Origin: Candidatus Kaiserbacteria bacterium
GTDB lineage: Bacteria > Patescibacteriota > Minisyncoccia > Phycocordibacterales > UBA918
Assembly: GCA_016204695.1 (NCBI GenBank)
Contig: JACQKD010000007.1
Coordinates: 1 to 55,180, forward strand
Length of the DNA: 55,180 nucleotides
Direction of reading: 5' to 3'
The notes under the pieces are model-generated. The model made no database searches. It was given only the letters and a program-made list of their open reading frames with translations, and was not told where the DNA came from. Made by a program: the position numbers and the translations under genes. Every line of letters starts with the position of its first letter. Within the stretch, counting starts at the first letter, position 1. Positions 1 to 55,180 of the stretch are shown here, piece by piece.

Positions 1-30
1 CCTTTTCGATTCCTCTGAAGCCCCTGTCGA

Positions 31-70
31 CACAAATTTCCCCACGCATATGCGTGGGGGCTTTTGTGTC
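31..70. terminator. Hairpin downstream of tRNA-Arg(UCU)
   Basis: A perfect 10-bp palindromic stem (CCCCACGCAT/ATGCGTGGGG, 40-59) is flanked by a second pair of matching arms (CGACACAAA left, TTTGTGTCG right). It lies just 3' of the minus-strand tRNA and has short T/A runs on both sides, so it could end transcription in either direction. Confidence 0.5.
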
Positions 71-75
71 GAGGG

Positions 76-147
76 TGCCCCCGCGAGGAATCGACCCTCG
101 AATAGCGGCTTAGAAGTCCGCAGTTATATCCATTTAACTACAGGGGC
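76..147 (-). tRNA. tRNA-Arg (anticodon UCU)
   Basis: A 72-nt cloverleaf can be drawn on the minus strand: acceptor GCCCCTG pairs with CGGGGGC (one G-U), discriminator A, T-arm with GGTCGATTCC-type loop, and anticodon loop CTTCTAA giving UCU for AGA codons. The anticodon stem has an A/G mismatch next to the loop. The 3' CCA is not encoded, so a CCA-adding enzyme is needed. Confidence 0.93.
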
Positions 148-260
148 GAGCGAAGAGGATAATGAGAGTTTACTCGCATTATTTCTCTGAGCGAAGACCC
201 TGTATGCATTTAGCATACGAGGGCGAATGTCGCTCGTTTTCCACTCTACTTACATCTCCC

Positions 261-656
261 TTATTCCGCAACCGTCTCATCGATACTCGTCGGCTTCGTC
301 GACGTCGCGGTACTCGTCGCAACTTCCTCATCTGCGTCCGGCACTACCGCAGAAACGTTTCCGCCCAGCGACTCGTATGCTCTTTTGCGCACGCGGTATT
401 TCTCGAGCGTGCGAGTGATCAACTTCTGGTCGTACGAGACCTCCTCGATCGCCACATCGTATGCCTCGGTTACCTCACTGCTCTTGTACCAATACAGATA
501 TCCCGTACCGCCGCCTACCGACAAAAAGAGCGCCGCCGCGACAAAAAGACCGATGAGCCAGTCGCGCGCCGGATGCATGATGCGGCGGTCGGCATGACCT
601 TCGCTTCGGCGAAGAATGTGTTTTGCTATGGCAAAGATACTGCGCTTCTCAATCAT
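261..656 (-). CDS. Single-pass membrane protein of the pilus operon
   Basis: Predicted 131-aa protein, the last gene of the pilM-pilN-pilO-like series. A basic N-terminal region (about residues 1-32) is followed by one membrane segment (WLIGLFVAAALFLSVGGG, about 33-50), a helical stretch rich in charged residues and an acidic Thr/Ser-rich tail. The place and topology are those of small inner-membrane assembly proteins that follow pilO, but I see no PilP lipobox and no family signature. I chose the ATG at 656 rather than an upstream TTG because the extra residues look non-coding. Function is inferred from position only. Confidence 0.6.
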   Translation of the reverse strand: MIEKRSIFAIAKHILRRSEGHADRRIMHPARDWLIGLFVAAALFLSVGGGTGYLYWYKSSEVTEAYDVAIEEVSYDQKLITRTLEKYRVRKRAYESLGGNVSAVVPDADEEVATSTATSTKPTSIDETVAE

Positions 657-731
657 GGTTACTTGGGTACGTGAGCGGTTAAATGAACATGTGCGTGCAT
701 ATATATCGTGCGTGTCATTCAAACGAGTGGC

Positions 732-1265
732 TTACTTATACTTGGTCACATAGAGCCGATACGAGCCGCGCCACAGAGTCGTATCTTGTTCATCGCTCGC
801 CCGATCGACGAACGCACTGCGTACCTGCACCTGGTACGGCAACGTCTCAAATAGAGAGAGCATCTCGATCACCGATGAAAAGGAGCCAAGCACGCCGACT
901 TCAAGCGTCAGATACTCGAACGTATCACTCTCCTCGATAGCTTCCACCGCAAGCGAGCGCGTCTCCGTCGTCACACCTTTCGCACGTCCGAGTGCGCCGA
1001 TGATCGAGAGGAAGTCGACCACCGTGTCTTCGGTAAGAATAAATCCCGACAGCTCTGCGCGGTCGGCCGCCGTCTCGTCGGCAAGACGACCGAGCGACTT
1101 CGCCTCTTTTTCCGTAGCAATACGGAGTGCGCGCGCCGCAAGCCGTTCTTCGTAGACACGGTCTTTCCGCCAGGTCAGAAAGCCCATGCCGCCCGCCGCT
1201 CCGAACGCCAAAAGAAACACAAGAATCGAGAGGATGCAGAACCGCTTTGTTTCGGGTGTATACAT
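732..1265 (-). CDS. PilO-like type IV pilus inner-membrane protein
   Basis: 177 aa with the PilO layout: short cytoplasmic N-terminus, one TM helix (about residues 9-31, ILSILVFLLAFGAAGGMGFL), a periplasmic coiled-coil (about 35-75) and a C-terminal alpha/beta region (about 80-177) resembling the PilO ferredoxin-like fold. PilO dimerises with PilN and links the cytoplasmic PilM ring to the pilus machine. It starts 6 nt after the pilN-like stop, so the genes are co-transcribed. The assignment rests on layout and gene order; sequence signatures in this family are weak. Confidence 0.6.
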   Translation of the reverse strand: MYTPETKRFCILSILVFLLAFGAAGGMGFLTWRKDRVYEERLAARALRIATEKEAKSLGRLADETAADRAELSGFILTEDTVVDFLSIIGALGRAKGVTTETRSLAVEAIEESDTFEYLTLEVGVLGSFSSVIEMLSLFETLPYQVQVRSAFVDRASDEQDTTLWRGSYRLYVTKYK

Positions 1266-1271
1266 AGTATC

Positions 1272-1820
1272 TTATGTCTTCTTCTCGGCGAGCACGATGG
1301 TAAGCGTAAACGGCAGTTCTCGATCGGAAGCGAGATCGGAAACCGGCACCTCCGCTCGCGCAAAGAGCGGATTACGCTCAAGCGCGGCGGTGAACTGCGC
1401 GAGCGCTTCCCGCGTCGATGCCGTACCGCGCACCGTTACAGCATCGGGTCGCCCAACGGCACGCTCGTACGAAAATCCGTAGATAACGATGGCGTCGGTC
1501 TGGGACTTTCGCACTTCGGTGAGAATCTGCGACGGTGTCGGACCCGAATACGAAACCGCGAGCTGGAGCGCAAGATCATGCGCTCCCGAAAGCGCTTCGC
1601 GCGTCGCAAGATACTGTTCGGTATCCGACTCTTTTTCCAAAGTAATGATCTCTTGGGACAGCGCATCAAGTTGGCGTATGAGAAGCACATACGTCGGCCC
1701 GAGGAGCGCCGCGCCCACCGTCGCGACAGCAGCAAGCAGTAGCATCCATACGCTCACAACACGCGTAAAGTATTCGCGCTTGACGGCTTGTTTCGCTTCG
1801 GGAGAAAGAAAGTTGATCAT
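1272..1820 (-). CDS. PilN-like type IV pilus inner-membrane protein
   Basis: 182 aa. The N-terminus opens with MINFLSPEAK, close to the conserved INLLP-type peptide by which PilN binds PilM in well-studied systems, followed by a TM helix (about 24-49), a coiled coil (about 50-90) and a periplasmic ferredoxin-like domain. Its ATG overlaps the pilM stop by 4 bp (ATGA), suggesting translational coupling. Together with the PilM and PilO-like neighbours this is a type IV pilus or competence-type alignment subcomplex. Confidence 0.7.
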   Translation of the reverse strand: MINFLSPEAKQAVKREYFTRVVSVWMLLLAAVATVGAALLGPTYVLLIRQLDALSQEIITLEKESDTEQYLATREALSGAHDLALQLAVSYSGPTPSQILTEVRKSQTDAIVIYGFSYERAVGRPDAVTVRGTASTREALAQFTAALERNPLFARAEVPVSDLASDRELPFTLTIVLAEKKT

Positions 1821-2917
1821 ATCGATTCTTGCTCGATGCTATCGCGTAAGGCCAGACCGATTGCCGTCGCATACCCATACGAATACCGCAGACTGATCGG
1901 GGGGACGGCCCCGGACGGCAAAAAAACATTGCGCCACACATCCACCCGCTCGGCCTCGATGCCAAGTGTCTCGGTGAGGTATTCGGGAAGCCCCGCCATA
2001 TTGACGCTACCGCCGCAGAGGATGATCTTCTCGATCTTCCGTTCGCCGGAGGAGGCATTGCGCGTATTCCAATAGACGAGACGCGTCGCAATCTCGTCCC
2101 GCAGGGCGGCTACCGGAGACAAAAGCGTCTCGTACACATCATCTTTTTTCCCGCTGGCAAGGAGGCCGCGCTCATTTTTGAGCTCGGTGATCGCGGCCTC
2201 GTCGAGATCGTTGAATTGCCGCCGGAGTACCTCGCTGAATTGCTGGCCGCCGATGTCGATCGTCGAGGTGTAGAGCAATGTCTGTTTCTCCACGATGCCG
2301 AGTCCGCTTCGTACCCTGCCGATGTCGAGGATCATGGAAACACCCTTCTCCGTGCGCGGCACTGCGGCCCGAGCGATGGCGTCCGCTTCGACTTCAAGTG
2401 AGAGCGCCATCAGCCGCGCTTTTTTGCATGCATCATAGTAGGTGAGAATCGTCTCTTTGGCATAGACGGCGACACCGATATGCAAGAGCTGGTCGTCGGT
2501 CTCGTCTTCCACAATTTCATAATCAAAAAACGCATCTTTCGGTGAAAGCGGCACGTTTTCTTCCATGCGAAACTCGAGCAAGTTGCGAATGTCTTTTTCG
2601 GGCGTCCCGCGCTTGATAGTCGTCTCAAACAGGTAGGCGCGCTCTTCCGGGAGTGAAACGCGAATGTACGGCGTACCGCACACGGCGCGAACTTTCTCAA
2701 GCGCCTCGACCAGTCCGCCCACCTCCGCGATAGTACCCCGCACGACCACGCCCGCAGGCAGGGGGATGTCTCCCCAGTGAACAAGCGTGCGCGAGGAATT
2801 CTCGGTGTGAAATTGCACATACTTCAGCGACGACTCGGAAATGTCGACGCCCACGCTCGGCAATGTCATAAAGCGCGGCGGCGGGAATATGGCGGCGATG
2901 CGCGAAAGTGCGAACAT
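1817..2917 (-). CDS. pilM: PilM, actin-like type IV pilus assembly ATPase
   Basis: 366 aa. An actin/FtsA-like fold is indicated by the phosphate-1 motif near residue 22 (SVGVDISESSLKYVQF), a central SHS2-type insertion, a second phosphate loop (MILDIGRVRSGLGI, about 194-207) and the adenosine motif (IILCGGSVNMAGL, about 297-310). PilM forms the cytoplasmic ring that holds PilN. The start is supported by a TATACT hexamer at 2924-2929, leaving 6 nt to the ATG, so the mRNA is probably leaderless. It is the first gene of the operon. Confidence 0.88.
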   Translation of the reverse strand: MFALSRIAAIFPPPRFMTLPSVGVDISESSLKYVQFHTENSSRTLVHWGDIPLPAGVVVRGTIAEVGGLVEALEKVRAVCGTPYIRVSLPEERAYLFETTIKRGTPEKDIRNLLEFRMEENVPLSPKDAFFDYEIVEDETDDQLLHIGVAVYAKETILTYYDACKKARLMALSLEVEADAIARAAVPRTEKGVSMILDIGRVRSGLGIVEKQTLLYTSTIDIGGQQFSEVLRRQFNDLDEAAITELKNERGLLASGKKDDVYETLLSPVAALRDEIATRLVYWNTRNASSGERKIEKIILCGGSVNMAGLPEYLTETLGIEAERVDVWRNVFLPSGAVPPISLRYSYGYATAIGLALRDSIEQESI

Positions 2918-2931
2918 GCGTACAGTATACG

Positions 2932-2981
2932 ATGCGCGCCGCGCAAACGCAGTACGTAAAATGCACAGATGCGGCGCGCGC
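2932..2981. terminator. GC-rich hairpin between pilM and the upstream unit
   Basis: Inverted arms GCGCGCCGC and GCGGCGCGC enclose about 28 nt, starting at the stop of the tRNA-binding gene and ending at the pilM -10 region. There is no long T tract, so termination is only plausible. Confidence 0.35.
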
Positions 2982-3307
2982 TAGATCACGCGCGTACCCG
3001 CAGGCAGGTCGTTCGACGGAAGCAGGAGTGCAAATGTATCTTCGTGATGCGCCGCAAGCAACATGCCTTCGCTTTCCAGACCGCGGATCGTGCGATGTGC
3101 AAGATTGGTGAGAAACGGGCACTTCTTTCCGACAAGCGCCTGCGGGTCTGCGAAGAACGTGCGAATGCCCGAAATAATCTGACGCGGCCGCTCCTCGCCG
3201 AAATCAACAGTGAGTCTCAGAAGTTTGTCCGCGCCGTCGACTACGTCGACGGCGCGTATCTCCCCTATCGTTATCTCCAGTTTTGCAAAATCGTCGTATG
3301 CAATCAT
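2981..3307 (-). CDS. tRNA-binding domain protein (Trbp111/CsaA/MetG C-terminal type)
   Basis: 108 aa, all of it one OB-fold tRNA-binding domain: FAKLEITIGEIRAVDVVDGADKLL matches the start of the MetRS C-terminal domain and CsaA/Trbp111 families, and a GMLLAA motif near residue 80 matches their C-terminal strand. In other bacteria such proteins bind tRNA in trans or act with methionyl-tRNA synthetase. The ATG overlaps the ruvX stop by 4 bp. A perfect 12-bp inverted repeat (3230-3256) lies in codons 18-26. Whether it serves MetRS or has chaperone-like roles cannot be told from sequence. Confidence 0.85.
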   Translation of the reverse strand: MIAYDDFAKLEITIGEIRAVDVVDGADKLLRLTVDFGEERPRQIISGIRTFFADPQALVGKKCPFLTNLAHRTIRGLESEGMLLAAHHEDTFALLLPSNDLPAGTRVI

Positions 3308-3693
3308 AGTGTCTGTTGGTTGCGAGTGATATAACTGTCCAAAATAAGCGCGGCGGCGGACGCATCGGTCGCGGACGTACGACCCTGGATGCGTAGCGCG
3401 GCCTGGGTGCTGAACTGCTCCGGTTCAAGATACACCGGCACGGACAGCGCCTCGCGCAGGGCCGCGACAAATGCATCAATATCTTTCTGCACCTTGTTCG
3501 GTGCGCCGTCGAGGTCGTGCGACTTGCCGACGACAATGCCACCCACACCTTTGTCTTTGCACAACTCGCCTACGCGCGCAATGAGCGAATCATCGTTCCC
3601 GTATGTCGCATGGGGAAACGCCATTGCGCCATCCTCATCGGTAAGCGCAATCCCCACCCGCTTCGTCCCATAATCAATCCCCATAAGCCGCAT
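3304..3693 (-). CDS. ruvX: RuvX/YqgF family Holliday junction resolvase
   Basis: 129 aa RNase H-fold protein, near the usual family length. Motifs in order: MGIDYGTKRVGIAL (catalytic Asp), GIVVGKSHDLDG, VPVYLEPEQFST and TDASAAALILDSY with the C-terminal acidic residue. The family is linked to Holliday-junction resolution and pre-16S rRNA end processing. A TATGCT hexamer at 3700-3705 lies 6 nt before the ATG, favouring the MRLMGIDYG start over the inner Met and implying a leaderless transcript shared with the downstream tRNA-binding gene. Confidence 0.9.
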   Translation of the reverse strand: MRLMGIDYGTKRVGIALTDEDGAMAFPHATYGNDDSLIARVGELCKDKGVGGIVVGKSHDLDGAPNKVQKDIDAFVAALREALSVPVYLEPEQFSTQAALRIQGRTSATDASAAALILDSYITRNQQTL

Positions 3694-3778
3694 CGAAAAA
3701 GCATAGCATATGCCGCCACATATGCGCTTCGGAGAATATTTGCTACTATCAGAATCGCTGATACTGATAAGTTGGACT

Positions 3779-3861
3779 GGAGGGGTGTGCCGAATGGTAA
3801 GGCAGCGGTCTTGAAAACCGCCGGGAGCAATCCCTTGCAGGTTCGAGTCCTGTCCCCTCCG
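3779..3861 (+). tRNA. tRNA-Ser (anticodon UGA)
   Basis: An 83-nt class II cloverleaf: acceptor GGAGGGG/CCCCTCC, discriminator G, anticodon stem GCGGT/ACCGC around CTTGAAA (UGA), long variable arm CGGGAGCAATCCCTTG and T-arm GGTTCGAGTCC. CCA is not encoded. Confidence 0.95.
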
Positions 3862-3882
3862 CTAAATGAGAAATGAGGTCAT

Positions 3883-3902
3883 CGGCTCACAAGCCGTTTT
3901 TC
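3883..3902 (+). terminator. Terminator of tRNA-Ser
   Basis: Short hairpin CGGCT-CACA-AGCCG followed directly by TTTTT, about 20 nt downstream of the tRNA on the same strand. Confidence 0.6.
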
Positions 3903-3953
3903 TGAGTTGAAAGAATTTGCCGTCAAAGAGCAGAATCAGCTAAAATAATAAGC

Positions 3954-4358
3954 ATGGCAAAGTGGAGAAAAACAATTAGTCTAGACGAATACAATGAGAC
4001 ACTGAAGCCTGGTGGGGAGTTAAGCTGGGGAGATACTGTTCCCTTTGAGGCTGTTAGAACGCCTGAAGGGACTGAATGGGTAGCGTGGCATTGTGATAAT
4101 TTCCCCATACACTCTGCAAGAGACGCTCGTGGAACAATGTATATTCAAAGAAACGACTGCGGGCATTGGAATTTCTACGTGTATGATATTCGTGGATATG
4201 ATAGCGAAACTATAACCATCGACTCTCTGGGGGAAGAAATAACTGAAATTCCCCATGCAACCGTAAAGAGAATAGAAGAGATACCAGAACGCTTCAGAAA
4301 CTCAATGCCAGAACATTATAGGGTAAGGTTGGAGTATCTGGTAAATCAAGACTCCTAA
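3954..4358 (+). CDS. Hypothetical protein, 134 aa
   Basis: I do not recognise this gene. It is a soluble protein with no signal or membrane segment. A few features stand out: a Trp/Cys-rich centre (WVAWHCDN, near residue 45), a DCGHWNFYVYDIRGYD stretch suggesting beta strands, and a basic C-terminal region. Base composition is more AT-rich than in neighbouring genes and it sits alone just after a tRNA-Ser, a common site for acquired DNA. TAAAAT at 3941-3946, 7 nt before the ATG, suggests a leaderless mRNA. Confidence 0.65.
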   Translation: MAKWRKTISLDEYNETLKPGGELSWGDTVPFEAVRTPEGTEWVAWHCDNFPIHSARDARGTMYIQRNDCGHWNFYVYDIRGYDSETITIDSLGEEITEIPHATVKRIEEIPERFRNSMPEHYRVRLEYLVNQDS

Positions 4359-4527
4359 AAGATTCTCTAGTATTTCTAGAAGTCTGTCGCCAAAGAACAA
4401 CTTGAAATCGTCCTTTCCGTTCCGATTCAGGGCGAGGCGAGCGAAGGGGGGAATTCCGCCCGCCCAGCCCAGCCCGTTCCGTTCGGATATTTTCAAACAG
4501 ACACCGTAGATTTAACCCGAGTTGGAA
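4359..4527. other. Intergenic stretch between convergent genes
   Basis: 169 nt between the 134-aa gene and the amidohydrolase. It contains a purine-rich GAGGCGAGCGAAGGGGGGAA run and C-rich CCGCCCGCCCAGCCCAGCCC, which can pair loosely, but no clean terminator or ORF. Confidence 0.4.
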
Positions 4528-5730
4528 TCACTCTTCTTCACTTGTGCCGATGAGGCGTTCGGCGTTTTTGTGGGCGTACTTTTCTTGGACCGAGGGGTCG
4601 AGGCGGCCGATGAATGCGCGGGTGTAGTCGTTGAGCGCGATGGCGACGTCGAGGTCGAGCGACCACAGCGCGCTTCCCCCACGGTCGGTCCCCCAGAGCA
4701 CTTGGTCGGGATGCGCTTCGATAAAATCCTTCCACGTCGCCAAATCTTTTTTGAGGAGCGGCTCGTACTTTTCCAAATGGGTGAAGAATTTCTCTTTGGG
4801 GATGTCATGCCGCAGGAGCCACACGTCGCCATAGAGCTCGTCGACGCCGTAATACGCATTGGGATGGCGCTCCAGTATTTCGGCGATGTGCGATAGGTTT
4901 TGCTTGCCGCCTTCCCCGTACGGAATGAGTTGGTCGCCGTGCCAGATGAAATTGATATCGGGATTTGCCGAGAGGACTTTTTCAAAGCTCTCTTGCTGTC
5001 CTTGTCCCAAGTGGAAGTAGACCAGCAGTTTGTCTTTGCGCACCACCGGGTAAATGGCGAGCAGGCGCGAAGAGTCGGGAGGAAGCTCCGGTGCGCCAGT
5101 CGGGCCGCCGTGGTCGCCGCGCGCATAGAGACCTATCTCGCCATATCCTTTGAATAGACCGGGGACCACCTTGAGCATGTTTGAAAGTATGTCCGCCGTC
5201 ACCGTCGGGAAGCCGTCGGGACGGTCATCGCGGTCCGGCGGCATCAGAAACGGCACGAAACGGTCGGGATACCGCTCCATGGTCTTATCCACCACATCCA
5301 CGGATTCCGAAATAATCGGCTCCCACACCGGGAAAAAGGTGAACGCCTTGCTCGTACCCTCGGTATCCATCATGCAGACGTAATCCGCAATCGTGAGATT
5401 GACTCCGAGCGTCGGACGAAGCTCATCAGATGCAACGGGACCGTCCGGTATCGGCGCCATGTGGACGTGCGTGTCGACCATCGGCCCGAGATAGGACGAG
5501 CGGTACGGATGGCGTTCGGGCGGCGGCGGACAATTCGTCTCTTCCAAGGGTTTTCCAAGGGCGGCGGACACCCGGGTGTCCCAGACTTGCCCTATGACAA
5601 AAGACGCGTACGCCGACATGCGCCGTATCGCCTGCGCGTCCATCCTCCGCCACAGATGCACGCCGCCAAGAATAACCGCCACCACAAGCAATCCTCCAAG
5701 CACATACGCGCTTCGCCGATAGATACTCAT
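4528..5730 (-). CDS. Membrane-anchored amidohydrolase-family TIM-barrel protein
   Basis: 400 aa. One N-terminal TM helix (about residues 9-27) places a TIM-barrel metal hydrolase domain outside the membrane. Metal-site motifs: DTHVHM (HxH, about 85-90), FHLGQG, WHGDQ and WGTDRGG with the terminal Asp. This resembles the amidohydrolase-2/decarboxylase-like branch; the substrate is unknown. The ATG at 5730 is preferred over upstream in-frame codons because it precedes the TM segment and has TACCAT (5737-5742) 6 nt upstream, a leaderless pattern. It is transcribed divergently from the EamA transporter gene. Confidence 0.8.
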   Translation of the reverse strand: MSIYRRSAYVLGGLLVVAVILGGVHLWRRMDAQAIRRMSAYASFVIGQVWDTRVSAALGKPLEETNCPPPPERHPYRSSYLGPMVDTHVHMAPIPDGPVASDELRPTLGVNLTIADYVCMMDTEGTSKAFTFFPVWEPIISESVDVVDKTMERYPDRFVPFLMPPDRDDRPDGFPTVTADILSNMLKVVPGLFKGYGEIGLYARGDHGGPTGAPELPPDSSRLLAIYPVVRKDKLLVYFHLGQGQQESFEKVLSANPDINFIWHGDQLIPYGEGGKQNLSHIAEILERHPNAYYGVDELYGDVWLLRHDIPKEKFFTHLEKYEPLLKKDLATWKDFIEAHPDQVLWGTDRGGSALWSLDLDVAIALNDYTRAFIGRLDPSVQEKYAHKNAERLIGTSEEE

Positions 5731-5898
5731 GCGCCTATGGTAACGTGCGCTCGCGTCCTTGCCTATGCCCCGCAGTGCATATTCCGCCGCGATACGGAAG
5801 ACACTCTGGTATGCTTGTATGTGGGTTGTGTTGATTGTGTCAGATGTTGACACGTGATCGCGCCGACACAACCGCCGATCTGCCACCGACCGAATGAC

Positions 5899-6768
5899 AT
5901 GCCTCATTTCCTTGGAATATTATTTGCATTTGTCGCTCTGATCTCTTGGGGATTTGGAGATTTTTTCATACAGCAAACCATTCGAGCCATCGGGAGCTGG
6001 AAATCGCTCTTTTTTATCGGTGCGACCGGTTTCGTCGCGCTGTTCCCGTTTGTGTACGACGACCTGTTCGTCCTTGACGCGATGGATCTCCTTCTGCTTT
6101 GCGTACTTGGCATCGTAGTCCTCTTCACGACGCTCTTCGACTTCGAGGCGTTGCGCGAGGGAAAGATTGCCGTCGTCGAGCCGGTCATCGGACTCGAACT
6201 GCCGATCACCGTAGGCTTAAGCATGACCGTGGCGCGCGAATCGCTTTCCTTGTCGCAGATATTCGTCATCGGATTGATTTTTATCGGGATCATGTGTGCG
6301 ATCACCACTCATTGGACACATCTCCACCACAGACGAATGCTCGAAAAAGGGATCATTCTCGCCGGCATGGGCGCCATCGGCATGGCGCTTTGCAGTTTTC
6401 TTGTCGGTATCTCAAGCCGGAGCATATCGCCACTGGTCACCATTTGGTTTTCGCACTCGCTTTTGGCGGTCGTATGTATCGCGTATCTTGCCGCCGCGAA
6501 GGAGCTTCCGTCGCTCGTTTCGAGTATGCGGAAATATCCGAGATTGATCCTTAGTCAGAGCGTCCTCGACAACGCCGCATGGGTCGCATTCGCGACCGCG
6601 ACGACATTCGTCCCGATTGCGATCGCCGCAACCATCAGCGAGAGCTATGTCGCGCTTGCGGTACTGCTCGGTATCTTCGTCAATCGAGAGAAACTGAAAC
6701 CACACCAACTCGCGGGAATACTGCTTGCGGTGGCGGGCGCGATAGCACTCTCGTATATTTCCTCATAA
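5899..6768 (+). CDS. DMT/EamA-family transporter
   Basis: 289 aa with about ten hydrophobic helices arranged as two EamA repeats; the second ends with VLLGIFVNREKLKPHQLAGILLAVAGAI, the usual DMT signature (E in the penultimate helix loop, then G-I-L-L). Such transporters export amino acids or metabolites; the substrate cannot be told here. The ATG at 5899 was chosen because the preceding in-frame codons (from 5854) are hydrophilic and Pro/Cys-rich. Its stop lies inside the terminator at 6765-6790. A second EamA gene is at 34873-35811. Confidence 0.85.
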   Translation: MPHFLGILFAFVALISWGFGDFFIQQTIRAIGSWKSLFFIGATGFVALFPFVYDDLFVLDAMDLLLLCVLGIVVLFTTLFDFEALREGKIAVVEPVIGLELPITVGLSMTVARESLSLSQIFVIGLIFIGIMCAITTHWTHLHHRRMLEKGIILAGMGAIGMALCSFLVGISSRSISPLVTIWFSHSLLAVVCIAYLAAAKELPSLVSSMRKYPRLILSQSVLDNAAWVAFATATTFVPIAIAATISESYVALAVLLGIFVNREKLKPHQLAGILLAVAGAIALSYISS

Positions 6769-6790
6769 AACGAACGGTCGTTTTATGATT
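6765..6790 (+). terminator. Terminator of the EamA gene
   Basis: Inverted repeat ATAAAACGA-ACGG-TCGTTTTAT followed by GATTTT; the EamA stop codon lies within the left arm. Confidence 0.7.
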
Positions 6791-6857
6791 TTCCACCGTA
6801 TCTGCGGGCCATGTTGTGCACATATCCGCCGCATGCGCATGCTACACTGTATGCATC

Positions 6858-7328
6858 ATGGCGACGCAAGCACCGACGATCACATGGGAAGCGTTTGAGC
6901 ATCCGCATGTCGAAAAGAAGAGCGACTGGTATTGGGCGCTTGGCATCGTCGCCCTTGTCGGGGCGACGATCGCGGTCGTGTTCGACAATATTCTCTTCGC
7001 CATCGTCATTGTCTTGAGTGCGGTACTGATGGCGGTCGTCTCGACTCGCAAACCGTCGATCGTACCCTATGCGATCACGCCGCGCGGCATGCGCGTGGAC
7101 GACGAACTCTATCCCTACGCCACACTTGAGTCTTTTTGTATCGATGAAGAAGCACCGGCCGGACCGCAACTCATTCTGAAATCGACCGGCATGTTGCGGC
7201 CTCTCATGGTCATTCCCTTGCCACCCGAAGCGATCGAGGAAGTCGACACTATTCTCGCGGAGCGTCTTCCCGAGGAACATCTTGAAGAATCGCTCGCTCA
7301 CCGCCTGCTGGAATTTTTGGGATTTTAG
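6858..7328 (+). CDS. Two-helix membrane protein with C-terminal PH-like domain
   Basis: 156 aa: a Trp-rich cytoplasmic start (ITWEAFEHPHVEKKSDWYW), two adjacent TM helices (about 28-68) and a soluble C-terminal half with beta-strand periodicity (ITPRGMRVDDELYPYATLESFCIDEE) ending in a leucine-rich helix. The layout is that of bacterial PH-like membrane proteins common in Parcubacteria; function unknown. The ATG at 6858 leaves TACACT 9 nt upstream; the in-frame upstream ATG at 6816 adds a Cys-rich, unlikely segment. Confidence 0.7.
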   Translation: MATQAPTITWEAFEHPHVEKKSDWYWALGIVALVGATIAVVFDNILFAIVIVLSAVLMAVVSTRKPSIVPYAITPRGMRVDDELYPYATLESFCIDEEAPAGPQLILKSTGMLRPLMVIPLPPEAIEEVDTILAERLPEEHLEESLAHRLLEFLGF

Positions 7329-7380
7329 GGTTATTGTGTGATGTGTGAGTGGAGGATTTTCCCTCTGGCTTGCTCCCTGT

Positions 7381-7457
7381 ATAGCTTCGTGTATTTTCAC
7401 GAAGCTATCGGGAGCTCACTCAGACATCGGATGAGAGGCCTTCGGCTTCTCTCATCC
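7381..7457. terminator. Two hairpins between the PH-like gene and tRNA-Arg
   Basis: First hairpin: ATAGCTTCGTG-TATTTT-CACGAAGCTAT (7381-7408). Second: GGATGAGAG...CTCTCATCC with a stable UUCG-type loop (7429-7457). Neither has a downstream T tract on the plus strand; they may end transcription weakly or mark a processing site before the tRNA. Confidence 0.45.
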
Positions 7458-7466
7458 TTCTCGTTC

Positions 7467-7538
7467 GCTCCCGTCGTTCAACGGATAGGACGCAGGCTTG
7501 CGGAGCCTGTAATGGTGGTTCGATTCCTCCCGGGAGCA
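7467..7538 (+). tRNA. tRNA-Arg (anticodon GCG)
   Basis: A 72-nt cloverleaf with acceptor GCTCCCG/CGGGAGC, discriminator A, anticodon stem CAGGC/GCCTG around TTGCGGA (GCG), and T-arm GTGGTTCGATTCC. It reads CGC (and CGU by wobble). Most bacteria use tRNA-Arg(ACG), converted to inosine by TadA. CCA is not encoded. Confidence 0.88.
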
Positions 7539-7583
7539 CACATGCAAAAATGCCGGACAAAAGTCCGGCATTTTTGCATGTGT
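7539..7583. terminator. Bidirectional terminator between tRNA-Arg and rpsT
   Basis: Long near-perfect hairpin: arms CACATGCAAAAATGCCGGAC and GTCCGGCATTTTTGCATGTG around AAAA. A/T runs in both arms allow it to end both convergent units. Confidence 0.85.
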
Positions 7584-7584
7584 G

Positions 7585-7851
7585 CTATTTCCCCATCCGC
7601 GCTATCGCGCCGACAAGCCGCGACTTCTTTCGGGCGGCGGTATTCGCTTTGATAACGCCGCGCTTTGTCGCCTTGTCTATCGCCTGATACGCCTGCGGCA
7701 CAAGCGCTTGTGCATCTTCTCTCTTGCCCGCCACAACCAGCTTGCGTACCTGCTTCAGCGCCTCATTCATCGTCTTTTTTCGACGCAGGTTAAACACATG
7801 CTTGTGCAGGGATGCTCGATGCGCTTTTTTCGCTCCTTTGGTGATTGCCAT
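7585..7851 (-). CDS. rpsT: 30S ribosomal protein S20
   Basis: 88 aa, the normal length for bS20. It begins MAITKGAKKAHRASLHKHVFN, typical of the basic N-terminal helix that binds 16S rRNA, and has the conserved KRGVIKANTAARKKSRL motif (about 62-78). It is a monocistronic gene on the minus strand: TATAGT lies 11 nt before the ATG and a bidirectional terminator follows. Confidence 0.95.
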   Translation of the reverse strand: MAITKGAKKAHRASLHKHVFNLRRKKTMNEALKQVRKLVVAGKREDAQALVPQAYQAIDKATKRGVIKANTAARKKSRLVGAIARMGK

Positions 7852-7880
7852 ACTTGCCCGCCACTATAGCCCACGCACCG

Positions 7881-7928
7881 AAAAAACGCAATGAGTTCCG
7901 CCGCATGGCGGAACTCATTGCGTTTTTT
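7881..7928. terminator. Terminator of the large secreted-protein gene
   Basis: Arms AAAAAACGCAATGAGTTCCG and CGGAACTCATTGCGTTTTTT around CCGCATGG, a 20-bp-plus perfect stem. It lies 15 nt after the stop of the 1137-aa gene and upstream of the rpsT promoter. Confidence 0.88.
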
Positions 7929-7942
7929 GGCTTCCCCTGCGA

Positions 7943-10900
7943 CTATATCTCCTCAAACTTCGGTCGGACACGGATGGTCACTTCGGCGGAACGGTCATCA
8001 CCGCCGACATCGGTACAGTCAATCGTGTATTTCGTCTCGCCGACAAGACTGATCGTGGGAGTCCCGGCGCTGTCCGCCGTTTTCGGATTTCCTCCGAGCG
8101 TATCGCCGTTTGTTCCCGTGACCGAACATCCGGTGTTGCCGTTACGATTCCATGATACGTTGCTCGTCCCTCCATAGTCCACGACGAGCGGGCTGGCATC
8201 AATGGTCGGGTCACCGCCGGGCCCGCCAGTCACAGTGACCGTCGCCTGCGCGGTGCGACTGGTGCCGTCGTTGTCTTCACATCGGACGGTGTACGCCTTA
8301 CTGCCGCTTGCCGGCTCATTCCTGACTCCGTTTGGTCCCTGCGTCTCGCCATTTGGCGGATTGCCGCCGCCGGTGCTGAAGTCGGCATCCCCAAAGCAGT
8401 TGACGCCATCGGACGCCCATCTGAGCTCCACATGCTGTCCGCTCTGTATGGTGACTGCGTCCTCCTCCCACACACTGTCCCCGAATCTCCGTATATCAAG
8501 GTCGGCGGTTGGAGCATCGCTGTCATCGTCGTCATCAGGAGGAGGCGATGTTGGCTCGGAACATGAGGCAGTCGTTCCTCCGTTTGAGCCGACGCAATTC
8601 CATGACCACGGACCGCTCGCGCCACCGATATTGTTTACACTGGTGCCGGCATCGCATTGATAATGAGTAGCATTGCACTTGCCGTTTACTACCGGCGGAC
8701 CTATCGGCTCGGAACACGATGCGCTAGTACCCCCATTTGAGCCATTACATGTCCATGTCCATCCGGTTGAGCTGACTACATTGTTTGCACTTGTGCTACC
8801 AGGGGCACACTCGTAGTGAGTGTCCGGCTCCGGCCTGCAAGCGCCATTGACCGGGCCGCACGACTCACCCTGTGCCACCACCATCACGCTGTTACTTTGT
8901 CCTCCGAAAGAACCACCGCCGTTGAAACGGAAAACATACCGGAAAAAGTACATGCCTGGGGATACATCTACAGTATTAAAGGATAACGTTCCGGTATCAG
9001 TACCGCCAGTCGAATCCTCGGTGACATATACGTCACCTGTACCTGTCGACTTATACATATTGATTCCATCCCCGGACCCGGGAGTTCCTGATGTAACATT
9101 CCACGTCACATCAACCAACTCACCTTGCATCAAACAGGCGGGCACTGCGGTAAGCACAACGGTTGGCGGCTTCGGCTCAGAGCATGAAGCGTGTGTTTCG
9201 GCACCACCACTCCCGCTACACACCCATGTCCACTCTGTGGATCCCTCAATGTTGTTGAGACTTACGCTTCCACCTTCACATCCATAGTGAGTGGCAGAAC
9301 AAGCGCCGAGAATAACACCGGGCTTCCACTCGGTACATACTGCATTGGTTCCGCTTCCGCCACCGGGAGTGCCGGCACAGTTCCATGTCCATTTCGTATT
9401 GGTTTCATTCTGATTGGCGGGCGTCCCGGCACTACATTGGTAGTGAGAAGGAGGATTACTGCATGCACCAACAACCGTTGGTCCCGTGGGAGTCACCGTC
9501 ACCGACGTTGAGCAGGTGCCGGTCTGACTCCCCGTACTTACCGTTCCGGTGTATGTCGTGTTTGCAGTAGGTGATACACTTCGACTACCGCTGGTGGTTC
9601 CGTTATGGACGTTACCGATGCCGCTAATTACAAAGGAGGTGGCATTTGCGCTTACCGTCCACGAGAGAGTCGTGGAGTTGCCCGATGATATCGTCGAGGG
9701 ATTCGCGGAAAGGGTGCAGATCGGGGCTCCGGCAGGCGGGGCAGGCTCCGAACATGAGGCGTCAGTATGATTGGGACCGGAACCATTGCAACTCCATGTC
9801 CACGGACCCGTGCTCCCGCCGGTTTGGTTTGCACTCGTACCCGTCCTGCATGCCCAGTGAGTATCGGGCTCGGAGTTACATTGACCATTGACAGTAGGAA
9901 TAGGAACGCCTTCCGGTTGGAATGTCGCACCGACGGTGCGGTCTTGGTTCATGGTCGTCTGACAGTCGGGCACCGTACTGCCGTCGCATCCGCTTGTCGG
10001 TCCCGACCAGTGGGAAAATACTGAACCGATTGCAGGAGAAGCATGCAATGTTACTGGTGTCCCGTCCGAGTAGCTCTCATTGCAGTCGCTTCCGCAACTG
10101 ATTCCCTGCCCAGTGACCGTTCCCGAGCCGGTGCCGCCTTTGTTTACTTGGAGCGTCCTCATTACCGCCGTGGGAGCCGTCACTGTTACGCTCCCGCAGG
10201 AGGCAGTCTTCGTATTTCCCAAGGTGTCGGCGACAATAACGGACGCGTTCCTGGAACCAGCTGTCGTGTACGTCCTCGTCCACGAGTGCGCCTCACCGCT
10301 TGAGAATGTCGCGCCGTCCGTATCGGCCCAGCTGTATTGGTAGAAGCCGCTTCCGCCCGATGGAGATGCTCCCCATGTGACAGACTGGTTAGTCTGTACC
10401 GAAGGGGCGGAAGCCTGACAAGTGACAGCGAGGGGAGGAGGAGGCACATCGTTGACCGTGATATCAAGCGAATCGGACGCGGTCGCTCCGCTATTGTCGG
10501 TGACGGTGAGCGTGCAAGAGTAGGTAGGATACACGTTCGAGCCATTAGGAGCGGTATATGCAACATCAAGCGTGTTATCGGGACTCAATGCGCCGCCGGT
10601 GCATGTCCACTTATAGGATGTAATTGAGCCGTCGGGGTCGCTCGCAGTCGCATCGTTGATGGCAACCTGTTGGCCTTCGGTGACCGTCTTGTCGGGACCG
10701 GCATCCACGACGGGCGGTTGGTTGTTAGGAGGCGGCTGTTGAGGATTATTTGCCATCACCGCAATAGTTACCCTCGGAAACTGTATGGTACCACCTAACC
10801 CAAACCGCCCCGGGTTGCTCAACCGATCCGAGTAGCACTCATCACCAACGCGTGTGTCATAACCAACCGTATAGTACCCGGGTGCCACACCGGCAATGTC

Positions 10901-11356
10901 AACATTTACCCTAAATGAATAATCGTTGCGGTCCCATATCCACGGCTGATTGTCCAAACTGCCCATATTGTGACCAAACGCCGCGCTATGGCCGCCATGC
11001 GCCGTTATCGAACGCGCGGGGGTCGTCTCACTCGCCGACAGTCGCGGTCCATTGGTTACCGGAGTAAGCTCGAACCATCCGGGGTTGCTTGCGTTGATAT
11101 GGTACGAGTAGATGAAATTAAACGGGGCGCTTCCTTCCTGTACGACAATGACCCGACCAAGGTCGGGGTCATACGAAACATTGGAGTTCACATCTTCGGG
11201 ATTCCGCAGAGACGTTATCCAGTTGGTCGGTACCACATCGCAATCCTTTTCCCACGGGGCACCCGGATAGTCGGCGCGGCCTGCATGCGCCGAAGCCGCA
11301 AAAAACAGTGGCGAAAGCAGGACGACAACGGAAATGAGAAGAAGGTATTTTTTCAT
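7943..11356 (-). CDS. Secreted multidomain repeat protein (PKD, InlB-like and Cys-rich repeats)
   Basis: 1137 aa with a clear Sec signal peptide (MKKYLLLISVVVLLSPLFFA..AHA, cleaved near residue 25). Domains in order: a unique N-terminal region (30-200) with Cys pairs; a PKD-type domain (215-302) carrying TSYKWTC and SCTLTVTD; a second PKD-like domain (308-395); a divergent InlB B-type repeat (401-480, with TLHASPAIGSVFSHWSG); five four-Cys repeats (489-538, 628-677, 682-728, 836-884, 890-935) of the form [VI]xGxC...THYxC...WTWxC...ASCSEP; Ig-like spacers (550-622, 730-828); a DDDDD linker; and two C-terminal Ig-like domains (about 975-1130). I see no LPXTG, TM anchor or catalytic motif, so it is probably a secreted adhesin or surface-layer component. 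Confidence 0.85.
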   Translation of the reverse strand: MKKYLLLISVVVLLSPLFFAASAHAGRADYPGAPWEKDCDVVPTNWITSLRNPEDVNSNVSYDPDLGRVIVVQEGSAPFNFIYSYHINASNPGWFELTPVTNGPRLSASETTPARSITAHGGHSAAFGHNMGSLDNQPWIWDRNDYSFRVNVDIAGVAPGYYTVGYDTRVGDECYSDRLSNPGRFGLGGTIQFPRVTIAVMANNPQQPPPNNQPPVVDAGPDKTVTEGQQVAINDATASDPDGSITSYKWTCTGGALSPDNTLDVAYTAPNGSNVYPTYSCTLTVTDNSGATASDSLDITVNDVPPPPLAVTCQASAPSVQTNQSVTWGASPSGGSGFYQYSWADTDGATFSSGEAHSWTRTYTTAGSRNASVIVADTLGNTKTASCGSVTVTAPTAVMRTLQVNKGGTGSGTVTGQGISCGSDCNESYSDGTPVTLHASPAIGSVFSHWSGPTSGCDGSTVPDCQTTMNQDRTVGATFQPEGVPIPTVNGQCNSEPDTHWACRTGTSANQTGGSTGPWTWSCNGSGPNHTDASCSEPAPPAGAPICTLSANPSTISSGNSTTLSWTVSANATSFVISGIGNVHNGTTSGSRSVSPTANTTYTGTVSTGSQTGTCSTSVTVTPTGPTVVGACSNPPSHYQCSAGTPANQNETNTKWTWNCAGTPGGGSGTNAVCTEWKPGVILGACSATHYGCEGGSVSLNNIEGSTEWTWVCSGSGGAETHASCSEPKPPTVVLTAVPACLMQGELVDVTWNVTSGTPGSGDGINMYKSTGTGDVYVTEDSTGGTDTGTLSFNTVDVSPGMYFFRYVFRFNGGGSFGGQSNSVMVVAQGESCGPVNGACRPEPDTHYECAPGSTSANNVVSSTGWTWTCNGSNGGTSASCSEPIGPPVVNGKCNATHYQCDAGTSVNNIGGASGPWSWNCVGSNGGTTASCSEPTSPPPDDDDDSDAPTADLDIRRFGDSVWEEDAVTIQSGQHVELRWASDGVNCFGDADFSTGGGNPPNGETQGPNGVRNEPASGSKAYTVRCEDNDGTSRTAQATVTVTGGPGGDPTIDASPLVVDYGGTSNVSWNRNGNTGCSVTGTNGDTLGGNPKTADSAGTPTISLVGETKYTIDCTDVGGDDRSAEVTIRVRPKFEEI

Positions 11357-11368
11357 TAGAGAAACAAC

Positions 11369-11944
11369 CTATTCGCTCACCCAGATGATTCCGGCGGGGC
11401 CGGCATTGTCACAGCTGTATGCGTGCGCTCCGGCCGTCGCGCCGAAGTTGGCGGCGTTGACCGGTGCGATAATGCTTTCATTGGCGGGCACGGAGAAGGA
11501 GAGCGTCCCGTCAAGCGTGGCGAAAGCGTGCGGCACGGTGTCGTAGTTTTTTATGAGGATTTCACCTCCCATTTTGACTTTCAAGACCACCGGAGAGAGG
11601 GCACACTTCGCACCGAGCGCAAGCTCACCGCCCTCTTTTGCCGCCTGTGCGACCTTCTGCATATATGCGGCGGCGTTGGTCTGGTCTTCTTTGTTTGCCG
11701 CCATATCAAGCACGGCGCGCTCATCGGCCGACACCGGCGGGAAGTTGAAAGTGCCCGTCACCGGCCCGGGAACGCCGCCCGCAGACGGAGCGGTGTCCTC
11801 CGTCGGCATCGTAGGAGCGGTGTCGTTCGCGACCTGCCGATAGACGAAATACAAAAGCACGACGGCTATGACAAGCATAACCATGATGATCTTTTTGCCC
11901 AGAGAAGAACCTCCTTGCATATTTTCTTGTGTGCCTAGTTCCAT
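11369..11944 (-). CDS. Membrane-anchored cupredoxin-like protein
   Basis: 191 aa: N-terminal TM helix (about 20-36), a Pro/Thr-rich linker, a helical stretch (75-105) and a C-terminal beta domain (about 108-191) containing NYDTVPHAF and AYSCDNAGPAGIIWV. The spacing of the His and the Cys resembles a type I copper fold, but the usual His/Met after the Cys are not evident, so copper binding is doubtful. It is upstream of and on the same strand as the large secreted protein gene, with 12 nt between them, suggesting co-expression at the cell surface. Confidence 0.6.
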   Translation of the reverse strand: MELGTQENMQGGSSLGKKIIMVMLVIAVVLLYFVYRQVANDTAPTMPTEDTAPSAGGVPGPVTGTFNFPPVSADERAVLDMAANKEDQTNAAAYMQKVAQAAKEGGELALGAKCALSPVVLKVKMGGEILIKNYDTVPHAFATLDGTLSFSVPANESIIAPVNAANFGATAGAHAYSCDNAGPAGIIWVSE

Positions 11945-12041
11945 ACTGTTATTTGATGCTATGCGCCACGCTTGCTGTTAATACTGCTTCAGTATGCAGT
12001 GTACACCCCATCCTGTCTCGGAGAGATGAGTAATCCACAGG

Positions 12042-12106
12042 CACGGAATATGCCGAAGGCATATTCCGTGGGGTTGGGGAAATCGGCCGCCGCCAAAGGC
12101 GGCGGC
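12042..12106. repeat. Two small-loop hairpins upstream of ruvA
   Basis: CACGGAATATGCC-GAA-GGCATATTCCGTG (12042-12070, 13 bp, perfect) and GCCGCCGCC-AAA-GGCGGCGGC (12086-12106, 9 bp, perfect). They lie between divergent genes, where a terminator is not expected, and look like the palindromes seen inside several genes in this window. Confidence 0.6.
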
Positions 12107-12140
12107 TGGGGCTTGCGCAGATCTGTTGTATGATGAGCGT

Positions 12141-12707
12141 ATGATTCGGTTCATACGAGGAGAAGTGCTCGACATCGGTACGTTTGCGGTGACGGTGGAT
12201 GTCGGGGGTATCGGCTATCTGATTCATACACCGAGCACGAGCGGCGGGTTTGCCGTAGGCGAACCCGCCGCCTTCCACACACACCTCGCCGTCCGCGAAA
12301 ACGCGCTCGACCTCTACGGCTTCCTCACGACCGAGGAGCTTGACATGTTTCTCCTCCTCATCGGCCTGCCAAAAATAGGCCCGAAGTCCGCCATGCTCAT
12401 CATGTCGCAGGCCGATGTCGCGCTCTTGCGCAAGGCCGCCCTCTCGGGAGACGCCTCATATCTCTCCAAAATCTCGGGCATCGGCAAGAAGAGCGCGGAG
12501 AAAATAGTCATGGGCCTGCGGGAAAAATTCGGCGCGGAAGACATCGCACTCGGCGACTACTCCGACACCGACCACGATGTCATGGACGCACTCATCACCC
12601 TCGGCTACTCCCAGAAAGAATCCCGCGACGCGCTCAAAAAAATGTCGCCGGAACTCACCGAAACCAACGCCCGCATCAAAGCCGCACTCAAGCTTCTCGG
12701 ACGATAG
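12141..12707 (+). CDS. ruvA: Holliday junction DNA helicase subunit RuvA
   Basis: 188 aa. N-terminal OB domain (MIRFIRGEVLDIGTFAVTVDVGGIGYLI), two helix-hairpin-helix motifs (GLPKIGPKSAM, about 79-89; ISGIGKKSAEKIV, about 114-126) and a C-terminal RuvB-binding helical domain (VMDALITLGYSQKESRDALKKM). RuvA tetramers hold four-way junctions for RuvB. The ATG at 12141 has TATGAT 6 nt upstream, a leaderless pattern. A 14-bp inverted repeat with one G-U sits in codons 34-44 (12241-12271). ruvB and ruvC are not in the window. Confidence 0.93.
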   Translation: MIRFIRGEVLDIGTFAVTVDVGGIGYLIHTPSTSGGFAVGEPAAFHTHLAVRENALDLYGFLTTEELDMFLLLIGLPKIGPKSAMLIMSQADVALLRKAALSGDASYLSKISGIGKKSAEKIVMGLREKFGAEDIALGDYSDTDHDVMDALITLGYSQKESRDALKKMSPELTETNARIKAALKLLGR

Positions 12708-12840
12708 TTATCCGAAGTTGACTCGTTCCCCCCGAAGAAGCGCAAATCCTTTTTGCACGTTTTTGAGCGCCTCGTCGCTGACATCAAACAGCACCGTATG
12801 CGACCCTTTGATATAGTTGATGTCGGCAAACGCGGCAACA
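12708..12840 (-). pseudogene. Remnant of a NUDIX hydrolase gene with internal deletion
   Basis: The minus strand encodes AFADINYIKGSHTV joined to LFDVSDEALKNVQKGF and ends GERV-N-F-G plus stop. The intact NUDIX gene at 52705-53196 has the same two blocks, separated by about 34 residues, with only a few base differences in the first 85 nt. The remnant lacks the whole N-terminal half with the NUDIX box, so it cannot be functional. It abuts the ruvA stop codon. Confidence 0.8.
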
Positions 12841-13121
12841 ACGGCCGTCTGCGGGCAGAGTAGATTTGAGAAGATTCTTAAAACCAAGAATCGACTGTGC
12901 ATGAAAATCTTTAAACCTTCGGCTCTTTATAAAAAAATAAACACAGGGTTGGAGAAACTCCTACCTGCGTTCTGTAGTGAAAATTGTCCGAAGACAAATT
13001 AAGTTCTGGAAGAACTAATGATGGTGGGGCCTAAACGCCCATTGAGCAAAAAGGAGCCCCACCATCATCTCTCTCTGCCACATTGGCTGGGAGATATTTG
13101 AACTATAAGCTTTTTACAAAA
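12841..13121. other. Gene-free AT-rich stretch with one long hairpin
   Basis: 281 nt without a supported gene; short ORFs here lack a ribosome site. It includes the inverted repeat ATGATGGTGGGGC...GCCCCACCATCAT (13018-13068), 3' to the pheA unit on the minus strand. It is followed by few T residues, so termination is possible but not certain. Confidence 0.5.
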
Positions 13122-13445
13122 TCAGTCAATACACTCCTGATCCTCGACGGCAAAGATTCTGTACCTGGCACGATATGGGTCATATTCCTTTCTGTCCTCG
13201 GGTAGCTTGCGTAGCCTGTATGGTTTCCTCTCTACCTGCATAATCTTATTTACCCCACTAAGGACAGATGTCAGTGTTTTGAACCCAGAGAGACGCAGAA
13301 TCTCATATTCGCTCATCGGCCGATTGCCGTTTGTGCGGAAGACAGCGACTACATTTCGGAACCTCTCTGGAAACGGGTATTTCTCAATTTCTCTCCACTC
13401 GCCCTCGGTGATCACCCTGTCTGTTGATCTCGGCTTCACCGACAT
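13122..13445 (-). CDS. Hypothetical protein in the pheA unit, 107 aa
   Basis: Not recognised. It is basic and soluble; the segment FRTNGNRPMSEYEILRLSGFKTLTSV (about 38-63) has the spacing of a winged-helix DNA-binding motif, so a regulator is possible but unproven. The start at 13445 has a strong Shine-Dalgarno site (AGGAGGGG, 4 nt before ATG) overlapping the pheA stop region 12 nt upstream, so it is translated from the pheA transcript and should share Phe attenuation. Confidence 0.7.
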   Translation of the reverse strand: MSVKPRSTDRVITEGEWREIEKYPFPERFRNVVAVFRTNGNRPMSEYEILRLSGFKTLTSVLSGVNKIMQVERKPYRLRKLPEDRKEYDPYRARYRIFAVEDQECID

Positions 13446-13456
13446 TCTCCCCTCCT

Positions 13457-14380
13457 TCACTCTATGATCGCCTCGTTTAGAAACGAGCCAAGTACGATCA
13501 TCCGCTTGCTCATAGCGGCAAGTAACGTGAAGATCGCATTCATGACACGTGGATTTTTATGCACATCCATCTCTATGCAGAACACTACGCGATTGTCCGC
13601 ACCTCCGAGCGGAATTTGTGGAGCATATCGAACATTCACCTTGAGCGCCGCCATGGGGCTCAAGATGTCATGAAGGACGCCCGCCTCGTTCCGGTCAGGC
13701 CACAACAACACGGCAACCCCCGATCCAAAATCGTTTTGGACTATGCGATGTCCTTTCACCACAAGGTAAAAGTGCGTGTAATTTTCTTTGACATCCGCTA
13801 CATCGTCCACGAGCGGCGTCAAATTGTACAGCCCGGCGCAAAAGCGAGACGCGATCGCAGCGCGCGACGGATCTTGGATTTCCGCAACAGACTGTGCGGC
13901 GCCGGAAGTACTGGACATTGGCTCCAGTGAGGCGTCAGGAAGAATGCGCCGAAGCATTCGAGCGCACTGCCCCAGGGCCTGTCCGTGCGAGACCACCGTC
14001 TTGATGTCACTCAATTGCACCGAAGGATCACAAGCGAAGAGCTGATGCCTGATACGCAATGTAACCTTACCCACGACATGAAATGTCTCCTCCGAAACAA
14101 AAGAAGGCTGGGTGGATAGGTAGTACTTCTCATGACTCGGTCCTCTCATGAGATAGCGCATCACACCAGCCACGTATCCCTCAACTGTGTTGTAAACCGG
14201 GACGATACCCATTGGCAAATCAGCTTCACCGCTACCGTTTTCAATCTCAGCAAGCACATCCTGATTGTCTTTCACAAACTCAATTTCTACAGTTCCATGG
14301 AAGACGTTTGCGTTTAGCCATTGAGCTACACAATCTCCGTAGGATCCTCCCGGCCCCAAACACACTAATTTGCGACTCAT
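13457..14380 (-). CDS. pheA: Prephenate dehydratase (PheA-type, with ACT-like domain)
   Basis: 307 aa. The N-terminal two-lobed dehydratase domain is marked by LGPGGSYGDCVAQ (residues 8-20), a PVYNTVEGYV motif (about 61-70) and ENYTHFYLVVKG (about 199-210). The last corresponds to the catalytic TRF motif, with Thr and Phe kept but Arg changed to His. The C-terminal region (about 215-300) is ACT-like, but the ESRP Phe-binding motif is absent. The enzyme turns prephenate into phenylpyruvate in Phe synthesis. A GGGGAG site lies 8 nt before the ATG. Expression is likely controlled by the leader peptide and terminator just upstream (14426-14544). Confidence 0.82.
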   Translation of the reverse strand: MSRKLVCLGPGGSYGDCVAQWLNANVFHGTVEIEFVKDNQDVLAEIENGSGEADLPMGIVPVYNTVEGYVAGVMRYLMRGPSHEKYYLSTQPSFVSEETFHVVGKVTLRIRHQLFACDPSVQLSDIKTVVSHGQALGQCARMLRRILPDASLEPMSSTSGAAQSVAEIQDPSRAAIASRFCAGLYNLTPLVDDVADVKENYTHFYLVVKGHRIVQNDFGSGVAVLLWPDRNEAGVLHDILSPMAALKVNVRYAPQIPLGGADNRVVFCIEMDVHKNPRVMNAIFTLLAAMSKRMIVLGSFLNEAIIE

Positions 14381-14425
14381 CAGACACTCTCCCCTACCGT
14401 TTTGTGGTTATCAACGAACACTCCC

Positions 14426-14465
14426 AAAACAAAAACCGCTGCCCGGAGGGTAGCGGTTTTTGTTT
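14426..14465 (-). terminator. Phe attenuator terminator upstream of pheA
   Basis: AACAAAAACCGCTGCCC-GGA-GGGTAGCGGTTTTTGTT inverted repeat; on the minus strand the stem ends in TTTTTGTTTT, 45 nt before pheA. The leader segment at 14486-14498 can pair with its loop and one arm (14442-14455) as an antiterminator. Confidence 0.88.
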
Positions 14466-14481
14466 CAGATTTCTTGTAACA

Positions 14482-14544
14482 CTAACGCACCCTTCGGGTT
14501 TCCGAGGTTCTAAAGAAACCAAAGAAGAGTGCGTTGTGTATCAC
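14482..14544 (-). CDS. Phe-rich leader peptide (pheL-like), 20 aa
   Basis: A GTG-started 20-codon ORF containing NALFFGFFRTS: four Phe codons (TTC TTT GGT TTC TTT) within five codons. It is too short for ordinary gene calling. TATAGT at 14552-14557 is 7 nt before the GTG, so the transcript should begin at or next to the start codon (leaderless). The first codons (GTGCGTT, plus 14529-14535) can pair with AACGCAC at 14484-14490, giving a 1:2 hairpin that competes with the antiterminator. A ribosome stalled at Phe codons would favour antitermination and pheA expression, as in enterobacterial pheL. Confidence 0.85.
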   Translation of the reverse strand: MIHNALFFGFFRTSETRRVR

Positions 14545-14551
14545 GGGGGTA

Positions 14552-14579
14552 ACTATACCGTCTAGTTTATAAAAAGCAA
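14552..14579 (-). promoter_or_regulatory. Promoter of the Phe leader and pheA unit
   Basis: TTGCTT (plus 14574-14579), 16-nt spacer, TATAGT (plus 14552-14557). Confidence 0.75.
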
Positions 14580-14602
14580 GCACGTCGAAATATAAATAGA
14601 TT

Positions 14603-14650
14603 GAGGGCTCCCCGGAAATCGCATGTGAATACGACTCCGAGAGAGCCCTC
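14603..14650 (-). terminator. Terminator of the 106-aa gene
   Basis: Arms GAGGGCTC and GAGCCCTC with an internal CGGAA/TCCG pairing; followed on the minus strand by AATCTATTTATATTT. It separates the Leu-controlled gene from the Phe promoter. Confidence 0.6.
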
Positions 14651-14687
14651 GGGTCAGCCAATATGCTGACATGGGATCGACAGGAGT

Positions 14688-15008
14688 TTATTTTGCGTAG
14701 GGATACACCGCCGACCCCACGAGAGACGGGTCTTCAATCGCGGTAGACTGCCCACTGCAGGAAACGATCCTGCGGACTTTTTGTGTTAAGTCTTCGACAA
14801 CTCCACTGTCGAAGTCTCTGCCTACAAATACCTTTCTGGCAGCCAATCGAGCCCACGGGCCTCTCCCCCTCTTGGTGAAAAAGGCCACGGACCCCTTCGG
14901 GGCCACTTCGTCTGGCTGAAGCCAGCGAATGTGACATCCTACCCTTTGAGCTGCGGCGAGAATGGACCTAATAGCAGAAAGATCGTTCTGGGTAGCAACA
15001 ACTAACAT
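14688..15008 (-). CDS. Hypothetical protein under Leu-type leader, 106 aa
   Basis: Not recognised. It starts MLVVATQNDLSAIRSIL, a strand-helix pattern, and continues with a basic GRGPWARLAARK region (about 49-60) and a C-terminal half with a single Cys-Ser-Gly motif. No signal or membrane segment. The ATG at 15008 has a perfect AAGGAGG site 6 nt upstream, which excludes the longer in-frame starts. It is the only gene between the Leu-rich leader/terminator (15154-15302) and its own terminator, so its synthesis should rise when leucyl-tRNA runs short. Confidence 0.72.
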   Translation of the reverse strand: MLVVATQNDLSAIRSILAAAQRVGCHIRWLQPDEVAPKGSVAFFTKRGRGPWARLAARKVFVGRDFDSGVVEDLTQKVRRIVSCSGQSTAIEDPSLVGSAVYPYAK

Positions 15009-15070
15009 CGTCAGCCTCCTTATCGGATACATGGACGCCCTGCCTTCACGCAGATACCATTTCAACCCAG

Positions 15071-15126
15071 CATCAGCGAGGCGGCAAAATAAGCGTCGGA
15101 ACGCCGACCTCACCGCCTCGCTGATG
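15071..15126 (-). repeat. Stem-loop in the 5' leader of the 106-aa gene
   Basis: Arms CATCAGCGAGGCGG and CCGCCTCGCTGATG (14 bp, perfect) enclose a smaller hairpin (GCGTC-GGAA-CGCCGAC type). It lies between the Leu attenuator and the Shine-Dalgarno site and may add a second layer of control or stabilise the mRNA. Confidence 0.7.
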
Positions 15127-15153
15127 CATTTTGTGGAAAGAACTGAAGAACAA

Positions 15154-15190
15154 ACGAAAATCGACCTCCCAAAGGAAGGCCGATTTTCGT
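15154..15190 (-). terminator. Leu-type attenuator terminator
   Basis: ACGAAAATCG...CGATTTTCGT arms with internal CCTCCC/AAGGAAGG; on the minus strand it ends in TTTTCGTTTGTTC. The leader segment at 15229-15239 (GCCTTCCTTTC on plus) pairs with AAAGGAAGGC at 15171-15180, giving the antiterminator. Confidence 0.8.
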
Positions 15191-15206
15191 CGTATGCTTC
15201 TACTAT

Positions 15207-15302
15207 CTATGAAAACATACGAGAACCAGCCTTCCTTTCAAGAAGGACTAGTCCTAGCACGAGAAGCTGGCTCTGTTGCCGACTTACTTCTATCGTTTTC
15301 AT
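15207..15302 (-). CDS. Leu/Val-rich leader peptide, 31 aa
   Basis: A 31-codon ATG ORF whose centre reads QLLVLGLVLLE: six Leu and two Val codons within nine residues. It is followed by a terminator and preceded by a promoter whose -10 hexamer lies 7 nt from the ATG, so it is probably a leaderless transcript. The Leu codons sit between CCAGC/GCTGG arms that can form a 1:2 hairpin. The architecture equals that of leuL/ilv-type leader peptides, where scarcity of charged tRNA-Leu prevents termination. Confidence 0.8.
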   Translation of the reverse strand: MKTIEVSRQQSQLLVLGLVLLERKAGSRMFS

Positions 15303-15309
15303 ACAGAGT

Positions 15310-15337
15310 ATAGTATGCCGACGCAAAAATATGTCAA
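15310..15337 (-). promoter_or_regulatory. Promoter of the Leu-type leader
   Basis: TTGACA (plus 15332-15337), 16-nt spacer, TACTAT (plus 15310-15315). Confidence 0.8.
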
Positions 15338-15360
15338 GCAACCCGGACTCGGAATAGGAA

Positions 15361-15384
15361 AAGCAGCTCTAGGGAGAGCTGCTC
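15361..15384 (-). terminator. Terminator of the 68-aa gene
   Basis: AGCAGCTCT-CCCT-AGAGCTGCT on the minus strand, followed by TTTTCC. The stop codon of the gene lies inside the stem. Confidence 0.75.
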
Positions 15385-15575
15385 GAGGTGGCGTCATAGG
15401 TGACTTCGACAAAACTATACATCTCCGGCGGGAACTCTGTCATTCCCGTCAGGCGATCCCAGGTCAGACGCTCAAAGTAAAGCTGCTCGTATTCAGCCTG
15501 AGTGGGACGTCTGTAGTGTCGTGCCGGACTCTGACTTTTGCAACTGTTCTCCGCTACTACTAAAGGAACTGGCAT
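15369..15575 (-). CDS. Hypothetical small protein under Ile-type leader, 68 aa
   Basis: Not recognised. It starts MPVPLVVAENS, has an aromatic/acidic middle (EYEQLYFERLTWDRL, about 28-42) and a Ser-rich C-terminus (TSSSSP). No membrane segment. GAGGGAG 9 nt before ATG 15575 is a plausible ribosome site. It is the only gene between the Ile attenuator and its terminator at 15361-15384, so it should respond to isoleucine supply. The product could be a regulator or anti-factor, but nothing in the sequence shows this. Confidence 0.65.
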   Translation of the reverse strand: MPVPLVVAENSCKSQSPARHYRRPTQAEYEQLYFERLTWDRLTGMTEFPPEMYSFVEVTYDATSSSSP

Positions 15576-15626
15576 CGTTCTTCTCCCTCTTCTTTGAAGA
15601 GCAATATGTCCTGTAACACCGCACAA

Positions 15627-15660
15627 AAGAAAAACTCCTCTTGGCAGAGGAGTTTTTCTT
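15627..15660 (-). terminator. Ile-type attenuator terminator
   Basis: Perfect 15-bp stem AAGAAAAACTCCTCT/AGAGGAGTTTTTCTT with a 4-nt loop and T-rich tail on the minus strand. GAGGAGTTT (15647-15655) can instead pair with GCAAACTCCTC of the leader (15693-15703). Confidence 0.88.
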
Positions 15661-15688
15661 GAGGAAACTGGAATCTAGTCGCGCGCCA

Positions 15689-15760
15689 TCAAGCAAACTC
15701 CTCGAGAGAGGAGATAATAATCGCAATGATGGCGCCCGTCAGATGTTGTTGCGATGTCAC
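15689..15760 (-). CDS. Ile-rich leader peptide, 23 aa
   Basis: A GTG-started ORF of 23 codons with the run GAIIAIIISS: five Ile codons (ATC ATT GCG ATT ATT ATC) within six. TAATAT at 15767-15772 lies 6 nt before the GTG, so translation probably begins on a leaderless end. The codons just after the Ile run (CTCCTC) pair with GAGGAG a few nt later as the 1:2 hairpin, and the same GAGGAG segment can pair with the terminator arm as antiterminator. This is ilv-leader logic; the controlled gene is the 68-aa orphan. Confidence 0.85.
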   Translation of the reverse strand: MTSQQHLTGAIIAIIISSLEEFA

Positions 15761-15766
15761 ATCCTT

Positions 15767-15796
15767 ATATTAAACGAGAATGTCCCACTTGGTCAA
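15767..15796 (-). promoter_or_regulatory. Promoter of the Ile-type leader
   Basis: TTGACC (plus 15791-15796), 18-nt spacer, TAATAT (plus 15767-15772). Confidence 0.75.
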
Positions 15797-15864
15797 GTTG
15801 CGAGAAATAAAAACGATGCACTCGTAGCTCAAAGGGCAACATAGAGTGCACCGTTTCAAGTGGA

Positions 15865-15969
15865 CTATTGCCCACTTGGCCGCGCCGGGGGTGGCGCAGG
15901 CTTCTGGGTTCCGGACCCTTTCCCTTCTGCAGGGGGGATGGGGTCCGAACCTGTGTAACCCAGCACCAT
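15865..15969 (-). CDS. Putative 34-aa Pro/Gly-rich peptide under Phe/Tyr leader
   Basis: A short ORF with a good Shine-Dalgarno site (AAAGGAG, 5 nt before ATG 15969). The peptide is hydrophilic and Pro-rich (SDPIPPAEGKGSG, KPAPPPARPSG). It overlaps a strong RNA hairpin (GGTTCGGACCC / GGGTCCGGAACC) and its stop lies in the loop of CAAGTGG...CCACTTG (15857-15878). An overlapping frame with its own GGAGG site (ATG near 15996) would give a 77-aa product running into the next promoter; I prefer the 34-aa frame but cannot exclude the other, nor a structured RNA. Confidence 0.45.
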   Translation of the reverse strand: MVLGYTGSDPIPPAEGKGSGTQKPAPPPARPSGQ

Positions 15970-16077
15970 AAGAACTCCTTTCTCAAGACCGCCACCATGA
16001 CGGCCTCCAGAGAACCTCGTTGTCCTCTGGCATCGAGGCGGGGTGTTCCCTGCGCGCGATGCCAAGTGACAAACGAA

Positions 16078-16102
16078 AACTCCTCTCGGAGTGAGAGGAG
16101 TT
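16078..16102 (-). terminator. Phe/Tyr-type attenuator terminator
   Basis: AACTCCTCTC/GAGAGGAGTT perfect 10-bp stem, 5-nt loop, then TTTTCGTTTG on the minus strand. AGAGGAGTTG (16094-16103) can pair instead with CAACTCCTCTT in the leader (16154-16164). Confidence 0.82.
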
Positions 16103-16122
16103 GTCGGGTGTGTTCTGTCTTT

Positions 16123-16221
16123 TCAGGCCTTTGCCATACTGACCGCACCGATCCAACTCCTCTTACTAAAGAAGTAATAGAAGGCAAAGAAATAAATGGC
16201 AACGGTCACAATGTAATGCAT
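16123..16221 (-). CDS. Phe/Tyr-rich leader peptide, 32 aa
   Basis: A 32-codon ORF whose first half reads HYIVTVAIYFFAFYYFFSK: five Phe and four Tyr codons within 17 residues. The segment right after them (TTACT-TCTTT-AGTAA) forms a small hairpin overlapping the antiterminator segment, and a terminator follows at 16078-16102. No Shine-Dalgarno site is visible. The hydrophobic run could also be a mini membrane protein, but the promoter-ORF-antiterminator-terminator order matches its four sister units, so attenuation by charged tRNA-Phe/Tyr is the better reading. Confidence 0.72.
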   Translation of the reverse strand: MHYIVTVAIYFFAFYYFFSKRSWIGAVSMAKA

Positions 16222-16235
16222 GATGTCGATGTAAC

Positions 16236-16262
16236 ACTATACCCACCCCCACACGTTGTCAA
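16236..16262 (-). promoter_or_regulatory. Promoter of the Phe/Tyr-type leader
   Basis: TTGACA (plus 16257-16262, overlapping the trpA stop), short 15-nt spacer, TATAGT (plus 16236-16241). Confidence 0.6.
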
Positions 16263-17053
16263 TCGGCACCGGTGAGTTGCTTCACCTGTGCGGATATGTT
16301 CTGGAGCAAGCGTTTTTTATTCGAAAGATTATCGGTGATGGTCTTGACGAGCGCACTGCCGACAATGGCGCCATCCGCTCCCTGTTTTTCGAGAAGCGCA
16401 ATATGTTCCCTCTTTGAAATGCCGAAGCCCACGGCAAGCGGCAAGTCGGTCTGTCGCCGTATTCGTTTCAAAAGCTTGGGCATGTCCGCAGAAAGGGACG
16501 CCCGTGCGCCGGTGACGCCGAGCACGGATACAACATACAGATACCCTTTTGCGTAACGGAGAATTTTTTTGAGCCGCTCGGGAGTCGTAGTGTGCGCCAC
16601 GAGAAAGATGGGGTCGATGCCGGCCTTTGCCGCCGCCTGCGCGAACGGTTCTATTTCCTCCACCGGCACGTCGGGGATAAGCACGCCGTCGACGCCTGCG
16701 GCTTTCGCTTCTGTATAAAATCGCTCGATTCCTTTCTGGTAAACGATATTCGCGTAGACGAGCACGGTGATCGGTACGTCGGTGGACTCGCGAACTTTTT
16801 TGATGTATGTGAAGACGTGATCAGTGTCCATCCCGGCGCCGAGCGCGCGAATATCGGCGGCCTGGATCGTCGGGCCGTCCGCGAGCGGATCGGAATACGG
16901 GAATCCTATTTCCAAAAGATCAGCGGGCGACGCGATCGTTTTTGCAATCGATACGCTCGTTTCGAGGTCGGGATCTCCCGCAACGAGAAACGGCATGAAC
17001 GCGATCCTGCCTTCGGCTCTCGTCTCTTTGAATTTCTGCTCTAGCCGTGTCAT
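16259..17053 (-). CDS. trpA: Tryptophan synthase alpha chain
   Basis: 264 aa, normal length. TIM barrel with catalytic Glu in [16 protein letters not shown] (about 46-61) and Asp in the same motif, the phosphate loop GFGISKREH and a VGSAL motif near the C-terminus. It splits indole-3-glycerol phosphate into indole and glyceraldehyde 3-phosphate, passing indole to TrpB. Its ATG overlaps the trpB stop by 4 bp, so the two subunits are coupled. It is the last gene of the unit; its stop overlaps the -35 box of the next leader unit. Confidence 0.95.
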
Positions 17054-18225
17054 AGGGATTGTGCGCGAGTGACGGTTTCGAGGTCTTTGTCCCCTCGTCC
17101 CGAAAGATTGATAACGACGATCTTATTTTTCGGCAGACGCTTTGCGAGCGCGTAGCCGTAGGCGACCGCGTGTGAAGATTCGAGCGCGGGAATGATGCCC
17201 TCGGTTTCACAGAGGAGCGAAAACGCTTCGAGCGCTTGTTTGTCCGTCACGGAGACATACTCCGCCCGCCCGATTTCTCGGAGAAAGCTGTGCTCGGGAC
17301 CGACGCTCGGATAATCAAGCCCCGCCGAGACACTATGCGTCTCTTTGATCTGGCCGAATTTGTCTTGGAGTACAAACGATTTGGTCCCGTGGAGAATACC
17401 GACCCTGCCTCCGGCAAAACGTGCGGCGTGTTTGCCGGAGGCGATACCAAGCCCTCCGGCTTCGACGCCGATCATCTGCACTTTCTTGTCTTTGAGAAAC
17501 GGATAAAAAAGTCCGATCGCATTGCTTCCGCCGCCGACGCAGGCGACAAGATAGTCCGGAGGGCGTTTTTCTCTTTTGAGGATATCGCGTCGCGCTTCCT
17601 CGCCGATCACTTTCTGAAAATTGCGGATCATCTGCGGGTAGGGGTATGGGCCGAGCACCGATCCGAGAAGATAGTGCGTGGTATTGATGTTGGTAATCCA
17701 GTCGCGGAGCGCTTCGTTGATTGCGTCTTTGAGCGTCTTTGATCCCGAAGAGACCGGCACGACCTCGGCTCCCAGGAGCTTCATCCGAAGGACGTTTGGC
17801 TTCTGGCGCTCCATATCCACCTCTCCCATGTATACGACGCATTCCAAGCCGAATTTCGCCGCAACCGTCGCAGTCGCCACACCATGCTGGCCCGCACCGG
17901 TCTCGGCGATGATGCGCGACTTCCCCATGAAGCGCGCAAGGAGCACCTGCCCCACGGCGTTATTGATCTTGTGCGCGCCCGTGTGCGTGAGGTCTTCGCG
18001 CTTGAGGTATATTTTCGCGCCGCCGGCTTTTTTGGTCAGCCGCTCGGCAAAATAAAGCGGGGTCGGCCGTCCGGCAAACTCATGCAGATGCCGCGCAAGC
18101 TCCGCCCTACACTTCTTATCGCGAGAAAATTTCCCGTATGCGCGCTCAAGCTCTTCAAGCGCGCTCATCAGCGTCTCCGGCACGAACTGCCCCCCGAATT
18201 CTCCAAAATATCCTTTTTTATCCAT
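17050..18225 (-). CDS. trpB: Tryptophan synthase beta chain
   Basis: 391 aa. The PLP lysine is in HTGAHKINN (about 85-93), the catalytic Glu region in ETGAGQHG, and the phosphate-binding loop is GGGSNAIG (about 225-232). C-terminal NLSGRGDKD is conserved. TrpB joins indole and serine to tryptophan in complex with TrpA. The ATG overlaps the end of the PfkB-like gene by 8 bp. An inverted repeat GCCTCCGGCAAA/TTTGCCGGAGGC lies in the gene (17407-17442). Confidence 0.96.
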
Positions 18226-19084
18226 GTCGATCAGTCTTTTTCCGATAATATTCGTCGTTCGTAATGACTTTTATGGACTCTTCCTGTGCGGTGGAGATAA
18301 TAGTTTGCATCTCTTTCTCGGAACTACGCCCTCCTACAATCATCCCCATGACCGTGCCTGCAAATACATCCCCGGCATTGATGGGATCAAGCGGCCGGAC
18401 CACGCGGGCAAGAGGAAACATCCGACTCTCCGCAGGCGTTATGACTTCAATGCCGGAAGTGCCTTTTGTTTTAAAGATGTACTGCAGATTTTTGCAGTGC
18501 TCAAAAAGATCTTCTCCAATTTTGTCTGTCATATATTCGTACTCCTCCGCATTGGTGAAGAGGTGCGTTGCCGCTTTGACCAAGTCGATCGCATACTGCT
18601 CGTTATGCTTGAGGTGGTACAGAAGCGTATTGACCGCAACGACTTCGGGACATTGCATTTGTTTCAGTACTGCAAGCCCAAGTCGCGGATTCGAGCCGCT
18701 GAACAGGATGTTCTTCGACTTTTTCACCTGCTTCGTGGACAGCACAGGGCTATACGACCCGTAGACGCCGAACGCTATCTCTTCTCCTGACAGTTCAAAG
18801 GTGTCCGGGTCATAGGTGGATTGATAATAAAAACTCTCGCCTTCCATCTGCTCGACATTTTCTATGTGTACGGACGGCCCGAGGGCGCGCGCCAAGTCTT
18901 CGCGCGGCATGTCGGTCCCGATGACGCCGATTAGATCTACTTGCACGTGTTTGGCGGCCGCAAGGCTCGCGAGCGCGCCGTTGCCGCCAATGTATACGGG
19001 CGAGTACTCGGCACCGGCAAATCGGGACCTGCAAAACTCTATGGTTCCGAAAATCGTCAGTGACGTTGTGGTAAAAGATTCCAT
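18218..19084 (-). CDS. PfkB-family carbohydrate kinase in the trp unit
   Basis: 288 aa ribokinase-fold protein: [15 protein letters not shown] (residues 31-45) is the N-terminal Gly-Gly/Asn substrate motif, and [14 protein letters not shown] (about 235-248) corresponds to the DTxGAGD anion hole and catalytic Asp, with the usual Thr-x-Gly changed to Ile-Asn. Such kinases phosphorylate sugars or nucleosides. Position directly before trpB with an 8-bp overlap suggests a role tied to Trp synthesis, for example PRPP-side supply, but this is inference. It starts after a possible terminator, so it may open a second transcription unit. Confidence 0.8.
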
Positions 19085-19104
19085 GTGTAATTGTGATTAG
19101 TATG

Positions 19105-19145
19105 AAAAAGGGTTACGGGCGGCGGATGGGCACAGTACCGCCCGC
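19105..19145 (-). terminator. Possible terminator after the HAD gene
   Basis: GGCGGGCGG...CCGCCGCCC pairing on the minus strand, followed by GTAACCCTTTTTC. It lies between the HAD stop (19192) and the PfkB-like start (19084). Confidence 0.5.
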
Positions 19146-19191
19146 CACACCTCCCTCACCCTGTGACTTTGTTTGTAGTGTACCGTACCCC

Positions 19192-20007
19192 TCAATCCCC
19201 CACCAACTCCTCTAAGCTCTCAATGAATGTGAGCGCCGGAAATCTGGTCCTGAACTCGACCTGTCTCTCCGGGTTGATGATGATGCCAGTCACGTCATGG
19301 CACATATCCACCAAGAGACAGTCCGTCATGCTATCGCCGATATATATGATCGGCGATCCAGTCTCCAATCTTCTCGCAGTCTGCACTCTCTGGGCGGCAA
19401 GATAGACCGAGAATGGATGCGGCTTTGCCAGGTAACCGCGAGTGTAACCGTGCTCCGCCTCTTCTTGCTCAATGGTTTCACTGCCAACCACCAAATGTGC
19501 AGGAAAGATGTCACTTATTGCGCTTCTCGCGATAACTTGATGAACAAATCGTTCCGGACTGGCACTGGCGATCCCGCACACTATTCGCTTCTGTCTCATG
19601 TAGGCCAGAAGCGTATCAAGACCGGGGATTGGCGCGGGCAAATCTGCTTCAATCGACCGGTAAAGGAAGTCCCTCCGCATCGAGACGCAGAGACCAATCT
19701 GCTTTTCCGTGGACGAACCAGAAGACCTCCTGCCCAACTCGGTCAGCATTGATGGGAGACTTGGCATTTCGTGGGCGACATCAACATGTGCCGTCCCTCG
19801 AGCGATTGCAAGCAAGATGTGAAAAACTTCCCAATCACTCTTCCCTCGCAACAACGGCACAAAGCTTCGCGGGATAGGATCGCACACTCCCAACCCCTCC
19901 AGGACCGAATCAAACGAACTACGGTGGCGACGTGACGTATCGAACATTGTTTGGTCGAAATCAAAAACCAACACAGACCCTGTTCCTAAGTCCCTTAGTG
20001 ATCTCAT
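19192..20007 (-). CDS. HAD-superfamily phosphatase
   Basis: 271 aa. All four HAD motifs are visible: FDFDQTMFDT (nucleophile Asp, residues 15-24), the Ser/Thr motif in IASASPE (about 147-153), Lys in LAKPHPFSVY (about 194-203) and the acidic pair in YIGDSMTD (about 223-230). A helical cap lies between motifs I and II, as in phosphoglycolate-type phosphatases. It sits between trpC and the kinase-trpBA genes and has a strong AGGAGG site 8 nt before the ATG. Substrate unknown; the phosphatase/kinase pair inside a trp cluster is unusual. Confidence 0.82.
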   Translation of the reverse strand: MRSLRDLGTGSVLVFDFDQTMFDTSRRHRSSFDSVLEGLGVCDPIPRSFVPLLRGKSDWEVFHILLAIARGTAHVDVAHEMPSLPSMLTELGRRSSGSSTEKQIGLCVSMRRDFLYRSIEADLPAPIPGLDTLLAYMRQKRIVCGIASASPERFVHQVIARSAISDIFPAHLVVGSETIEQEEAEHGYTRGYLAKPHPFSVYLAAQRVQTARRLETGSPIIYIGDSMTDCLLVDMCHDVTGIIINPERQVEFRTRFPALTFIESLEELVGD

Positions 20008-20075
20008 GATATCGTCCTCCTGCTTGTGGTTGTAATCAGCACAAAATTTTTGAAGAACTCAATCAAAAGAACCGT

Positions 20076-20127
20076 GTTTGTGCTGGTGTGTAGGATCTTT
20101 TCTAAAAGCCCACACACCAGCACAAAC
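20076..20127 (-). repeat. Long hairpin between trpC and the HAD gene
   Basis: GTTTGTGCTGGTGTG/CACACCAGCACAAAC, a 15-bp perfect stem with about 22-nt loop, 18 nt after the trpC stop. There is no T tract, so it may be a processing or mRNA-stability element, or reduce read-through. Confidence 0.65.
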
Positions 20128-20145
20128 TGAAGCAATACGTCTGGG

Positions 20146-20937
20146 TCAACACCAGCCGGACTGCTTCAACTCCTGTATTTTCTGCAGGGGATCTTGAGAC
20201 TTGATGATCGAGGTGCCGACGAGTATGCCCCGCACACCAAGTCCGGTAAGCTCTCGGACATCTTCGGCAGTATTGATCCCCGATTCGCTCACCACTATCT
20301 TGTCTTTCGGAATGAGCCGCATCAGATCCCTCGTTGTTTGCAGGTCTACCGTAAGTGTCTGGAGGTTACGATTGTTGATACCTATAATCTCGGCATCTGC
20401 CTCAAGTGTCCGAGCAAGCTCATCCGCGTCGTGAACCTCAACGATACTAGCGAGACCGAGCGACCTTCCGAGAGACAAAAATTCTTTCAGCTCGGTCGCG
20501 GTGAGCAGAGAAGCCATGAGCAGAAACGCATCTGCCCGGGCCAGGAACGTCTCGTAGATTTGGTAGGCGTCAATGATGAAATCTTTTCTAAAGATCGGCT
20601 GTGGAGCAATGTCTTTTACATCTTTGAGATAGAGCAAATCACCGTCGAAATACGTCCGGTCCGTGAGTACCGAAACAGCGTCAGCACCGCTCTCCGCGTA
20701 GAGTCGGGCAATCTGTCGATGATCAAGACTGGTCAGCCGCCCCTCGGAGGGGGATTTAATTTTTATCTCCGCAATAAGGGCGACTCCTTCCATACCGAAG
20801 ATGTCTTTGAAGGGTCGAATTTCCCTTTTCCCCGTGAGTGCGGTCGACGTTCGTTCAATCTCACAAAGAGACATCTTCGATTTCGATTCATCGATTTCTT
20901 TCTTTTTTGTCGATATGACTTGTTTTAGGAAATTCAT
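20146..20937 (-). CDS. trpC: Indole-3-glycerol phosphate synthase
   Basis: 263 aa TIM barrel. Conserved motifs: IAEIKIKSPSEG (catalytic Lys and Ser), IFRKDFIIDAYQIYE (Lys), GINNRNLQTLTVDL and VSESGI. It closes the indole ring from CdRP. The ATG at 20937 begins MNFLKQVISTKKKEI, typical for the family; an upstream in-frame extension runs through the attenuator and is not coding. The gene lies 30 nt after an intrinsic terminator and a Trp-Trp leader peptide, so it is expected to be attenuated by tryptophan. Confidence 0.95.
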   Translation of the reverse strand: MNFLKQVISTKKKEIDESKSKMSLCEIERTSTALTGKREIRPFKDIFGMEGVALIAEIKIKSPSEGRLTSLDHRQIARLYAESGADAVSVLTDRTYFDGDLLYLKDVKDIAPQPIFRKDFIIDAYQIYETFLARADAFLLMASLLTATELKEFLSLGRSLGLASIVEVHDADELARTLEADAEIIGINNRNLQTLTVDLQTTRDLMRLIPKDKIVVSESGINTAEDVRELTGLGVRGILVGTSIIKSQDPLQKIQELKQSGWC

Positions 20938-20966
20938 GGTGATAGTGATGGTAGATACTGCACAAA

Positions 20967-21003
20967 CAAAAACTTCTCCCGCAAAGTCCGGGAGAAGTTT
21001 TTG
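20967..21003 (-). terminator. Trp attenuator terminator upstream of trpC
   Basis: CAAAAACTTCTCCCG-GACTTTG-CGGGAGAAGTTTTTG, a 15-bp perfect stem followed by TTTG, T-rich on the minus strand. Its loop and 3' arm (plus 20970-20990) are complementary to leader segment 21042-21061 with one small bulge, forming the antiterminator. Confidence 0.92.
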
Positions 21004-21023
21004 TGGCTGGTGTCTGGGAGATA

Positions 21024-21107
21024 TCAAGCCAACGCGAAAATCGGACTTTGCAGAGAAGTTTGCAAGGCCCACCAGTTCAACGAAATTGCGCGTCGGTTTG
21101 ATTTCAT
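21024..21107 (-). CDS. Trp leader peptide (trpL-like) with tandem Trp codons, 27 aa
   Basis: A 27-codon ATG ORF with the run ISLNWWALQTS; the tandem TGG TGG codons are at plus 21069-21074. The codons that follow (21042-21061) form the antiterminator segment, so a ribosome waiting at Trp codons leaves it free to pair with the terminator arm, whereas one that reaches the stop (21024) covers it. CTGGTG at the Trp codons can also pair with CACCAG near 21007-21012. This is canonical trp attenuation in compact form, directly upstream of trpC. Confidence 0.9.
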   Translation of the reverse strand: MKSNRRAISLNWWALQTSLQSPIFALA

Positions 21108-21119
21108 ATGTTCACGAGT

Positions 21120-21148
21120 ACGGTAACAAATGTGGATTTCGCTGTCAA
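21120..21148 (-). promoter_or_regulatory. Promoter of the Trp leader and trpC unit
   Basis: Perfect TTGACA (plus 21143-21148), 17-nt spacer, weak TACCGT (plus 21120-21125). It lies immediately after the groEL stop. Confidence 0.7.
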
Positions 21149-21154
21149 CCAAAG

Positions 21155-23325
<2,171 letters not shown>

Positions 23326-23417
23326 ACGGTGCATCAAGAACTATATTCCAATAATACACAGACTCCCCGTCCGCAACAGACCAAAAATGTGTTTGGGAAG
23401 CTGTGTTTTGTCGCGGC

Positions 23418-23445
23418 ATTATACGTCATTTCCCCGTATCGTCAA
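23418..23445 (-). promoter_or_regulatory. groES-groEL promoter
   Basis: TTGACG (plus 23440-23445), 16-nt spacer, consensus TATAAT (plus 23418-23423). No CIRCE repeat is adjacent. Confidence 0.8.
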
Positions 23446-23464
23446 AATAACTGTCGCGGTTTAA

Positions 23465-23516
23465 AAAACGAGGACCGAGGTGGTAACGAGCCGACTGGCT
23501 CTCCCTCGGTCTTTGG
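23465..23516 (-). terminator. Terminator between the 90-aa gene and groES
   Basis: ACCGAGG...CCTCGGT arms with inner GAGAGCC-AGTC-GGCTCG, followed by CCTCGTTTTTT on the minus strand. Confidence 0.85.
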
Positions 23517-23525
23517 TGACACATG

Positions 23526-23798
23526 TCAGCGGATGTCCGACACACGCAGAACCCGATTCGCCCGAGCCGCCTGTGCAATAAGCTCCTTGGCTCTCGGTAG
23601 AGTCATATTGTCAAAATCTTTATCCAACAACTCCAAGCACGCCGCTTGGATGCTGGCGAAGGCGATAAAATTTTCCGGGTCGTATGCAAGTACCCTGCTC
23701 GCGCACTCAAGGAGTGCCCCCCACATCCTCGGCTGTGCGGCAAGAGCATTCAAAAGCGCTGACAACACCTCCAACCTCTCAACATCAGCAGATGTCAT
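23526..23798 (-). CDS. Hypothetical helical protein, 90 aa
   Basis: Not recognised. All-helical pattern with two similar leucine/alanine-rich stretches (LSALLNALAAQPRMWGALLECASRVL; FIAFASIQAACLELL), suggestive of a single TPR-like helical repeat unit. No membrane segment. AAGGGGAG 5 nt before ATG 23798 is a good ribosome site, so this start is preferred to an upstream ATG at 23864. It is a lone gene with its own terminator, like the short accessory genes at 14.7-16 kb. Confidence 0.62.
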   Translation of the reverse strand: MTSADVERLEVLSALLNALAAQPRMWGALLECASRVLAYDPENFIAFASIQAACLELLDKDFDNMTLPRAKELIAQAARANRVLRVSDIR

Positions 23799-23963
23799 CG
23801 TGCTCCCCTTGTCAGTCACCATGTGCGATATATCATCTTCTACCCACAGAAGCTTTTGCCACAATTACCTGTGTCCCTCAACAATCGAGCGTGCCATATA
23901 CACAGTTTCCACGACAATGGGCGACTTGCGGGAGGAGGGTATGTTTGCTAGTATACTGGGGAC

Positions 23964-24206
23964 ATGGAAATCATCGGGTCCGGCATAGCCCCAGCTCTGC
24001 CGTACATACAGATTGTCCTCTCCGTCTTGCTTGTTGCCGCGATTCTCTTGCAGCAACGCGGGTCCTCGCTCGGAGGTGCGTTCGGAGGAGACAATTTCAG
24101 TGCCACTTTCCACAAGCGCCGCGGCGCCGAGCTTTTTCTGTTCCGGGCAACCATCGTCATCGGGATTCTCTTTGTCATTTCCGCGTTTCTCCCGCTCGCC
24201 TTCTAG
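23964..24206 (+). CDS. secG: Protein-export membrane protein SecG
   Basis: 80 aa with two TM helices (about 12-30 and 57-78) separated by the conserved LLQQRGSSLGGAFGG loop. SecG assists SecYE in protein export. TATACT (23952-23957) lies 6 nt before the ATG: a leaderless transcript. The following genes for a peptide-binding protein and RNase J are on the same strand, an order often seen in Parcubacteria. Confidence 0.93.
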   Translation: MEIIGSGIAPALPYIQIVLSVLLVAAILLQQRGSSLGGAFGGDNFSATFHKRRGAELFLFRATIVIGILFVISAFLPLAF

Positions 24207-24288
24207 CGCCAGCGCCGCGCAATCTCTGCGTTCGGCATGACCGTTATCCTCTCACGATCTTTCATATTTTTCCCGCACCGTCGTGCGT

Positions 24289-26049
24289 ATGAACACCACA
24301 TCCACCATCTCTAAACACTCCATGATTGACCGAATGCTCGGGTTTGCAGAAGGACTGTCAATCGGAGACCGATTCCTGCTCAAGATCGCGGCAGTCGCCT
24401 TCTTTCTGTCTTTCCTATGGCTTGCCGTCTCCGTCAATGCGCGGGCGCTGGTCGTGGTCCCCGGTCGCGGCGGCACGCTCACCGAGGGCGTGGTGGGTGC
24501 ACCACGCTTCGTCAATCCGGTACTCGCCGTGACCGTGGCCGACCAGGATCTCACCGCACTCGTCTATGCGGGACTCGTGGCACGGAATACAGACGGCCAG
24601 CTCGTGCCCGATATCGCGGAGTCGATCGAGGTTTCCGAGGACGGGCGTACTTATCGTTTGGTACTACGGCAGGATGTCGTCTTCCATGACGCAACGCCGC
24701 TTACCGCCGACGACGTGGTCTTTACCGTCTCGCGGGTACAAGATCCTGCGGTTAAAAGCCCTCTGCGCGCGAGCTGGGAAGGCGTCGCCGTAGAGCGGCA
24801 GGGCGAACATGAGATACAATTCCTCCTGCCCGAACCGTATGCGCCTTTTATTGAAAATCTGACACTCGGCATCCTGCCGAAACATATCTGGGAAGGAGTG
24901 AGCGCGGAAGAATTTCCGTTCAGCCAGTACAACAGCGAGCCGGTCGGCGCCGGCCCGTATGCGATCTCCGAGGTCAGCCGCACCGACGCCGGCATCCCGG
25001 AGTCGTACGAACTCGTGTCGAACCGCCGCTTTTTCAAGACTCCCCCGCGGATCAAGAAACTGTATCTCCGGTTTTATCAGACCGAGTCCGAGCTCGTGGA
25101 CGCCATCATGCAGGGCGTGGTGGAAAGCGCCGGCGGTCTCTCGGAAACCGCATTGGATACAATCTCCGTCGCGCAAGTGCCGATCACCCGCGTGAGCGCA
25201 CCCCTTCCGCGAACATTTATGCTCTTTTTTAACCAAAACGAGGTGCCGATGTTTCGCGAGAGCGCCGTGCGCAAGGCGCTCCAGATCGTCGTCAACCGAC
25301 AGGTCATCGTCGAAGAGGCGCTCGACGGCGCGGGCATTGCGATCACTTCGCCCATCCCGCCGGGATTCGAGATTGAGACACCGCCTGTAGCGGAGACGGG
25401 CGATGTCGCCGCCCTCGACGAGGCGCGCGCGATCTTGCGCGACGCCGGCTGGAGAATGCATGAGGAGACCGGCAGGTGGGAAAAGACCATCGACGGTACG
25501 GCTACGGAACTTTCGTTCAGTATCAGCACCGTTAATACTCCGGTATTCGAGGAAACCGCCGAGATATTGAAATCGCAGTGGGCGGAGCTCGGCGTGCCGG
25601 TGACCATAGAGCAATTCGAGCAGTCGGATCTTGTGCAGACGACCATCCGCCCGCGCCAGTACGAAACTCTGCTTTTCGGCACGGTCGTCGGCCGAGAGCT
25701 CGACTTCTATTCATTCTGGCATTCGAGCCAACGCAACGACCCGGGACTCAATGTTGCGCTCTATGCCAATATTGCGACCGATTCCCTGCTCTCGGCCGCG
25801 CGCGCCGGCGGCACATCGGAAGAACGCGCGGTACTCTACCAAAAGTTCAGCGACACGCTCGCGGACGAGATCCCGGCAATATTCCTGTATGTGCCGACAT
25901 ACGCATATGTCGCGCCGCCCGCAGTACGCAATGTCTCGCTTGCCGGCATCGCGCGCGGCTCCGAACGATGGAGTACGGTACACGACTGGTTTATAGAGAC
26001 GAATACCGTGTGGCCGTTTTTTGCAGATAATGAGGAACAGGAGGAATAA
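24289..26049 (+). CDS. Membrane-anchored peptide ABC-type substrate-binding protein (SBP family 5)
   Basis: 586 aa. An N-terminal TM helix (about 32-50) replaces the lipoprotein signal. The SBP_bac_5 domain follows: LTEGVVGAPRFVNPVLA, the family signature region VPDIAESIEVSEDGRTYRLVLRQDVVFHDATPLTADDVVFT (about 105-148), VGAGPYAI, and the C-terminal lobe with VNRQVIVEEALDG. It probably binds oligopeptides outside the membrane; no permease or ATPase gene is adjacent. ATG 24289 is chosen over a GTG two codons upstream. Confidence 0.9.
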   Translation: MNTTSTISKHSMIDRMLGFAEGLSIGDRFLLKIAAVAFFLSFLWLAVSVNARALVVVPGRGGTLTEGVVGAPRFVNPVLAVTVADQDLTALVYAGLVARNTDGQLVPDIAESIEVSEDGRTYRLVLRQDVVFHDATPLTADDVVFTVSRVQDPAVKSPLRASWEGVAVERQGEHEIQFLLPEPYAPFIENLTLGILPKHIWEGVSAEEFPFSQYNSEPVGAGPYAISEVSRTDAGIPESYELVSNRRFFKTPPRIKKLYLRFYQTESELVDAIMQGVVESAGGLSETALDTISVAQVPITRVSAPLPRTFMLFFNQNEVPMFRESAVRKALQIVVNRQVIVEEALDGAGIAITSPIPPGFEIETPPVAETGDVAALDEARAILRDAGWRMHEETGRWEKTIDGTATELSFSISTVNTPVFEETAEILKSQWAELGVPVTIEQFEQSDLVQTTIRPRQYETLLFGTVVGRELDFYSFWHSSQRNDPGLNVALYANIATDSLLSAARAGGTSEERAVLYQKFSDTLADEIPAIFLYVPTYAYVAPPAVRNVSLAGIARGSERWSTVHDWFIETNTVWPFFADNEEQEE

Positions 26050-26105
26050 TCATTTCCATTCGAAGACACGACACAGCAATTACTATCATACTAACCACAT
26101 TCATT

Positions 26106-28031
26106 ATGACACCAGCACATACACCACATACTCGATCGTATCGGCCGGCGCGCATGTATGCACGCCTCGCGGGCGGCGCGCCTGCGCCTGCGCATGGGCG
26201 CAGTGAAGGCCGCCCGGCAAACGGCGAACGAAGGGGCGGCAGAGGACCCCGTGGCAGAGCGCAGGCGCGCCGCCCGCGCTCCATGACCAACCCCCCGCTC
26301 CAGCACCGCGACACGGTCGCAAACCCGGACATCGCCGTCATCCCGCCCGTCACTGACCCGGACGTCGTCCGCGTCATCCCGCTCGGCGGCGTCGAGGAGG
26401 TCGGCAAGAATATGCTCGCGGTTGAAACCGCGGACGATATCCTTATTTTCGATGCGGGCTTCCAGTTCGTCTCCGAAGAGAACGACGCACCCGGCATCAA
26501 CTACATCCTCCCGAACACGCAATATCTTGAACAAAATAGAGACAAGATCCGCGGACTCGTCATTACGCACGGCCACCTCGACCACATCGGCGGCATTCCC
26601 TTTCTCATGGAGCGTCTCGGCAACCCGCCGATCTATACCCGCTATCTGACGTCGCTCATGATCCTGAAGCGGCAAGAAGAATTCCCGCATCTGCCGAAAG
26701 TGAACATGCACCTCGTTGAGCCGGGACAACGCATCAAGCTCGGCACTACCTACATCAAGCCGTTCCCCGTCACGCACTCCATCCCCGATTCCATGGGTAT
26801 TTCGGTGGAGACCAAATACGGCAACATCGTCATTTCCGGCGATCTCAAACTCGACCACGAGGACGGCGTACCGTCGAAGACGGAACAGGAAGTCTGGGGC
26901 ACGATCGGCAAGGACAACAACATCCTCTTTATCGCCGACTCGACGAACGCCGAGAAGACCGGTTTCTCCATTCCCGAGATGCGCGTCCATACCAACATTG
27001 AAGAGATCATCCGCTCGGTCAAAGGCCGTCTCATTATCGGCACCTTCGCGTCGCAGTTCGCCCGCATGACGCACATTATCGCCATCTGCGAGAAGCTCGG
27101 GAAAAAAGTCGTCACCGAAGGTCGGAGCATCAAGACCAACATCGAAATCGCGCAAAAAGCGGGCATTCTCACGGTGCAGAAAGACACCATCATCCCTGTG
27201 CAGGAGATCGACAACTACCCCGCAGACCGCATCGTGGTGATCTCGACCGGCGCGCAGGGCGAGGAATTCGCCGCACTCATGCGCATCGCGACCAAACAGC
27301 ATAAGTTTATCGCGCTCGGCGAACGCGACACCATCATGCTCTCGTCTTCGGTTATTCCGGGCAACGAGCTTTCCGTGCAGAAATTGAAAGACAATCTCTA
27401 CCGTCGCGGCGCGCAGATCATCCACTACCGATCTTCGGATGTGCACTCGACCGGCCACGGCAACTCGGGAGAGCTCGTCTGGATGAACCACCAGGTGCAC
27501 CCGCGCTTCTTCATGCCCGCCTACGGCTACCACTCTATGATCCGCTGTCATGCCTACGCGGTCGAGGAAGCGGGCTTCCCGAAAGAAAATATCATTATTG
27601 CCGACAACGGTCTGGTGGTCGACATCAAGAACGGCACCGAGTTGAACATTCATAAGGAGAAAGCGCCAACCGAGATCATGATGGTCGACGGCTTCACCGT
27701 CGGCATGCGGCAAGAGGTCGTGATCCGCGACCGCCAGTCGCTTGCCCAAGACGGCATGTTCGTCATCATTGCGACCCTCAACATCAAGACCGGCAAGCTC
27801 CGGAAGTCGCCCGATATCATCTCGCGCGGCTTCGTGTACCTGCGAGAATCGCAAGCACTGCTTTCCGAAGCGCGAACGCTCATCAAGCGCACCGTCGAGA
27901 AAAGTACCGAGAACATGCAACCGATCAATCTCGACTTCGTCAAAGACCAGCTCACCGACACCGTCACCGGCTTCCTCCTCCAAAGGACCAACAAGACGCC
28001 GATGGTGATTCCCGTTCTCATCGGTATTTAA
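26106..28031 (+). CDS. rnj: Ribonuclease J
   Basis: 641 aa metallo-beta-lactamase/beta-CASP nuclease. Motifs: VRVIPLGGVEEVGKNML, HGHLDHIGGIPF (metal site), PVTHSIPDSMG, SGDLKLD, the beta-CASP segment GTFASQFARM, and STGHG...EL plus YHSM in the C-terminal part. RNase J degrades and matures RNA. The first 60 residues are an unusual RG/Pro-rich basic extension (RRGGRGPRGRAQARR), and its DNA carries 19-bp inverted arms (26169-26187 and 26259-26277). Translation could also start at ATG 26283, which would exclude the extension. Confidence 0.93.
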   Translation: MTPAHTPHTRSYRPARMYARLAGGAPAPAHGRSEGRPANGERRGGRGPRGRAQARRPRSMTNPPLQHRDTVANPDIAVIPPVTDPDVVRVIPLGGVEEVGKNMLAVETADDILIFDAGFQFVSEENDAPGINYILPNTQYLEQNRDKIRGLVITHGHLDHIGGIPFLMERLGNPPIYTRYLTSLMILKRQEEFPHLPKVNMHLVEPGQRIKLGTTYIKPFPVTHSIPDSMGISVETKYGNIVISGDLKLDHEDGVPSKTEQEVWGTIGKDNNILFIADSTNAEKTGFSIPEMRVHTNIEEIIRSVKGRLIIGTFASQFARMTHIIAICEKLGKKVVTEGRSIKTNIEIAQKAGILTVQKDTIIPVQEIDNYPADRIVVISTGAQGEEFAALMRIATKQHKFIALGERDTIMLSSSVIPGNELSVQKLKDNLYRRGAQIIHYRSSDVHSTGHGNSGELVWMNHQVHPRFFMPAYGYHSMIRCHAYAVEEAGFPKENIIIADNGLVVDIKNGTELNIHKEKAPTEIMMVDGFTVGMRQEVVIRDRQSLAQDGMFVIIATLNIKTGKLRKSPDIISRGFVYLRESQALLSEARTLIKRTVEKSTENMQPINLDFVKDQLTDTVTGFLLQRTNKTPMVIPVLIGI

Positions 28032-28068
28032 TCCTTTCCCGCTCGCGGGCGGGGAGTATACTTTCTCT

Positions 28069-29274
28069 ATGGCTTCCTCGGTAGTCACTCCGGAAATGCG
28101 TGCGGCCGCCAAGCGGCCGCACGCATTTCGGAGCATATACGGCCTCACGCTCATTTTCGCCCTCCACTGGGCGCTCGTCGCCTACGTCAACTCGGCGCTC
28201 CTTTCGCAGTTCGTCTCCGACCGGACCATCGGCGTGCTCTACATCCTTTCGTCGATACTCACCATCGTCGCATTCTTCTCCACAAGGAGAATCCTCGGCC
28301 GCTGGGGCAATTCCCGGACCGCGCTCGGACTCGGCGTGACCGAAACGATTGTTCTTGTCGGTCTCGCATTCGCGAACTCCCCCTATGTTTCTCTGCCGCT
28401 TTTCGTACTCCACCACGCCTTGGTGCCGCTTTTGCTGTTCAATATCGATATTTTCATGGAGGATCGTATCGGTAAAAGCGAAAAAATCACCGGCGGCACA
28501 CGCGGCATCATGCTTGGCATCTTGAGCATAGGGACGGCATTCGCCACGCTTGCCGTTGGCTTTTTACTCGGCAGCGGCGAACCGCGATTTATGCTCGCCT
28601 ATGTGGCGAGCGCCATCCTGATGGTCGTCTTCTGTTTTCTGCTCTTGCGCTATTTCGGCACATTCCGCGATCCGGTGTACGCGAGTCTCAACATCTTCGA
28701 CATCTGGTACCGCTTTTCCATCAAACACGATCTGCGGTCGGTGTTCGTCTGTCACTTCCTCCTCCAACTCTTTTTCGCGTGGATGGTCATCTACGTGCCG
28801 CTCTATCTCGCCTCGGCCATCGGCTTTTCTTGGGACGAGATCGGCCTCGTACTCTTTGCCGGCCTCTTCGCCTATGTCATTCTCGAATACCCGATCGGCG
28901 TCGTCGCGGACCGATGGATCGGCGAGAAAGAGATGATGACGGCGGGCTTTATCATACTCGCCGTTTCCACCGCGTACATGGCGTTTCTTAAAGTCCCCAT
29001 CCTTCTGCCGTGGATGGTGACAATGTTTATGACGCGCGTGGGCGCGAGTTTCGTCGAAGTCACGACCGAAAGCTATTTCTTCAAGCAGACCAAAGACGCG
29101 GATGCCGGCATCATCGGCTTTTTCCGCGCCTGCCGCCCTATCGCCTTCCTCCTCGCGTCCCTTCTCGGCAGTGTTCTACTCATATACACGCCCTTCGCCT
29201 ATCTTTTCGCAATCTTCGGTCTCTTGATGCTTCCGGGTGCGGTGTTCTCGCTACTTCTGAAGGATACGCGGTAA
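28069..29274 (+). CDS. Major facilitator superfamily transporter
   Basis: 401 aa with about 12 TM helices in two halves around a short central loop (about 205-220). A cytoplasmic motif resembling motif A (GVVADRWIGEKEMM, about 278-291) follows TM7-8. The substrate is unknown. TATACT (28057-28062) is 6 nt before the ATG, giving a leaderless start. A perfect 17-bp inverted repeat with a 3-nt CAA loop (28093-28129) occupies codons 9-20, just before TM1. Confidence 0.85.
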   Translation: MASSVVTPEMRAAAKRPHAFRSIYGLTLIFALHWALVAYVNSALLSQFVSDRTIGVLYILSSILTIVAFFSTRRILGRWGNSRTALGLGVTETIVLVGLAFANSPYVSLPLFVLHHALVPLLLFNIDIFMEDRIGKSEKITGGTRGIMLGILSIGTAFATLAVGFLLGSGEPRFMLAYVASAILMVVFCFLLLRYFGTFRDPVYASLNIFDIWYRFSIKHDLRSVFVCHFLLQLFFAWMVIYVPLYLASAIGFSWDEIGLVLFAGLFAYVILEYPIGVVADRWIGEKEMMTAGFIILAVSTAYMAFLKVPILLPWMVTMFMTRVGASFVEVTTESYFFKQTKDADAGIIGFFRACRPIAFLLASLLGSVLLIYTPFAYLFAIFGLLMLPGAVFSLLLKDTR

Positions 29275-29355
29275 AAAGTAAGGGTGGAGATTTATAACTT
29301 TTGGTGTTACTCTTTCCGAGTTCCAAATATATACAGTACGGGCAAAGGAGACACT

Positions 29356-29604
29356 ATGGCTACCGAAGCAACTGTCCACCCACCGTTGGATTTTGACCCG
29401 GAGTTGGCCGCACGTTTGTTCCAAAAGCTGTCGGAGCATTTAGCTCTGTGTACAGAATGTCTACGGAGTGCTCACGAAGCTGATATCCCCCTCAAGAGGC
29501 ACCATGTGGACCCCATGATGGTGGGAATTGAGGCCTTCATGGTTTGGAGCCCCCTCGCCCGAATCATGGCCACAGTACACCCCAAAAGAGAAGGTATGGA
29601 TTGA
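29356..29604 (+). CDS. Hypothetical protein, 82 aa
   Basis: Not recognised. Helical, with a CTECLRSAHEADI segment (about 36-48) and HH near residue 53 that might bind metal, but this is speculation. AAAGGAG lies 5 nt before ATG 29356. It is a lone short gene with its own terminator, similar in style to the small orphan genes near 15 kb. Lower GC than the MFS gene before it. Confidence 0.65.
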   Translation: MATEATVHPPLDFDPELAARLFQKLSEHLALCTECLRSAHEADIPLKRHHVDPMMVGIEAFMVWSPLARIMATVHPKREGMD

Positions 29605-29617
29605 TGGTCTTCCAAGT

Positions 29618-29672
29618 GGGGGCCTAGGCCCCCACAACCCTCGTCCAATAGGACGGGGTTTGGTATTTTTAG
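29618..29672 (+). terminator. Terminator of the 82-aa gene
   Basis: GTGGGGGCC-TAGGCCCCCAC palindrome, then a second hairpin (AACCC.CGTCC-AATA-GGACG.GGGTT) followed by GGTATTTTT. Confidence 0.75.
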
Positions 29673-30490
29673 CAGAGATATGTTTTGTTCTTCTTTTTCA
29701 AAAATCCTTCCCGGACGAGGGTATCCGCTATCGTTTGTACGAATTTGAATGGCTTTTTTGTTTTTTTGGCGAGCGCGGCGGCAGTTAGTGCGCCTTCAGC
29801 GAGAAGCGTTTTTATAATGAGCCCACGGATCTGGCGATTGGACCCTTCGAATTTGGATTGCTTCGTATAGTGCGCACTTCTGAGGTTTGCGTTGCCGTGC
29901 TCTTTTTTCAGATATGCGCCGTAGTCCATGAGCGCCCAGTACCATTCTCGGGGATGTTTGGTATCGAGCGTCGCCTCGATATACGGAATGATCTTGCTGT
30001 CCGGCACATTCGTTTTGTTTTTGAAAAAGTAGTGGAGAAAGACCGTGCGGATGTTTGTCTCTATAAAAACTTCCGGCAAGTTGTATGCAAATGTCGCAAT
30101 TGCTCGGGCGGTGTAGTGTCCTACTCCGGGGAGCTGTTCTATTTCTTCAGCGGTTTTGGGAAACCGGCCGTGAAAATGATCTTCGATCATTTTCACGGCC
30201 TCATGGAGAAATTTCCCTCGGCGATTGTATCCGAGCCCCTGCCACGCACGAAGCACATCGGCGAGCGTCGCGCGAGCAAGCGCGCGTGGTGTCGGAAATT
30301 CTTTAAGAAACGCGCGATATTTCGGAGTGACACGGTCGACTTGCGTCTGCTGGAGCATCATTTCCGAAACGAAGATGCGGTACGGATTTTTCGTACGTCG
30401 CCACGGCAGATCCCTGCCGTGGCGGCGATAATACTCCCAGACTATTCTTCGAAATGCAGTACTCTCGGGCTTTTTCATCTCCCCAGACAT
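29669..30490 (-). CDS. MutY-like adenine glycosylase lacking the Fe-S ligands
   Basis: 273 aa HhH-GPD protein. Signature DLPWRRTKNPYRIFVSEMMLQQTQVDRV includes the catalytic Glu of MutY; the helix-hairpin-helix is LPGVGHYTARAI; the catalytic Asp region reads IETNIRTVF, with no obvious Asp. No Cys cluster is present after the HhH region, so the 4Fe-4S loop of classical MutY is missing. The C-terminal NUDIX-like domain is replaced by a short winged-helix-like region (about 215-270). ATG 30490 lies 5 nt after the upstream stop. A perfect 16-bp repeat is inside (30166-30200). Confidence 0.8.
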   Translation of the reverse strand: MSGEMKKPESTAFRRIVWEYYRRHGRDLPWRRTKNPYRIFVSEMMLQQTQVDRVTPKYRAFLKEFPTPRALARATLADVLRAWQGLGYNRRGKFLHEAVKMIEDHFHGRFPKTAEEIEQLPGVGHYTARAIATFAYNLPEVFIETNIRTVFLHYFFKNKTNVPDSKIIPYIEATLDTKHPREWYWALMDYGAYLKKEHGNANLRSAHYTKQSKFEGSNRQIRGLIIKTLLAEGALTAAALAKKTKKPFKFVQTIADTLVREGFLKKKNKTYLC

Positions 30491-30495
30491 GCCTG

Positions 30496-31374
30496 TTAGC
30501 TGACCGCAATAAATGACGGTGCGAGCGCCTTCCATTCGGCTTCGACGAGTACGCGCTCGTTGTAGATGCCGTGCGACGGCCAGTCGGCTTCGGAGATCTG
30601 TATCGAGTCGTTGAATACCTTGTCGACATACGCAAGATGGGCTTTTTCGTCCGATAGGACGAACTCCATGACCGAACCAACTGATGGCTCGTCGCCGATC
30701 TTCGCACTGGAAACCGTCGAGAGAATCTTCGCCCATGCGCCTGGCGTGCGCGGACGAATGTCGGGCCACGCCAGGTGCACGCCACGGCGCAGTAGCCGGT
30801 AATAGACGTATTCGTGAGCTCCGAGCGGAAGCTGGGTGAGCCCTGCCGAAAATTCGTCATCAATCACCGACCGCAGACGCACGGTATTGATATCGTGCGC
30901 ACCGTTTTCTTCCCCGATCATAAATGTCGGATAGACGTCCGCGGCTTTCTGCACGATTGCGGTACTCGGCACATACCCCCGCTTGTCCCCCAAAGCAACA
31001 TGGGCGTATGCATCATCCGCCGCAAGCAACATGAGCATCTCGCCGTACGGGATCATGGCAATCGTGGTGTCGCTTGCGCCGTCCGGCGTCGTGCGCAACG
31101 GAACACGAGATTTCGCGCAGTACACGAGCGTATGCTTCTGTGGAGCGGCCATGCTCGGTGCTGTAGCAGGAGCCACTGGCACCGGCTCAGCCATCGGCAC
31201 AGGCGACGTATGCCGATACGAGTCGATATCAGTCGTCTCCCGTACAGCAGACACCACCCGCGAGGGCGGAAGATATAGCGTATCATTACTGTTTCCTACC
31301 TGTCCCTGCCGCCGAAACAGCACCGAAACCGCAAACGTATAGAGATCCTCGACAACCGCTAAAAGTATATTCAT
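30496..31374 (-). CDS. SH3-domain protein with C-terminal CHAP-like region
   Basis: 292 aa. The N-terminal segment (residues 1-20) is hydrophobic and may anchor it; a Pro/Ala-rich linker follows (54-80). Residues about 83-145 form a bacterial SH3 domain (SRVPLRTTPDGASDTTIAMIPYGEMLMLLAADDAYAHVAL..KRGYVP). The C-terminal half (about 195-290) resembles a CHAP/NlpC fold in pattern, but I see no catalytic Cys-His pair. Probably binds the cell wall. It is followed closely by the mutY-like gene. Confidence 0.65.
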   Translation of the reverse strand: MNILLAVVEDLYTFAVSVLFRRQGQVGNSNDTLYLPPSRVVSAVRETTDIDSYRHTSPVPMAEPVPVAPATAPSMAAPQKHTLVYCAKSRVPLRTTPDGASDTTIAMIPYGEMLMLLAADDAYAHVALGDKRGYVPSTAIVQKAADVYPTFMIGEENGAHDINTVRLRSVIDDEFSAGLTQLPLGAHEYVYYRLLRRGVHLAWPDIRPRTPGAWAKILSTVSSAKIGDEPSVGSVMEFVLSDEKAHLAYVDKVFNDSIQISEADWPSHGIYNERVLVEAEWKALAPSFIAVS

Positions 31375-31443
31375 AGGCCTTCCATTCCCACCTTGGGTGG
31401 GTGCACTATAGCACCGCCCCCAAATTCCGTCACTGACGAGACG

Positions 31444-32112
31444 CTAGTGAGCTTTTGGCCAAACTATCGCGGCCTTTTTGTACACGTTCGTCAGGGGGTG
31501 CGCAAGACAATCATGCTTGCGGGCCGGGCAGATATCGCGACCGTAGTGTACGAGACGGTGGTTGAAGAGCCACCATTCCTTTTTTGGCATAATCGCCATA
31601 AGGTCGCGCTCAATGCGCAGGGGGTCTGTATGGTCGGAAAGGTCAAAGCGAATGGCAAAACGCCGGACATGCGTATCCACGGCGATGCCGACCGCAGTGC
31701 CGTAGAGCGTCGCCATAACGACATTCGCCGTCTTGCGAGCGACACCGGGAAGCGAGAGCAGGTCGGGCATCGTCTCGGGAATGCGGCCGCCAAAATCGTC
31801 TTTGACGATTTTGGCGGCCGCAAGAATGTTCCTCGTCTTGTTTTTATAAAATCCGCAGGAGAAAATGTCCTTCTCGAATACGCGCGGCTGTGCGCGTACG
31901 TACGCATCGAGCGTCCGGTACTTCTTGAAAAGTTTTTTGGTGACTTCATTCGCCCGCTTGTCCGTGCATTGCGCGGAGAGCTGTACCGCGACCAACAGCT
32001 CCCACGGATTACCATAAAGAAGTGCAATATGCGGGTCCGGATAGAGCCGCTTCAATACTCGATTCATGGCGCAAACCCGAGCGACACGTTCTTTCTTTTT
32101 CACTGCGTTCAT
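31444..32112 (-). CDS. nth: Endonuclease III with incomplete Fe-S motif
   Basis: 222 aa. Catalytic Lys in LPGVARKTANVVMATLYG and catalytic Asp in AVDTHVRRFAIRF are present, with the VQLSAQCTDKRAN signature near residue 42. Only two Cys (ICPARKHDC) of the C-x6-C-x2-C-x5-C cluster are found; the last two are missing. It removes oxidised pyrimidines and nicks the strand. ATG 32112 gives MNAVKKKERV; upstream in-frame codons overlap the next gene. The longest in-gene palindrome of the window, 19 bp with a TTT loop, is at 31782-31822. Confidence 0.9.
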   Translation of the reverse strand: MNAVKKKERVARVCAMNRVLKRLYPDPHIALLYGNPWELLVAVQLSAQCTDKRANEVTKKLFKKYRTLDAYVRAQPRVFEKDIFSCGFYKNKTRNILAAAKIVKDDFGGRIPETMPDLLSLPGVARKTANVVMATLYGTAVGIAVDTHVRRFAIRFDLSDHTDPLRIERDLMAIMPKKEWWLFNHRLVHYGRDICPARKHDCLAHPLTNVYKKAAIVWPKAH

Positions 32113-32132
32113 AACGGTAGTCTGCAATCCGG

Positions 32133-32636
32133 TCAGGAGGAAATATATTCGTCGAGTGCTTCGCCTATGAAAAAAGTGAGGATCGCGATACCGAGAGAAA
32201 AGGCGCACATTTCAAAAAATTGCACCGAGTAGCGACGACCAAGCAATCGGGAACTGTAGAACGCGACGACGGCAACCAGAGCGACAGCGACAAAGACGGT
32301 GGCCGTAAGCGCGATCGTAATATCATCGCACGCCATAAATGGCGCGGTGAGGAGCAGTGCGACTGCGAGGTACGATACGCCGGTGACAAGCGCGGCCTTC
32401 AAGGCCTCCCGCCTTCGCTCATGCCGCGCCTGCTGATAGGCGGATGCCGCCATGGAAAGAGCCGCCGATATACCCGTAATGAGCCCGGCGACAGCGATCA
32501 CATTCGGCTCCCTCAGCGCCACAAAAAAGCCGGCGAGCGCTCCGGTAAGCGAGATGAGCGCGTCATTGAAACCGAGGACTACGTTCGGAAAAAATTTTTC
32601 GAGCGACGATGCTCTATTGGAGTATCTGGCGGCCAT
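32133..32636 (-). CDS. VIT1/CCC1-family membrane protein
   Basis: 167 aa with about five TM helices. The first shows the family motif VVLGFNDALISLTGALAGFFVAL (about 18-40), and a cytoplasmic charged helix follows (QQARHERRREALKAAL, about 68-83). VIT1/CCC1 proteins carry Fe(II) or Mn(II) across membranes. It lies between nth and the bactofilin-like gene on the same strand with 20-nt gaps or less, implying an operon. Confidence 0.8.
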   Translation of the reverse strand: MAARYSNRASSLEKFFPNVVLGFNDALISLTGALAGFFVALREPNVIAVAGLITGISAALSMAASAYQQARHERRREALKAALVTGVSYLAVALLLTAPFMACDDITIALTATVFVAVALVAVVAFYSSRLLGRRYSVQFFEMCAFSLGIAILTFFIGEALDEYISS

Positions 32637-32643
32637 GAGAATG

Positions 32644-33756
32644 CTACGACCGTACGCGCGCGTATACGAGCGTCGTTATGCCGCCGATAAGCACGACCGT
32701 CGCCACCGCAAACACCAGCGCGCCGAGATACGGGACATAACCGAGAAGCACAAGCGAGAGCGTACCCACGATCGTCCATTTCAACGAGACAGCCGCAGTG
32801 CCATCAACAAAACGCGCGAAGAGCGCGCCCGCAAGAATCCCACTGCAAGACAGCGCAACGGCGATCAGAAGGAAATACGCCAAAAGGAGCGCCATGCCGA
32901 CGGGCAGACCGATGATACTCACCAGCAACGCCCCCACGACAATCGGCACCGCCGCCATGACGCCGAATCCGAGAAGACCATGAAGACCGAACGAGCCGAC
33001 GGTATGACGCATGAGCCGGTCGAGGATTTTTCTGAACAGCAACAGGTAGGCCGCGGTAGTGAAAAAGAACACGAGAAGCGGAAGCACATAGGACGATATC
33101 GGCGCTCTCGCATCGACCATCGGCTTTTTGACCACATCGCCGATCACCACCGACCCCGGCGCGCGTGCAATCTCGTTTCTGCTTGTGTATTCGACGATAC
33201 CCTCCACATGCGCCTGATCGCCGAGCTCAAGTGCGCTTGCCGCAGTCACGGAAACATCGCCGAACACCCGCCCGTTGACCCTGATCTTTTCCGCCTGTCC
33301 GGAAAGCGAGCCCTTCAATTCCCCTTCCATGGTCATTTCCCCTCCGACAAAAAGAATGTCCCCGCCCACATGCGCCGTCGACAACACATGGACGGCGCCT
33401 CCCATCACGAGCACGTCTCCCTCAATCGTGCCGGCGATGACCAGTTCCCCGCCGATCATGCGGACATCGTCCTTCACCGGACCATCGAGACGCACCGACC
33501 CTCCCGCAATCACGGCATCGCCTCCGACCGTGCCATTCACCGTCACCGTGCCGGCCGCGGCATAGAGATCGCCGTCGACCGTACCGGACACCGTAACCGC
33601 GCCGCCGACGGCATAGAAATCACTCTCCACTTTTTGCGCTTCACCCACCGATACGGATTCGCCGCTCCGGAGCACCGGAGCGGCGAGGACGGTAAGCGGC
33701 ATAAGCGCCAGTGTTGCGCTGACAAGTATCGTACCAACAAGCGTTCGTATATGCAT
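32644..33756 (-). CDS. Bactofilin-like (polymer-forming) protein with C-terminal membrane domain
   Basis: 370 aa: signal peptide (MHIRTLVGTILVSATLALMP..AAP), a right-handed beta-helix of short repeats (about 45-195: GGAVTVSGTVDGDLYAAAGTVTVNGTVGGDAV and similar) as in polymer-forming DUF583 proteins, then four to five TM helices (about 220-365). The signal implies that the beta helix is outside the membrane, unlike cytoplasmic bactofilins. TATAGT lies 11 nt before ATG 33756. A small palindrome CGCCGCTCCGG-AGCA-CCGGAGCGGC-G is in codons 25-32. Confidence 0.75.
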   Translation of the reverse strand: MHIRTLVGTILVSATLALMPLTVLAAPVLRSGESVSVGEAQKVESDFYAVGGAVTVSGTVDGDLYAAAGTVTVNGTVGGDAVIAGGSVRLDGPVKDDVRMIGGELVIAGTIEGDVLVMGGAVHVLSTAHVGGDILFVGGEMTMEGELKGSLSGQAEKIRVNGRVFGDVSVTAASALELGDQAHVEGIVEYTSRNEIARAPGSVVIGDVVKKPMVDARAPISSYVLPLLVFFFTTAAYLLLFRKILDRLMRHTVGSFGLHGLLGFGVMAAVPIVVGALLVSIIGLPVGMALLLAYFLLIAVALSCSGILAGALFARFVDGTAAVSLKWTIVGTLSLVLLGYVPYLGALVFAVATVVLIGGITTLVYARVRS

Positions 33757-33816
33757 ATGCTCTCTATACTATACCCATTCGGCGTCTTTTTCGAGATAGC
33801 TATACCATCCCCGTGT

Positions 33817-34848
33817 CTACTGTGCAAAGATCGCCGCTCCTTTCTCCCACATCTCCGCACGGCCTTTTGTTTTGAGCCAATACCACCACTCCCCTCCCCA
33901 GAGGTATTGGCGGTCATACCGCGTCTCTTTTGCATACTGGATAATCTCGTCAAATTTTTCCGGGTTCATCCGTTCAAGCTGGGTCTCGATCGGCACCTTG
34001 ATGACCGGCTCAATGAGCCATGGTTCAAGCGACAGCTCGATGAGAAATGTCGGCTTTGTGCCATAGAAAAGCTGTACCAGATTCTCCTTAATGCGATAGG
34101 TGACCGACGGAAGCACGGTACGAAATTGACCATACGTCGGATTCCAGAAGTATACGTACACGCTTGTGCCGAACGCGTCTCCGGCGCCGTACGCCCCCGT
34201 CCATGTCCCGAAATTGCCGCCGTCGGTAACCAAAATCGGTCTTCCCGGATCAAGTTCCCGTACGAGCGCAATCTCTTCTTTGAGGAATGCTTCGTCAAGT
34301 TCGCCGCACTGGTCCCGGGCAAATGTCCCGAGGTACGGCTCATTCTCGACCTGCCAGTAGACAATATGCGGCTCGTCTTTGTAGCGATTGATCACTTCGG
34401 TAACATACGCTTTGATTTCATTTTTCTGTTCCTCCCAAGAAAGCTCTTGCGCCCATCCCGGCGTATGACACTCCGGCCAACGCGGCAGACGCCTGCCAAC
34501 CGCAAGTACGATATCCGCGCCGTACTTTTTCGCCTCGGCAACTTCGAAGTCGAGCTCGGAAAAATCAAATGCATCGCGGCGCGGCTCGATCATCGGCCAC
34601 TGCGCCGCCAGTCGCAGATGGCGCACGCCGAGCTCCGCAAGAAATGCGGTATAGACCTCACGCGCATTGAGACCAAGCTCTTCCGTATACGGCGCACTGA
34701 AAGAGATGCCGTAGGTAAACCGTTCGGGCACGGGCTTGCGCGCAAGCAGTACGAGCGCGAGCGCGAGTAATGCGAGAGCGCCCCCGATCCAGAGCAATAT
34801 TCGTTTGAGACGCGATTTCTTCTGTAGCTTTTTTTTGGGCTTCTTCAT
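33817..34848 (-). CDS. Membrane-anchored clan GH-A glycoside hydrolase-like protein
   Basis: 343 aa. Basic start and one TM helix (about 18-36), then a TIM barrel. YWQVENEPYLGTF (about 165-177) holds the acid/base Glu typical of clan GH-A (NEP motif) and TFLIELSLEPW (about 271-281) the likely nucleophile Glu. Cellulase/GH5- or GH39-like; substrate unknown. It neighbours an EamA transporter and a GH1 enzyme on the same strand, a possible sugar-processing set. Confidence 0.72.
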   Translation of the reverse strand: MKKPKKKLQKKSRLKRILLWIGGALALLALALVLLARKPVPERFTYGISFSAPYTEELGLNAREVYTAFLAELGVRHLRLAAQWPMIEPRRDAFDFSELDFEVAEAKKYGADIVLAVGRRLPRWPECHTPGWAQELSWEEQKNEIKAYVTEVINRYKDEPHIVYWQVENEPYLGTFARDQCGELDEAFLKEEIALVRELDPGRPILVTDGGNFGTWTGAYGAGDAFGTSVYVYFWNPTYGQFRTVLPSVTYRIKENLVQLFYGTKPTFLIELSLEPWLIEPVIKVPIETQLERMNPEKFDEIIQYAKETRYDRQYLWGGEWWYWLKTKGRAEMWEKGAAIFAQ

Positions 34849-34872
34849 GCATCCATATCTTATCTTTGCATC

Positions 34873-35811
34873 TTATCCGAACAACACCCAAAAACCGAGT
34901 ATGATGATGGCGACAAAGACAGCTTTATGCGCGAACACCTTTAGGTCGCGCGTATTCTCTCCGTATGCGAAGGGGGTATGCGGACCGAGCGTGACGCCAA
35001 AGATGAAAATGAAGAGAAACTGCAGGCCGCCGAGCGCCTGCACCACCGACACATCCCCGAGTTCCGTCGCCTTCAGTACGAGCACCGACGCGACCCCCGC
35101 GATAACTTTATTGACGACAACGAGCGCGCCGATCCGTTTGCGCGTCGCCCGAACATGCGGAAGGATCCTCTTCCCGTGACTCGGTATCAGCAGAAGCGAG
35201 ATCGCAAAGAGCACGAAGCCGACGCGGCTCCAGAAAAAGCCGTCGTCAAAGGACGTCTCGTTGAAAAGTCCTTTGATCACGACATAGTGGAGTGAAAAGA
35301 ATATACCGGAGGAGATGCAGGTGAGCACTCCCTTCCATGAAAGTCTGAAATGCGAAACCAGGAGCGTCCCGAGCGCGAGCAGGATCACGCCAAACGCGAA
35401 ATGAGCCGACAACGTAGCGCCCAAGAAGAGGTACGCGAGCGCGAGCGAGCCGATCGCCGAAACCGCACCGACGACCGGCACCACATCGGACGCGTCGGCC
35501 TGCTGAAGCGCCTTGAACATCGAAACGAGCGCGTAGAAAAACGTATACGCCGAGAGTATGGAAAGCCCGAGTACTTCGAGCGTCGGGAAACGCACATTGC
35601 CGACATCGGGGAAGGTGACGCCGTCGATCGAAACCGGAAGCAGGCCGGGGATATAGATTACGATCGCCGCACCGGAGAGTACACAGGTATAAAAAGCATA
35701 GACGAACGGCTCCGGCACGGCCTTCTTGCTCGTGACGATATACTTGTCGACCAGCGCGACGATCGCATTGAAAAACTGCGCAATGACTGCAAACAAAATC
35801 CACGCTGGCAT
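34873..35811 (-). CDS. EamA/DMT-family transporter
   Basis: 312 aa with ten TM helices in two EamA halves (about 1-145, 160-310). Motif-like DASDVVPVVGAVSAIGSLALAYLFLG marks the end of the first half. It lies 5 nt after the stop of the GH1-like gene and 24 nt before the glycoside hydrolase-like gene, so all three are likely co-transcribed. Confidence 0.83.
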   Translation of the reverse strand: MPAWILFAVIAQFFNAIVALVDKYIVTSKKAVPEPFVYAFYTCVLSGAAIVIYIPGLLPVSIDGVTFPDVGNVRFPTLEVLGLSILSAYTFFYALVSMFKALQQADASDVVPVVGAVSAIGSLALAYLFLGATLSAHFAFGVILLALGTLLVSHFRLSWKGVLTCISSGIFFSLHYVVIKGLFNETSFDDGFFWSRVGFVLFAISLLLIPSHGKRILPHVRATRKRIGALVVVNKVIAGVASVLVLKATELGDVSVVQALGGLQFLFIFIFGVTLGPHTPFAYGENTRDLKVFAHKAVFVAIIILGFWVLFG

Positions 35812-35815
35812 GCGC

Positions 35816-37069
35816 CTATTCTAGCATCGCATTGCGCTCAATAATCTCTTTGTATGCATATGCGGACGGGCGAATCTTCCGCTCGAGCGTCTGGTAGTCG
35901 ATCTCGACAAGCCCGAAGCGTTTTTCAAACCCGAGCGCCCACTCGTAGTTATCAATCAGCGACCAATACATGAAGCCGCGCACATCCGCGCCGTTTTCTA
36001 TCGCGACATGCATACACCGGACGAGACGCTTGATATAGTCGGCGCGGATGCGGTCTGCCGCATCGGCAACCCCCGCTTCCGAAACCCAGATAGGTAATTT
36101 GTATCGCTTGACCATCAGGAGCGCATCACAGAGTCCCTCGGGGTACACATCCCAACCCATATCAGTCTTGTCATAGGTCGCATTGTCGCCGAATTTTTTG
36201 TGCTGGTAGTAATTGATGCCGATTGAGTCGCACTTGCGATAGACACGCGAAAGTATGGCGTGCGTCGCGTGCCAATTCGCAATCCACGCAAGCAATTTGT
36301 TGAAAGGATTGCCATTCGCATGGAAGAGAACAATGTGATGGACGATACCCACTTCCGCGCCAAACGCTGCCGCTTTGATCGCATCGTATGCCAGATTGTG
36401 CGCCCTGATGAGATGTCGCCGCACACGCAGATAGGTCATGACATTGTGCCAGGTTGCCTTCTGTCCGATGAAATCGGGACGTTCCACAGGAATCGCTTTG
36501 AGAAGATCCAGTCCTAACCATTTTTTAAATGGCGGCCAACTCCCGGTAAGCCATCCCTGCCCGGCAAACACCGTCGGCTCGTTCATGGTCGCGAAATGCC
36601 GGCAGTCGTTTCCGAGCTTTCGCGCCACATATCCGCAGTAGCGGGCGAAAATCTCCGGCGCATCTTTGCGCTCCCATCCGCCGCTTTCGGCAAACCACTG
36701 CGGAAGCGTGAAGTGCCAGAGTGTCACAAATGGCTTGATGTGGCGCGCGCGAAGCGCGGCGAGTACGGCGAGATAGTGCTCGATTTCTTTTTCATTAAAC
36801 GTCCCTTCCTCCGGCTCGATGCGCGCCCACTCGACCGAGATGCGGTGGCAGTTGTGCCCGAGCGACTTTGCAATATCAAAATCTTCTTCATAGCGATTGT
36901 AGTGGTCGGCCGCACGACCGCAAGGCGGCACTCTGCCCTCTCGCGCCGCTTGCGCCCAGTCGGTATTCTCGATACCGCCCTCCACCTGATACGACGCCGT
37001 CGCCGCCCCCCAATAAAACCCTTCCGGGAATGTCATAGGAAACTTTCGGGGAAATTCTTTTTCAGACAT
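35816..37069 (-). CDS. Glycoside hydrolase family 1 (beta-glucosidase-like)
   Basis: 417 aa. N-terminal GH1 signature FPEGFYWGAATASYQVEGG (about 14-32), HRISVEWARIEPEEG, acid/base Glu in TMNEPTVF (about 168-175), INYYQHKKF, and nucleophile Glu in WVSEAGVAD, where the usual TENG is SEAG. C-terminal GFMYWSLIDNYEWALGFEKRFGLV is intact. Cytoplasmic; hydrolyses beta-glycosides. A fermentative or detritus-using life style is suggested. Confidence 0.92.
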   Translation of the reverse strand: MSEKEFPRKFPMTFPEGFYWGAATASYQVEGGIENTDWAQAAREGRVPPCGRAADHYNRYEEDFDIAKSLGHNCHRISVEWARIEPEEGTFNEKEIEHYLAVLAALRARHIKPFVTLWHFTLPQWFAESGGWERKDAPEIFARYCGYVARKLGNDCRHFATMNEPTVFAGQGWLTGSWPPFKKWLGLDLLKAIPVERPDFIGQKATWHNVMTYLRVRRHLIRAHNLAYDAIKAAAFGAEVGIVHHIVLFHANGNPFNKLLAWIANWHATHAILSRVYRKCDSIGINYYQHKKFGDNATYDKTDMGWDVYPEGLCDALLMVKRYKLPIWVSEAGVADAADRIRADYIKRLVRCMHVAIENGADVRGFMYWSLIDNYEWALGFEKRFGLVEIDYQTLERKIRPSAYAYKEIIERNAMLE

Positions 37070-37078
37070 GCGGGAAAA

Positions 37079-37426
37079 TTACAACGCCTGCAAACCCACA
37101 TGCCGTTCCACTCTGCCCATGCGGTCGGAGAGGTCATCTGTCTCCGTGGTGAGACCGGAGAGATTTTCGACAGCCGTCTCGACATCGGTAAGCCGTTCTT
37201 TCACTTCGGAAAGCTCCGACCTCACTGAAGCGAAACCTGCGGACATTTCCACCTTCGTCGCCATTTCTTCACGCACGGCGGCAAATCCTTCGGCCATCTC
37301 CGCGCGAATCCCAGCCAAACCTTCCGCAAGCTCTGTTTTCGTCGCCGTCTCTTCCTTGGTCGCCATGTGTTCGGCAACGTGCATTAAGAGCTCATGGACT
37401 TCACCGAGTGTCACTTCTTTCGCCAT
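37079..37426 (-). CDS. Coiled-coil protein, 115 aa
   Basis: Almost entirely heptad-patterned with repeating 11-14-residue units (EGLAGIRAEMAEGFAAVREEMATKVEMSAGFASVRSE), ending with TDDLSDRMGRVERHV. Similar proteins are common near DNA-modification or surface genes in CPR genomes, but no function can be given. TACAAT (37433-37438) is 6 nt before the ATG, implying a leaderless mRNA. Confidence 0.75.
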   Translation of the reverse strand: MAKEVTLGEVHELLMHVAEHMATKEETATKTELAEGLAGIRAEMAEGFAAVREEMATKVEMSAGFASVRSELSEVKERLTDVETAVENLSGLTTETDDLSDRMGRVERHVGLQAL

Positions 37427-37459
37427 GCGGGAATTGTAGCATGCCTCCCTAAACCCATG

Positions 37460-38095
37460 CTAGCGCAACAAGAACGCGACGAGGATAAAAAGCGAACACA
37501 TAAAAAGCAGGTACTCCGTCACTGATACCCAATTGCGGGTCAAATACCATTTATCGATCCAGTCACCTCTTCCCCACCGCATGATAAAACGAGGTAATTC
37601 TTCTTCACTCCATGACACGATAAACCGCACCCGACGCTCGTCAACCGAAAGTTTCTCCCAGACACCGTCGGCGACCAGCATCCTTTTCGGCTGGTTTACT
37701 TTTCGATCTGCGCACTTGTACCGAGTGCGCGAGAACGGCCACAGCCACGCAACGCCCCAGCCGACGCCGTATGAATCGTTGACAAAATGCAACATGGTCG
37801 CAATAAGAAAAAGCCAGCCAAAAAAACCGACGAGCCATGCAAGCACGATGCCGACAAGCAAAAGGACCGCGGGGTAATGCAGACCTTCCCTATGGTCATA
37901 CACATAGTCACTGGAAGCGGCAACTTTCCCCCGTCGCAACAATTCAGGCACCGCGTCGAGATCCGGCATCATGGCAAGCGGAACTCCGACCAAAAAATGC
38001 CACCAAAAGATTTCTGTATTCGTAATCCATCCCGCAAGCAGCGTCGCGAAAATACCATTTGCAATATCGGCAAGTACCGGAAGAATTTGTTTCAT
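37460..38095 (-). CDS. Membrane-bound metal-dependent hydrolase-like protein
   Basis: 211 aa, four TM helices. PDLDAVPELL (about 44-53), DHREGLHYPAVLL (about 67-79) and MLHFVNDSYGVGWGVAWLWPF (about 101-121) match the Asp/His pattern of the YdjM/DUF457 family. Enzyme activity is unproven. TATACT lies about 10 nt before ATG 38095. Confidence 0.72.
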   Translation of the reverse strand: MKQILPVLADIANGIFATLLAGWITNTEIFWWHFLVGVPLAMMPDLDAVPELLRRGKVAASSDYVYDHREGLHYPAVLLLVGIVLAWLVGFFGWLFLIATMLHFVNDSYGVGWGVAWLWPFSRTRYKCADRKVNQPKRMLVADGVWEKLSVDERRVRFIVSWSEEELPRFIMRWGRGDWIDKWYLTRNWVSVTEYLLFMCSLFILVAFLLR

Positions 38096-38123
38096 TGTCC
38101 GTATCAGTATAGCAAAAACAGAT

Positions 38124-38160
38124 TACGCGCAGATCAGCCTCATGGGCCAACCTGCGCGTA
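38124..38160 (-). terminator. Terminator of the 204-aa gene
   Basis: TTACGCGCAG...CTGCGCGTAA stem on the minus strand followed by TCTGTTTTTGC. Confidence 0.65.
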
Positions 38161-38175
38161 AAAACAACCAACACT

Positions 38176-38790
38176 TTACCGAGTGGGGATACGCGAATAA
38201 ATGGTCCTATCCCCTATGTACCGCCGAGCAACTTCCCGCACAGGCAGTTGCCGCCCATGCACTGCTGACACGGCCCCCAAGAGCGCAGAACCACGACCAC
38301 GACGTAGCTGAGATGGCCCCCAACAGGGTATGCGGGACATCCCCGCAAATTTTATTTCCTGGCCATCCGGATTTTTCCATATAGGAAACCACGGTTCGGT
38401 AGGATCAGTCGGAGAAAACACGACAGTTCTCCTCCACCCACCCAACAACGGTATGTGAGTGAAAGGATATTGGGTGGTCTCTCCGGGTATACCTTCCGAA
38501 AGAATCATCATGTTGGGGTTCAAATGAGCGACCTCGTCTGGTCGCAGCTTTGTGTTGTTCCAGGGGTGAGTATACGGTCCAAACTCCAGAAAATAGAACA
38601 GCGACTCTAATGCACCGAGATAGGCATCCGCATTCTGAGCAAGAAGTCCCGTCGGTTTGGCATATATCCTCCCCTCTCGAACTTCTACCGGACGACCTTC
38701 CCATCGCACCAAAAAGAAACCCCAGGCACTACCCATCAGAATGGCAATGAGTAGCACGAGTCCCAACCGCCACAGTATTGCTAAAACCAT
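38176..38790 (-). CDS. Hypothetical membrane-anchored protein, 204 aa
   Basis: Not recognised. One N-terminal TM helix (about 4-25), then a soluble domain with many aromatic residues (FYFLEFGPYTHPWNNTKL; TEPWFPIWKNPDGQEIKF). The C-terminal 45 residues are Arg-rich and of different character (RRGRGSALLGAVSAVHGRQLPVREVARRY), which may signal an old frameshift near 38320. The ATG at 38790 is 6 nt after a GGAGGGG site. It has its own promoter and terminator. Confidence 0.6.
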   Translation of the reverse strand: MVLAILWRLGLVLLIAILMGSAWGFFLVRWEGRPVEVREGRIYAKPTGLLAQNADAYLGALESLFYFLEFGPYTHPWNNTKLRPDEVAHLNPNMMILSEGIPGETTQYPFTHIPLLGGWRRTVVFSPTDPTEPWFPIWKNPDGQEIKFAGMSRIPCWGPSQLRRGRGSALLGAVSAVHGRQLPVREVARRYIGDRTIYSRIPTR

Positions 38791-38843
38791 AACCATCCCC
38801 TCCAGAGACGTATTGTTGACTAGCAACCCCAATTTCTGGAAAG

Positions 38844-38872
38844 ATTAAAGCACAATTTTGTAGTTTAGTCAA
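38844..38872 (-). promoter_or_regulatory. Promoter of the 204-aa gene
   Basis: TTGACT (plus 38867-38872), 17-nt spacer, TTTAAT (plus 38844-38849); start codon about 50 nt downstream. Confidence 0.65.
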
Positions 38873-39593
38873 AATTTCGAAATGCCGACGGCGAGAGATA
38901 GGTCTGCCATTTTTTGTAGAGTTCCGTCGTCGCAATGATGTCACGGACGTTGTAGCGGGCGATGGTTTCGTATTTGCCTTCCCGGAAAAGCGCGCTCACG
39001 TCGTCTCCGGTGACACCCGCGGCTTTCGGACTTTCAATCCCGAACGCGCGACAGTAGAGATGCAGAGATGCTTTCTTGAACACCGCGCCGTAAAAAGAGA
39101 GCTGGTCGGCGAGGTCTATGTGTTTGGCACCCTTCTGCTGATAGAGGTACCGGCCGTCCATCAGGTCGCGCGTCGGCTTTACCCCGAGTATCGCCGAACG
39201 AAGCAAGAGAAACGGCACGTCAAATCCTCGTCCGTTGAATGTCACGAACGCGTCGTACGCCTTCGCGCCGGCCCAAAAATCTTCGAGCATCTGTTTTTCG
39301 CTTCGTACTTTCAATAGCACCGCGCCTTCGGCGAGATCGTCCGCCAGAGTGTCATCCGTCCGGTAATACACCACGCCCTTCTCTTGTTCCAAATCATAGA
39401 GTCCGATGGCGACGATGCTTCCGGTCAGCGGCGAAAAGCCCAGACCATCCTGCAAATCGGCAAGCTGTGCGGTATGTTCCTCATCGCTTTTCGCCGTGCG
39501 GTCTATCCAACGGGTCAGCATGTGTTGGGTCGTCTCATCAAGCGCAGACCACTCCTCGCCGATGGTTTCAATATCAAAAACAAGCGTTCGCAT
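38865..39593 (-). CDS. DnaQ-like 3'-5' exonuclease (RNase H fold)
   Basis: 242 aa. Exo motifs: LVFDIETIG (Asp-Glu), FVTFNGRGFDVPFL (Asp) and ARYNVRDIIATTELY (Tyr/Asp). This matches predicted exonucleases related to the PolB exonuclease domain and RNase_H_2-type proteins. It probably trims DNA in repair. TAGCAT (39600-39605) is 6 nt before the ATG. The 3' end overlaps the -35 box of the next gene. Confidence 0.83.
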   Translation of the reverse strand: MRTLVFDIETIGEEWSALDETTQHMLTRWIDRTAKSDEEHTAQLADLQDGLGFSPLTGSIVAIGLYDLEQEKGVVYYRTDDTLADDLAEGAVLLKVRSEKQMLEDFWAGAKAYDAFVTFNGRGFDVPFLLLRSAILGVKPTRDLMDGRYLYQQKGAKHIDLADQLSFYGAVFKKASLHLYCRAFGIESPKAAGVTGDDVSALFREGKYETIARYNVRDIIATTELYKKWQTYLSPSAFRNFD

Positions 39594-39610
39594 CGCTCTA
39601 TGCTACCACG

Positions 39611-40900
39611 CTATTGCGAGTCGTCTTCCTGCACATCATCCCAGACGAGATACGAGTTGAGGCAGTGCTGGGTAAAGTCAATGCGCTGTGTAAACTCCTC
39701 TTCTCCGGTCAAAAAGCCGCCGTACGCCCGCTCCGGGTCGGCAATCATGGCAAATGATGCCGTGCGCCCGTCAAACATCACACGGTATCGGTCGCGGCCG
39801 GCGACCTGCAGTGCGCGTTCTTTTGCAAGCCAAAACTCTATTTCATCGCGGTACGGCGCGCGCGCCGAGGGCGGCAACGACCCATCGAACACATCGTACC
39901 CAAGTACGATGCCTTCGAGGTACGCGCACATGTTGTGTTTGGTCTCCCGCATGTCGGTAAATCCCGCCATGCGCCAATCGGTATACGCCCGAGCGTACGC
40001 CTCATACTCCGGACGAGGTTCCTGTGCATTGATGTCAACGAGCGCCGCCATCACCCACAGATAGAGCGGTATATCAAACGGCACATCGTTCTTGAGATGT
40101 TGAAATGCCGTATCAAGACTGCGCTGTATCTTCTCATCGGAACGATACTGTTCATAGCGTGCCAGTGCGAGGAACGCTTCGCCGTTTGCATACGACGACT
40201 CCGTGTCCGACTGTACATCGCGTCCGAACACAAACGTGCTTCGGAAACCGCCGTTTTCTTTCTGCAGAGCCGTCAGAAACGATGCGTAGCCGGAGGTCAG
40301 GTGTCCGTAATCCTTGCCGTCCGGGTCGGCAAGGTCGTCGTCGTAGTGTGTTTGGTAGTATTCCGACTCAACAAAACTCAAGATGCCGACAAGCGCAAGC
40401 GCGGTCGCGCCGAGCTTGCAACGCGCGGGCGACGTCGGGTCGGTGACACATCGGAATGACTTCCCCTCGTATATACCTTCCTGCGTCAGCGAGGCGAAAT
40501 AGCCGATTGAAGAGAACATCGCCTCCGTAATTGCTTCTTCGTCTCCCTGCCCGCGTCGCAATACTTCGCCGAGCTCATAAAACGCTCCCGCCTGCCGGAC
40601 GATATTGTCGTCGTCAAGGTATCGGTCTTCATACGGCATGTACTCGTACCGGAAATGGCCGTCCTCTTCTTGCGCGGCAACAAGCCACGCCACGGCACTT
40701 TCGATGACATCCGTCCTGTCCTCGTGAGACAGCCACGCACTACTGCGATACCCGCCGAGCCGCCCGACTGCGGCCGCGAGCGCCTGCACTTTTTGTGCAA
40801 GCGTCAATGTCGGCGCGCCCACCGCAAATGCCGACAACGGCGTCGTCATCAGCGAGAAAACGAGAAAAAACGCGAGTGTATTTCGACGAAACGTATCCAT
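39611..40900 (-). CDS. Secreted alpha/alpha-toroid protein
   Basis: 429 aa with a signal peptide (MDTFRRNTLAFFLVFSLMTTPLSAFA, cleaved near 26). The rest is helical with toroid-type repeats (AVAWLVAAQEEDGHFRYEY; FLTALQKENGGFRSTF; SSYANGEAFLALARYEQY), as in glycosyl hydrolase or terpene-cyclase-like toroids of unknown function. TATACT (40907-40912) is 6 nt before ATG 40900, excluding the upstream in-frame start. Confidence 0.75.
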   Translation of the reverse strand: MDTFRRNTLAFFLVFSLMTTPLSAFAVGAPTLTLAQKVQALAAAVGRLGGYRSSAWLSHEDRTDVIESAVAWLVAAQEEDGHFRYEYMPYEDRYLDDDNIVRQAGAFYELGEVLRRGQGDEEAITEAMFSSIGYFASLTQEGIYEGKSFRCVTDPTSPARCKLGATALALVGILSFVESEYYQTHYDDDLADPDGKDYGHLTSGYASFLTALQKENGGFRSTFVFGRDVQSDTESSYANGEAFLALARYEQYRSDEKIQRSLDTAFQHLKNDVPFDIPLYLWVMAALVDINAQEPRPEYEAYARAYTDWRMAGFTDMRETKHNMCAYLEGIVLGYDVFDGSLPPSARAPYRDEIEFWLAKERALQVAGRDRYRVMFDGRTASFAMIADPERAYGGFLTGEEEFTQRIDFTQHCLNSYLVWDDVQEDDSQ

Positions 40901-40935
40901 GCGTTCAGTATACCCCGACGGCCCGATGCGCGCAC

Positions 40936-41475
40936 TCACCCCCGTCGATAGTGGAGAAACACCGCAATAAAAAATACAAACGCACTGAAAGACATCAACG
41001 GAAGCGTGATGTAGCCGAACTCAAACACGAGGCGGCGAGCACAATCGGCACCGAGGCCGGAACTCGGACAAATGAGTCCTCCTCCCGTCATCTGACCATA
41101 GTGGTGATAGAAAGAGACAAGTGCGCCGATGACGGCAAGTACGAGCCCGTAGTCGGCGATTGCCGTGTCGCGCGCGCCTTTATGGTATCGCCAGAGTGCC
41201 GTGACAGATAGTATTGTCAGCGAGTAGAGGAGCCCACGCTCCACCCAGCAGAGTCCGCACGGAATAAACCCGTACACTTCCGAGTAGACAAGCGAGAGTA
41301 TGGCCGAAACCGCACCGGTAGCCGCGACGAGCCACAACCCAAAACGCCGCAGGTAGGGCGATGAGTATCGCTCCGTCAGAAAAAAGTATTCAATGAGGAG
41401 ATACGCAGTGGCGACCTGCAAAAACACCGCGCCAAGCGCGACCCAATAGCTGTACGCTTCAAGAGGAGGCATCAT
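40936..41475 (-). CDS. DsbB-like disulfide bond formation protein
   Basis: 179 aa, four TM helices. The quinone-linked CxxC is in GFIPCGLCWVERGLLY (about 71-86) and the second Cys pair in LICPSSGLGADC (about 134-145), as in DsbB/BdbC. It reoxidises a periplasmic thiol oxidase. The start overlaps the stop of the thioredoxin-like gene, so the two form a pair that could serve the Cys-rich secreted protein at 7.9-11.4 kb. Confidence 0.9.
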   Translation of the reverse strand: MMPPLEAYSYWVALGAVFLQVATAYLLIEYFFLTERYSSPYLRRFGLWLVAATGAVSAILSLVYSEVYGFIPCGLCWVERGLLYSLTILSVTALWRYHKGARDTAIADYGLVLAVIGALVSFYHHYGQMTGGGLICPSSGLGADCARRLVFEFGYITLPLMSFSAFVFFIAVFLHYRRG

Positions 41476-41846
41476 AATGGCAATTCGCACCCCGACTTTT
41501 CCGCGAGCGCCGAAAGCGACTGCGGCCCGCTGAGCCGCTCGCCGTCGGCAAACACCCATGTCGGATATCCTTTGACGCCGGCATCCTTGCACACGGCCAG
41601 CTGGCTCTTGCCGTCGGGCGTCGAGCACTCCGTGTACGGAAGCTTGTCTTTGGAGCGGCCAAACATCGCTTTCTGTTCTTGGCAGTGCGGACACCAGAAC
41701 GCGCCGTAGAAGATGACATTCTTGTCTTTGAGACACTGCGCAAAGCCGTCGTATTTCCCCGGTTGCGTGCTGTTCCAGATGCCGTAGCCTGCAAGCAACA
41801 CAACCACTCCGAGCACTCCGATCATCATCACTTTCCCATGCGACAT
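41472..41846 (-). CDS. Membrane-anchored thioredoxin-like protein
   Basis: 124 aa with a TM anchor (about 7-24) and a thioredoxin domain with active site GAFWCPHCQEQ (CPHC) and cis-Pro in VKGYPTWVF. CPHC suggests an oxidase (DsbA-like) role with DsbB. Extra Cys (ECSTP, VCKD, GCEL) resemble the Trx domain found fused to VKOR. TATAGT (41855-41860) lies 8 nt before the ATG. Confidence 0.88.
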   Translation of the reverse strand: MSHGKVMMIGVLGVVVLLAGYGIWNSTQPGKYDGFAQCLKDKNVIFYGAFWCPHCQEQKAMFGRSKDKLPYTECSTPDGKSQLAVCKDAGVKGYPTWVFADGERLSGPQSLSALAEKSGCELPL

Positions 41847-41952
41847 ACGGCAGTACTATAGCATCTATTTCGGCAATACGCGTGCTTTGTCCACGCGCAC
41901 ATACGACCACAACACAATTGTTCCCCGTAACTTCATACTATATGATGCGTAC

Positions 41953-42807
41953 ATGGTCTACATTTTGCTCGCCTGTGCGCTCGTCATGCTCGCTTCGTTT
42001 GTCGGCGTGCTCTCGGTATGGAAGCATCTCGGAGAGCATATCGAACGCAATTTGAGCATGCTCGTCAGTTTTTCGGCTGGTGTCTTTCTCCTGATCGGCT
42101 ACGAACTGGCGCGCGAGACGCTTGAACACGCCCCTTCGGCGGGATACGGACTCGCATGGATCATAGGCGGCATCGTATTGCTGTCGCTCATATTCCGACT
42201 GATACCCGCGTTCCATCACCATCACGATGAACATGAGGAGACGCATCCGCATCCTCGCATCGACGGACGCCGCGTGCTATTGAGCGACGGTATTCACAAT
42301 ATCGGCGACGGCATTCTGCTTTCGGCGGCATTCGCCGTCAGTACGCCATTTGGCTGGGTCACCGTCGCGAGCGTCCTCGTCCATGAGCTTGTACAGGAGA
42401 TATCGGAATTTTTCGTATTGCGGCAAGCGGGATACGACACAAAGCGCGCGATCACGCTCAACGTTCTCGTTTCGGCAACCATTCTTATCGGAGCAATTGG
42501 GAGTTTTTTCTTGCTTGATCTCTTCACACAGCTCAAACTGCCTCTTCTCGGACTCACCGCCGGCGCACTCTTTGTCGTCTTCGTCTACGACCTCATTCCC
42601 CACTCCGTCCGAGCATCCCAGAAGGAGACGCGCTGGTTGCGGCACATTTTTTGGTTCGCGCTCGGCGCGTTTTTGATGTTCGGCGTCCAGACACTCGCAA
42701 GTCACTCAAAAGAGTCTGACAAAAACGAGCAGGCTCGTCTCGAACCTGCTCGTTTTATTGCTCTCCATATTAATTCCGGCGCGCCTTGGAGCGGTCGTTT
42801 TCAGTGA
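41953..42807 (+). CDS. ZIP-family metal transporter
   Basis: 284 aa. A His-rich loop (FHHHHDEHEETHPHP, about 79-93) lies between TM3 and TM4, and TM4 has DGIHNIGDGILLSAAF and TM5 VLVHELVQEISEFF, the metal-binding motifs of ZIP proteins (Zn/Fe uptake). The last 28 or so codons run through the typA terminator (42722-42757) and overlap the typA 3' end by 38 bp. The ATG at 41953 begins the first TM helix. Confidence 0.87.
   Translation: MVYILLACALVMLASFVGVLSVWKHLGEHIERNLSMLVSFSAGVFLLIGYELARETLEHAPSAGYGLAWIIGGIVLLSLIFRLIPAFHHHHDEHEETHPHPRIDGRRVLLSDGIHNIGDGILLSAAFAVSTPFGWVTVASVLVHELVQEISEFFVLRQAGYDTKRAITLNVLVSATILIGAIGSFFLLDLFTQLKLPLLGLTAGALFVVFVYDLIPHSVRASQKETRWLRHIFWFALGAFLMFGVQTLASHSKESDKNEQARLEPARFIALHINSGAPWSGRFQ
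42722..42757. terminator. Terminator between ZIP and typA, inside the ZIP ORF
   Basis: AAAAACGAGCAGG...CCTGCTCGTTTT stem with both A and T runs; serves the convergent typA gene and lies within the ZIP reading frame. Confidence 0.75.
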
Positions 42808-44578
42808 GGTATTGTTTGCGCAAGCGTACGGATTTCGGCGTGATTTCGAGATACTCGTCGTCGGCCATGATTTCAAGTCCGGTTTCAATGGAAAGCGGGT
42901 GCGGCGGCACAAGGTCTAGTGCTTCATCAGAGCCCGAGGCGCGCACATTGGAGAGTTGTTTGCCCTTGGTCGGATTGACCGACATCTCTTCGCCCTTGGA
43001 GGTATTGCCGATGACCATCCCTTCGTACACCTCCACGCCGGGACCGAGATAGAGCGTACCGCGGTCTTGGAGATTCCAGAGTGAAAAGCCAAGCGTCTTT
43101 CCGGTCGCCATGGAGATCATCGAGCCGGCCTTGCGCCTCTGTATCTCGCCCGCATACGGTCGGAACCCGAGCACCTGCGAACAGAGAATCCCCTCTCCTT
43201 TCGTATCAATCACAAACTGCCCGCGATATCCGAGAAGCCCGCGTGTGGGTCCCTCAAGAATCAGCCGTACTTGATTTTCGTGCGTAATGATATTTTGCAA
43301 AATAAACCCGCGCTGGCTCAAGCGCTCAATGACGATGCCCTGGTACTCGCTCGGCACATCCACCGTCACCTCCTCGAACGGCTCGTGTTTTGCGCCGTCT
43401 ATCTCTCGGACGATGACCTGCGGCTGGGACACCTGAAGCTCGTATCCTTCGCGGCGCATATTCTCAAGCAAAATGGCGATGTGCATCTCCCCGCGGCCGT
43501 ACACACGGAAAGAATCCCCGCCCGTATCGGATGAAAAATCAACCTGCAAGCCGACATTGACCTCAAGCTCCCGCACGAGCCGGTCGCGTATCTGCCGCGT
43601 CGTCACAAACTTTCCCTCGCGGCCGGCAAACGGCGAATTATTGACGAGAAAATTGAGCCCGATGGTCGGCTCATCCACCGCGATCGCCGGCAGTGGCGCG
43701 GTCTCCGCAGTGTCGGTAATCGTCTCGCCGATGGAGATGTCCTCAATGCCCGCCACGAGCACAATGTCGCCCGCGTATGCGCGCTCCGCTTCCACGCGCT
43801 CAAGCCCCGCGAAGCTGAAGAGCTTGGTGATTTTCCCTTTGCGCGGCTCGTTGTCTCCGTTTTTCACAAAAATCGGCGCGCCGACCGCAAGCGAGCCGGC
43901 ATAGATGCGCGCAATCGCAAGCCGTCCCATGAAGTTGTCATAGCCGAGATTGAAGACCTGCGCGCGGAGCGCATCGCCCTCCGTGTACGGAGCCGCCGCC
44001 GGCACCTTCTCAAGAATCGTATCGAGAAGCGGCGAGAGGTCTTTCGACTCGTCGGCAAGCGCACGCTTGGCGATACCGTCGCGGCCAATCGCATAGACGA
44101 CCGTGAAGTCGGCCTGTTCGTCGGTCGCGCCGAGTTCAAGAAAAAGCTCAAGCACCTGCTCTTCCGCGCGCGCCGGGTCGGCCGCCGGCTTGTCTATTTT
44201 ATTCAAAACAACGATTGGTTTGAGACCAAGCTCAAGCGACTTCCGCAGGACAAAGCGCGTCTGCGGCATCGGACCTTCCTGTGCATCGACGATAAGAAGC
44301 ACTGAATCAATGGAGCGCAGTACCCGCTCCACCTCCGAGCCGAAGTCCGCGTGCCCGGGCGTGTCCACGATGTTGAGCTTCGTCCCCCTGTATACGAGCG
44401 AGGCGTTTTTCGCGTAAATGGTAATGCCGCGCTCTTGTTCAAGCGAGTTGCTGTCCATGGACACGCCCTCCTTCGACGCGCCGGTCTGGCGCAGTAAAGC
44501 ATCGGTAAGCGTGGTCTTGCCGTGGTCGACGTGCGCGATAATCGCGATGTTTCGTATTTCCTCTCTTGTTCCCTGCAT
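42770..44578 (-). CDS. typA: GTP-binding protein TypA/BipA
   Basis: 602 aa, normal length. G-domain motifs: IAHVDHGKTTL (G1), ERGITI (G2), VDTPGHADFG (G3), LNKIDKPAAD (G4). Domains II, III and V follow (GRGEMHIAILLENMRREGYE) and the TypA-specific C-terminal domain (MSVNPTKGKQLSNVRASG). A ribosome-associated GTPase involved in stress and large-subunit assembly. ATG 44578 is used in place of an upstream TTG. Confidence 0.97.
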   Translation of the reverse strand: MQGTREEIRNIAIIAHVDHGKTTLTDALLRQTGASKEGVSMDSNSLEQERGITIYAKNASLVYRGTKLNIVDTPGHADFGSEVERVLRSIDSVLLIVDAQEGPMPQTRFVLRKSLELGLKPIVVLNKIDKPAADPARAEEQVLELFLELGATDEQADFTVVYAIGRDGIAKRALADESKDLSPLLDTILEKVPAAAPYTEGDALRAQVFNLGYDNFMGRLAIARIYAGSLAVGAPIFVKNGDNEPRKGKITKLFSFAGLERVEAERAYAGDIVLVAGIEDISIGETITDTAETAPLPAIAVDEPTIGLNFLVNNSPFAGREGKFVTTRQIRDRLVRELEVNVGLQVDFSSDTGGDSFRVYGRGEMHIAILLENMRREGYELQVSQPQVIVREIDGAKHEPFEEVTVDVPSEYQGIVIERLSQRGFILQNIITHENQVRLILEGPTRGLLGYRGQFVIDTKGEGILCSQVLGFRPYAGEIQRRKAGSMISMATGKTLGFSLWNLQDRGTLYLGPGVEVYEGMVIGNTSKGEEMSVNPTKGKQLSNVRASGSDEALDLVPPHPLSIETGLEIMADDEYLEITPKSVRLRKQYLTENDRSKARRN

Positions 44579-44640
44579 ATGCAAAAATAAAAACGCGCAC
44601 CCCGCGCGTCCCGCCAGAGTACGCTAAAAAAACGGTGTGG

Positions 44641-44943
44641 TCAATGGGTCATTCCGTCTCCATGGACGAGCGCGTGTTTCCCGGAGCGACTCATCTGTTT
44701 AATCTCCGCTTCCCGCTTCATTGCGGCGCTTTTGTCCCCACACCCTTCCATATAGACAAGTCGCACGGGCAGACGGCTTCTCGTGTATTTCGCTCCGGTC
44801 TTTCCGGCATTGTGTGCAAGCACCCGCCTCTCAACGTCATTCGTGCTTCCCGTATAGTACGTCCCGTCCGCACATTCAAGCATATACACAAAATACACCG
44901 TTGTCGGCTGTGCCGATTTCATACGAATACCGCCCGGACGCAT
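44641..44943 (-). CDS. GIY-YIG nuclease superfamily protein
   Basis: 100 aa. The GIY-YIG core is FVYMLECADGTYYTGSTNDVERRVLAHNAGKTGAKYTRSRLPVRLVYME, with conserved Arg and Glu (AAMKREAEIKQMSR). Stand-alone members resemble YhbQ-type proteins in DNA repair. ATG 44943 is 4 nt after the stop of a Lys-rich mini-ORF. Confidence 0.85.
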   Translation of the reverse strand: MRPGGIRMKSAQPTTVYFVYMLECADGTYYTGSTNDVERRVLAHNAGKTGAKYTRSRLPVRLVYMEGCGDKSAAMKREAEIKQMSRSGKHALVHGDGMTH

Positions 44944-44947
44944 CCGC

Positions 44948-45010
44948 TTATTTCTTCTTGTCCTTCTTGGGCTTCTTTTTTTCTTTTTTATGTGTTTGCC
45001 GTTCCGCCAT
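44948..45010 (-). CDS. Putative 20-aa lysine-rich peptide before GIY-YIG
   Basis: A 21-codon ORF, MAERQTHKKEKKKPKKDKKK, ending 4 nt before the GIY-YIG start. Eleven Lys in 20 residues suggest nucleic-acid binding or simply a translated leader. No clear ribosome site. Confidence 0.3.
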   Translation of the reverse strand: MAERQTHKKEKKKPKKDKKK

Positions 45011-45122
45011 ATATGTTTCCCACGCTATCGGATAATAGCTCCATGGTAGCACGCACGCGTGGTATACTCTCCACAGCGTCTTCTTATTTATCACGGCGCT
45101 GATATGGTAAATACAATTGCAC

Positions 45123-45554
45123 ATGCTTAAAAAACTTATCGTCGCTTCTCTTTTTGCCGTCATAGGCGCCGTCAGCGTGCCGGTGTCCGCATACGCCGAG
45201 TCGTCTTCCGCCACATTGGACCACACGGTTATGACGTGTCTCAAGGATGCCGTGGTGGACCGAGAAAAAGTGCTCGACACCGGGCGACGCACATTCAACA
45301 GCTTTGTAAACGTCGCGTACGACCACCGAGCGGCCGCACTCGAGGACGCGTATTCAAACACCACCCGCGCCGCGGTGAAAACAGCGGTGAAGACCGCATG
45401 GAGTACGTTCAAAAGTGAAATCAAGTCCGCCAAGGACACGTGGATTAAAACGCGCACGGATGCCTGGAAAACATTTAAGACCGCATCAAAGGCCTGCAAG
45501 CCTCCTAAAGGTCTTGAAGACAGTGGGAACTCCGGAACAGACGGGAGTGTCTAG
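45123..45554 (+). CDS. Secreted helical protein of unknown function
   Basis: 143 aa with a signal peptide (MLKKLIVASLFAVIGAVSVPVSAYA, cleaved near 25). The mature part is a long amphipathic helix rich in Ala, Lys and Thr (VKTAVKTAWSTFKSEIKSAKDTWIKT), with two Cys (TCLKD, ACKPP) that may bridge. Similar small secreted helical proteins occur widely in Parcubacteria. TACAAT is 5 nt before ATG 45123, a leaderless pattern. Confidence 0.78.
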   Translation: MLKKLIVASLFAVIGAVSVPVSAYAESSSATLDHTVMTCLKDAVVDREKVLDTGRRTFNSFVNVAYDHRAAALEDAYSNTTRAAVKTAVKTAWSTFKSEIKSAKDTWIKTRTDAWKTFKTASKACKPPKGLEDSGNSGTDGSV

Positions 45555-45556
45555 CA

Positions 45557-45618
45557 AAGGCCCGCACATAATAAAAACACCGCAGGAGCTCCTGCGGTGT
45601 TTTTATTATGTGCGGGCC
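45557..45618. terminator. Bidirectional terminator with 30-bp perfect stem
   Basis: A perfect palindrome centred on CAGGAGCTCCTG: outer arms GGCCCGCACATAATAAAAAC and GTTTTTATTATGTGCGGGCC, inner arms ACCGCAGGAG/CTCCTGCGGT with no loop. Its A/T runs serve both convergent genes. The right arm overlaps the VOC gene's stop region. Confidence 0.92.
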
Positions 45619-45999
45619 TCACCACGAACGCGGATATCCTGAAACGAGACAAAATTCGTTGCCTTCCGGGTCCAGTAGTACTTGAAACGAGCCGGGCGGC
45701 TCGTGAAAAACATCTCCTTGTGCCGTAGCGCCGAGCGCAACTGCTCGAACAGTTGCTTCCGCAAGGTCCGTGACCTCGACATCGATATGCATGCGATTCT
45801 TCACCGACTTGCCCTCTGGCACCCGCTGAAATGCGAGCTTGCCGATGCCGCCTCCCCCGACGAGCGCCACCCAATTATTCGTCGCGTCGATTTCGCCGCC
45901 GAGCATGCCCCGCCAAAATTCCGCGAGCGCCCGCGGCTCCGCGCAATCAATCACGATCTCGTGACAATACCCGACCGGTTTGTACTCTCGTTCTAGCAT
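45619..45999 (-). CDS. VOC-family (glyoxalase-like) protein
   Basis: 126 aa. Two beta-alpha-beta-beta-beta units: CHEIVIDCAEPRALAEFWRGML... and RMHIDVEVTDLAEATVRAVALGA..FQVLLDPEGNEFCLV. Metal-ligand-like residues are His (CHEI), His (MHID) and Glu (GNEF). This branch (glyoxalase-like domain) often has unknown substrates; roles include antibiotic or aldehyde resistance. Confidence 0.85.
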   Translation of the reverse strand: MLEREYKPVGYCHEIVIDCAEPRALAEFWRGMLGGEIDATNNWVALVGGGGIGKLAFQRVPEGKSVKNRMHIDVEVTDLAEATVRAVALGATAQGDVFHEPPGSFQVLLDPEGNEFCLVSGYPRSW

Positions 46000-46003
46000 A
46001 CTT

Positions 46004-46381
46004 TTAATGCAGACCTACATTCTGCGCAAGCAACCAAAAGAGCACCCCCGCCACTCCCCACATCGGGATGACAAGCAAACTGGTATACCCATTCCCTACC
46101 TTCAGCCGACTGTAATACCAGAGGTGCCGGTTAAGAATCTTGTTGTAGGCAAGTCCGACAACGTACTCAAGGAAAAATCCGACGATTGCACTCGCGATAA
46201 AAAACTGGATGATTTTTGCTCCATAGATATATCCCAAGCTCAAACACCCTACCACCGGCACTGAGATAAAGACGACATACTCGCTCCATCGAAACTTTTT
46301 TGTGTTTCTCCCATATAGATATGCAATATATACCCCCAACGAAGAGGCTAATAAGAGCGTTGCGCTGATAGAAAATGTCAT
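46004..46381 (-). CDS. Small integral membrane protein, 125 aa
   Basis: Four hydrophobic helices (about 5-23, 34-52, 57-76, 98-120). Not recognised; the pattern slightly resembles lycopene-cyclase-like or lipid-processing membrane proteins but no motif supports this. AT-richer than neighbours. TATACT (plus 46388-46393) lies 6 nt before the ATG. Confidence 0.68.
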   Translation of the reverse strand: MTFSISATLLLASSLGVYIAYLYGRNTKKFRWSEYVVFISVPVVGCLSLGYIYGAKIIQFFIASAIVGFFLEYVVGLAYNKILNRHLWYYSRLKVGNGYTSLLVIPMWGVAGVLFWLLAQNVGLH

Positions 46382-46534
46382 ATCGAAAGTATAGCAGTCG
46401 TCTCTCGGCTTTTAGTAACAGTGCTGCGCAACCATGTGAACGACATTAAAGCTACAGTGCAAGATGGTGGCATCCATGTTTGTTTCCTCAATCTGTTCCT
46501 TGCCCCTCGATCGCTACGACCTAACCATTGCAAA

Positions 46535-46921
46535 TCACCCCTGAAATTCAATCTCAAACGGGTACATGCCCATGCTACAACTCCCTTCCAGCGTCCCAAG
46601 CGCGGGATTCCCAAGCTCAATGTCGGTTGCGCCCGAAGGCGGGAGATTCCTCTCTATTCCCATGCTCGGAATGCGTACTGCGCTGGAACAGTCAAACGTC
46701 CCGTCCGTCTCAAACCGCAATACGGTCGGGATACCCGCCTTGGCGACGCTTTTCTCCGGAGAGTAACCACCCTTCGCTTTTATTTCAATAATTTGTTTCC
46801 CGCCGACTACGCTCACAGTATCCGCAGATGTCGTCTCTTGCGGTACGCCTCTCTGCGTAAGGAGAAAAGCCCCTCCAATGAGGACGATGGCGATGATAGC
46901 GGCTATCGTGATTGATTTCAT
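46535..46921 (-). CDS. Membrane-anchored cupredoxin-domain protein
   Basis: 128 aa: N-terminal TM helix (about 2-22), then a cupredoxin-1 domain (about 40-128) with GGYSPEKSVAKAGIPTVLRFETDGTFDCSSAVRIPSMGI and the C-terminal GSCSMGMYPFEIE loop. The Cys/Met-rich loop suggests copper binding. The gene is 19 nt after the HMA-TauE/SafE-like gene and completes a copper-handling set. Confidence 0.85.
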   Translation of the reverse strand: MKSITIAAIIAIVLIGGAFLLTQRGVPQETTSADTVSVVGGKQIIEIKAKGGYSPEKSVAKAGIPTVLRFETDGTFDCSSAVRIPSMGIERNLPPSGATDIELGNPALGTLEGSCSMGMYPFEIEFQG

Positions 46922-46940
46922 AGGTGACAACGATAGTGTA

Positions 46941-47960
46941 TTAAAAATTAAACACAGGCGATATGAGGCCGATGACGACCAGACTGTTGATGAGATTAAA
47001 GAGCGCAAACATAATCACCACAAGACCCGCGGCTTTGAAGAAAATCCCCGCCTGTGCGCTCTTCTGGATACTGAACGAGCTGAAACTGATGAGCGCGAGC
47101 ACCGGCAGTGTGCCGAGTGCAAACGCGAGCATTGTGAGGCCGCCGTTGAGGAAGGTGCCGGTTGTGAGCGTGTAGAGTTGCATGGACTGCGTAAATCCGC
47201 ACGGCAGGAAAAATGTGGCGATACCGACAAGAAGCGGCGTCACGGTATGATTCAGCTTGGTAATGCCGAGAGCGTGTTTCGAAAAAAACTTCGGCAGTGA
47301 CGGCTGAAACCGCTTCGCGCCATGGAATACATCAAGCAAGTTGATGCCAAGGATGAGCATGACGACGCTGATGATAAGACCAAGGACAAATGTCGCCGCA
47401 GTATTGAGCGCAAACACGGACCCGATCGCGCCGATAACGCCGCCAAGAATGAAAAAAGATGCGAGTCGGCCGATATGAAAGAGAAGCTGAGGCCGCACCT
47501 TGTCGCCCTCTTTAGCGAATGTAGCGGACATCGAGAGCACCAAACCGCCGACAACCGCCATGCAAGTAGAAAGAGAGGCGATGATGCCGATGACAAACGC
47601 AGTGCCGTACGAGACATTGTTGGCATTGACGAGATTCACAATTCCCATCTTTTGCAGAAGCACGAAGAGCGCCGCGAATCCGAGCGCTATCGGTACCGCG
47701 ATTTTGAAATCCGCCCAGTTTCTTGTCTCGGCCTGTTTCTCGGTCGAAAGCGAGTAGCCGTGTTTTGCAAGCAGTCCCGTGAGTTCCTCGGCAATCGAGG
47801 CAAGCGGCGCATCTCCGAAGTCTCCACATACCTCCACGGTACGCGTCACGAGTGTCGACTTCGCCGATGACACACGCGGATGCTCGATGAGCTCACTCTC
47901 GGTGAGTACCACACATGACCGGCAATGCATCCCGACAACATGAAAGGTATATGTTTTCAT
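46941..47960 (-). CDS. HMA domain fused to TauE/SafE-UreH-like membrane protein
   Basis: 339 aa. Residues 1-70 are a heavy-metal-associated domain with VGMHCRSC (metal-binding MxCxxC). A six-TM domain follows with SLSTCMAVVGGLVLSM (about 130-145) and FFLPCGFTQSMQLYTLTTG (about 262-280), the Cys/Pro-rich helices of COG2836/DsbD-like proteins. It may move copper or reducing power across the membrane. The start overlaps the hydrolase gene stop by 4 bp. Confidence 0.85.
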   Translation of the reverse strand: MKTYTFHVVGMHCRSCVVLTESELIEHPRVSSAKSTLVTRTVEVCGDFGDAPLASIAEELTGLLAKHGYSLSTEKQAETRNWADFKIAVPIALGFAALFVLLQKMGIVNLVNANNVSYGTAFVIGIIASLSTCMAVVGGLVLSMSATFAKEGDKVRPQLLFHIGRLASFFILGGVIGAIGSVFALNTAATFVLGLIISVVMLILGINLLDVFHGAKRFQPSLPKFFSKHALGITKLNHTVTPLLVGIATFFLPCGFTQSMQLYTLTTGTFLNGGLTMLAFALGTLPVLALISFSSFSIQKSAQAGIFFKAAGLVVIMFALFNLINSLVVIGLISPVFNF

Positions 47961-48832
47961 AATAATTTTGCTTTCGTAAGCGCATTAAGCATTTCCCCGA
48001 CCACATATGCCGGCTCGTCGTACAGCACAGTGTGACCTCCTTTAAGAGTAACGAATTGCGCATCTGAACGCACCTTTTTAATTTTTTCGTACAGCAGACG
48101 AGCTACTCGAATATGAGTTACGCCTCCCCCTTCAGCTATTGTGTGCTCTTCTCCATCTCGTTCTCCCCACAGCATAAGAACCGGGCGCCGCGAGTAGTCG
48201 ACCTCCATGAAAGAGCGCCCGGTTATAAACGACTGAACCGCTTGGCGTACTCTGGCAGATGCAAGCAAATACATGCGCCTCGGATATTTTTCCATCGCAT
48301 CCCAGACAATCTCGTAGTGCTTCCAAAGGGTGCCAACAATCCGCAGGGTTAATCTCCGCGGAAGAATGGGAAGAAGCAGTCCAGCAATTTGCACCAGGAC
48401 AATCTGAACAAAGAATATGCGCAATGTCCGGGGAATCGGGATAGTGGGCATGATCGCGTCAACGAGTACCAGAGCGCGTATGGCATCGGGATACTTCTTG
48501 AGATAGCCATGCGCCGCATGCCCGCCAAACGATTGTGCCATAATTATCGACTTCGCTTCACCCAACCTCTCTTTCTCAAGAATCTGATGGACAACATCTG
48601 CGTATTGCTCGGGAAGGTTCGTATATCGTGCTAATGGATCGGAACGACCAAATCCGGGTTGTTCGAGAGCGATGACGTAGAAGTATTTGGCAAGTTCTGC
48701 CGTAACGTCACGGCACTTCATGCCCCATGGCGCACCATGAAGAAAGACGAGTGGCTGACACGTTGAGTCTCCGGCGATGGTGTAAAAAATAAGTGAATCG
48801 CCAACCAGAATATGATGATCTTCAACTTGCAT
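47957..48832 (-). CDS. Alpha/beta hydrolase
   Basis: 291 aa. Oxyanion segment VFLHGAPWG, nucleophile elbow MAQSFGGHAAHG (Ser about 99), acidic residue near LWGERDGEEHT (about 231-241) and catalytic His in LKGGHTVLYDEP. A cap of hydrophobic helices (about 135-190) suggests a membrane-associated esterase or lipase. Inside the copper operon, but its role there is unknown. ATG 48832 is used. Confidence 0.82.
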   Translation of the reverse strand: MQVEDHHILVGDSLIFYTIAGDSTCQPLVFLHGAPWGMKCRDVTAELAKYFYVIALEQPGFGRSDPLARYTNLPEQYADVVHQILEKERLGEAKSIIMAQSFGGHAAHGYLKKYPDAIRALVLVDAIMPTIPIPRTLRIFFVQIVLVQIAGLLLPILPRRLTLRIVGTLWKHYEIVWDAMEKYPRRMYLLASARVRQAVQSFITGRSFMEVDYSRRPVLMLWGERDGEEHTIAEGGGVTHIRVARLLYEKIKKVRSDAQFVTLKGGHTVLYDEPAYVVGEMLNALTKAKLL

Positions 48833-49229
48833 ACGCAACGTTCCTGTAGTGTTTAATAAGTTCTCTCCAGAAAAAGAACCCTATCGCGTACAGCGCGAAG
48901 GCAGTTATGAGACCCGGGGCGTACCCGCCGACCGCGACAGCTTCGTACACATGGTGCAATTCGTAGACAAAAATGATCCCGAGTACGGTCATCACTCTGA
49001 TCTGCCAGCGAGACCCGAGTATGAGTAGGTACGCGACGATAAGTAACAGCCAAATGGTCACCTGAAAGGTGGTAAAGACCGCCTGCATGGTCGGCAATGC
49101 GGTAAGCCATCCGAATACGAACGTCACGTGCGAATTGACGAGCGCAAAGCCCGTGAAGATTTCCTCAAGACCATGCGCAACAAACAAGGGGATGGCGACA
49201 AGAAATAGTTTTTGTAGTTTCGGGGTCAC
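48822..49229 (-). CDS. HXXEE-domain membrane protein
   Basis: 135 aa, four TM helices. The family motif is HGLEE (residues 19-23), with a second conserved ELHHVYEA (about 90-97) and the C-terminal aromatic segment. The function of the family is unknown; the His/Glu residues suggest metal or quinone chemistry. Overlaps copA's stop by 4 bp and the hydrolase start by 11 bp. Confidence 0.8.
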
Positions 49230-51520
49230 AGGCGCTTTGCCTTAATGCGTAACGAGTTGCCGACGACCGAGACGCTTGAAAGCGCCATCGCAAGCCCGGC
49301 AAACACGGGCGACAGCAACCATCCGAAAAGCGGGTAGAACAATCCGCCTGCAAGCGGGATGCCGACGATGTTGTAGATGAATGCCCAAAAAAGGTTCTGC
49401 TTGATGCCGCGCATGGTGAGCTTCGAGAGGTTGACCGCTTTCTCAAGCTTTGAAATGTCGCCGTGGAGAAGCGTGATGCCCGCCGATTCGATGGCGACGT
49501 CCGTGCCGGTAGCCATCGCAATGCCCACATCCGCCTGCGCGAGCGCAGGCGCGTCATTGACCCCGTCTCCGGCCATGGCAACAATCTTCCCCCCCGCCTG
49601 CAGTTCTTGTATCTTCTTCTGCTTATCTTCCGGCGAAACTTCCGCCACCACTTCATCTATGCCAACCTGCGCCGCAATATACTCTGCGGTATTTTTATTG
49701 TCCCCGGTAAGCATGACTACCGTGATGCCCAGCTGATGCAAGCGGTCTATCGCTTCTTTCGCTTCCGGCTTTATCGCGTCGGCGACCATTGCTACGCCAA
49801 GTACCGCTTCTTTCGTCGCAAGAATCACCGGCGTCTTACCTTCCCGCGTTTCGCCTTCAATGGCGGGCGCGTCGAAAGGCAGATTAAGACTTTCTATGAG
49901 CGCGACGCTTCCCGCAAAATACTCCGTACCATTGACAGTGCCTCGCACGCCCTTGCCTCTCTGTGCCTCAAATCCCTCTACCGCCGGAAGCGACAGGCGC
50001 ATATCGCGCGCGCGCGAGACTATCGCATGCGCGATAGGATGTTCCGACTTCTGTTCAAGAGCCGCGAGAATCGCAACGAGTTCGTCATCGCTCCTCTGCG
50101 AGAGGTTGCGGACAGATACAAGTTCCGGCCTGCCCTTGGTGATCGTGCCCGTCTTGTCGACCACGACCGTATTCACCTTGTGCAGTTGTTCAAGCGTTGC
50201 CGCATCCTTGATAAGGATGCCCTCTTTCGCCCCCTTGCCGACGCCGACGATGATGGCCGTCGGCGTGGCAAGTCCGAGCGCGCACGGGCAGGCAATGACG
50301 AGAATGCCGACAAACGATACGAGACCGTACGACAGCGCCTGCGAAAAGCCGAGATATTGCGTACCAAGAATGAGCCATGTTCCGAGCGCGATGAACGAAA
50401 GGACGAGGACGATAGGCACAAAGATTCCGGATATTTTGTCCGCGAGTCCCTGTATGGGCGCGCGGCTCCCTTGGGCATCTTCGACCATCTTGATAATCTG
50501 CGCGAGCAATGTTTCGGAGCCGACCTTCGTCGCTCTGAACATGAACGCGCCGCTCGTGTTCATAGTCCCCGCAACGACAGCGTCGCCAGTCTTCTTCTCC
50601 ACCGGCATCGGCTCACCGGTCACCATCGCTTCGTCAATATATGAAGAGCCCTCCGTGATCACGCCGTCGACGGGAATCTTTCCTCCGGGCTTCACCGCAA
50701 CAATGTCTCCGTGCAGTACTTCGCTTACGGGAAGCTCCACTTCCTTCCCTTCCCGCAGTACGAGCGCGGTCTTTGCCTGCAAGTTGAGCAGGGCTTCTAT
50801 TGCTTCTCCCGTCTTGAGCTTTGAGCGAGCTTCAAGATATTTTCCGAGCGTGATAAATGCAATCACGACGATCGTGATATCGTAATAGGTTTCCTCCACA
50901 TTGAGAAACGGGCGCAGTGTATCTTCAAACGCCGAGATGACAAAGCTGTAGAGGAACGCCGCAACCGTGCCGATGCCGATGAGCGTATCCATATTGGCCT
51001 TGCCGTAGCGAAGGAACCGGTAGAAGCCCAGAAGATAGGGCTTGCCGACCATGAAGAGGGCGTATGCCGCCATAATCGGCAGGAGATGATGGAAAAACTC
51101 CTTCCACAAATGCGGCATCGTCGGCAAAGCGCCAAACTGCGCCAACATCTCCCAACCCATGAGTAGTATGCTGAAAGCCGCAAGCGGCATGACGGACAAC
51201 ACGCTCGCCCGCATGTCCGCAATCTCCGCCAATTTTTCCTGCTTCGACTGCGTGAGACCGAGATGCGCCGCGTGTTCTTCGGCGGACATGCCCATTTCTT
51301 CAGCGGTCGGAACCACAAGCGAGTAGCCAAGCGGCTCTATTTTCATCGAGAGGTGATGAGGGTTCGTTTTTGTCTCGTCGAACGTAATCTTCGCGGCTTC
51401 GGTACCGTAGTTCGCCTCAACCGCATGAACGCCCTCCTCTTTCTTCAGCGTCTTTTCGATAGTCCCCGCGCACGAAGCGCAATGCATTCCGCGTATTTTG
51501 TATGTGGCTGTATGGCTCAT
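49226..51520 (-). CDS. copA: Copper-exporting P1B-type ATPase
   Basis: 764 aa. One N-terminal HMA domain ([14 protein letters not shown]), eight TM helices with the CPC ion motif (VIACPCALG, about 411-419), phosphorylation site DKTGTITKG (about 455-463), HP motif SEHPIAHAI, and [14 protein letters not shown]. Exports Cu(I). Lies 14 nt after csoR in one operon and should be derepressed with it. A 9-bp palindrome is at 49532-49551. Confidence 0.96.
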
Positions 51521-51534
51521 GGTTTCTTTAGGAC

Positions 51535-51801
51535 TTATTTGCGCTTAAGACGATAGACTTTGAGAATCTCTCCCTTTGCTTTCGTCCCCATACCCTTTTT
51601 CACTTGGTCCATGACGCAGGTGCTCAAATGGCTTTCCATAAGCGCATCCTCAACGCCCGAAAGCGCCTGCTTTACAGCAGATGTCTGCGTGATGACGTCG
51701 ATGCAGTAGGTGTCTTTTTCCACCATCTCCGCAAGCCCCCGCACCTGCCCCTCGATACGCCGCAAACGATTCCGCACCTGTGTCTTTATTTCCCGTTTCA
51801 T
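51535..51801 (-). CDS. csoR: CsoR-type copper-sensing repressor
   Basis: 88 aa. The all-helical CsoR/RcnR fold: [33 protein letters not shown] contains the first Cys; ESHLSTCV gives His-x3-Cys, the Cu(I) set of CsoR. A palindromic operator overlaps its own promoter (51808-51834), and TATAGT lies 8 nt before the ATG, so the mRNA is leaderless. It heads the copA operon and most likely regulates itself and the whole copper module. Confidence 0.93.
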
Positions 51802-51807
51802 ACCGAC

Positions 51808-51837
51808 ACACTATACCCATGGGGGGTATAGTGTCAA
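51808..51837 (-). promoter_or_regulatory. csoR promoter with overlapping CsoR operator
   Basis: TTGACA (plus 51832-51837), 16-nt spacer, TATAGT (plus 51810-51815). An 11-bp inverted repeat ACACTATACCC/GGGTATAGTGT with a 5-nt centre (51808-51834) covers the spacer and -10 and matches the GTATACC-type CsoR sites. Confidence 0.88.
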
Positions 51838-51944
51838 CCGAATGACCAAAAAGCTCTAACGTGCACAAAGACAAAAAGACGCTTCCGCGTCTCTTCGTCC
51901 GTTACTGCGCGGCCTCGTGGACGATGTTAGAACTGCTACACGTG

Positions 51945-52448
51945 CTATGTAATCGATTTTCCTACCTCTTCAAGTGCTTTCTTGAATTTTTCCTTAAACC
52001 AGTTATCTAAATATGGAAAGTACTCTTTTTGTAACTCTTTTGGGAGTTTGAAAAAATCGGCATTCATCATGCCTCTACATCTTTGACTTCCACAATGACA
52101 AACAATACCTGAATCGTAATATCCATTAATTGCGTAGTCATATGTAATCTCTTCCCCCTTTTCTATATCTCTTAGGGCAATTACTTCCCTAATCCCATCT
52201 ATTGTCTTTACATAAGTATTTGGATCACACGAGTGATTTATATGTTTTTCAGGAGCTTGCATTAAAATAGTTTTGTCATCTCCCAACCAGTCACATTCGT
52301 ATTTTTTCTGATACTCAGTAAGGGTATTCATATCTTCAACAATATGAGAATCATCAATATTTAATATGATTTCGCCTGCACTGATAGCACCTATCGCAAA
52401 CACGCCTTTCCCTTCTATACCAGAATCTCTTACTTCTACCTTATCCAT
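51945..52448 (-). CDS. SET-domain protein (lysine methyltransferase-like)
   Basis: 167 aa. SET motifs: GKGVFAIGAISAGEII, HINHSCDPNTYV (about 69-80), and GEEITYDYAIN (about 98-108), followed by a post-SET-like CHCGSQRCRGMM. These define S-adenosylmethionine and Zn sites of protein lysine methyltransferases. The gene is clearly more AT-rich than its neighbours and stands alone, which suggests acquisition by transfer. Targets unknown. Confidence 0.88.
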   Translation of the reverse strand: MDKVEVRDSGIEGKGVFAIGAISAGEIILNIDDSHIVEDMNTLTEYQKKYECDWLGDDKTILMQAPEKHINHSCDPNTYVKTIDGIREVIALRDIEKGEEITYDYAINGYYDSGIVCHCGSQRCRGMMNADFFKLPKELQKEYFPYLDNWFKEKFKKALEEVGKSIT

Positions 52449-52704
52449 GATATTTGTGAGTAAATCTTAACATGATTCTTTGTCCCGTCAGTATGTATAT
52501 GTAAGAAAAAGAGCCCGATTTATCGGGTTCTTTTTCGATGCGCGACCTCGTGGCTGTTAGAACCAACATTACATGCAGAGACGCTCTCAATTTTTACATC
52601 CCCCCGACCTGCCGCATAAACAAGAGAAACCCCCGACCGCGCGATATCGCAACGACTATGGTCTCCGTAGCCGTTGGTTGCCTCGGAACATCGACCGGTA
52701 GTAG
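52449..52704. other. Gene-free stretch between SET and NUDIX genes
   Basis: 256 nt. It holds a terminator-like hairpin GAGCCCGA-TTTA-TCGGGTTC followed by TTTTTC (52510-52536, plus strand), although the neighbouring genes run on the minus strand. Short direct similarity exists between GCGCGACCTCGTGGCTGTTAGAAC (split over 52539-52562) and 51907-51931. No gene supported. Confidence 0.5.
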
Positions 52705-53196
52705 TTATCCGACGTCGATTCGTTCCCCCCGAAGAAGTGCGAACCCTCTTTGCACGTTTTTGAGCGCCTCGTCGCTGACATCAAACAGCGTCATCGCCTC
52801 ATCCTCGGCGGCCCACACGTACCCGCTGTGATCTTCGGGGTGGAGAACAATGTTCTCCACCGGGTCGAGAAATGTCGCAAAATACACGATCTCTACGGTA
52901 TGCGACCCTTTGACATAGTTGATGTCGGCAAACGCGGTAAATGGATCGCCCACGTTGATCCGCATACCCATCTCTTCCTTGATCTCGCGCGCAAGTCCTT
53001 CCTCAAGACCTTCCCCGAAGTCGATATGTCCTCCAGGAAGCTCGTAGAAACCGGGGAGAAACTTCTTCGTCTCCGCCCGCTTGGGCAAAAACACTTTCTC
53101 CACCCCGTCAAACACATGGTGGATGAATGCCGACGCGGTGACGACCTGCTGTCCGTGCGCAGGTGTCTCACTGTCGTGGATAATCTTGTTTGTCAT
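52705..53196 (-). CDS. NUDIX hydrolase (intact copy)
   Basis: 163 aa. The NUDIX box is GGHIDFGEGLEEGLAREIKEEMG (about 55-77), complete with REXXEE core. Probably sanitises nucleotides. The C-terminal 45 or so residues are repeated, with a deletion, at 12708-12840. The second NUDIX gene starts 4 nt upstream of its own start region, suggesting tandem co-expression. Confidence 0.9.
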   Translation of the reverse strand: MTNKIIHDSETPAHGQQVVTASAFIHHVFDGVEKVFLPKRAETKKFLPGFYELPGGHIDFGEGLEEGLAREIKEEMGMRINVGDPFTAFADINYVKGSHTVEIVYFATFLDPVENIVLHPEDHSGYVWAAEDEAMTLFDVSDEALKNVQRGFALLRGERIDVG

Positions 53197-53200
53197 AACG

Positions 53201-53659
53201 TTATACAAAATCCTTTGGGTCAAACATACTTCGAAATGGCCCCAATTGGTCGTTCAGATCAAGCATTTGCACTTCTTCTTTCGTACAAAAGCGGATCTCG
53301 TCGCATTCCCCAGTCGGTGTAAATACCAGATTTTGCACTTCAAAAGGAAACGCCAGGATCAGCGTATAGTACCAATCCATCTGTCTTCTTGAATAATTTT
53401 TGTTCGTCCATAGATACATCGGTTTAGCCGCCATCTTCGTTACCGTAAGTCCCATCTCTTCTTTCACTTCCCGCGCCAGGGTATCGGCGAATGTCTCTCC
53501 GAAATCCATGCCGCCTCCCGGAAGCTCCCAGAGCGCCACGGGTTCGCCGTTGCGCACGCAGGAGGGGTCGTGCGCAAGCAGGACCCTACCATCTCGGACA
53601 CAAAGTCCTTTTACGGCAACTCGGTAAAAGGAGTCGGGAAAGTGGGATGAGGTTTCCAT
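53201..53659 (-). CDS. NUDIX hydrolase
   Basis: 152 aa with box GGGMDFGETFADTLAREVKEEMG (about 48-70), preceded by LWELPGG. Substrate unknown. TATAAT (plus 53667-53672) lies 7 nt before the ATG, so the transcript is probably leaderless. Its -10 overlaps that of the divergent murE-like gene. Stop lies 4 nt before the next NUDIX ATG. Confidence 0.9.
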   Translation of the reverse strand: METSSHFPDSFYRVAVKGLCVRDGRVLLAHDPSCVRNGEPVALWELPGGGMDFGETFADTLAREVKEEMGLTVTKMAAKPMYLWTNKNYSRRQMDWYYTLILAFPFEVQNLVFTPTGECDEIRFCTKEEVQMLDLNDQLGPFRSMFDPKDFV

Positions 53660-53688
53660 CGCGTGTATTATACTGTATCCATACGCCC

Positions 53689-54987
53689 ATGAGCACCCTC
53701 CTCTATTACCTCAAAAAACTGATTCCGGAATTCGTGCTCCGGGCGGTTTTGCCTGTCTACCACTACCTTCTCTCGTTCGCCGGAGCGGTGCGGTACGGCT
53801 TTCCATCGAGACATATCACCGTTATCGGGGTCACCGGTACCAAGGGCAAATCGTCGGTGGTGGAAATCATCGGAGCGATCTTCGAGGCGGCCGGCAAGCG
53901 CACAGCGCTTGCCGGCACCATCCGTTTCAAAATCGGCGACCAATCCCGCCCCAACCTCTACAAAATGACGATGCCCGGGCGTTTCTTCATGCAGAAATTT
54001 CTCCGCAAGGCGGTGGACGAGCATTGCGACATCGCCGTCATCGAGATGACTTCGCAGGGCGTTATGCAATACCGACATAAATGGATAGACCTCGACGCGC
54101 TTATTTTCACCAACATCTCCCCCGAACACATCGAGTCGCACGGCTCGTTTGAGAATTACCTTTCTGCAAAGCTTGCACTCGCCCGCTTGCTCGAACACTC
54201 GCGCAAACGCCCGCGCCGCGTCATCGCAAACACAGACGACGAGCATGGCAAGGATTTTCTCGCGGCAGACGTCGAGGAAAAAATTCCCTACTCGCTCAAA
54301 GACCTCGACCTCCACACGCTCACCGGAGACGGCGCGAGCATCGTCATTGACGGCATGACCATCCGCACGCCGCTGATGGGCCTCTTCAACGTGTACAACA
54401 TGCTCGCCGCCATCGCCTGCACGCGAGCATTCGGTGTGTCGCTCAAAACGATTGAAAAGGCGCTTGTCGCCTTGCCGCCGATTGCCGGCCGGGTTGAAAA
54501 ATTTGAGAGCCCGAAAGGAGCGCAGAAGCAGGTTACCGCCGTCGTCGACTACGCACATACGACCGACTCCCTCACGCAATTTTATACAGCATTCGAAAAA
54601 GACCGGAAAATCTGCATCCTCGGCAACACCGGCGGCGGCCGCGACATATGGAAGCGCCCGGAGATGGGGCGCATCGCCGCAGAACACTGCGACCACGTCA
54701 TCCTGACGAATGAAGACCCCTACGACGAAGACCCCGCCGCGATCATACAGGCGATGGCCGACGGCATCGAGGACAAGACGCGCCTCTCCATCATCATGGA
54801 CCGGCGCGAGGCCATCCGCACTGCACTCCGCCGCGCTCCCGACCGAAGTTTCGTGTTGATTTCCGGAAAAGGCACCGACCCGTACATCATGGGTCCGCGC
54901 AACACGAAAGAACCATGGAGCGACGCACAAGTAGTACAGGAAGAAATGGCGAAATTGTTTGGTGAGGAAAGTGGGAGCACCCCCTGA
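53689..54987 (+). CDS. murE: MurE-like UDP-MurNAc-tripeptide ligase
   Basis: 432 aa. The Mur ligase P-loop VIGVTGTKGKSS (about 44-55), FTNISPEHIESHGS, NVYNMLAA, GRVEKFES and VDYAHTTDSL are present. The substrate-specificity motif reads TNEDPYDEDP in place of DNPR (DAP enzymes), so the third amino acid added is uncertain. The N-terminal UDP-binding domain is shortened to about 43 mostly hydrophobic residues. ATP-dependent addition of the third peptide residue in peptidoglycan synthesis. TATACT lies 14 nt before ATG 53689. A perfect 12-bp palindrome is at 53890-53916. Confidence 0.85.
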   Translation: MSTLLYYLKKLIPEFVLRAVLPVYHYLLSFAGAVRYGFPSRHITVIGVTGTKGKSSVVEIIGAIFEAAGKRTALAGTIRFKIGDQSRPNLYKMTMPGRFFMQKFLRKAVDEHCDIAVIEMTSQGVMQYRHKWIDLDALIFTNISPEHIESHGSFENYLSAKLALARLLEHSRKRPRRVIANTDDEHGKDFLAADVEEKIPYSLKDLDLHTLTGDGASIVIDGMTIRTPLMGLFNVYNMLAAIACTRAFGVSLKTIEKALVALPPIAGRVEKFESPKGAQKQVTAVVDYAHTTDSLTQFYTAFEKDRKICILGNTGGGRDIWKRPEMGRIAAEHCDHVILTNEDPYDEDPAAIIQAMADGIEDKTRLSIIMDRREAIRTALRRAPDRSFVLISGKGTDPYIMGPRNTKEPWSDAQVVQEEMAKLFGEESGSTP

Positions 54988-55051
54988 AACAATTTTTGGA
55001 AGCAATCCCCACGGCCACAGCCCTTCTCAAAAATTGTTTCAGGGGGTGCTA
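54976..55051. terminator. Long terminator between murE-like and the methylase gene
   Basis: AGCACCCCCTGAAACAATTT and AAATTGTTTCAGGGGGTGCT arms (about 23 bp including TTG/CAA) around a 29-nt loop; convergent genes end at both edges. Confidence 0.8.
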
Positions 55052-55180
55052 GTGGTTTAATAACCTGTAGAGCACAATCCCCGCCGCAACCGAGACATTG
55101 AGTGACTCTTTCGTTCCGCGCATGGGAATGGAGACGATGAAGTCGGCGGGGGGGGGGGGGGGGGGGGCGGGGCGCCCCAC
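55049..55180 (-). CDS. SpoU/TrmH-family RNA 2'-O-methyltransferase, 3' end only
   Basis: The minus strand reads DFIVSIPMRGTKESLNVSVA and GIVLYRLLNH plus stop, the hallmark C-terminus of SpoU methylases (IPM-G..ESLNVSVA-GI, which forms the trefoil knot SAM site). The start lies beyond the window. The sequence before DFIVS is a poly-G/C run and cannot be read as protein. Confidence 0.88.
   Translation of the reverse strand: MGRPAPPPPPPADFIVSIPMRGTKESLNVSVAAGIVLYRLLNH

Follow-up and report, generated by a model that had tools for sequence, protein, structure and literature searches.

A candidate leucine/valine leader-peptide attenuator ahead of an orphan open reading frame in a Candidatus Kaiserbacteria genome

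The leu operon attenuators (leuL) of E. coli and S. typhimurium combine a leucine-rich leader ORF whose control codons are CUA, as described for the leu attenuator of Salmonella (PMC1183508), with a terminator and a competing antiterminator, the switch between the two being located at the control codons. In Actinobacteria, leader peptides encoded by leaderless transcripts have been described: branched-chain ilvL/leuL ORFs (e.g., S. lividans MRTRILVLGKRVG) are followed by hairpins and precede ilvBHC, leuA, and leuS (PMC8079986), and for phenylalanine the pheL leader is represented in Rfam by Phe_leader (RF01859). As of 2010, Proteobacteria and Actinobacteria were said to be the only groups with known leader-peptide attenuation, to which the Firmicutes were then added (PMC2965389). 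Among the papers that we searched, none reported leader-peptide attenuation for the Patescibacteria/CPR.

We examined a unit of this kind in a window of 55,180 nucleotides (positions 1 to 55,180 of contig JACQKD010000007.1, assembly GCA_016204695.1) of a Candidatus Kaiserbacteria bacterium. It lies on the minus strand between trpA and pheA (Table 1) and is very probably, as judged from its sequence and from modelling, a ribosome-mediated transcription attenuator that responds mainly to the supply of leucine and possibly also to that of valine. It resembles the leuL attenuators in its leucine-rich leader ORF with CUA codons and in a terminator that competes with an antiterminator, with a modelled switch at the control codons. 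In contrast to leuL, it is followed by a 106-aa orphan ORF instead of leuABCD, the control run is a mixture of leucine and valine, and the ORF probably starts at the 5′ end of the transcript without a Shine-Dalgarno sequence. This last property it shares with the actinobacterial ilvL/leuL leaders, which belong to a different clade and precede different genes; the likeness noted here is one of architecture. The unit is best read as a known mechanism in a new location, i.e., a small-genome order, and with a new, orphan, and as yet unproven target.

Table 1. Positions of leader, attenuator, and associated gene features in the window.
Feature	Position	Strand	Remarks
Candidate Trp leader	21024..21107	minus	MKSNRRAISLNWWALQTSLQSPIFALA (NWW); upstream of trpC
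Phe/Tyr unit, promoter	16236..16262	minus	TTGACA-15-TATAGT
Phe/Tyr unit, leader ORF	16123..16221	minus	MHYIVTVAIYFFAFYYFFSKRSWIGAVSMAKA; run YFFAFYYFF
Phe/Tyr unit, terminator	16074..16106	minus	
34-aa ORF behind Phe/Tyr unit	15865..15969	minus	AAAGGAG upstream; coding status doubtful
Ile unit, promoter	15796-15767	minus	TTGACC/TAATAT
Ile unit, leader ORF	15689..15760	minus	GTG start; MTSQQHLTGAIIAIIISSLEEFA; run IIAIII
Ile unit, terminator	15627..15660	minus	
68-aa orphan ORF behind Ile unit	15369..15575	minus	
Leu/Val unit, putative promoter	15310..15337	minus	TTGACA (15337-15332), 16 nt, TACTAT (15315-15310)
Leu/Val unit, leader ORF	15302-15207	minus	31 codons; MKTIEVSRQQSQLLVLGLVLLERKAGSRMFS
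Leu/Val unit, control codons 13-21	15240..15266	minus	CTT CTC GTG CTA GGA CTA GTC CTT CTT
Leu/Val unit, antiterminator 5′ strand (region 2)	15219..15238	minus	within leader ORF; folded stem extends to about 15209
Leu/Val unit, antiterminator 3′ strand (region 3)	15171..15190	minus	terminator 5′ arm + loop
Leu/Val unit, putative terminator hairpin	15153..15191	minus	18 pairs, then TGTTCTTC
Hairpin in 5′ UTR of 106-aa ORF	15070..15127	minus	about 26 bp; no U-tract
Shine-Dalgarno AAGGAGG	15015..15021	minus	perfect; 6 nt before ATG
106-aa orphan ORF	14688..15008	minus	presumed target
Phe unit, leader ORF	14482..14544	minus	GTG start; MIHNALFFGFFRTSETRRVR; run LFFGFF; upstream of pheA
Phe unit, terminator	14426..14466	minus	
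pheA, prephenate dehydratase	13457..14380	minus	PF00800 1.2e-37; ACT domain under its cut-off

The initial annotation had described a Leu/Val-rich run in a 31-codon ORF, a TTGACA/TACTAT promoter, and a terminator arm complementary to the leader, and all three are indeed present, the two hexamers with a spacing of 16 nt. The control run LLVLGLVLL consists of six Leu, two Val, and one Gly, and two of the six Leu codons are CUA, which makes up only 2% of the leucine codons here. The complementarity proposed earlier, of AAAGGAAGGC (15238-15229) to GCCTTCCTTT (15180-15171), is part of a longer pairing: the two antiterminator arms are 20 nt long and 85% complementary, and their pairing is mutually exclusive with the terminator. 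The duplex between leader and terminator arm has a predicted energy of -28.1 kcal/mol versus -12.5 +/- 2.5 kcal/mol for dinucleotide-shuffled leaders, none of which (0/2000; p = 0.0005) matched it, and the RNA that ends at the terminator loop, when the 3′ arm has not yet been made, is predicted to fold into the antiterminator (z -4.8). The terminator itself is assigned by sequence only, and its U-tract is modest (TTTTCGTTTGTTC).

The effect of a stalled ribosome was modelled codon by codon by blocking a footprint from -15 to +13 relative to the A site, taking as readout what share of the terminator 5′ arm is sequestered by upstream sequence while the 3′ arm is still missing; this model is crude and by itself not evidence of function. 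With the ribosome at codons 1-19, 81% of the terminator arm is sequestered, a share that drops to 0.63 at L20 and 0.43 at L21, stays at 0.16-0.37 for codons 22-30, and climbs again to 0.41 at the last codon and 0.58 at the stop. The antiterminator is also favoured, as long as the 3′ arm is unmade, in a fully free leader RNA (0.81) and when the ribosome has reached the stop codon (0.58). Once the 3′ arm is present, the terminator prevails at equilibrium for stalls at L18-L21 (0.91-0.93), and only a ribosome stalled at L14-G17 suppresses it (0.06-0.34). Antitermination by a ribosome stalled at L18-L21 would, therefore, have to be kinetic, and the modelled switch is largely so.

In the proposed mechanism, RNA polymerase would start at or beside the AUG and the ribosome would load at the 5′ end of the RNA. 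When charged Leu-tRNA is plentiful, the ribosome would pass the LLVLGLVLL codons and its footprint would cover or displace region 2, upon which the 18-bp terminator would form and transcription would stop. When Leu-tRNA is short, the ribosome would stall on the Leu codons and leave region 2 free to pair with the 5′ arm of the terminator, so that transcription would continue into the 106-aa ORF, which would then be translated from its AAGGAGG site.

The assumption of leaderless initiation is derived from the spacing of the putative promoter: the -10 hexamer ends 7 nt before the leader ATG and the leader ORF is, therefore, probably leaderless. The start codons of most of the leaders lie 6-7 nt past a -10 hexamer (e.g., TATAGT ends 7 nt before the GTG of the Phe leader of pheA), with the exception of the Phe/Tyr (14 nt) and Trp (12 nt) leaders. 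Genome statistics were compiled from the window plus 28 stretches, together 571 kb of 835 kb, in which our own gene calls provided 303 gene starts. Hexamers resembling a -10 element peak at 6 nt before these starts (17/303), with a second peak at 8-9 nt and about 2 at other distances, and Shine-Dalgarno-like motifs are rare (18/303), so that the genome looks largely leaderless.

It had been proposed that the leader controls the 106-aa gene and that a 14-bp stem-loop in its 5′ UTR adds a second step of control. The attenuator part of this proposal is well supported by the competing structures, a modelled switch that coincides with the control run, the rare CUA codons, and the parallel leaders described below, whereas the target, for which no homologue was found, is plausible only, from its position and the perfect AAGGAGG, a site confirmed here. 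The anti-Shine-Dalgarno pattern was not found in the assembly, so that the site is a putative Shine-Dalgarno sequence. The stem-loop is real and larger than claimed, with perfect arms of 15 nt (15127-15113 and 15084-15070) and about 26 pairs in the fold; it has no significant second copy in the genome that would mark it as a repeat. A second step of control is, however, not supported: the hairpin lacks a U-tract, is separated by about 50 nt from the Shine-Dalgarno sequence downstream, and hardly alters the predicted accessibility of that site (0.36-0.38 with or without the upstream sequence). Given its composition, the 106-aa ORF has a near-random codon usage (z 1.0), and its GC content by codon position is 0.58/0.50/0.56 versus about 0.61/0.42/0.66 in most of the genes sampled. 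No Pfam domain was found, an AlphaFold prediction from the single sequence is unusable (mean pLDDT 38.6), and no homologue was found in 59 relatives, 397 genomes of the order, 84,980 species, phages, or viral contigs; weak matches within the order (best E 0.006 over 397 genomes) were judged to be due to chance. The leader DNA gave only short chance matches in relatives, without a homologous locus. A target in branched-chain biosynthesis is unlikely because ilvC is absent from the genome.

The Leu/Val unit is not alone in the gap between trpA and pheA. Phe/Tyr, Ile, Leu/Val, and Phe leader/attenuator units form a tandem array on the minus strand (16262-14426), three of the four having orphan small ORFs behind them; for the 68-aa ORF behind the Ile unit no homologue was found in 84,980 species. 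In the stretch that separates the Phe/Tyr terminator from the 34-aa ORF lies a Trp-rich ORF of 16 codons (MPEDNEVLWRPSWWRS; 16033-15983, minus strand). In the stalling model all three other units lose the antiterminator where the run ends or right beside it, i.e., at codons 16-17 (Phe/Tyr), 16-17 (Ile), and 11-12 (Phe). The Phe unit of pheA resembles pheL in its LFFGFF leader and terminator, yet it scores 29.4 bits against RF01859, below the gathering score of 55, and is thus not a member by that model. Except for tRNAs, no Rfam family reached its gathering score.

The features of the 106-aa ORF leave an appreciable chance, clearly less than even, that the attenuator is real and this ORF is not its functional product, readthrough instead giving rise, for example, to a non-coding RNA that contains the 26-bp hairpin, or extending transcription toward pheA. 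Its near-random codon usage, the lack of homologues, and the low pLDDT would fit such an explanation. However, the ORF carries a perfect AAGGAGG at a spacing of 6 nt, although few of the genes sampled have a similar site in front of them, and the 34-aa and 68-aa ORFs behind other units likewise carry purine-rich sites. It seems extremely improbable that the 31-codon ORF encodes a hydrophobic membrane mini-protein and that the hairpins merely delimit it. The LLVLGLVLL run is hydrophobic as this would require, but its nine residues make up about half a membrane span, it overlaps the 20-nt arm complementary to the terminator, and the adjacent leaders share the architecture yet carry quite different amino-acid-specific runs.

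The arrangement could also have arisen by chance, from hairpins and a short ORF that happen to lie together in a degenerate intergenic gap, which we consider very unlikely. To estimate this, 234 terminator-like hairpins were scanned with the upstream 175 nt shuffled in 25 rounds, a scan that superseded two looser and noisy ones; because of its limits on run length, it did not pick up the Phe leader of pheA or the Trp leader. Its thresholds were fixed after the units had been seen, so that its counts are descriptive: seven matches had at least the run strength of the Leu/Val leader together with a switch, versus 0.76 expected per 571-kb scan from shuffled leaders, three had a score of 5 or above (0.08 expected), and two a score of 7 or above (none in the 25 rounds). 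Since these counts exceed the shuffle expectation, the Phe/Tyr, Met, and Ile leaders are remarkable in their own right. By run enrichment and switch alone the Leu/Val leader is not exceptional genome-wide, and almost one such match could be expected by chance. However, three of the seven matches fall in the single 1.9-kb trpA-pheA gap, where roughly 0.02 would be expected for its five terminator-like hairpins, and the real duplex outperforms every one of its 2000 shuffles. It is the duplex, the CUA codons, and the location that distinguish the Leu/Val leader.

Parallel leaders occur elsewhere in the genome and in related genomes. A Met-rich leader (MVRIAGTDTNMMMGMMTSAYEGAFLRN; MMMGMM; contig C7, L039, 14363-14233, minus strand) precedes a gene resembling a SAM hydroxide adenosyltransferase, whose product has the C-terminal domain of that enzyme (PF20257, 32.2 bits, cut-off 25.5). 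In the order, 5 of 15 homologues of this gene are preceded by Met-rich leaders (MMMEMM, MMMA, MMMAMM twice, and MIMSMM), i.e., 6 out of 16 genomes when the present one is counted. In the model, our own Met leader loses its antiterminator where the run ends or no more than a few codons away; four of the five leaders in relatives have a scored terminator, and three of these four lose the antiterminator shortly past the Met run, the modelled drop in the relative G014 (MMMAKLL) coming only at the stop codon. Phe leaders precede pheA in two relatives (SFFSFSF and NFFGFYFW), and these, too, lose the modelled antiterminator at the run end or a few codons from it; most other pheA genes inspected in relatives had no Phe leader. 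An F/Y-rich candidate on contig C9 (L041, 8830) was rejected, having no obvious gene in the same direction downstream.

Next to the tandem array, trpC, trpB, and trpA occupy 16259-20928 on the minus strand, with a HAD gene and a PfkB-like gene between them, and a candidate Trp leader with terminator (21107-20969, minus strand) lies before trpC. For this leader the model gives a weak switch (0.23), and the duplex does not reach significance (p 0.29). Weak partial matches aside, a search of 59 relatives gave trpA above the cut-off for the present genome alone, and full-length trpC was likewise confined to it among 397 genomes of the order, which suggests that the trp genes may have been acquired.

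A wider reading, which we put forward tentatively, would be that a very small bacterium from a lineage with reduced genomes keeps in this gap tandem, amino-acid-specific, and mostly leaderless attenuators, three of which drive lineage-specific small proteins and not biosynthetic enzymes, as a starvation-response module, and that the order as a whole makes use of such control. Candidate leader-peptide attenuators occur here in a small-genome order, and Met leaders recur across several of its genera. If these readings hold, leader codons would reveal the amino acids that uncultured cells run short of, and the leaders would mark the orphan genes behind them as starvation-induced.
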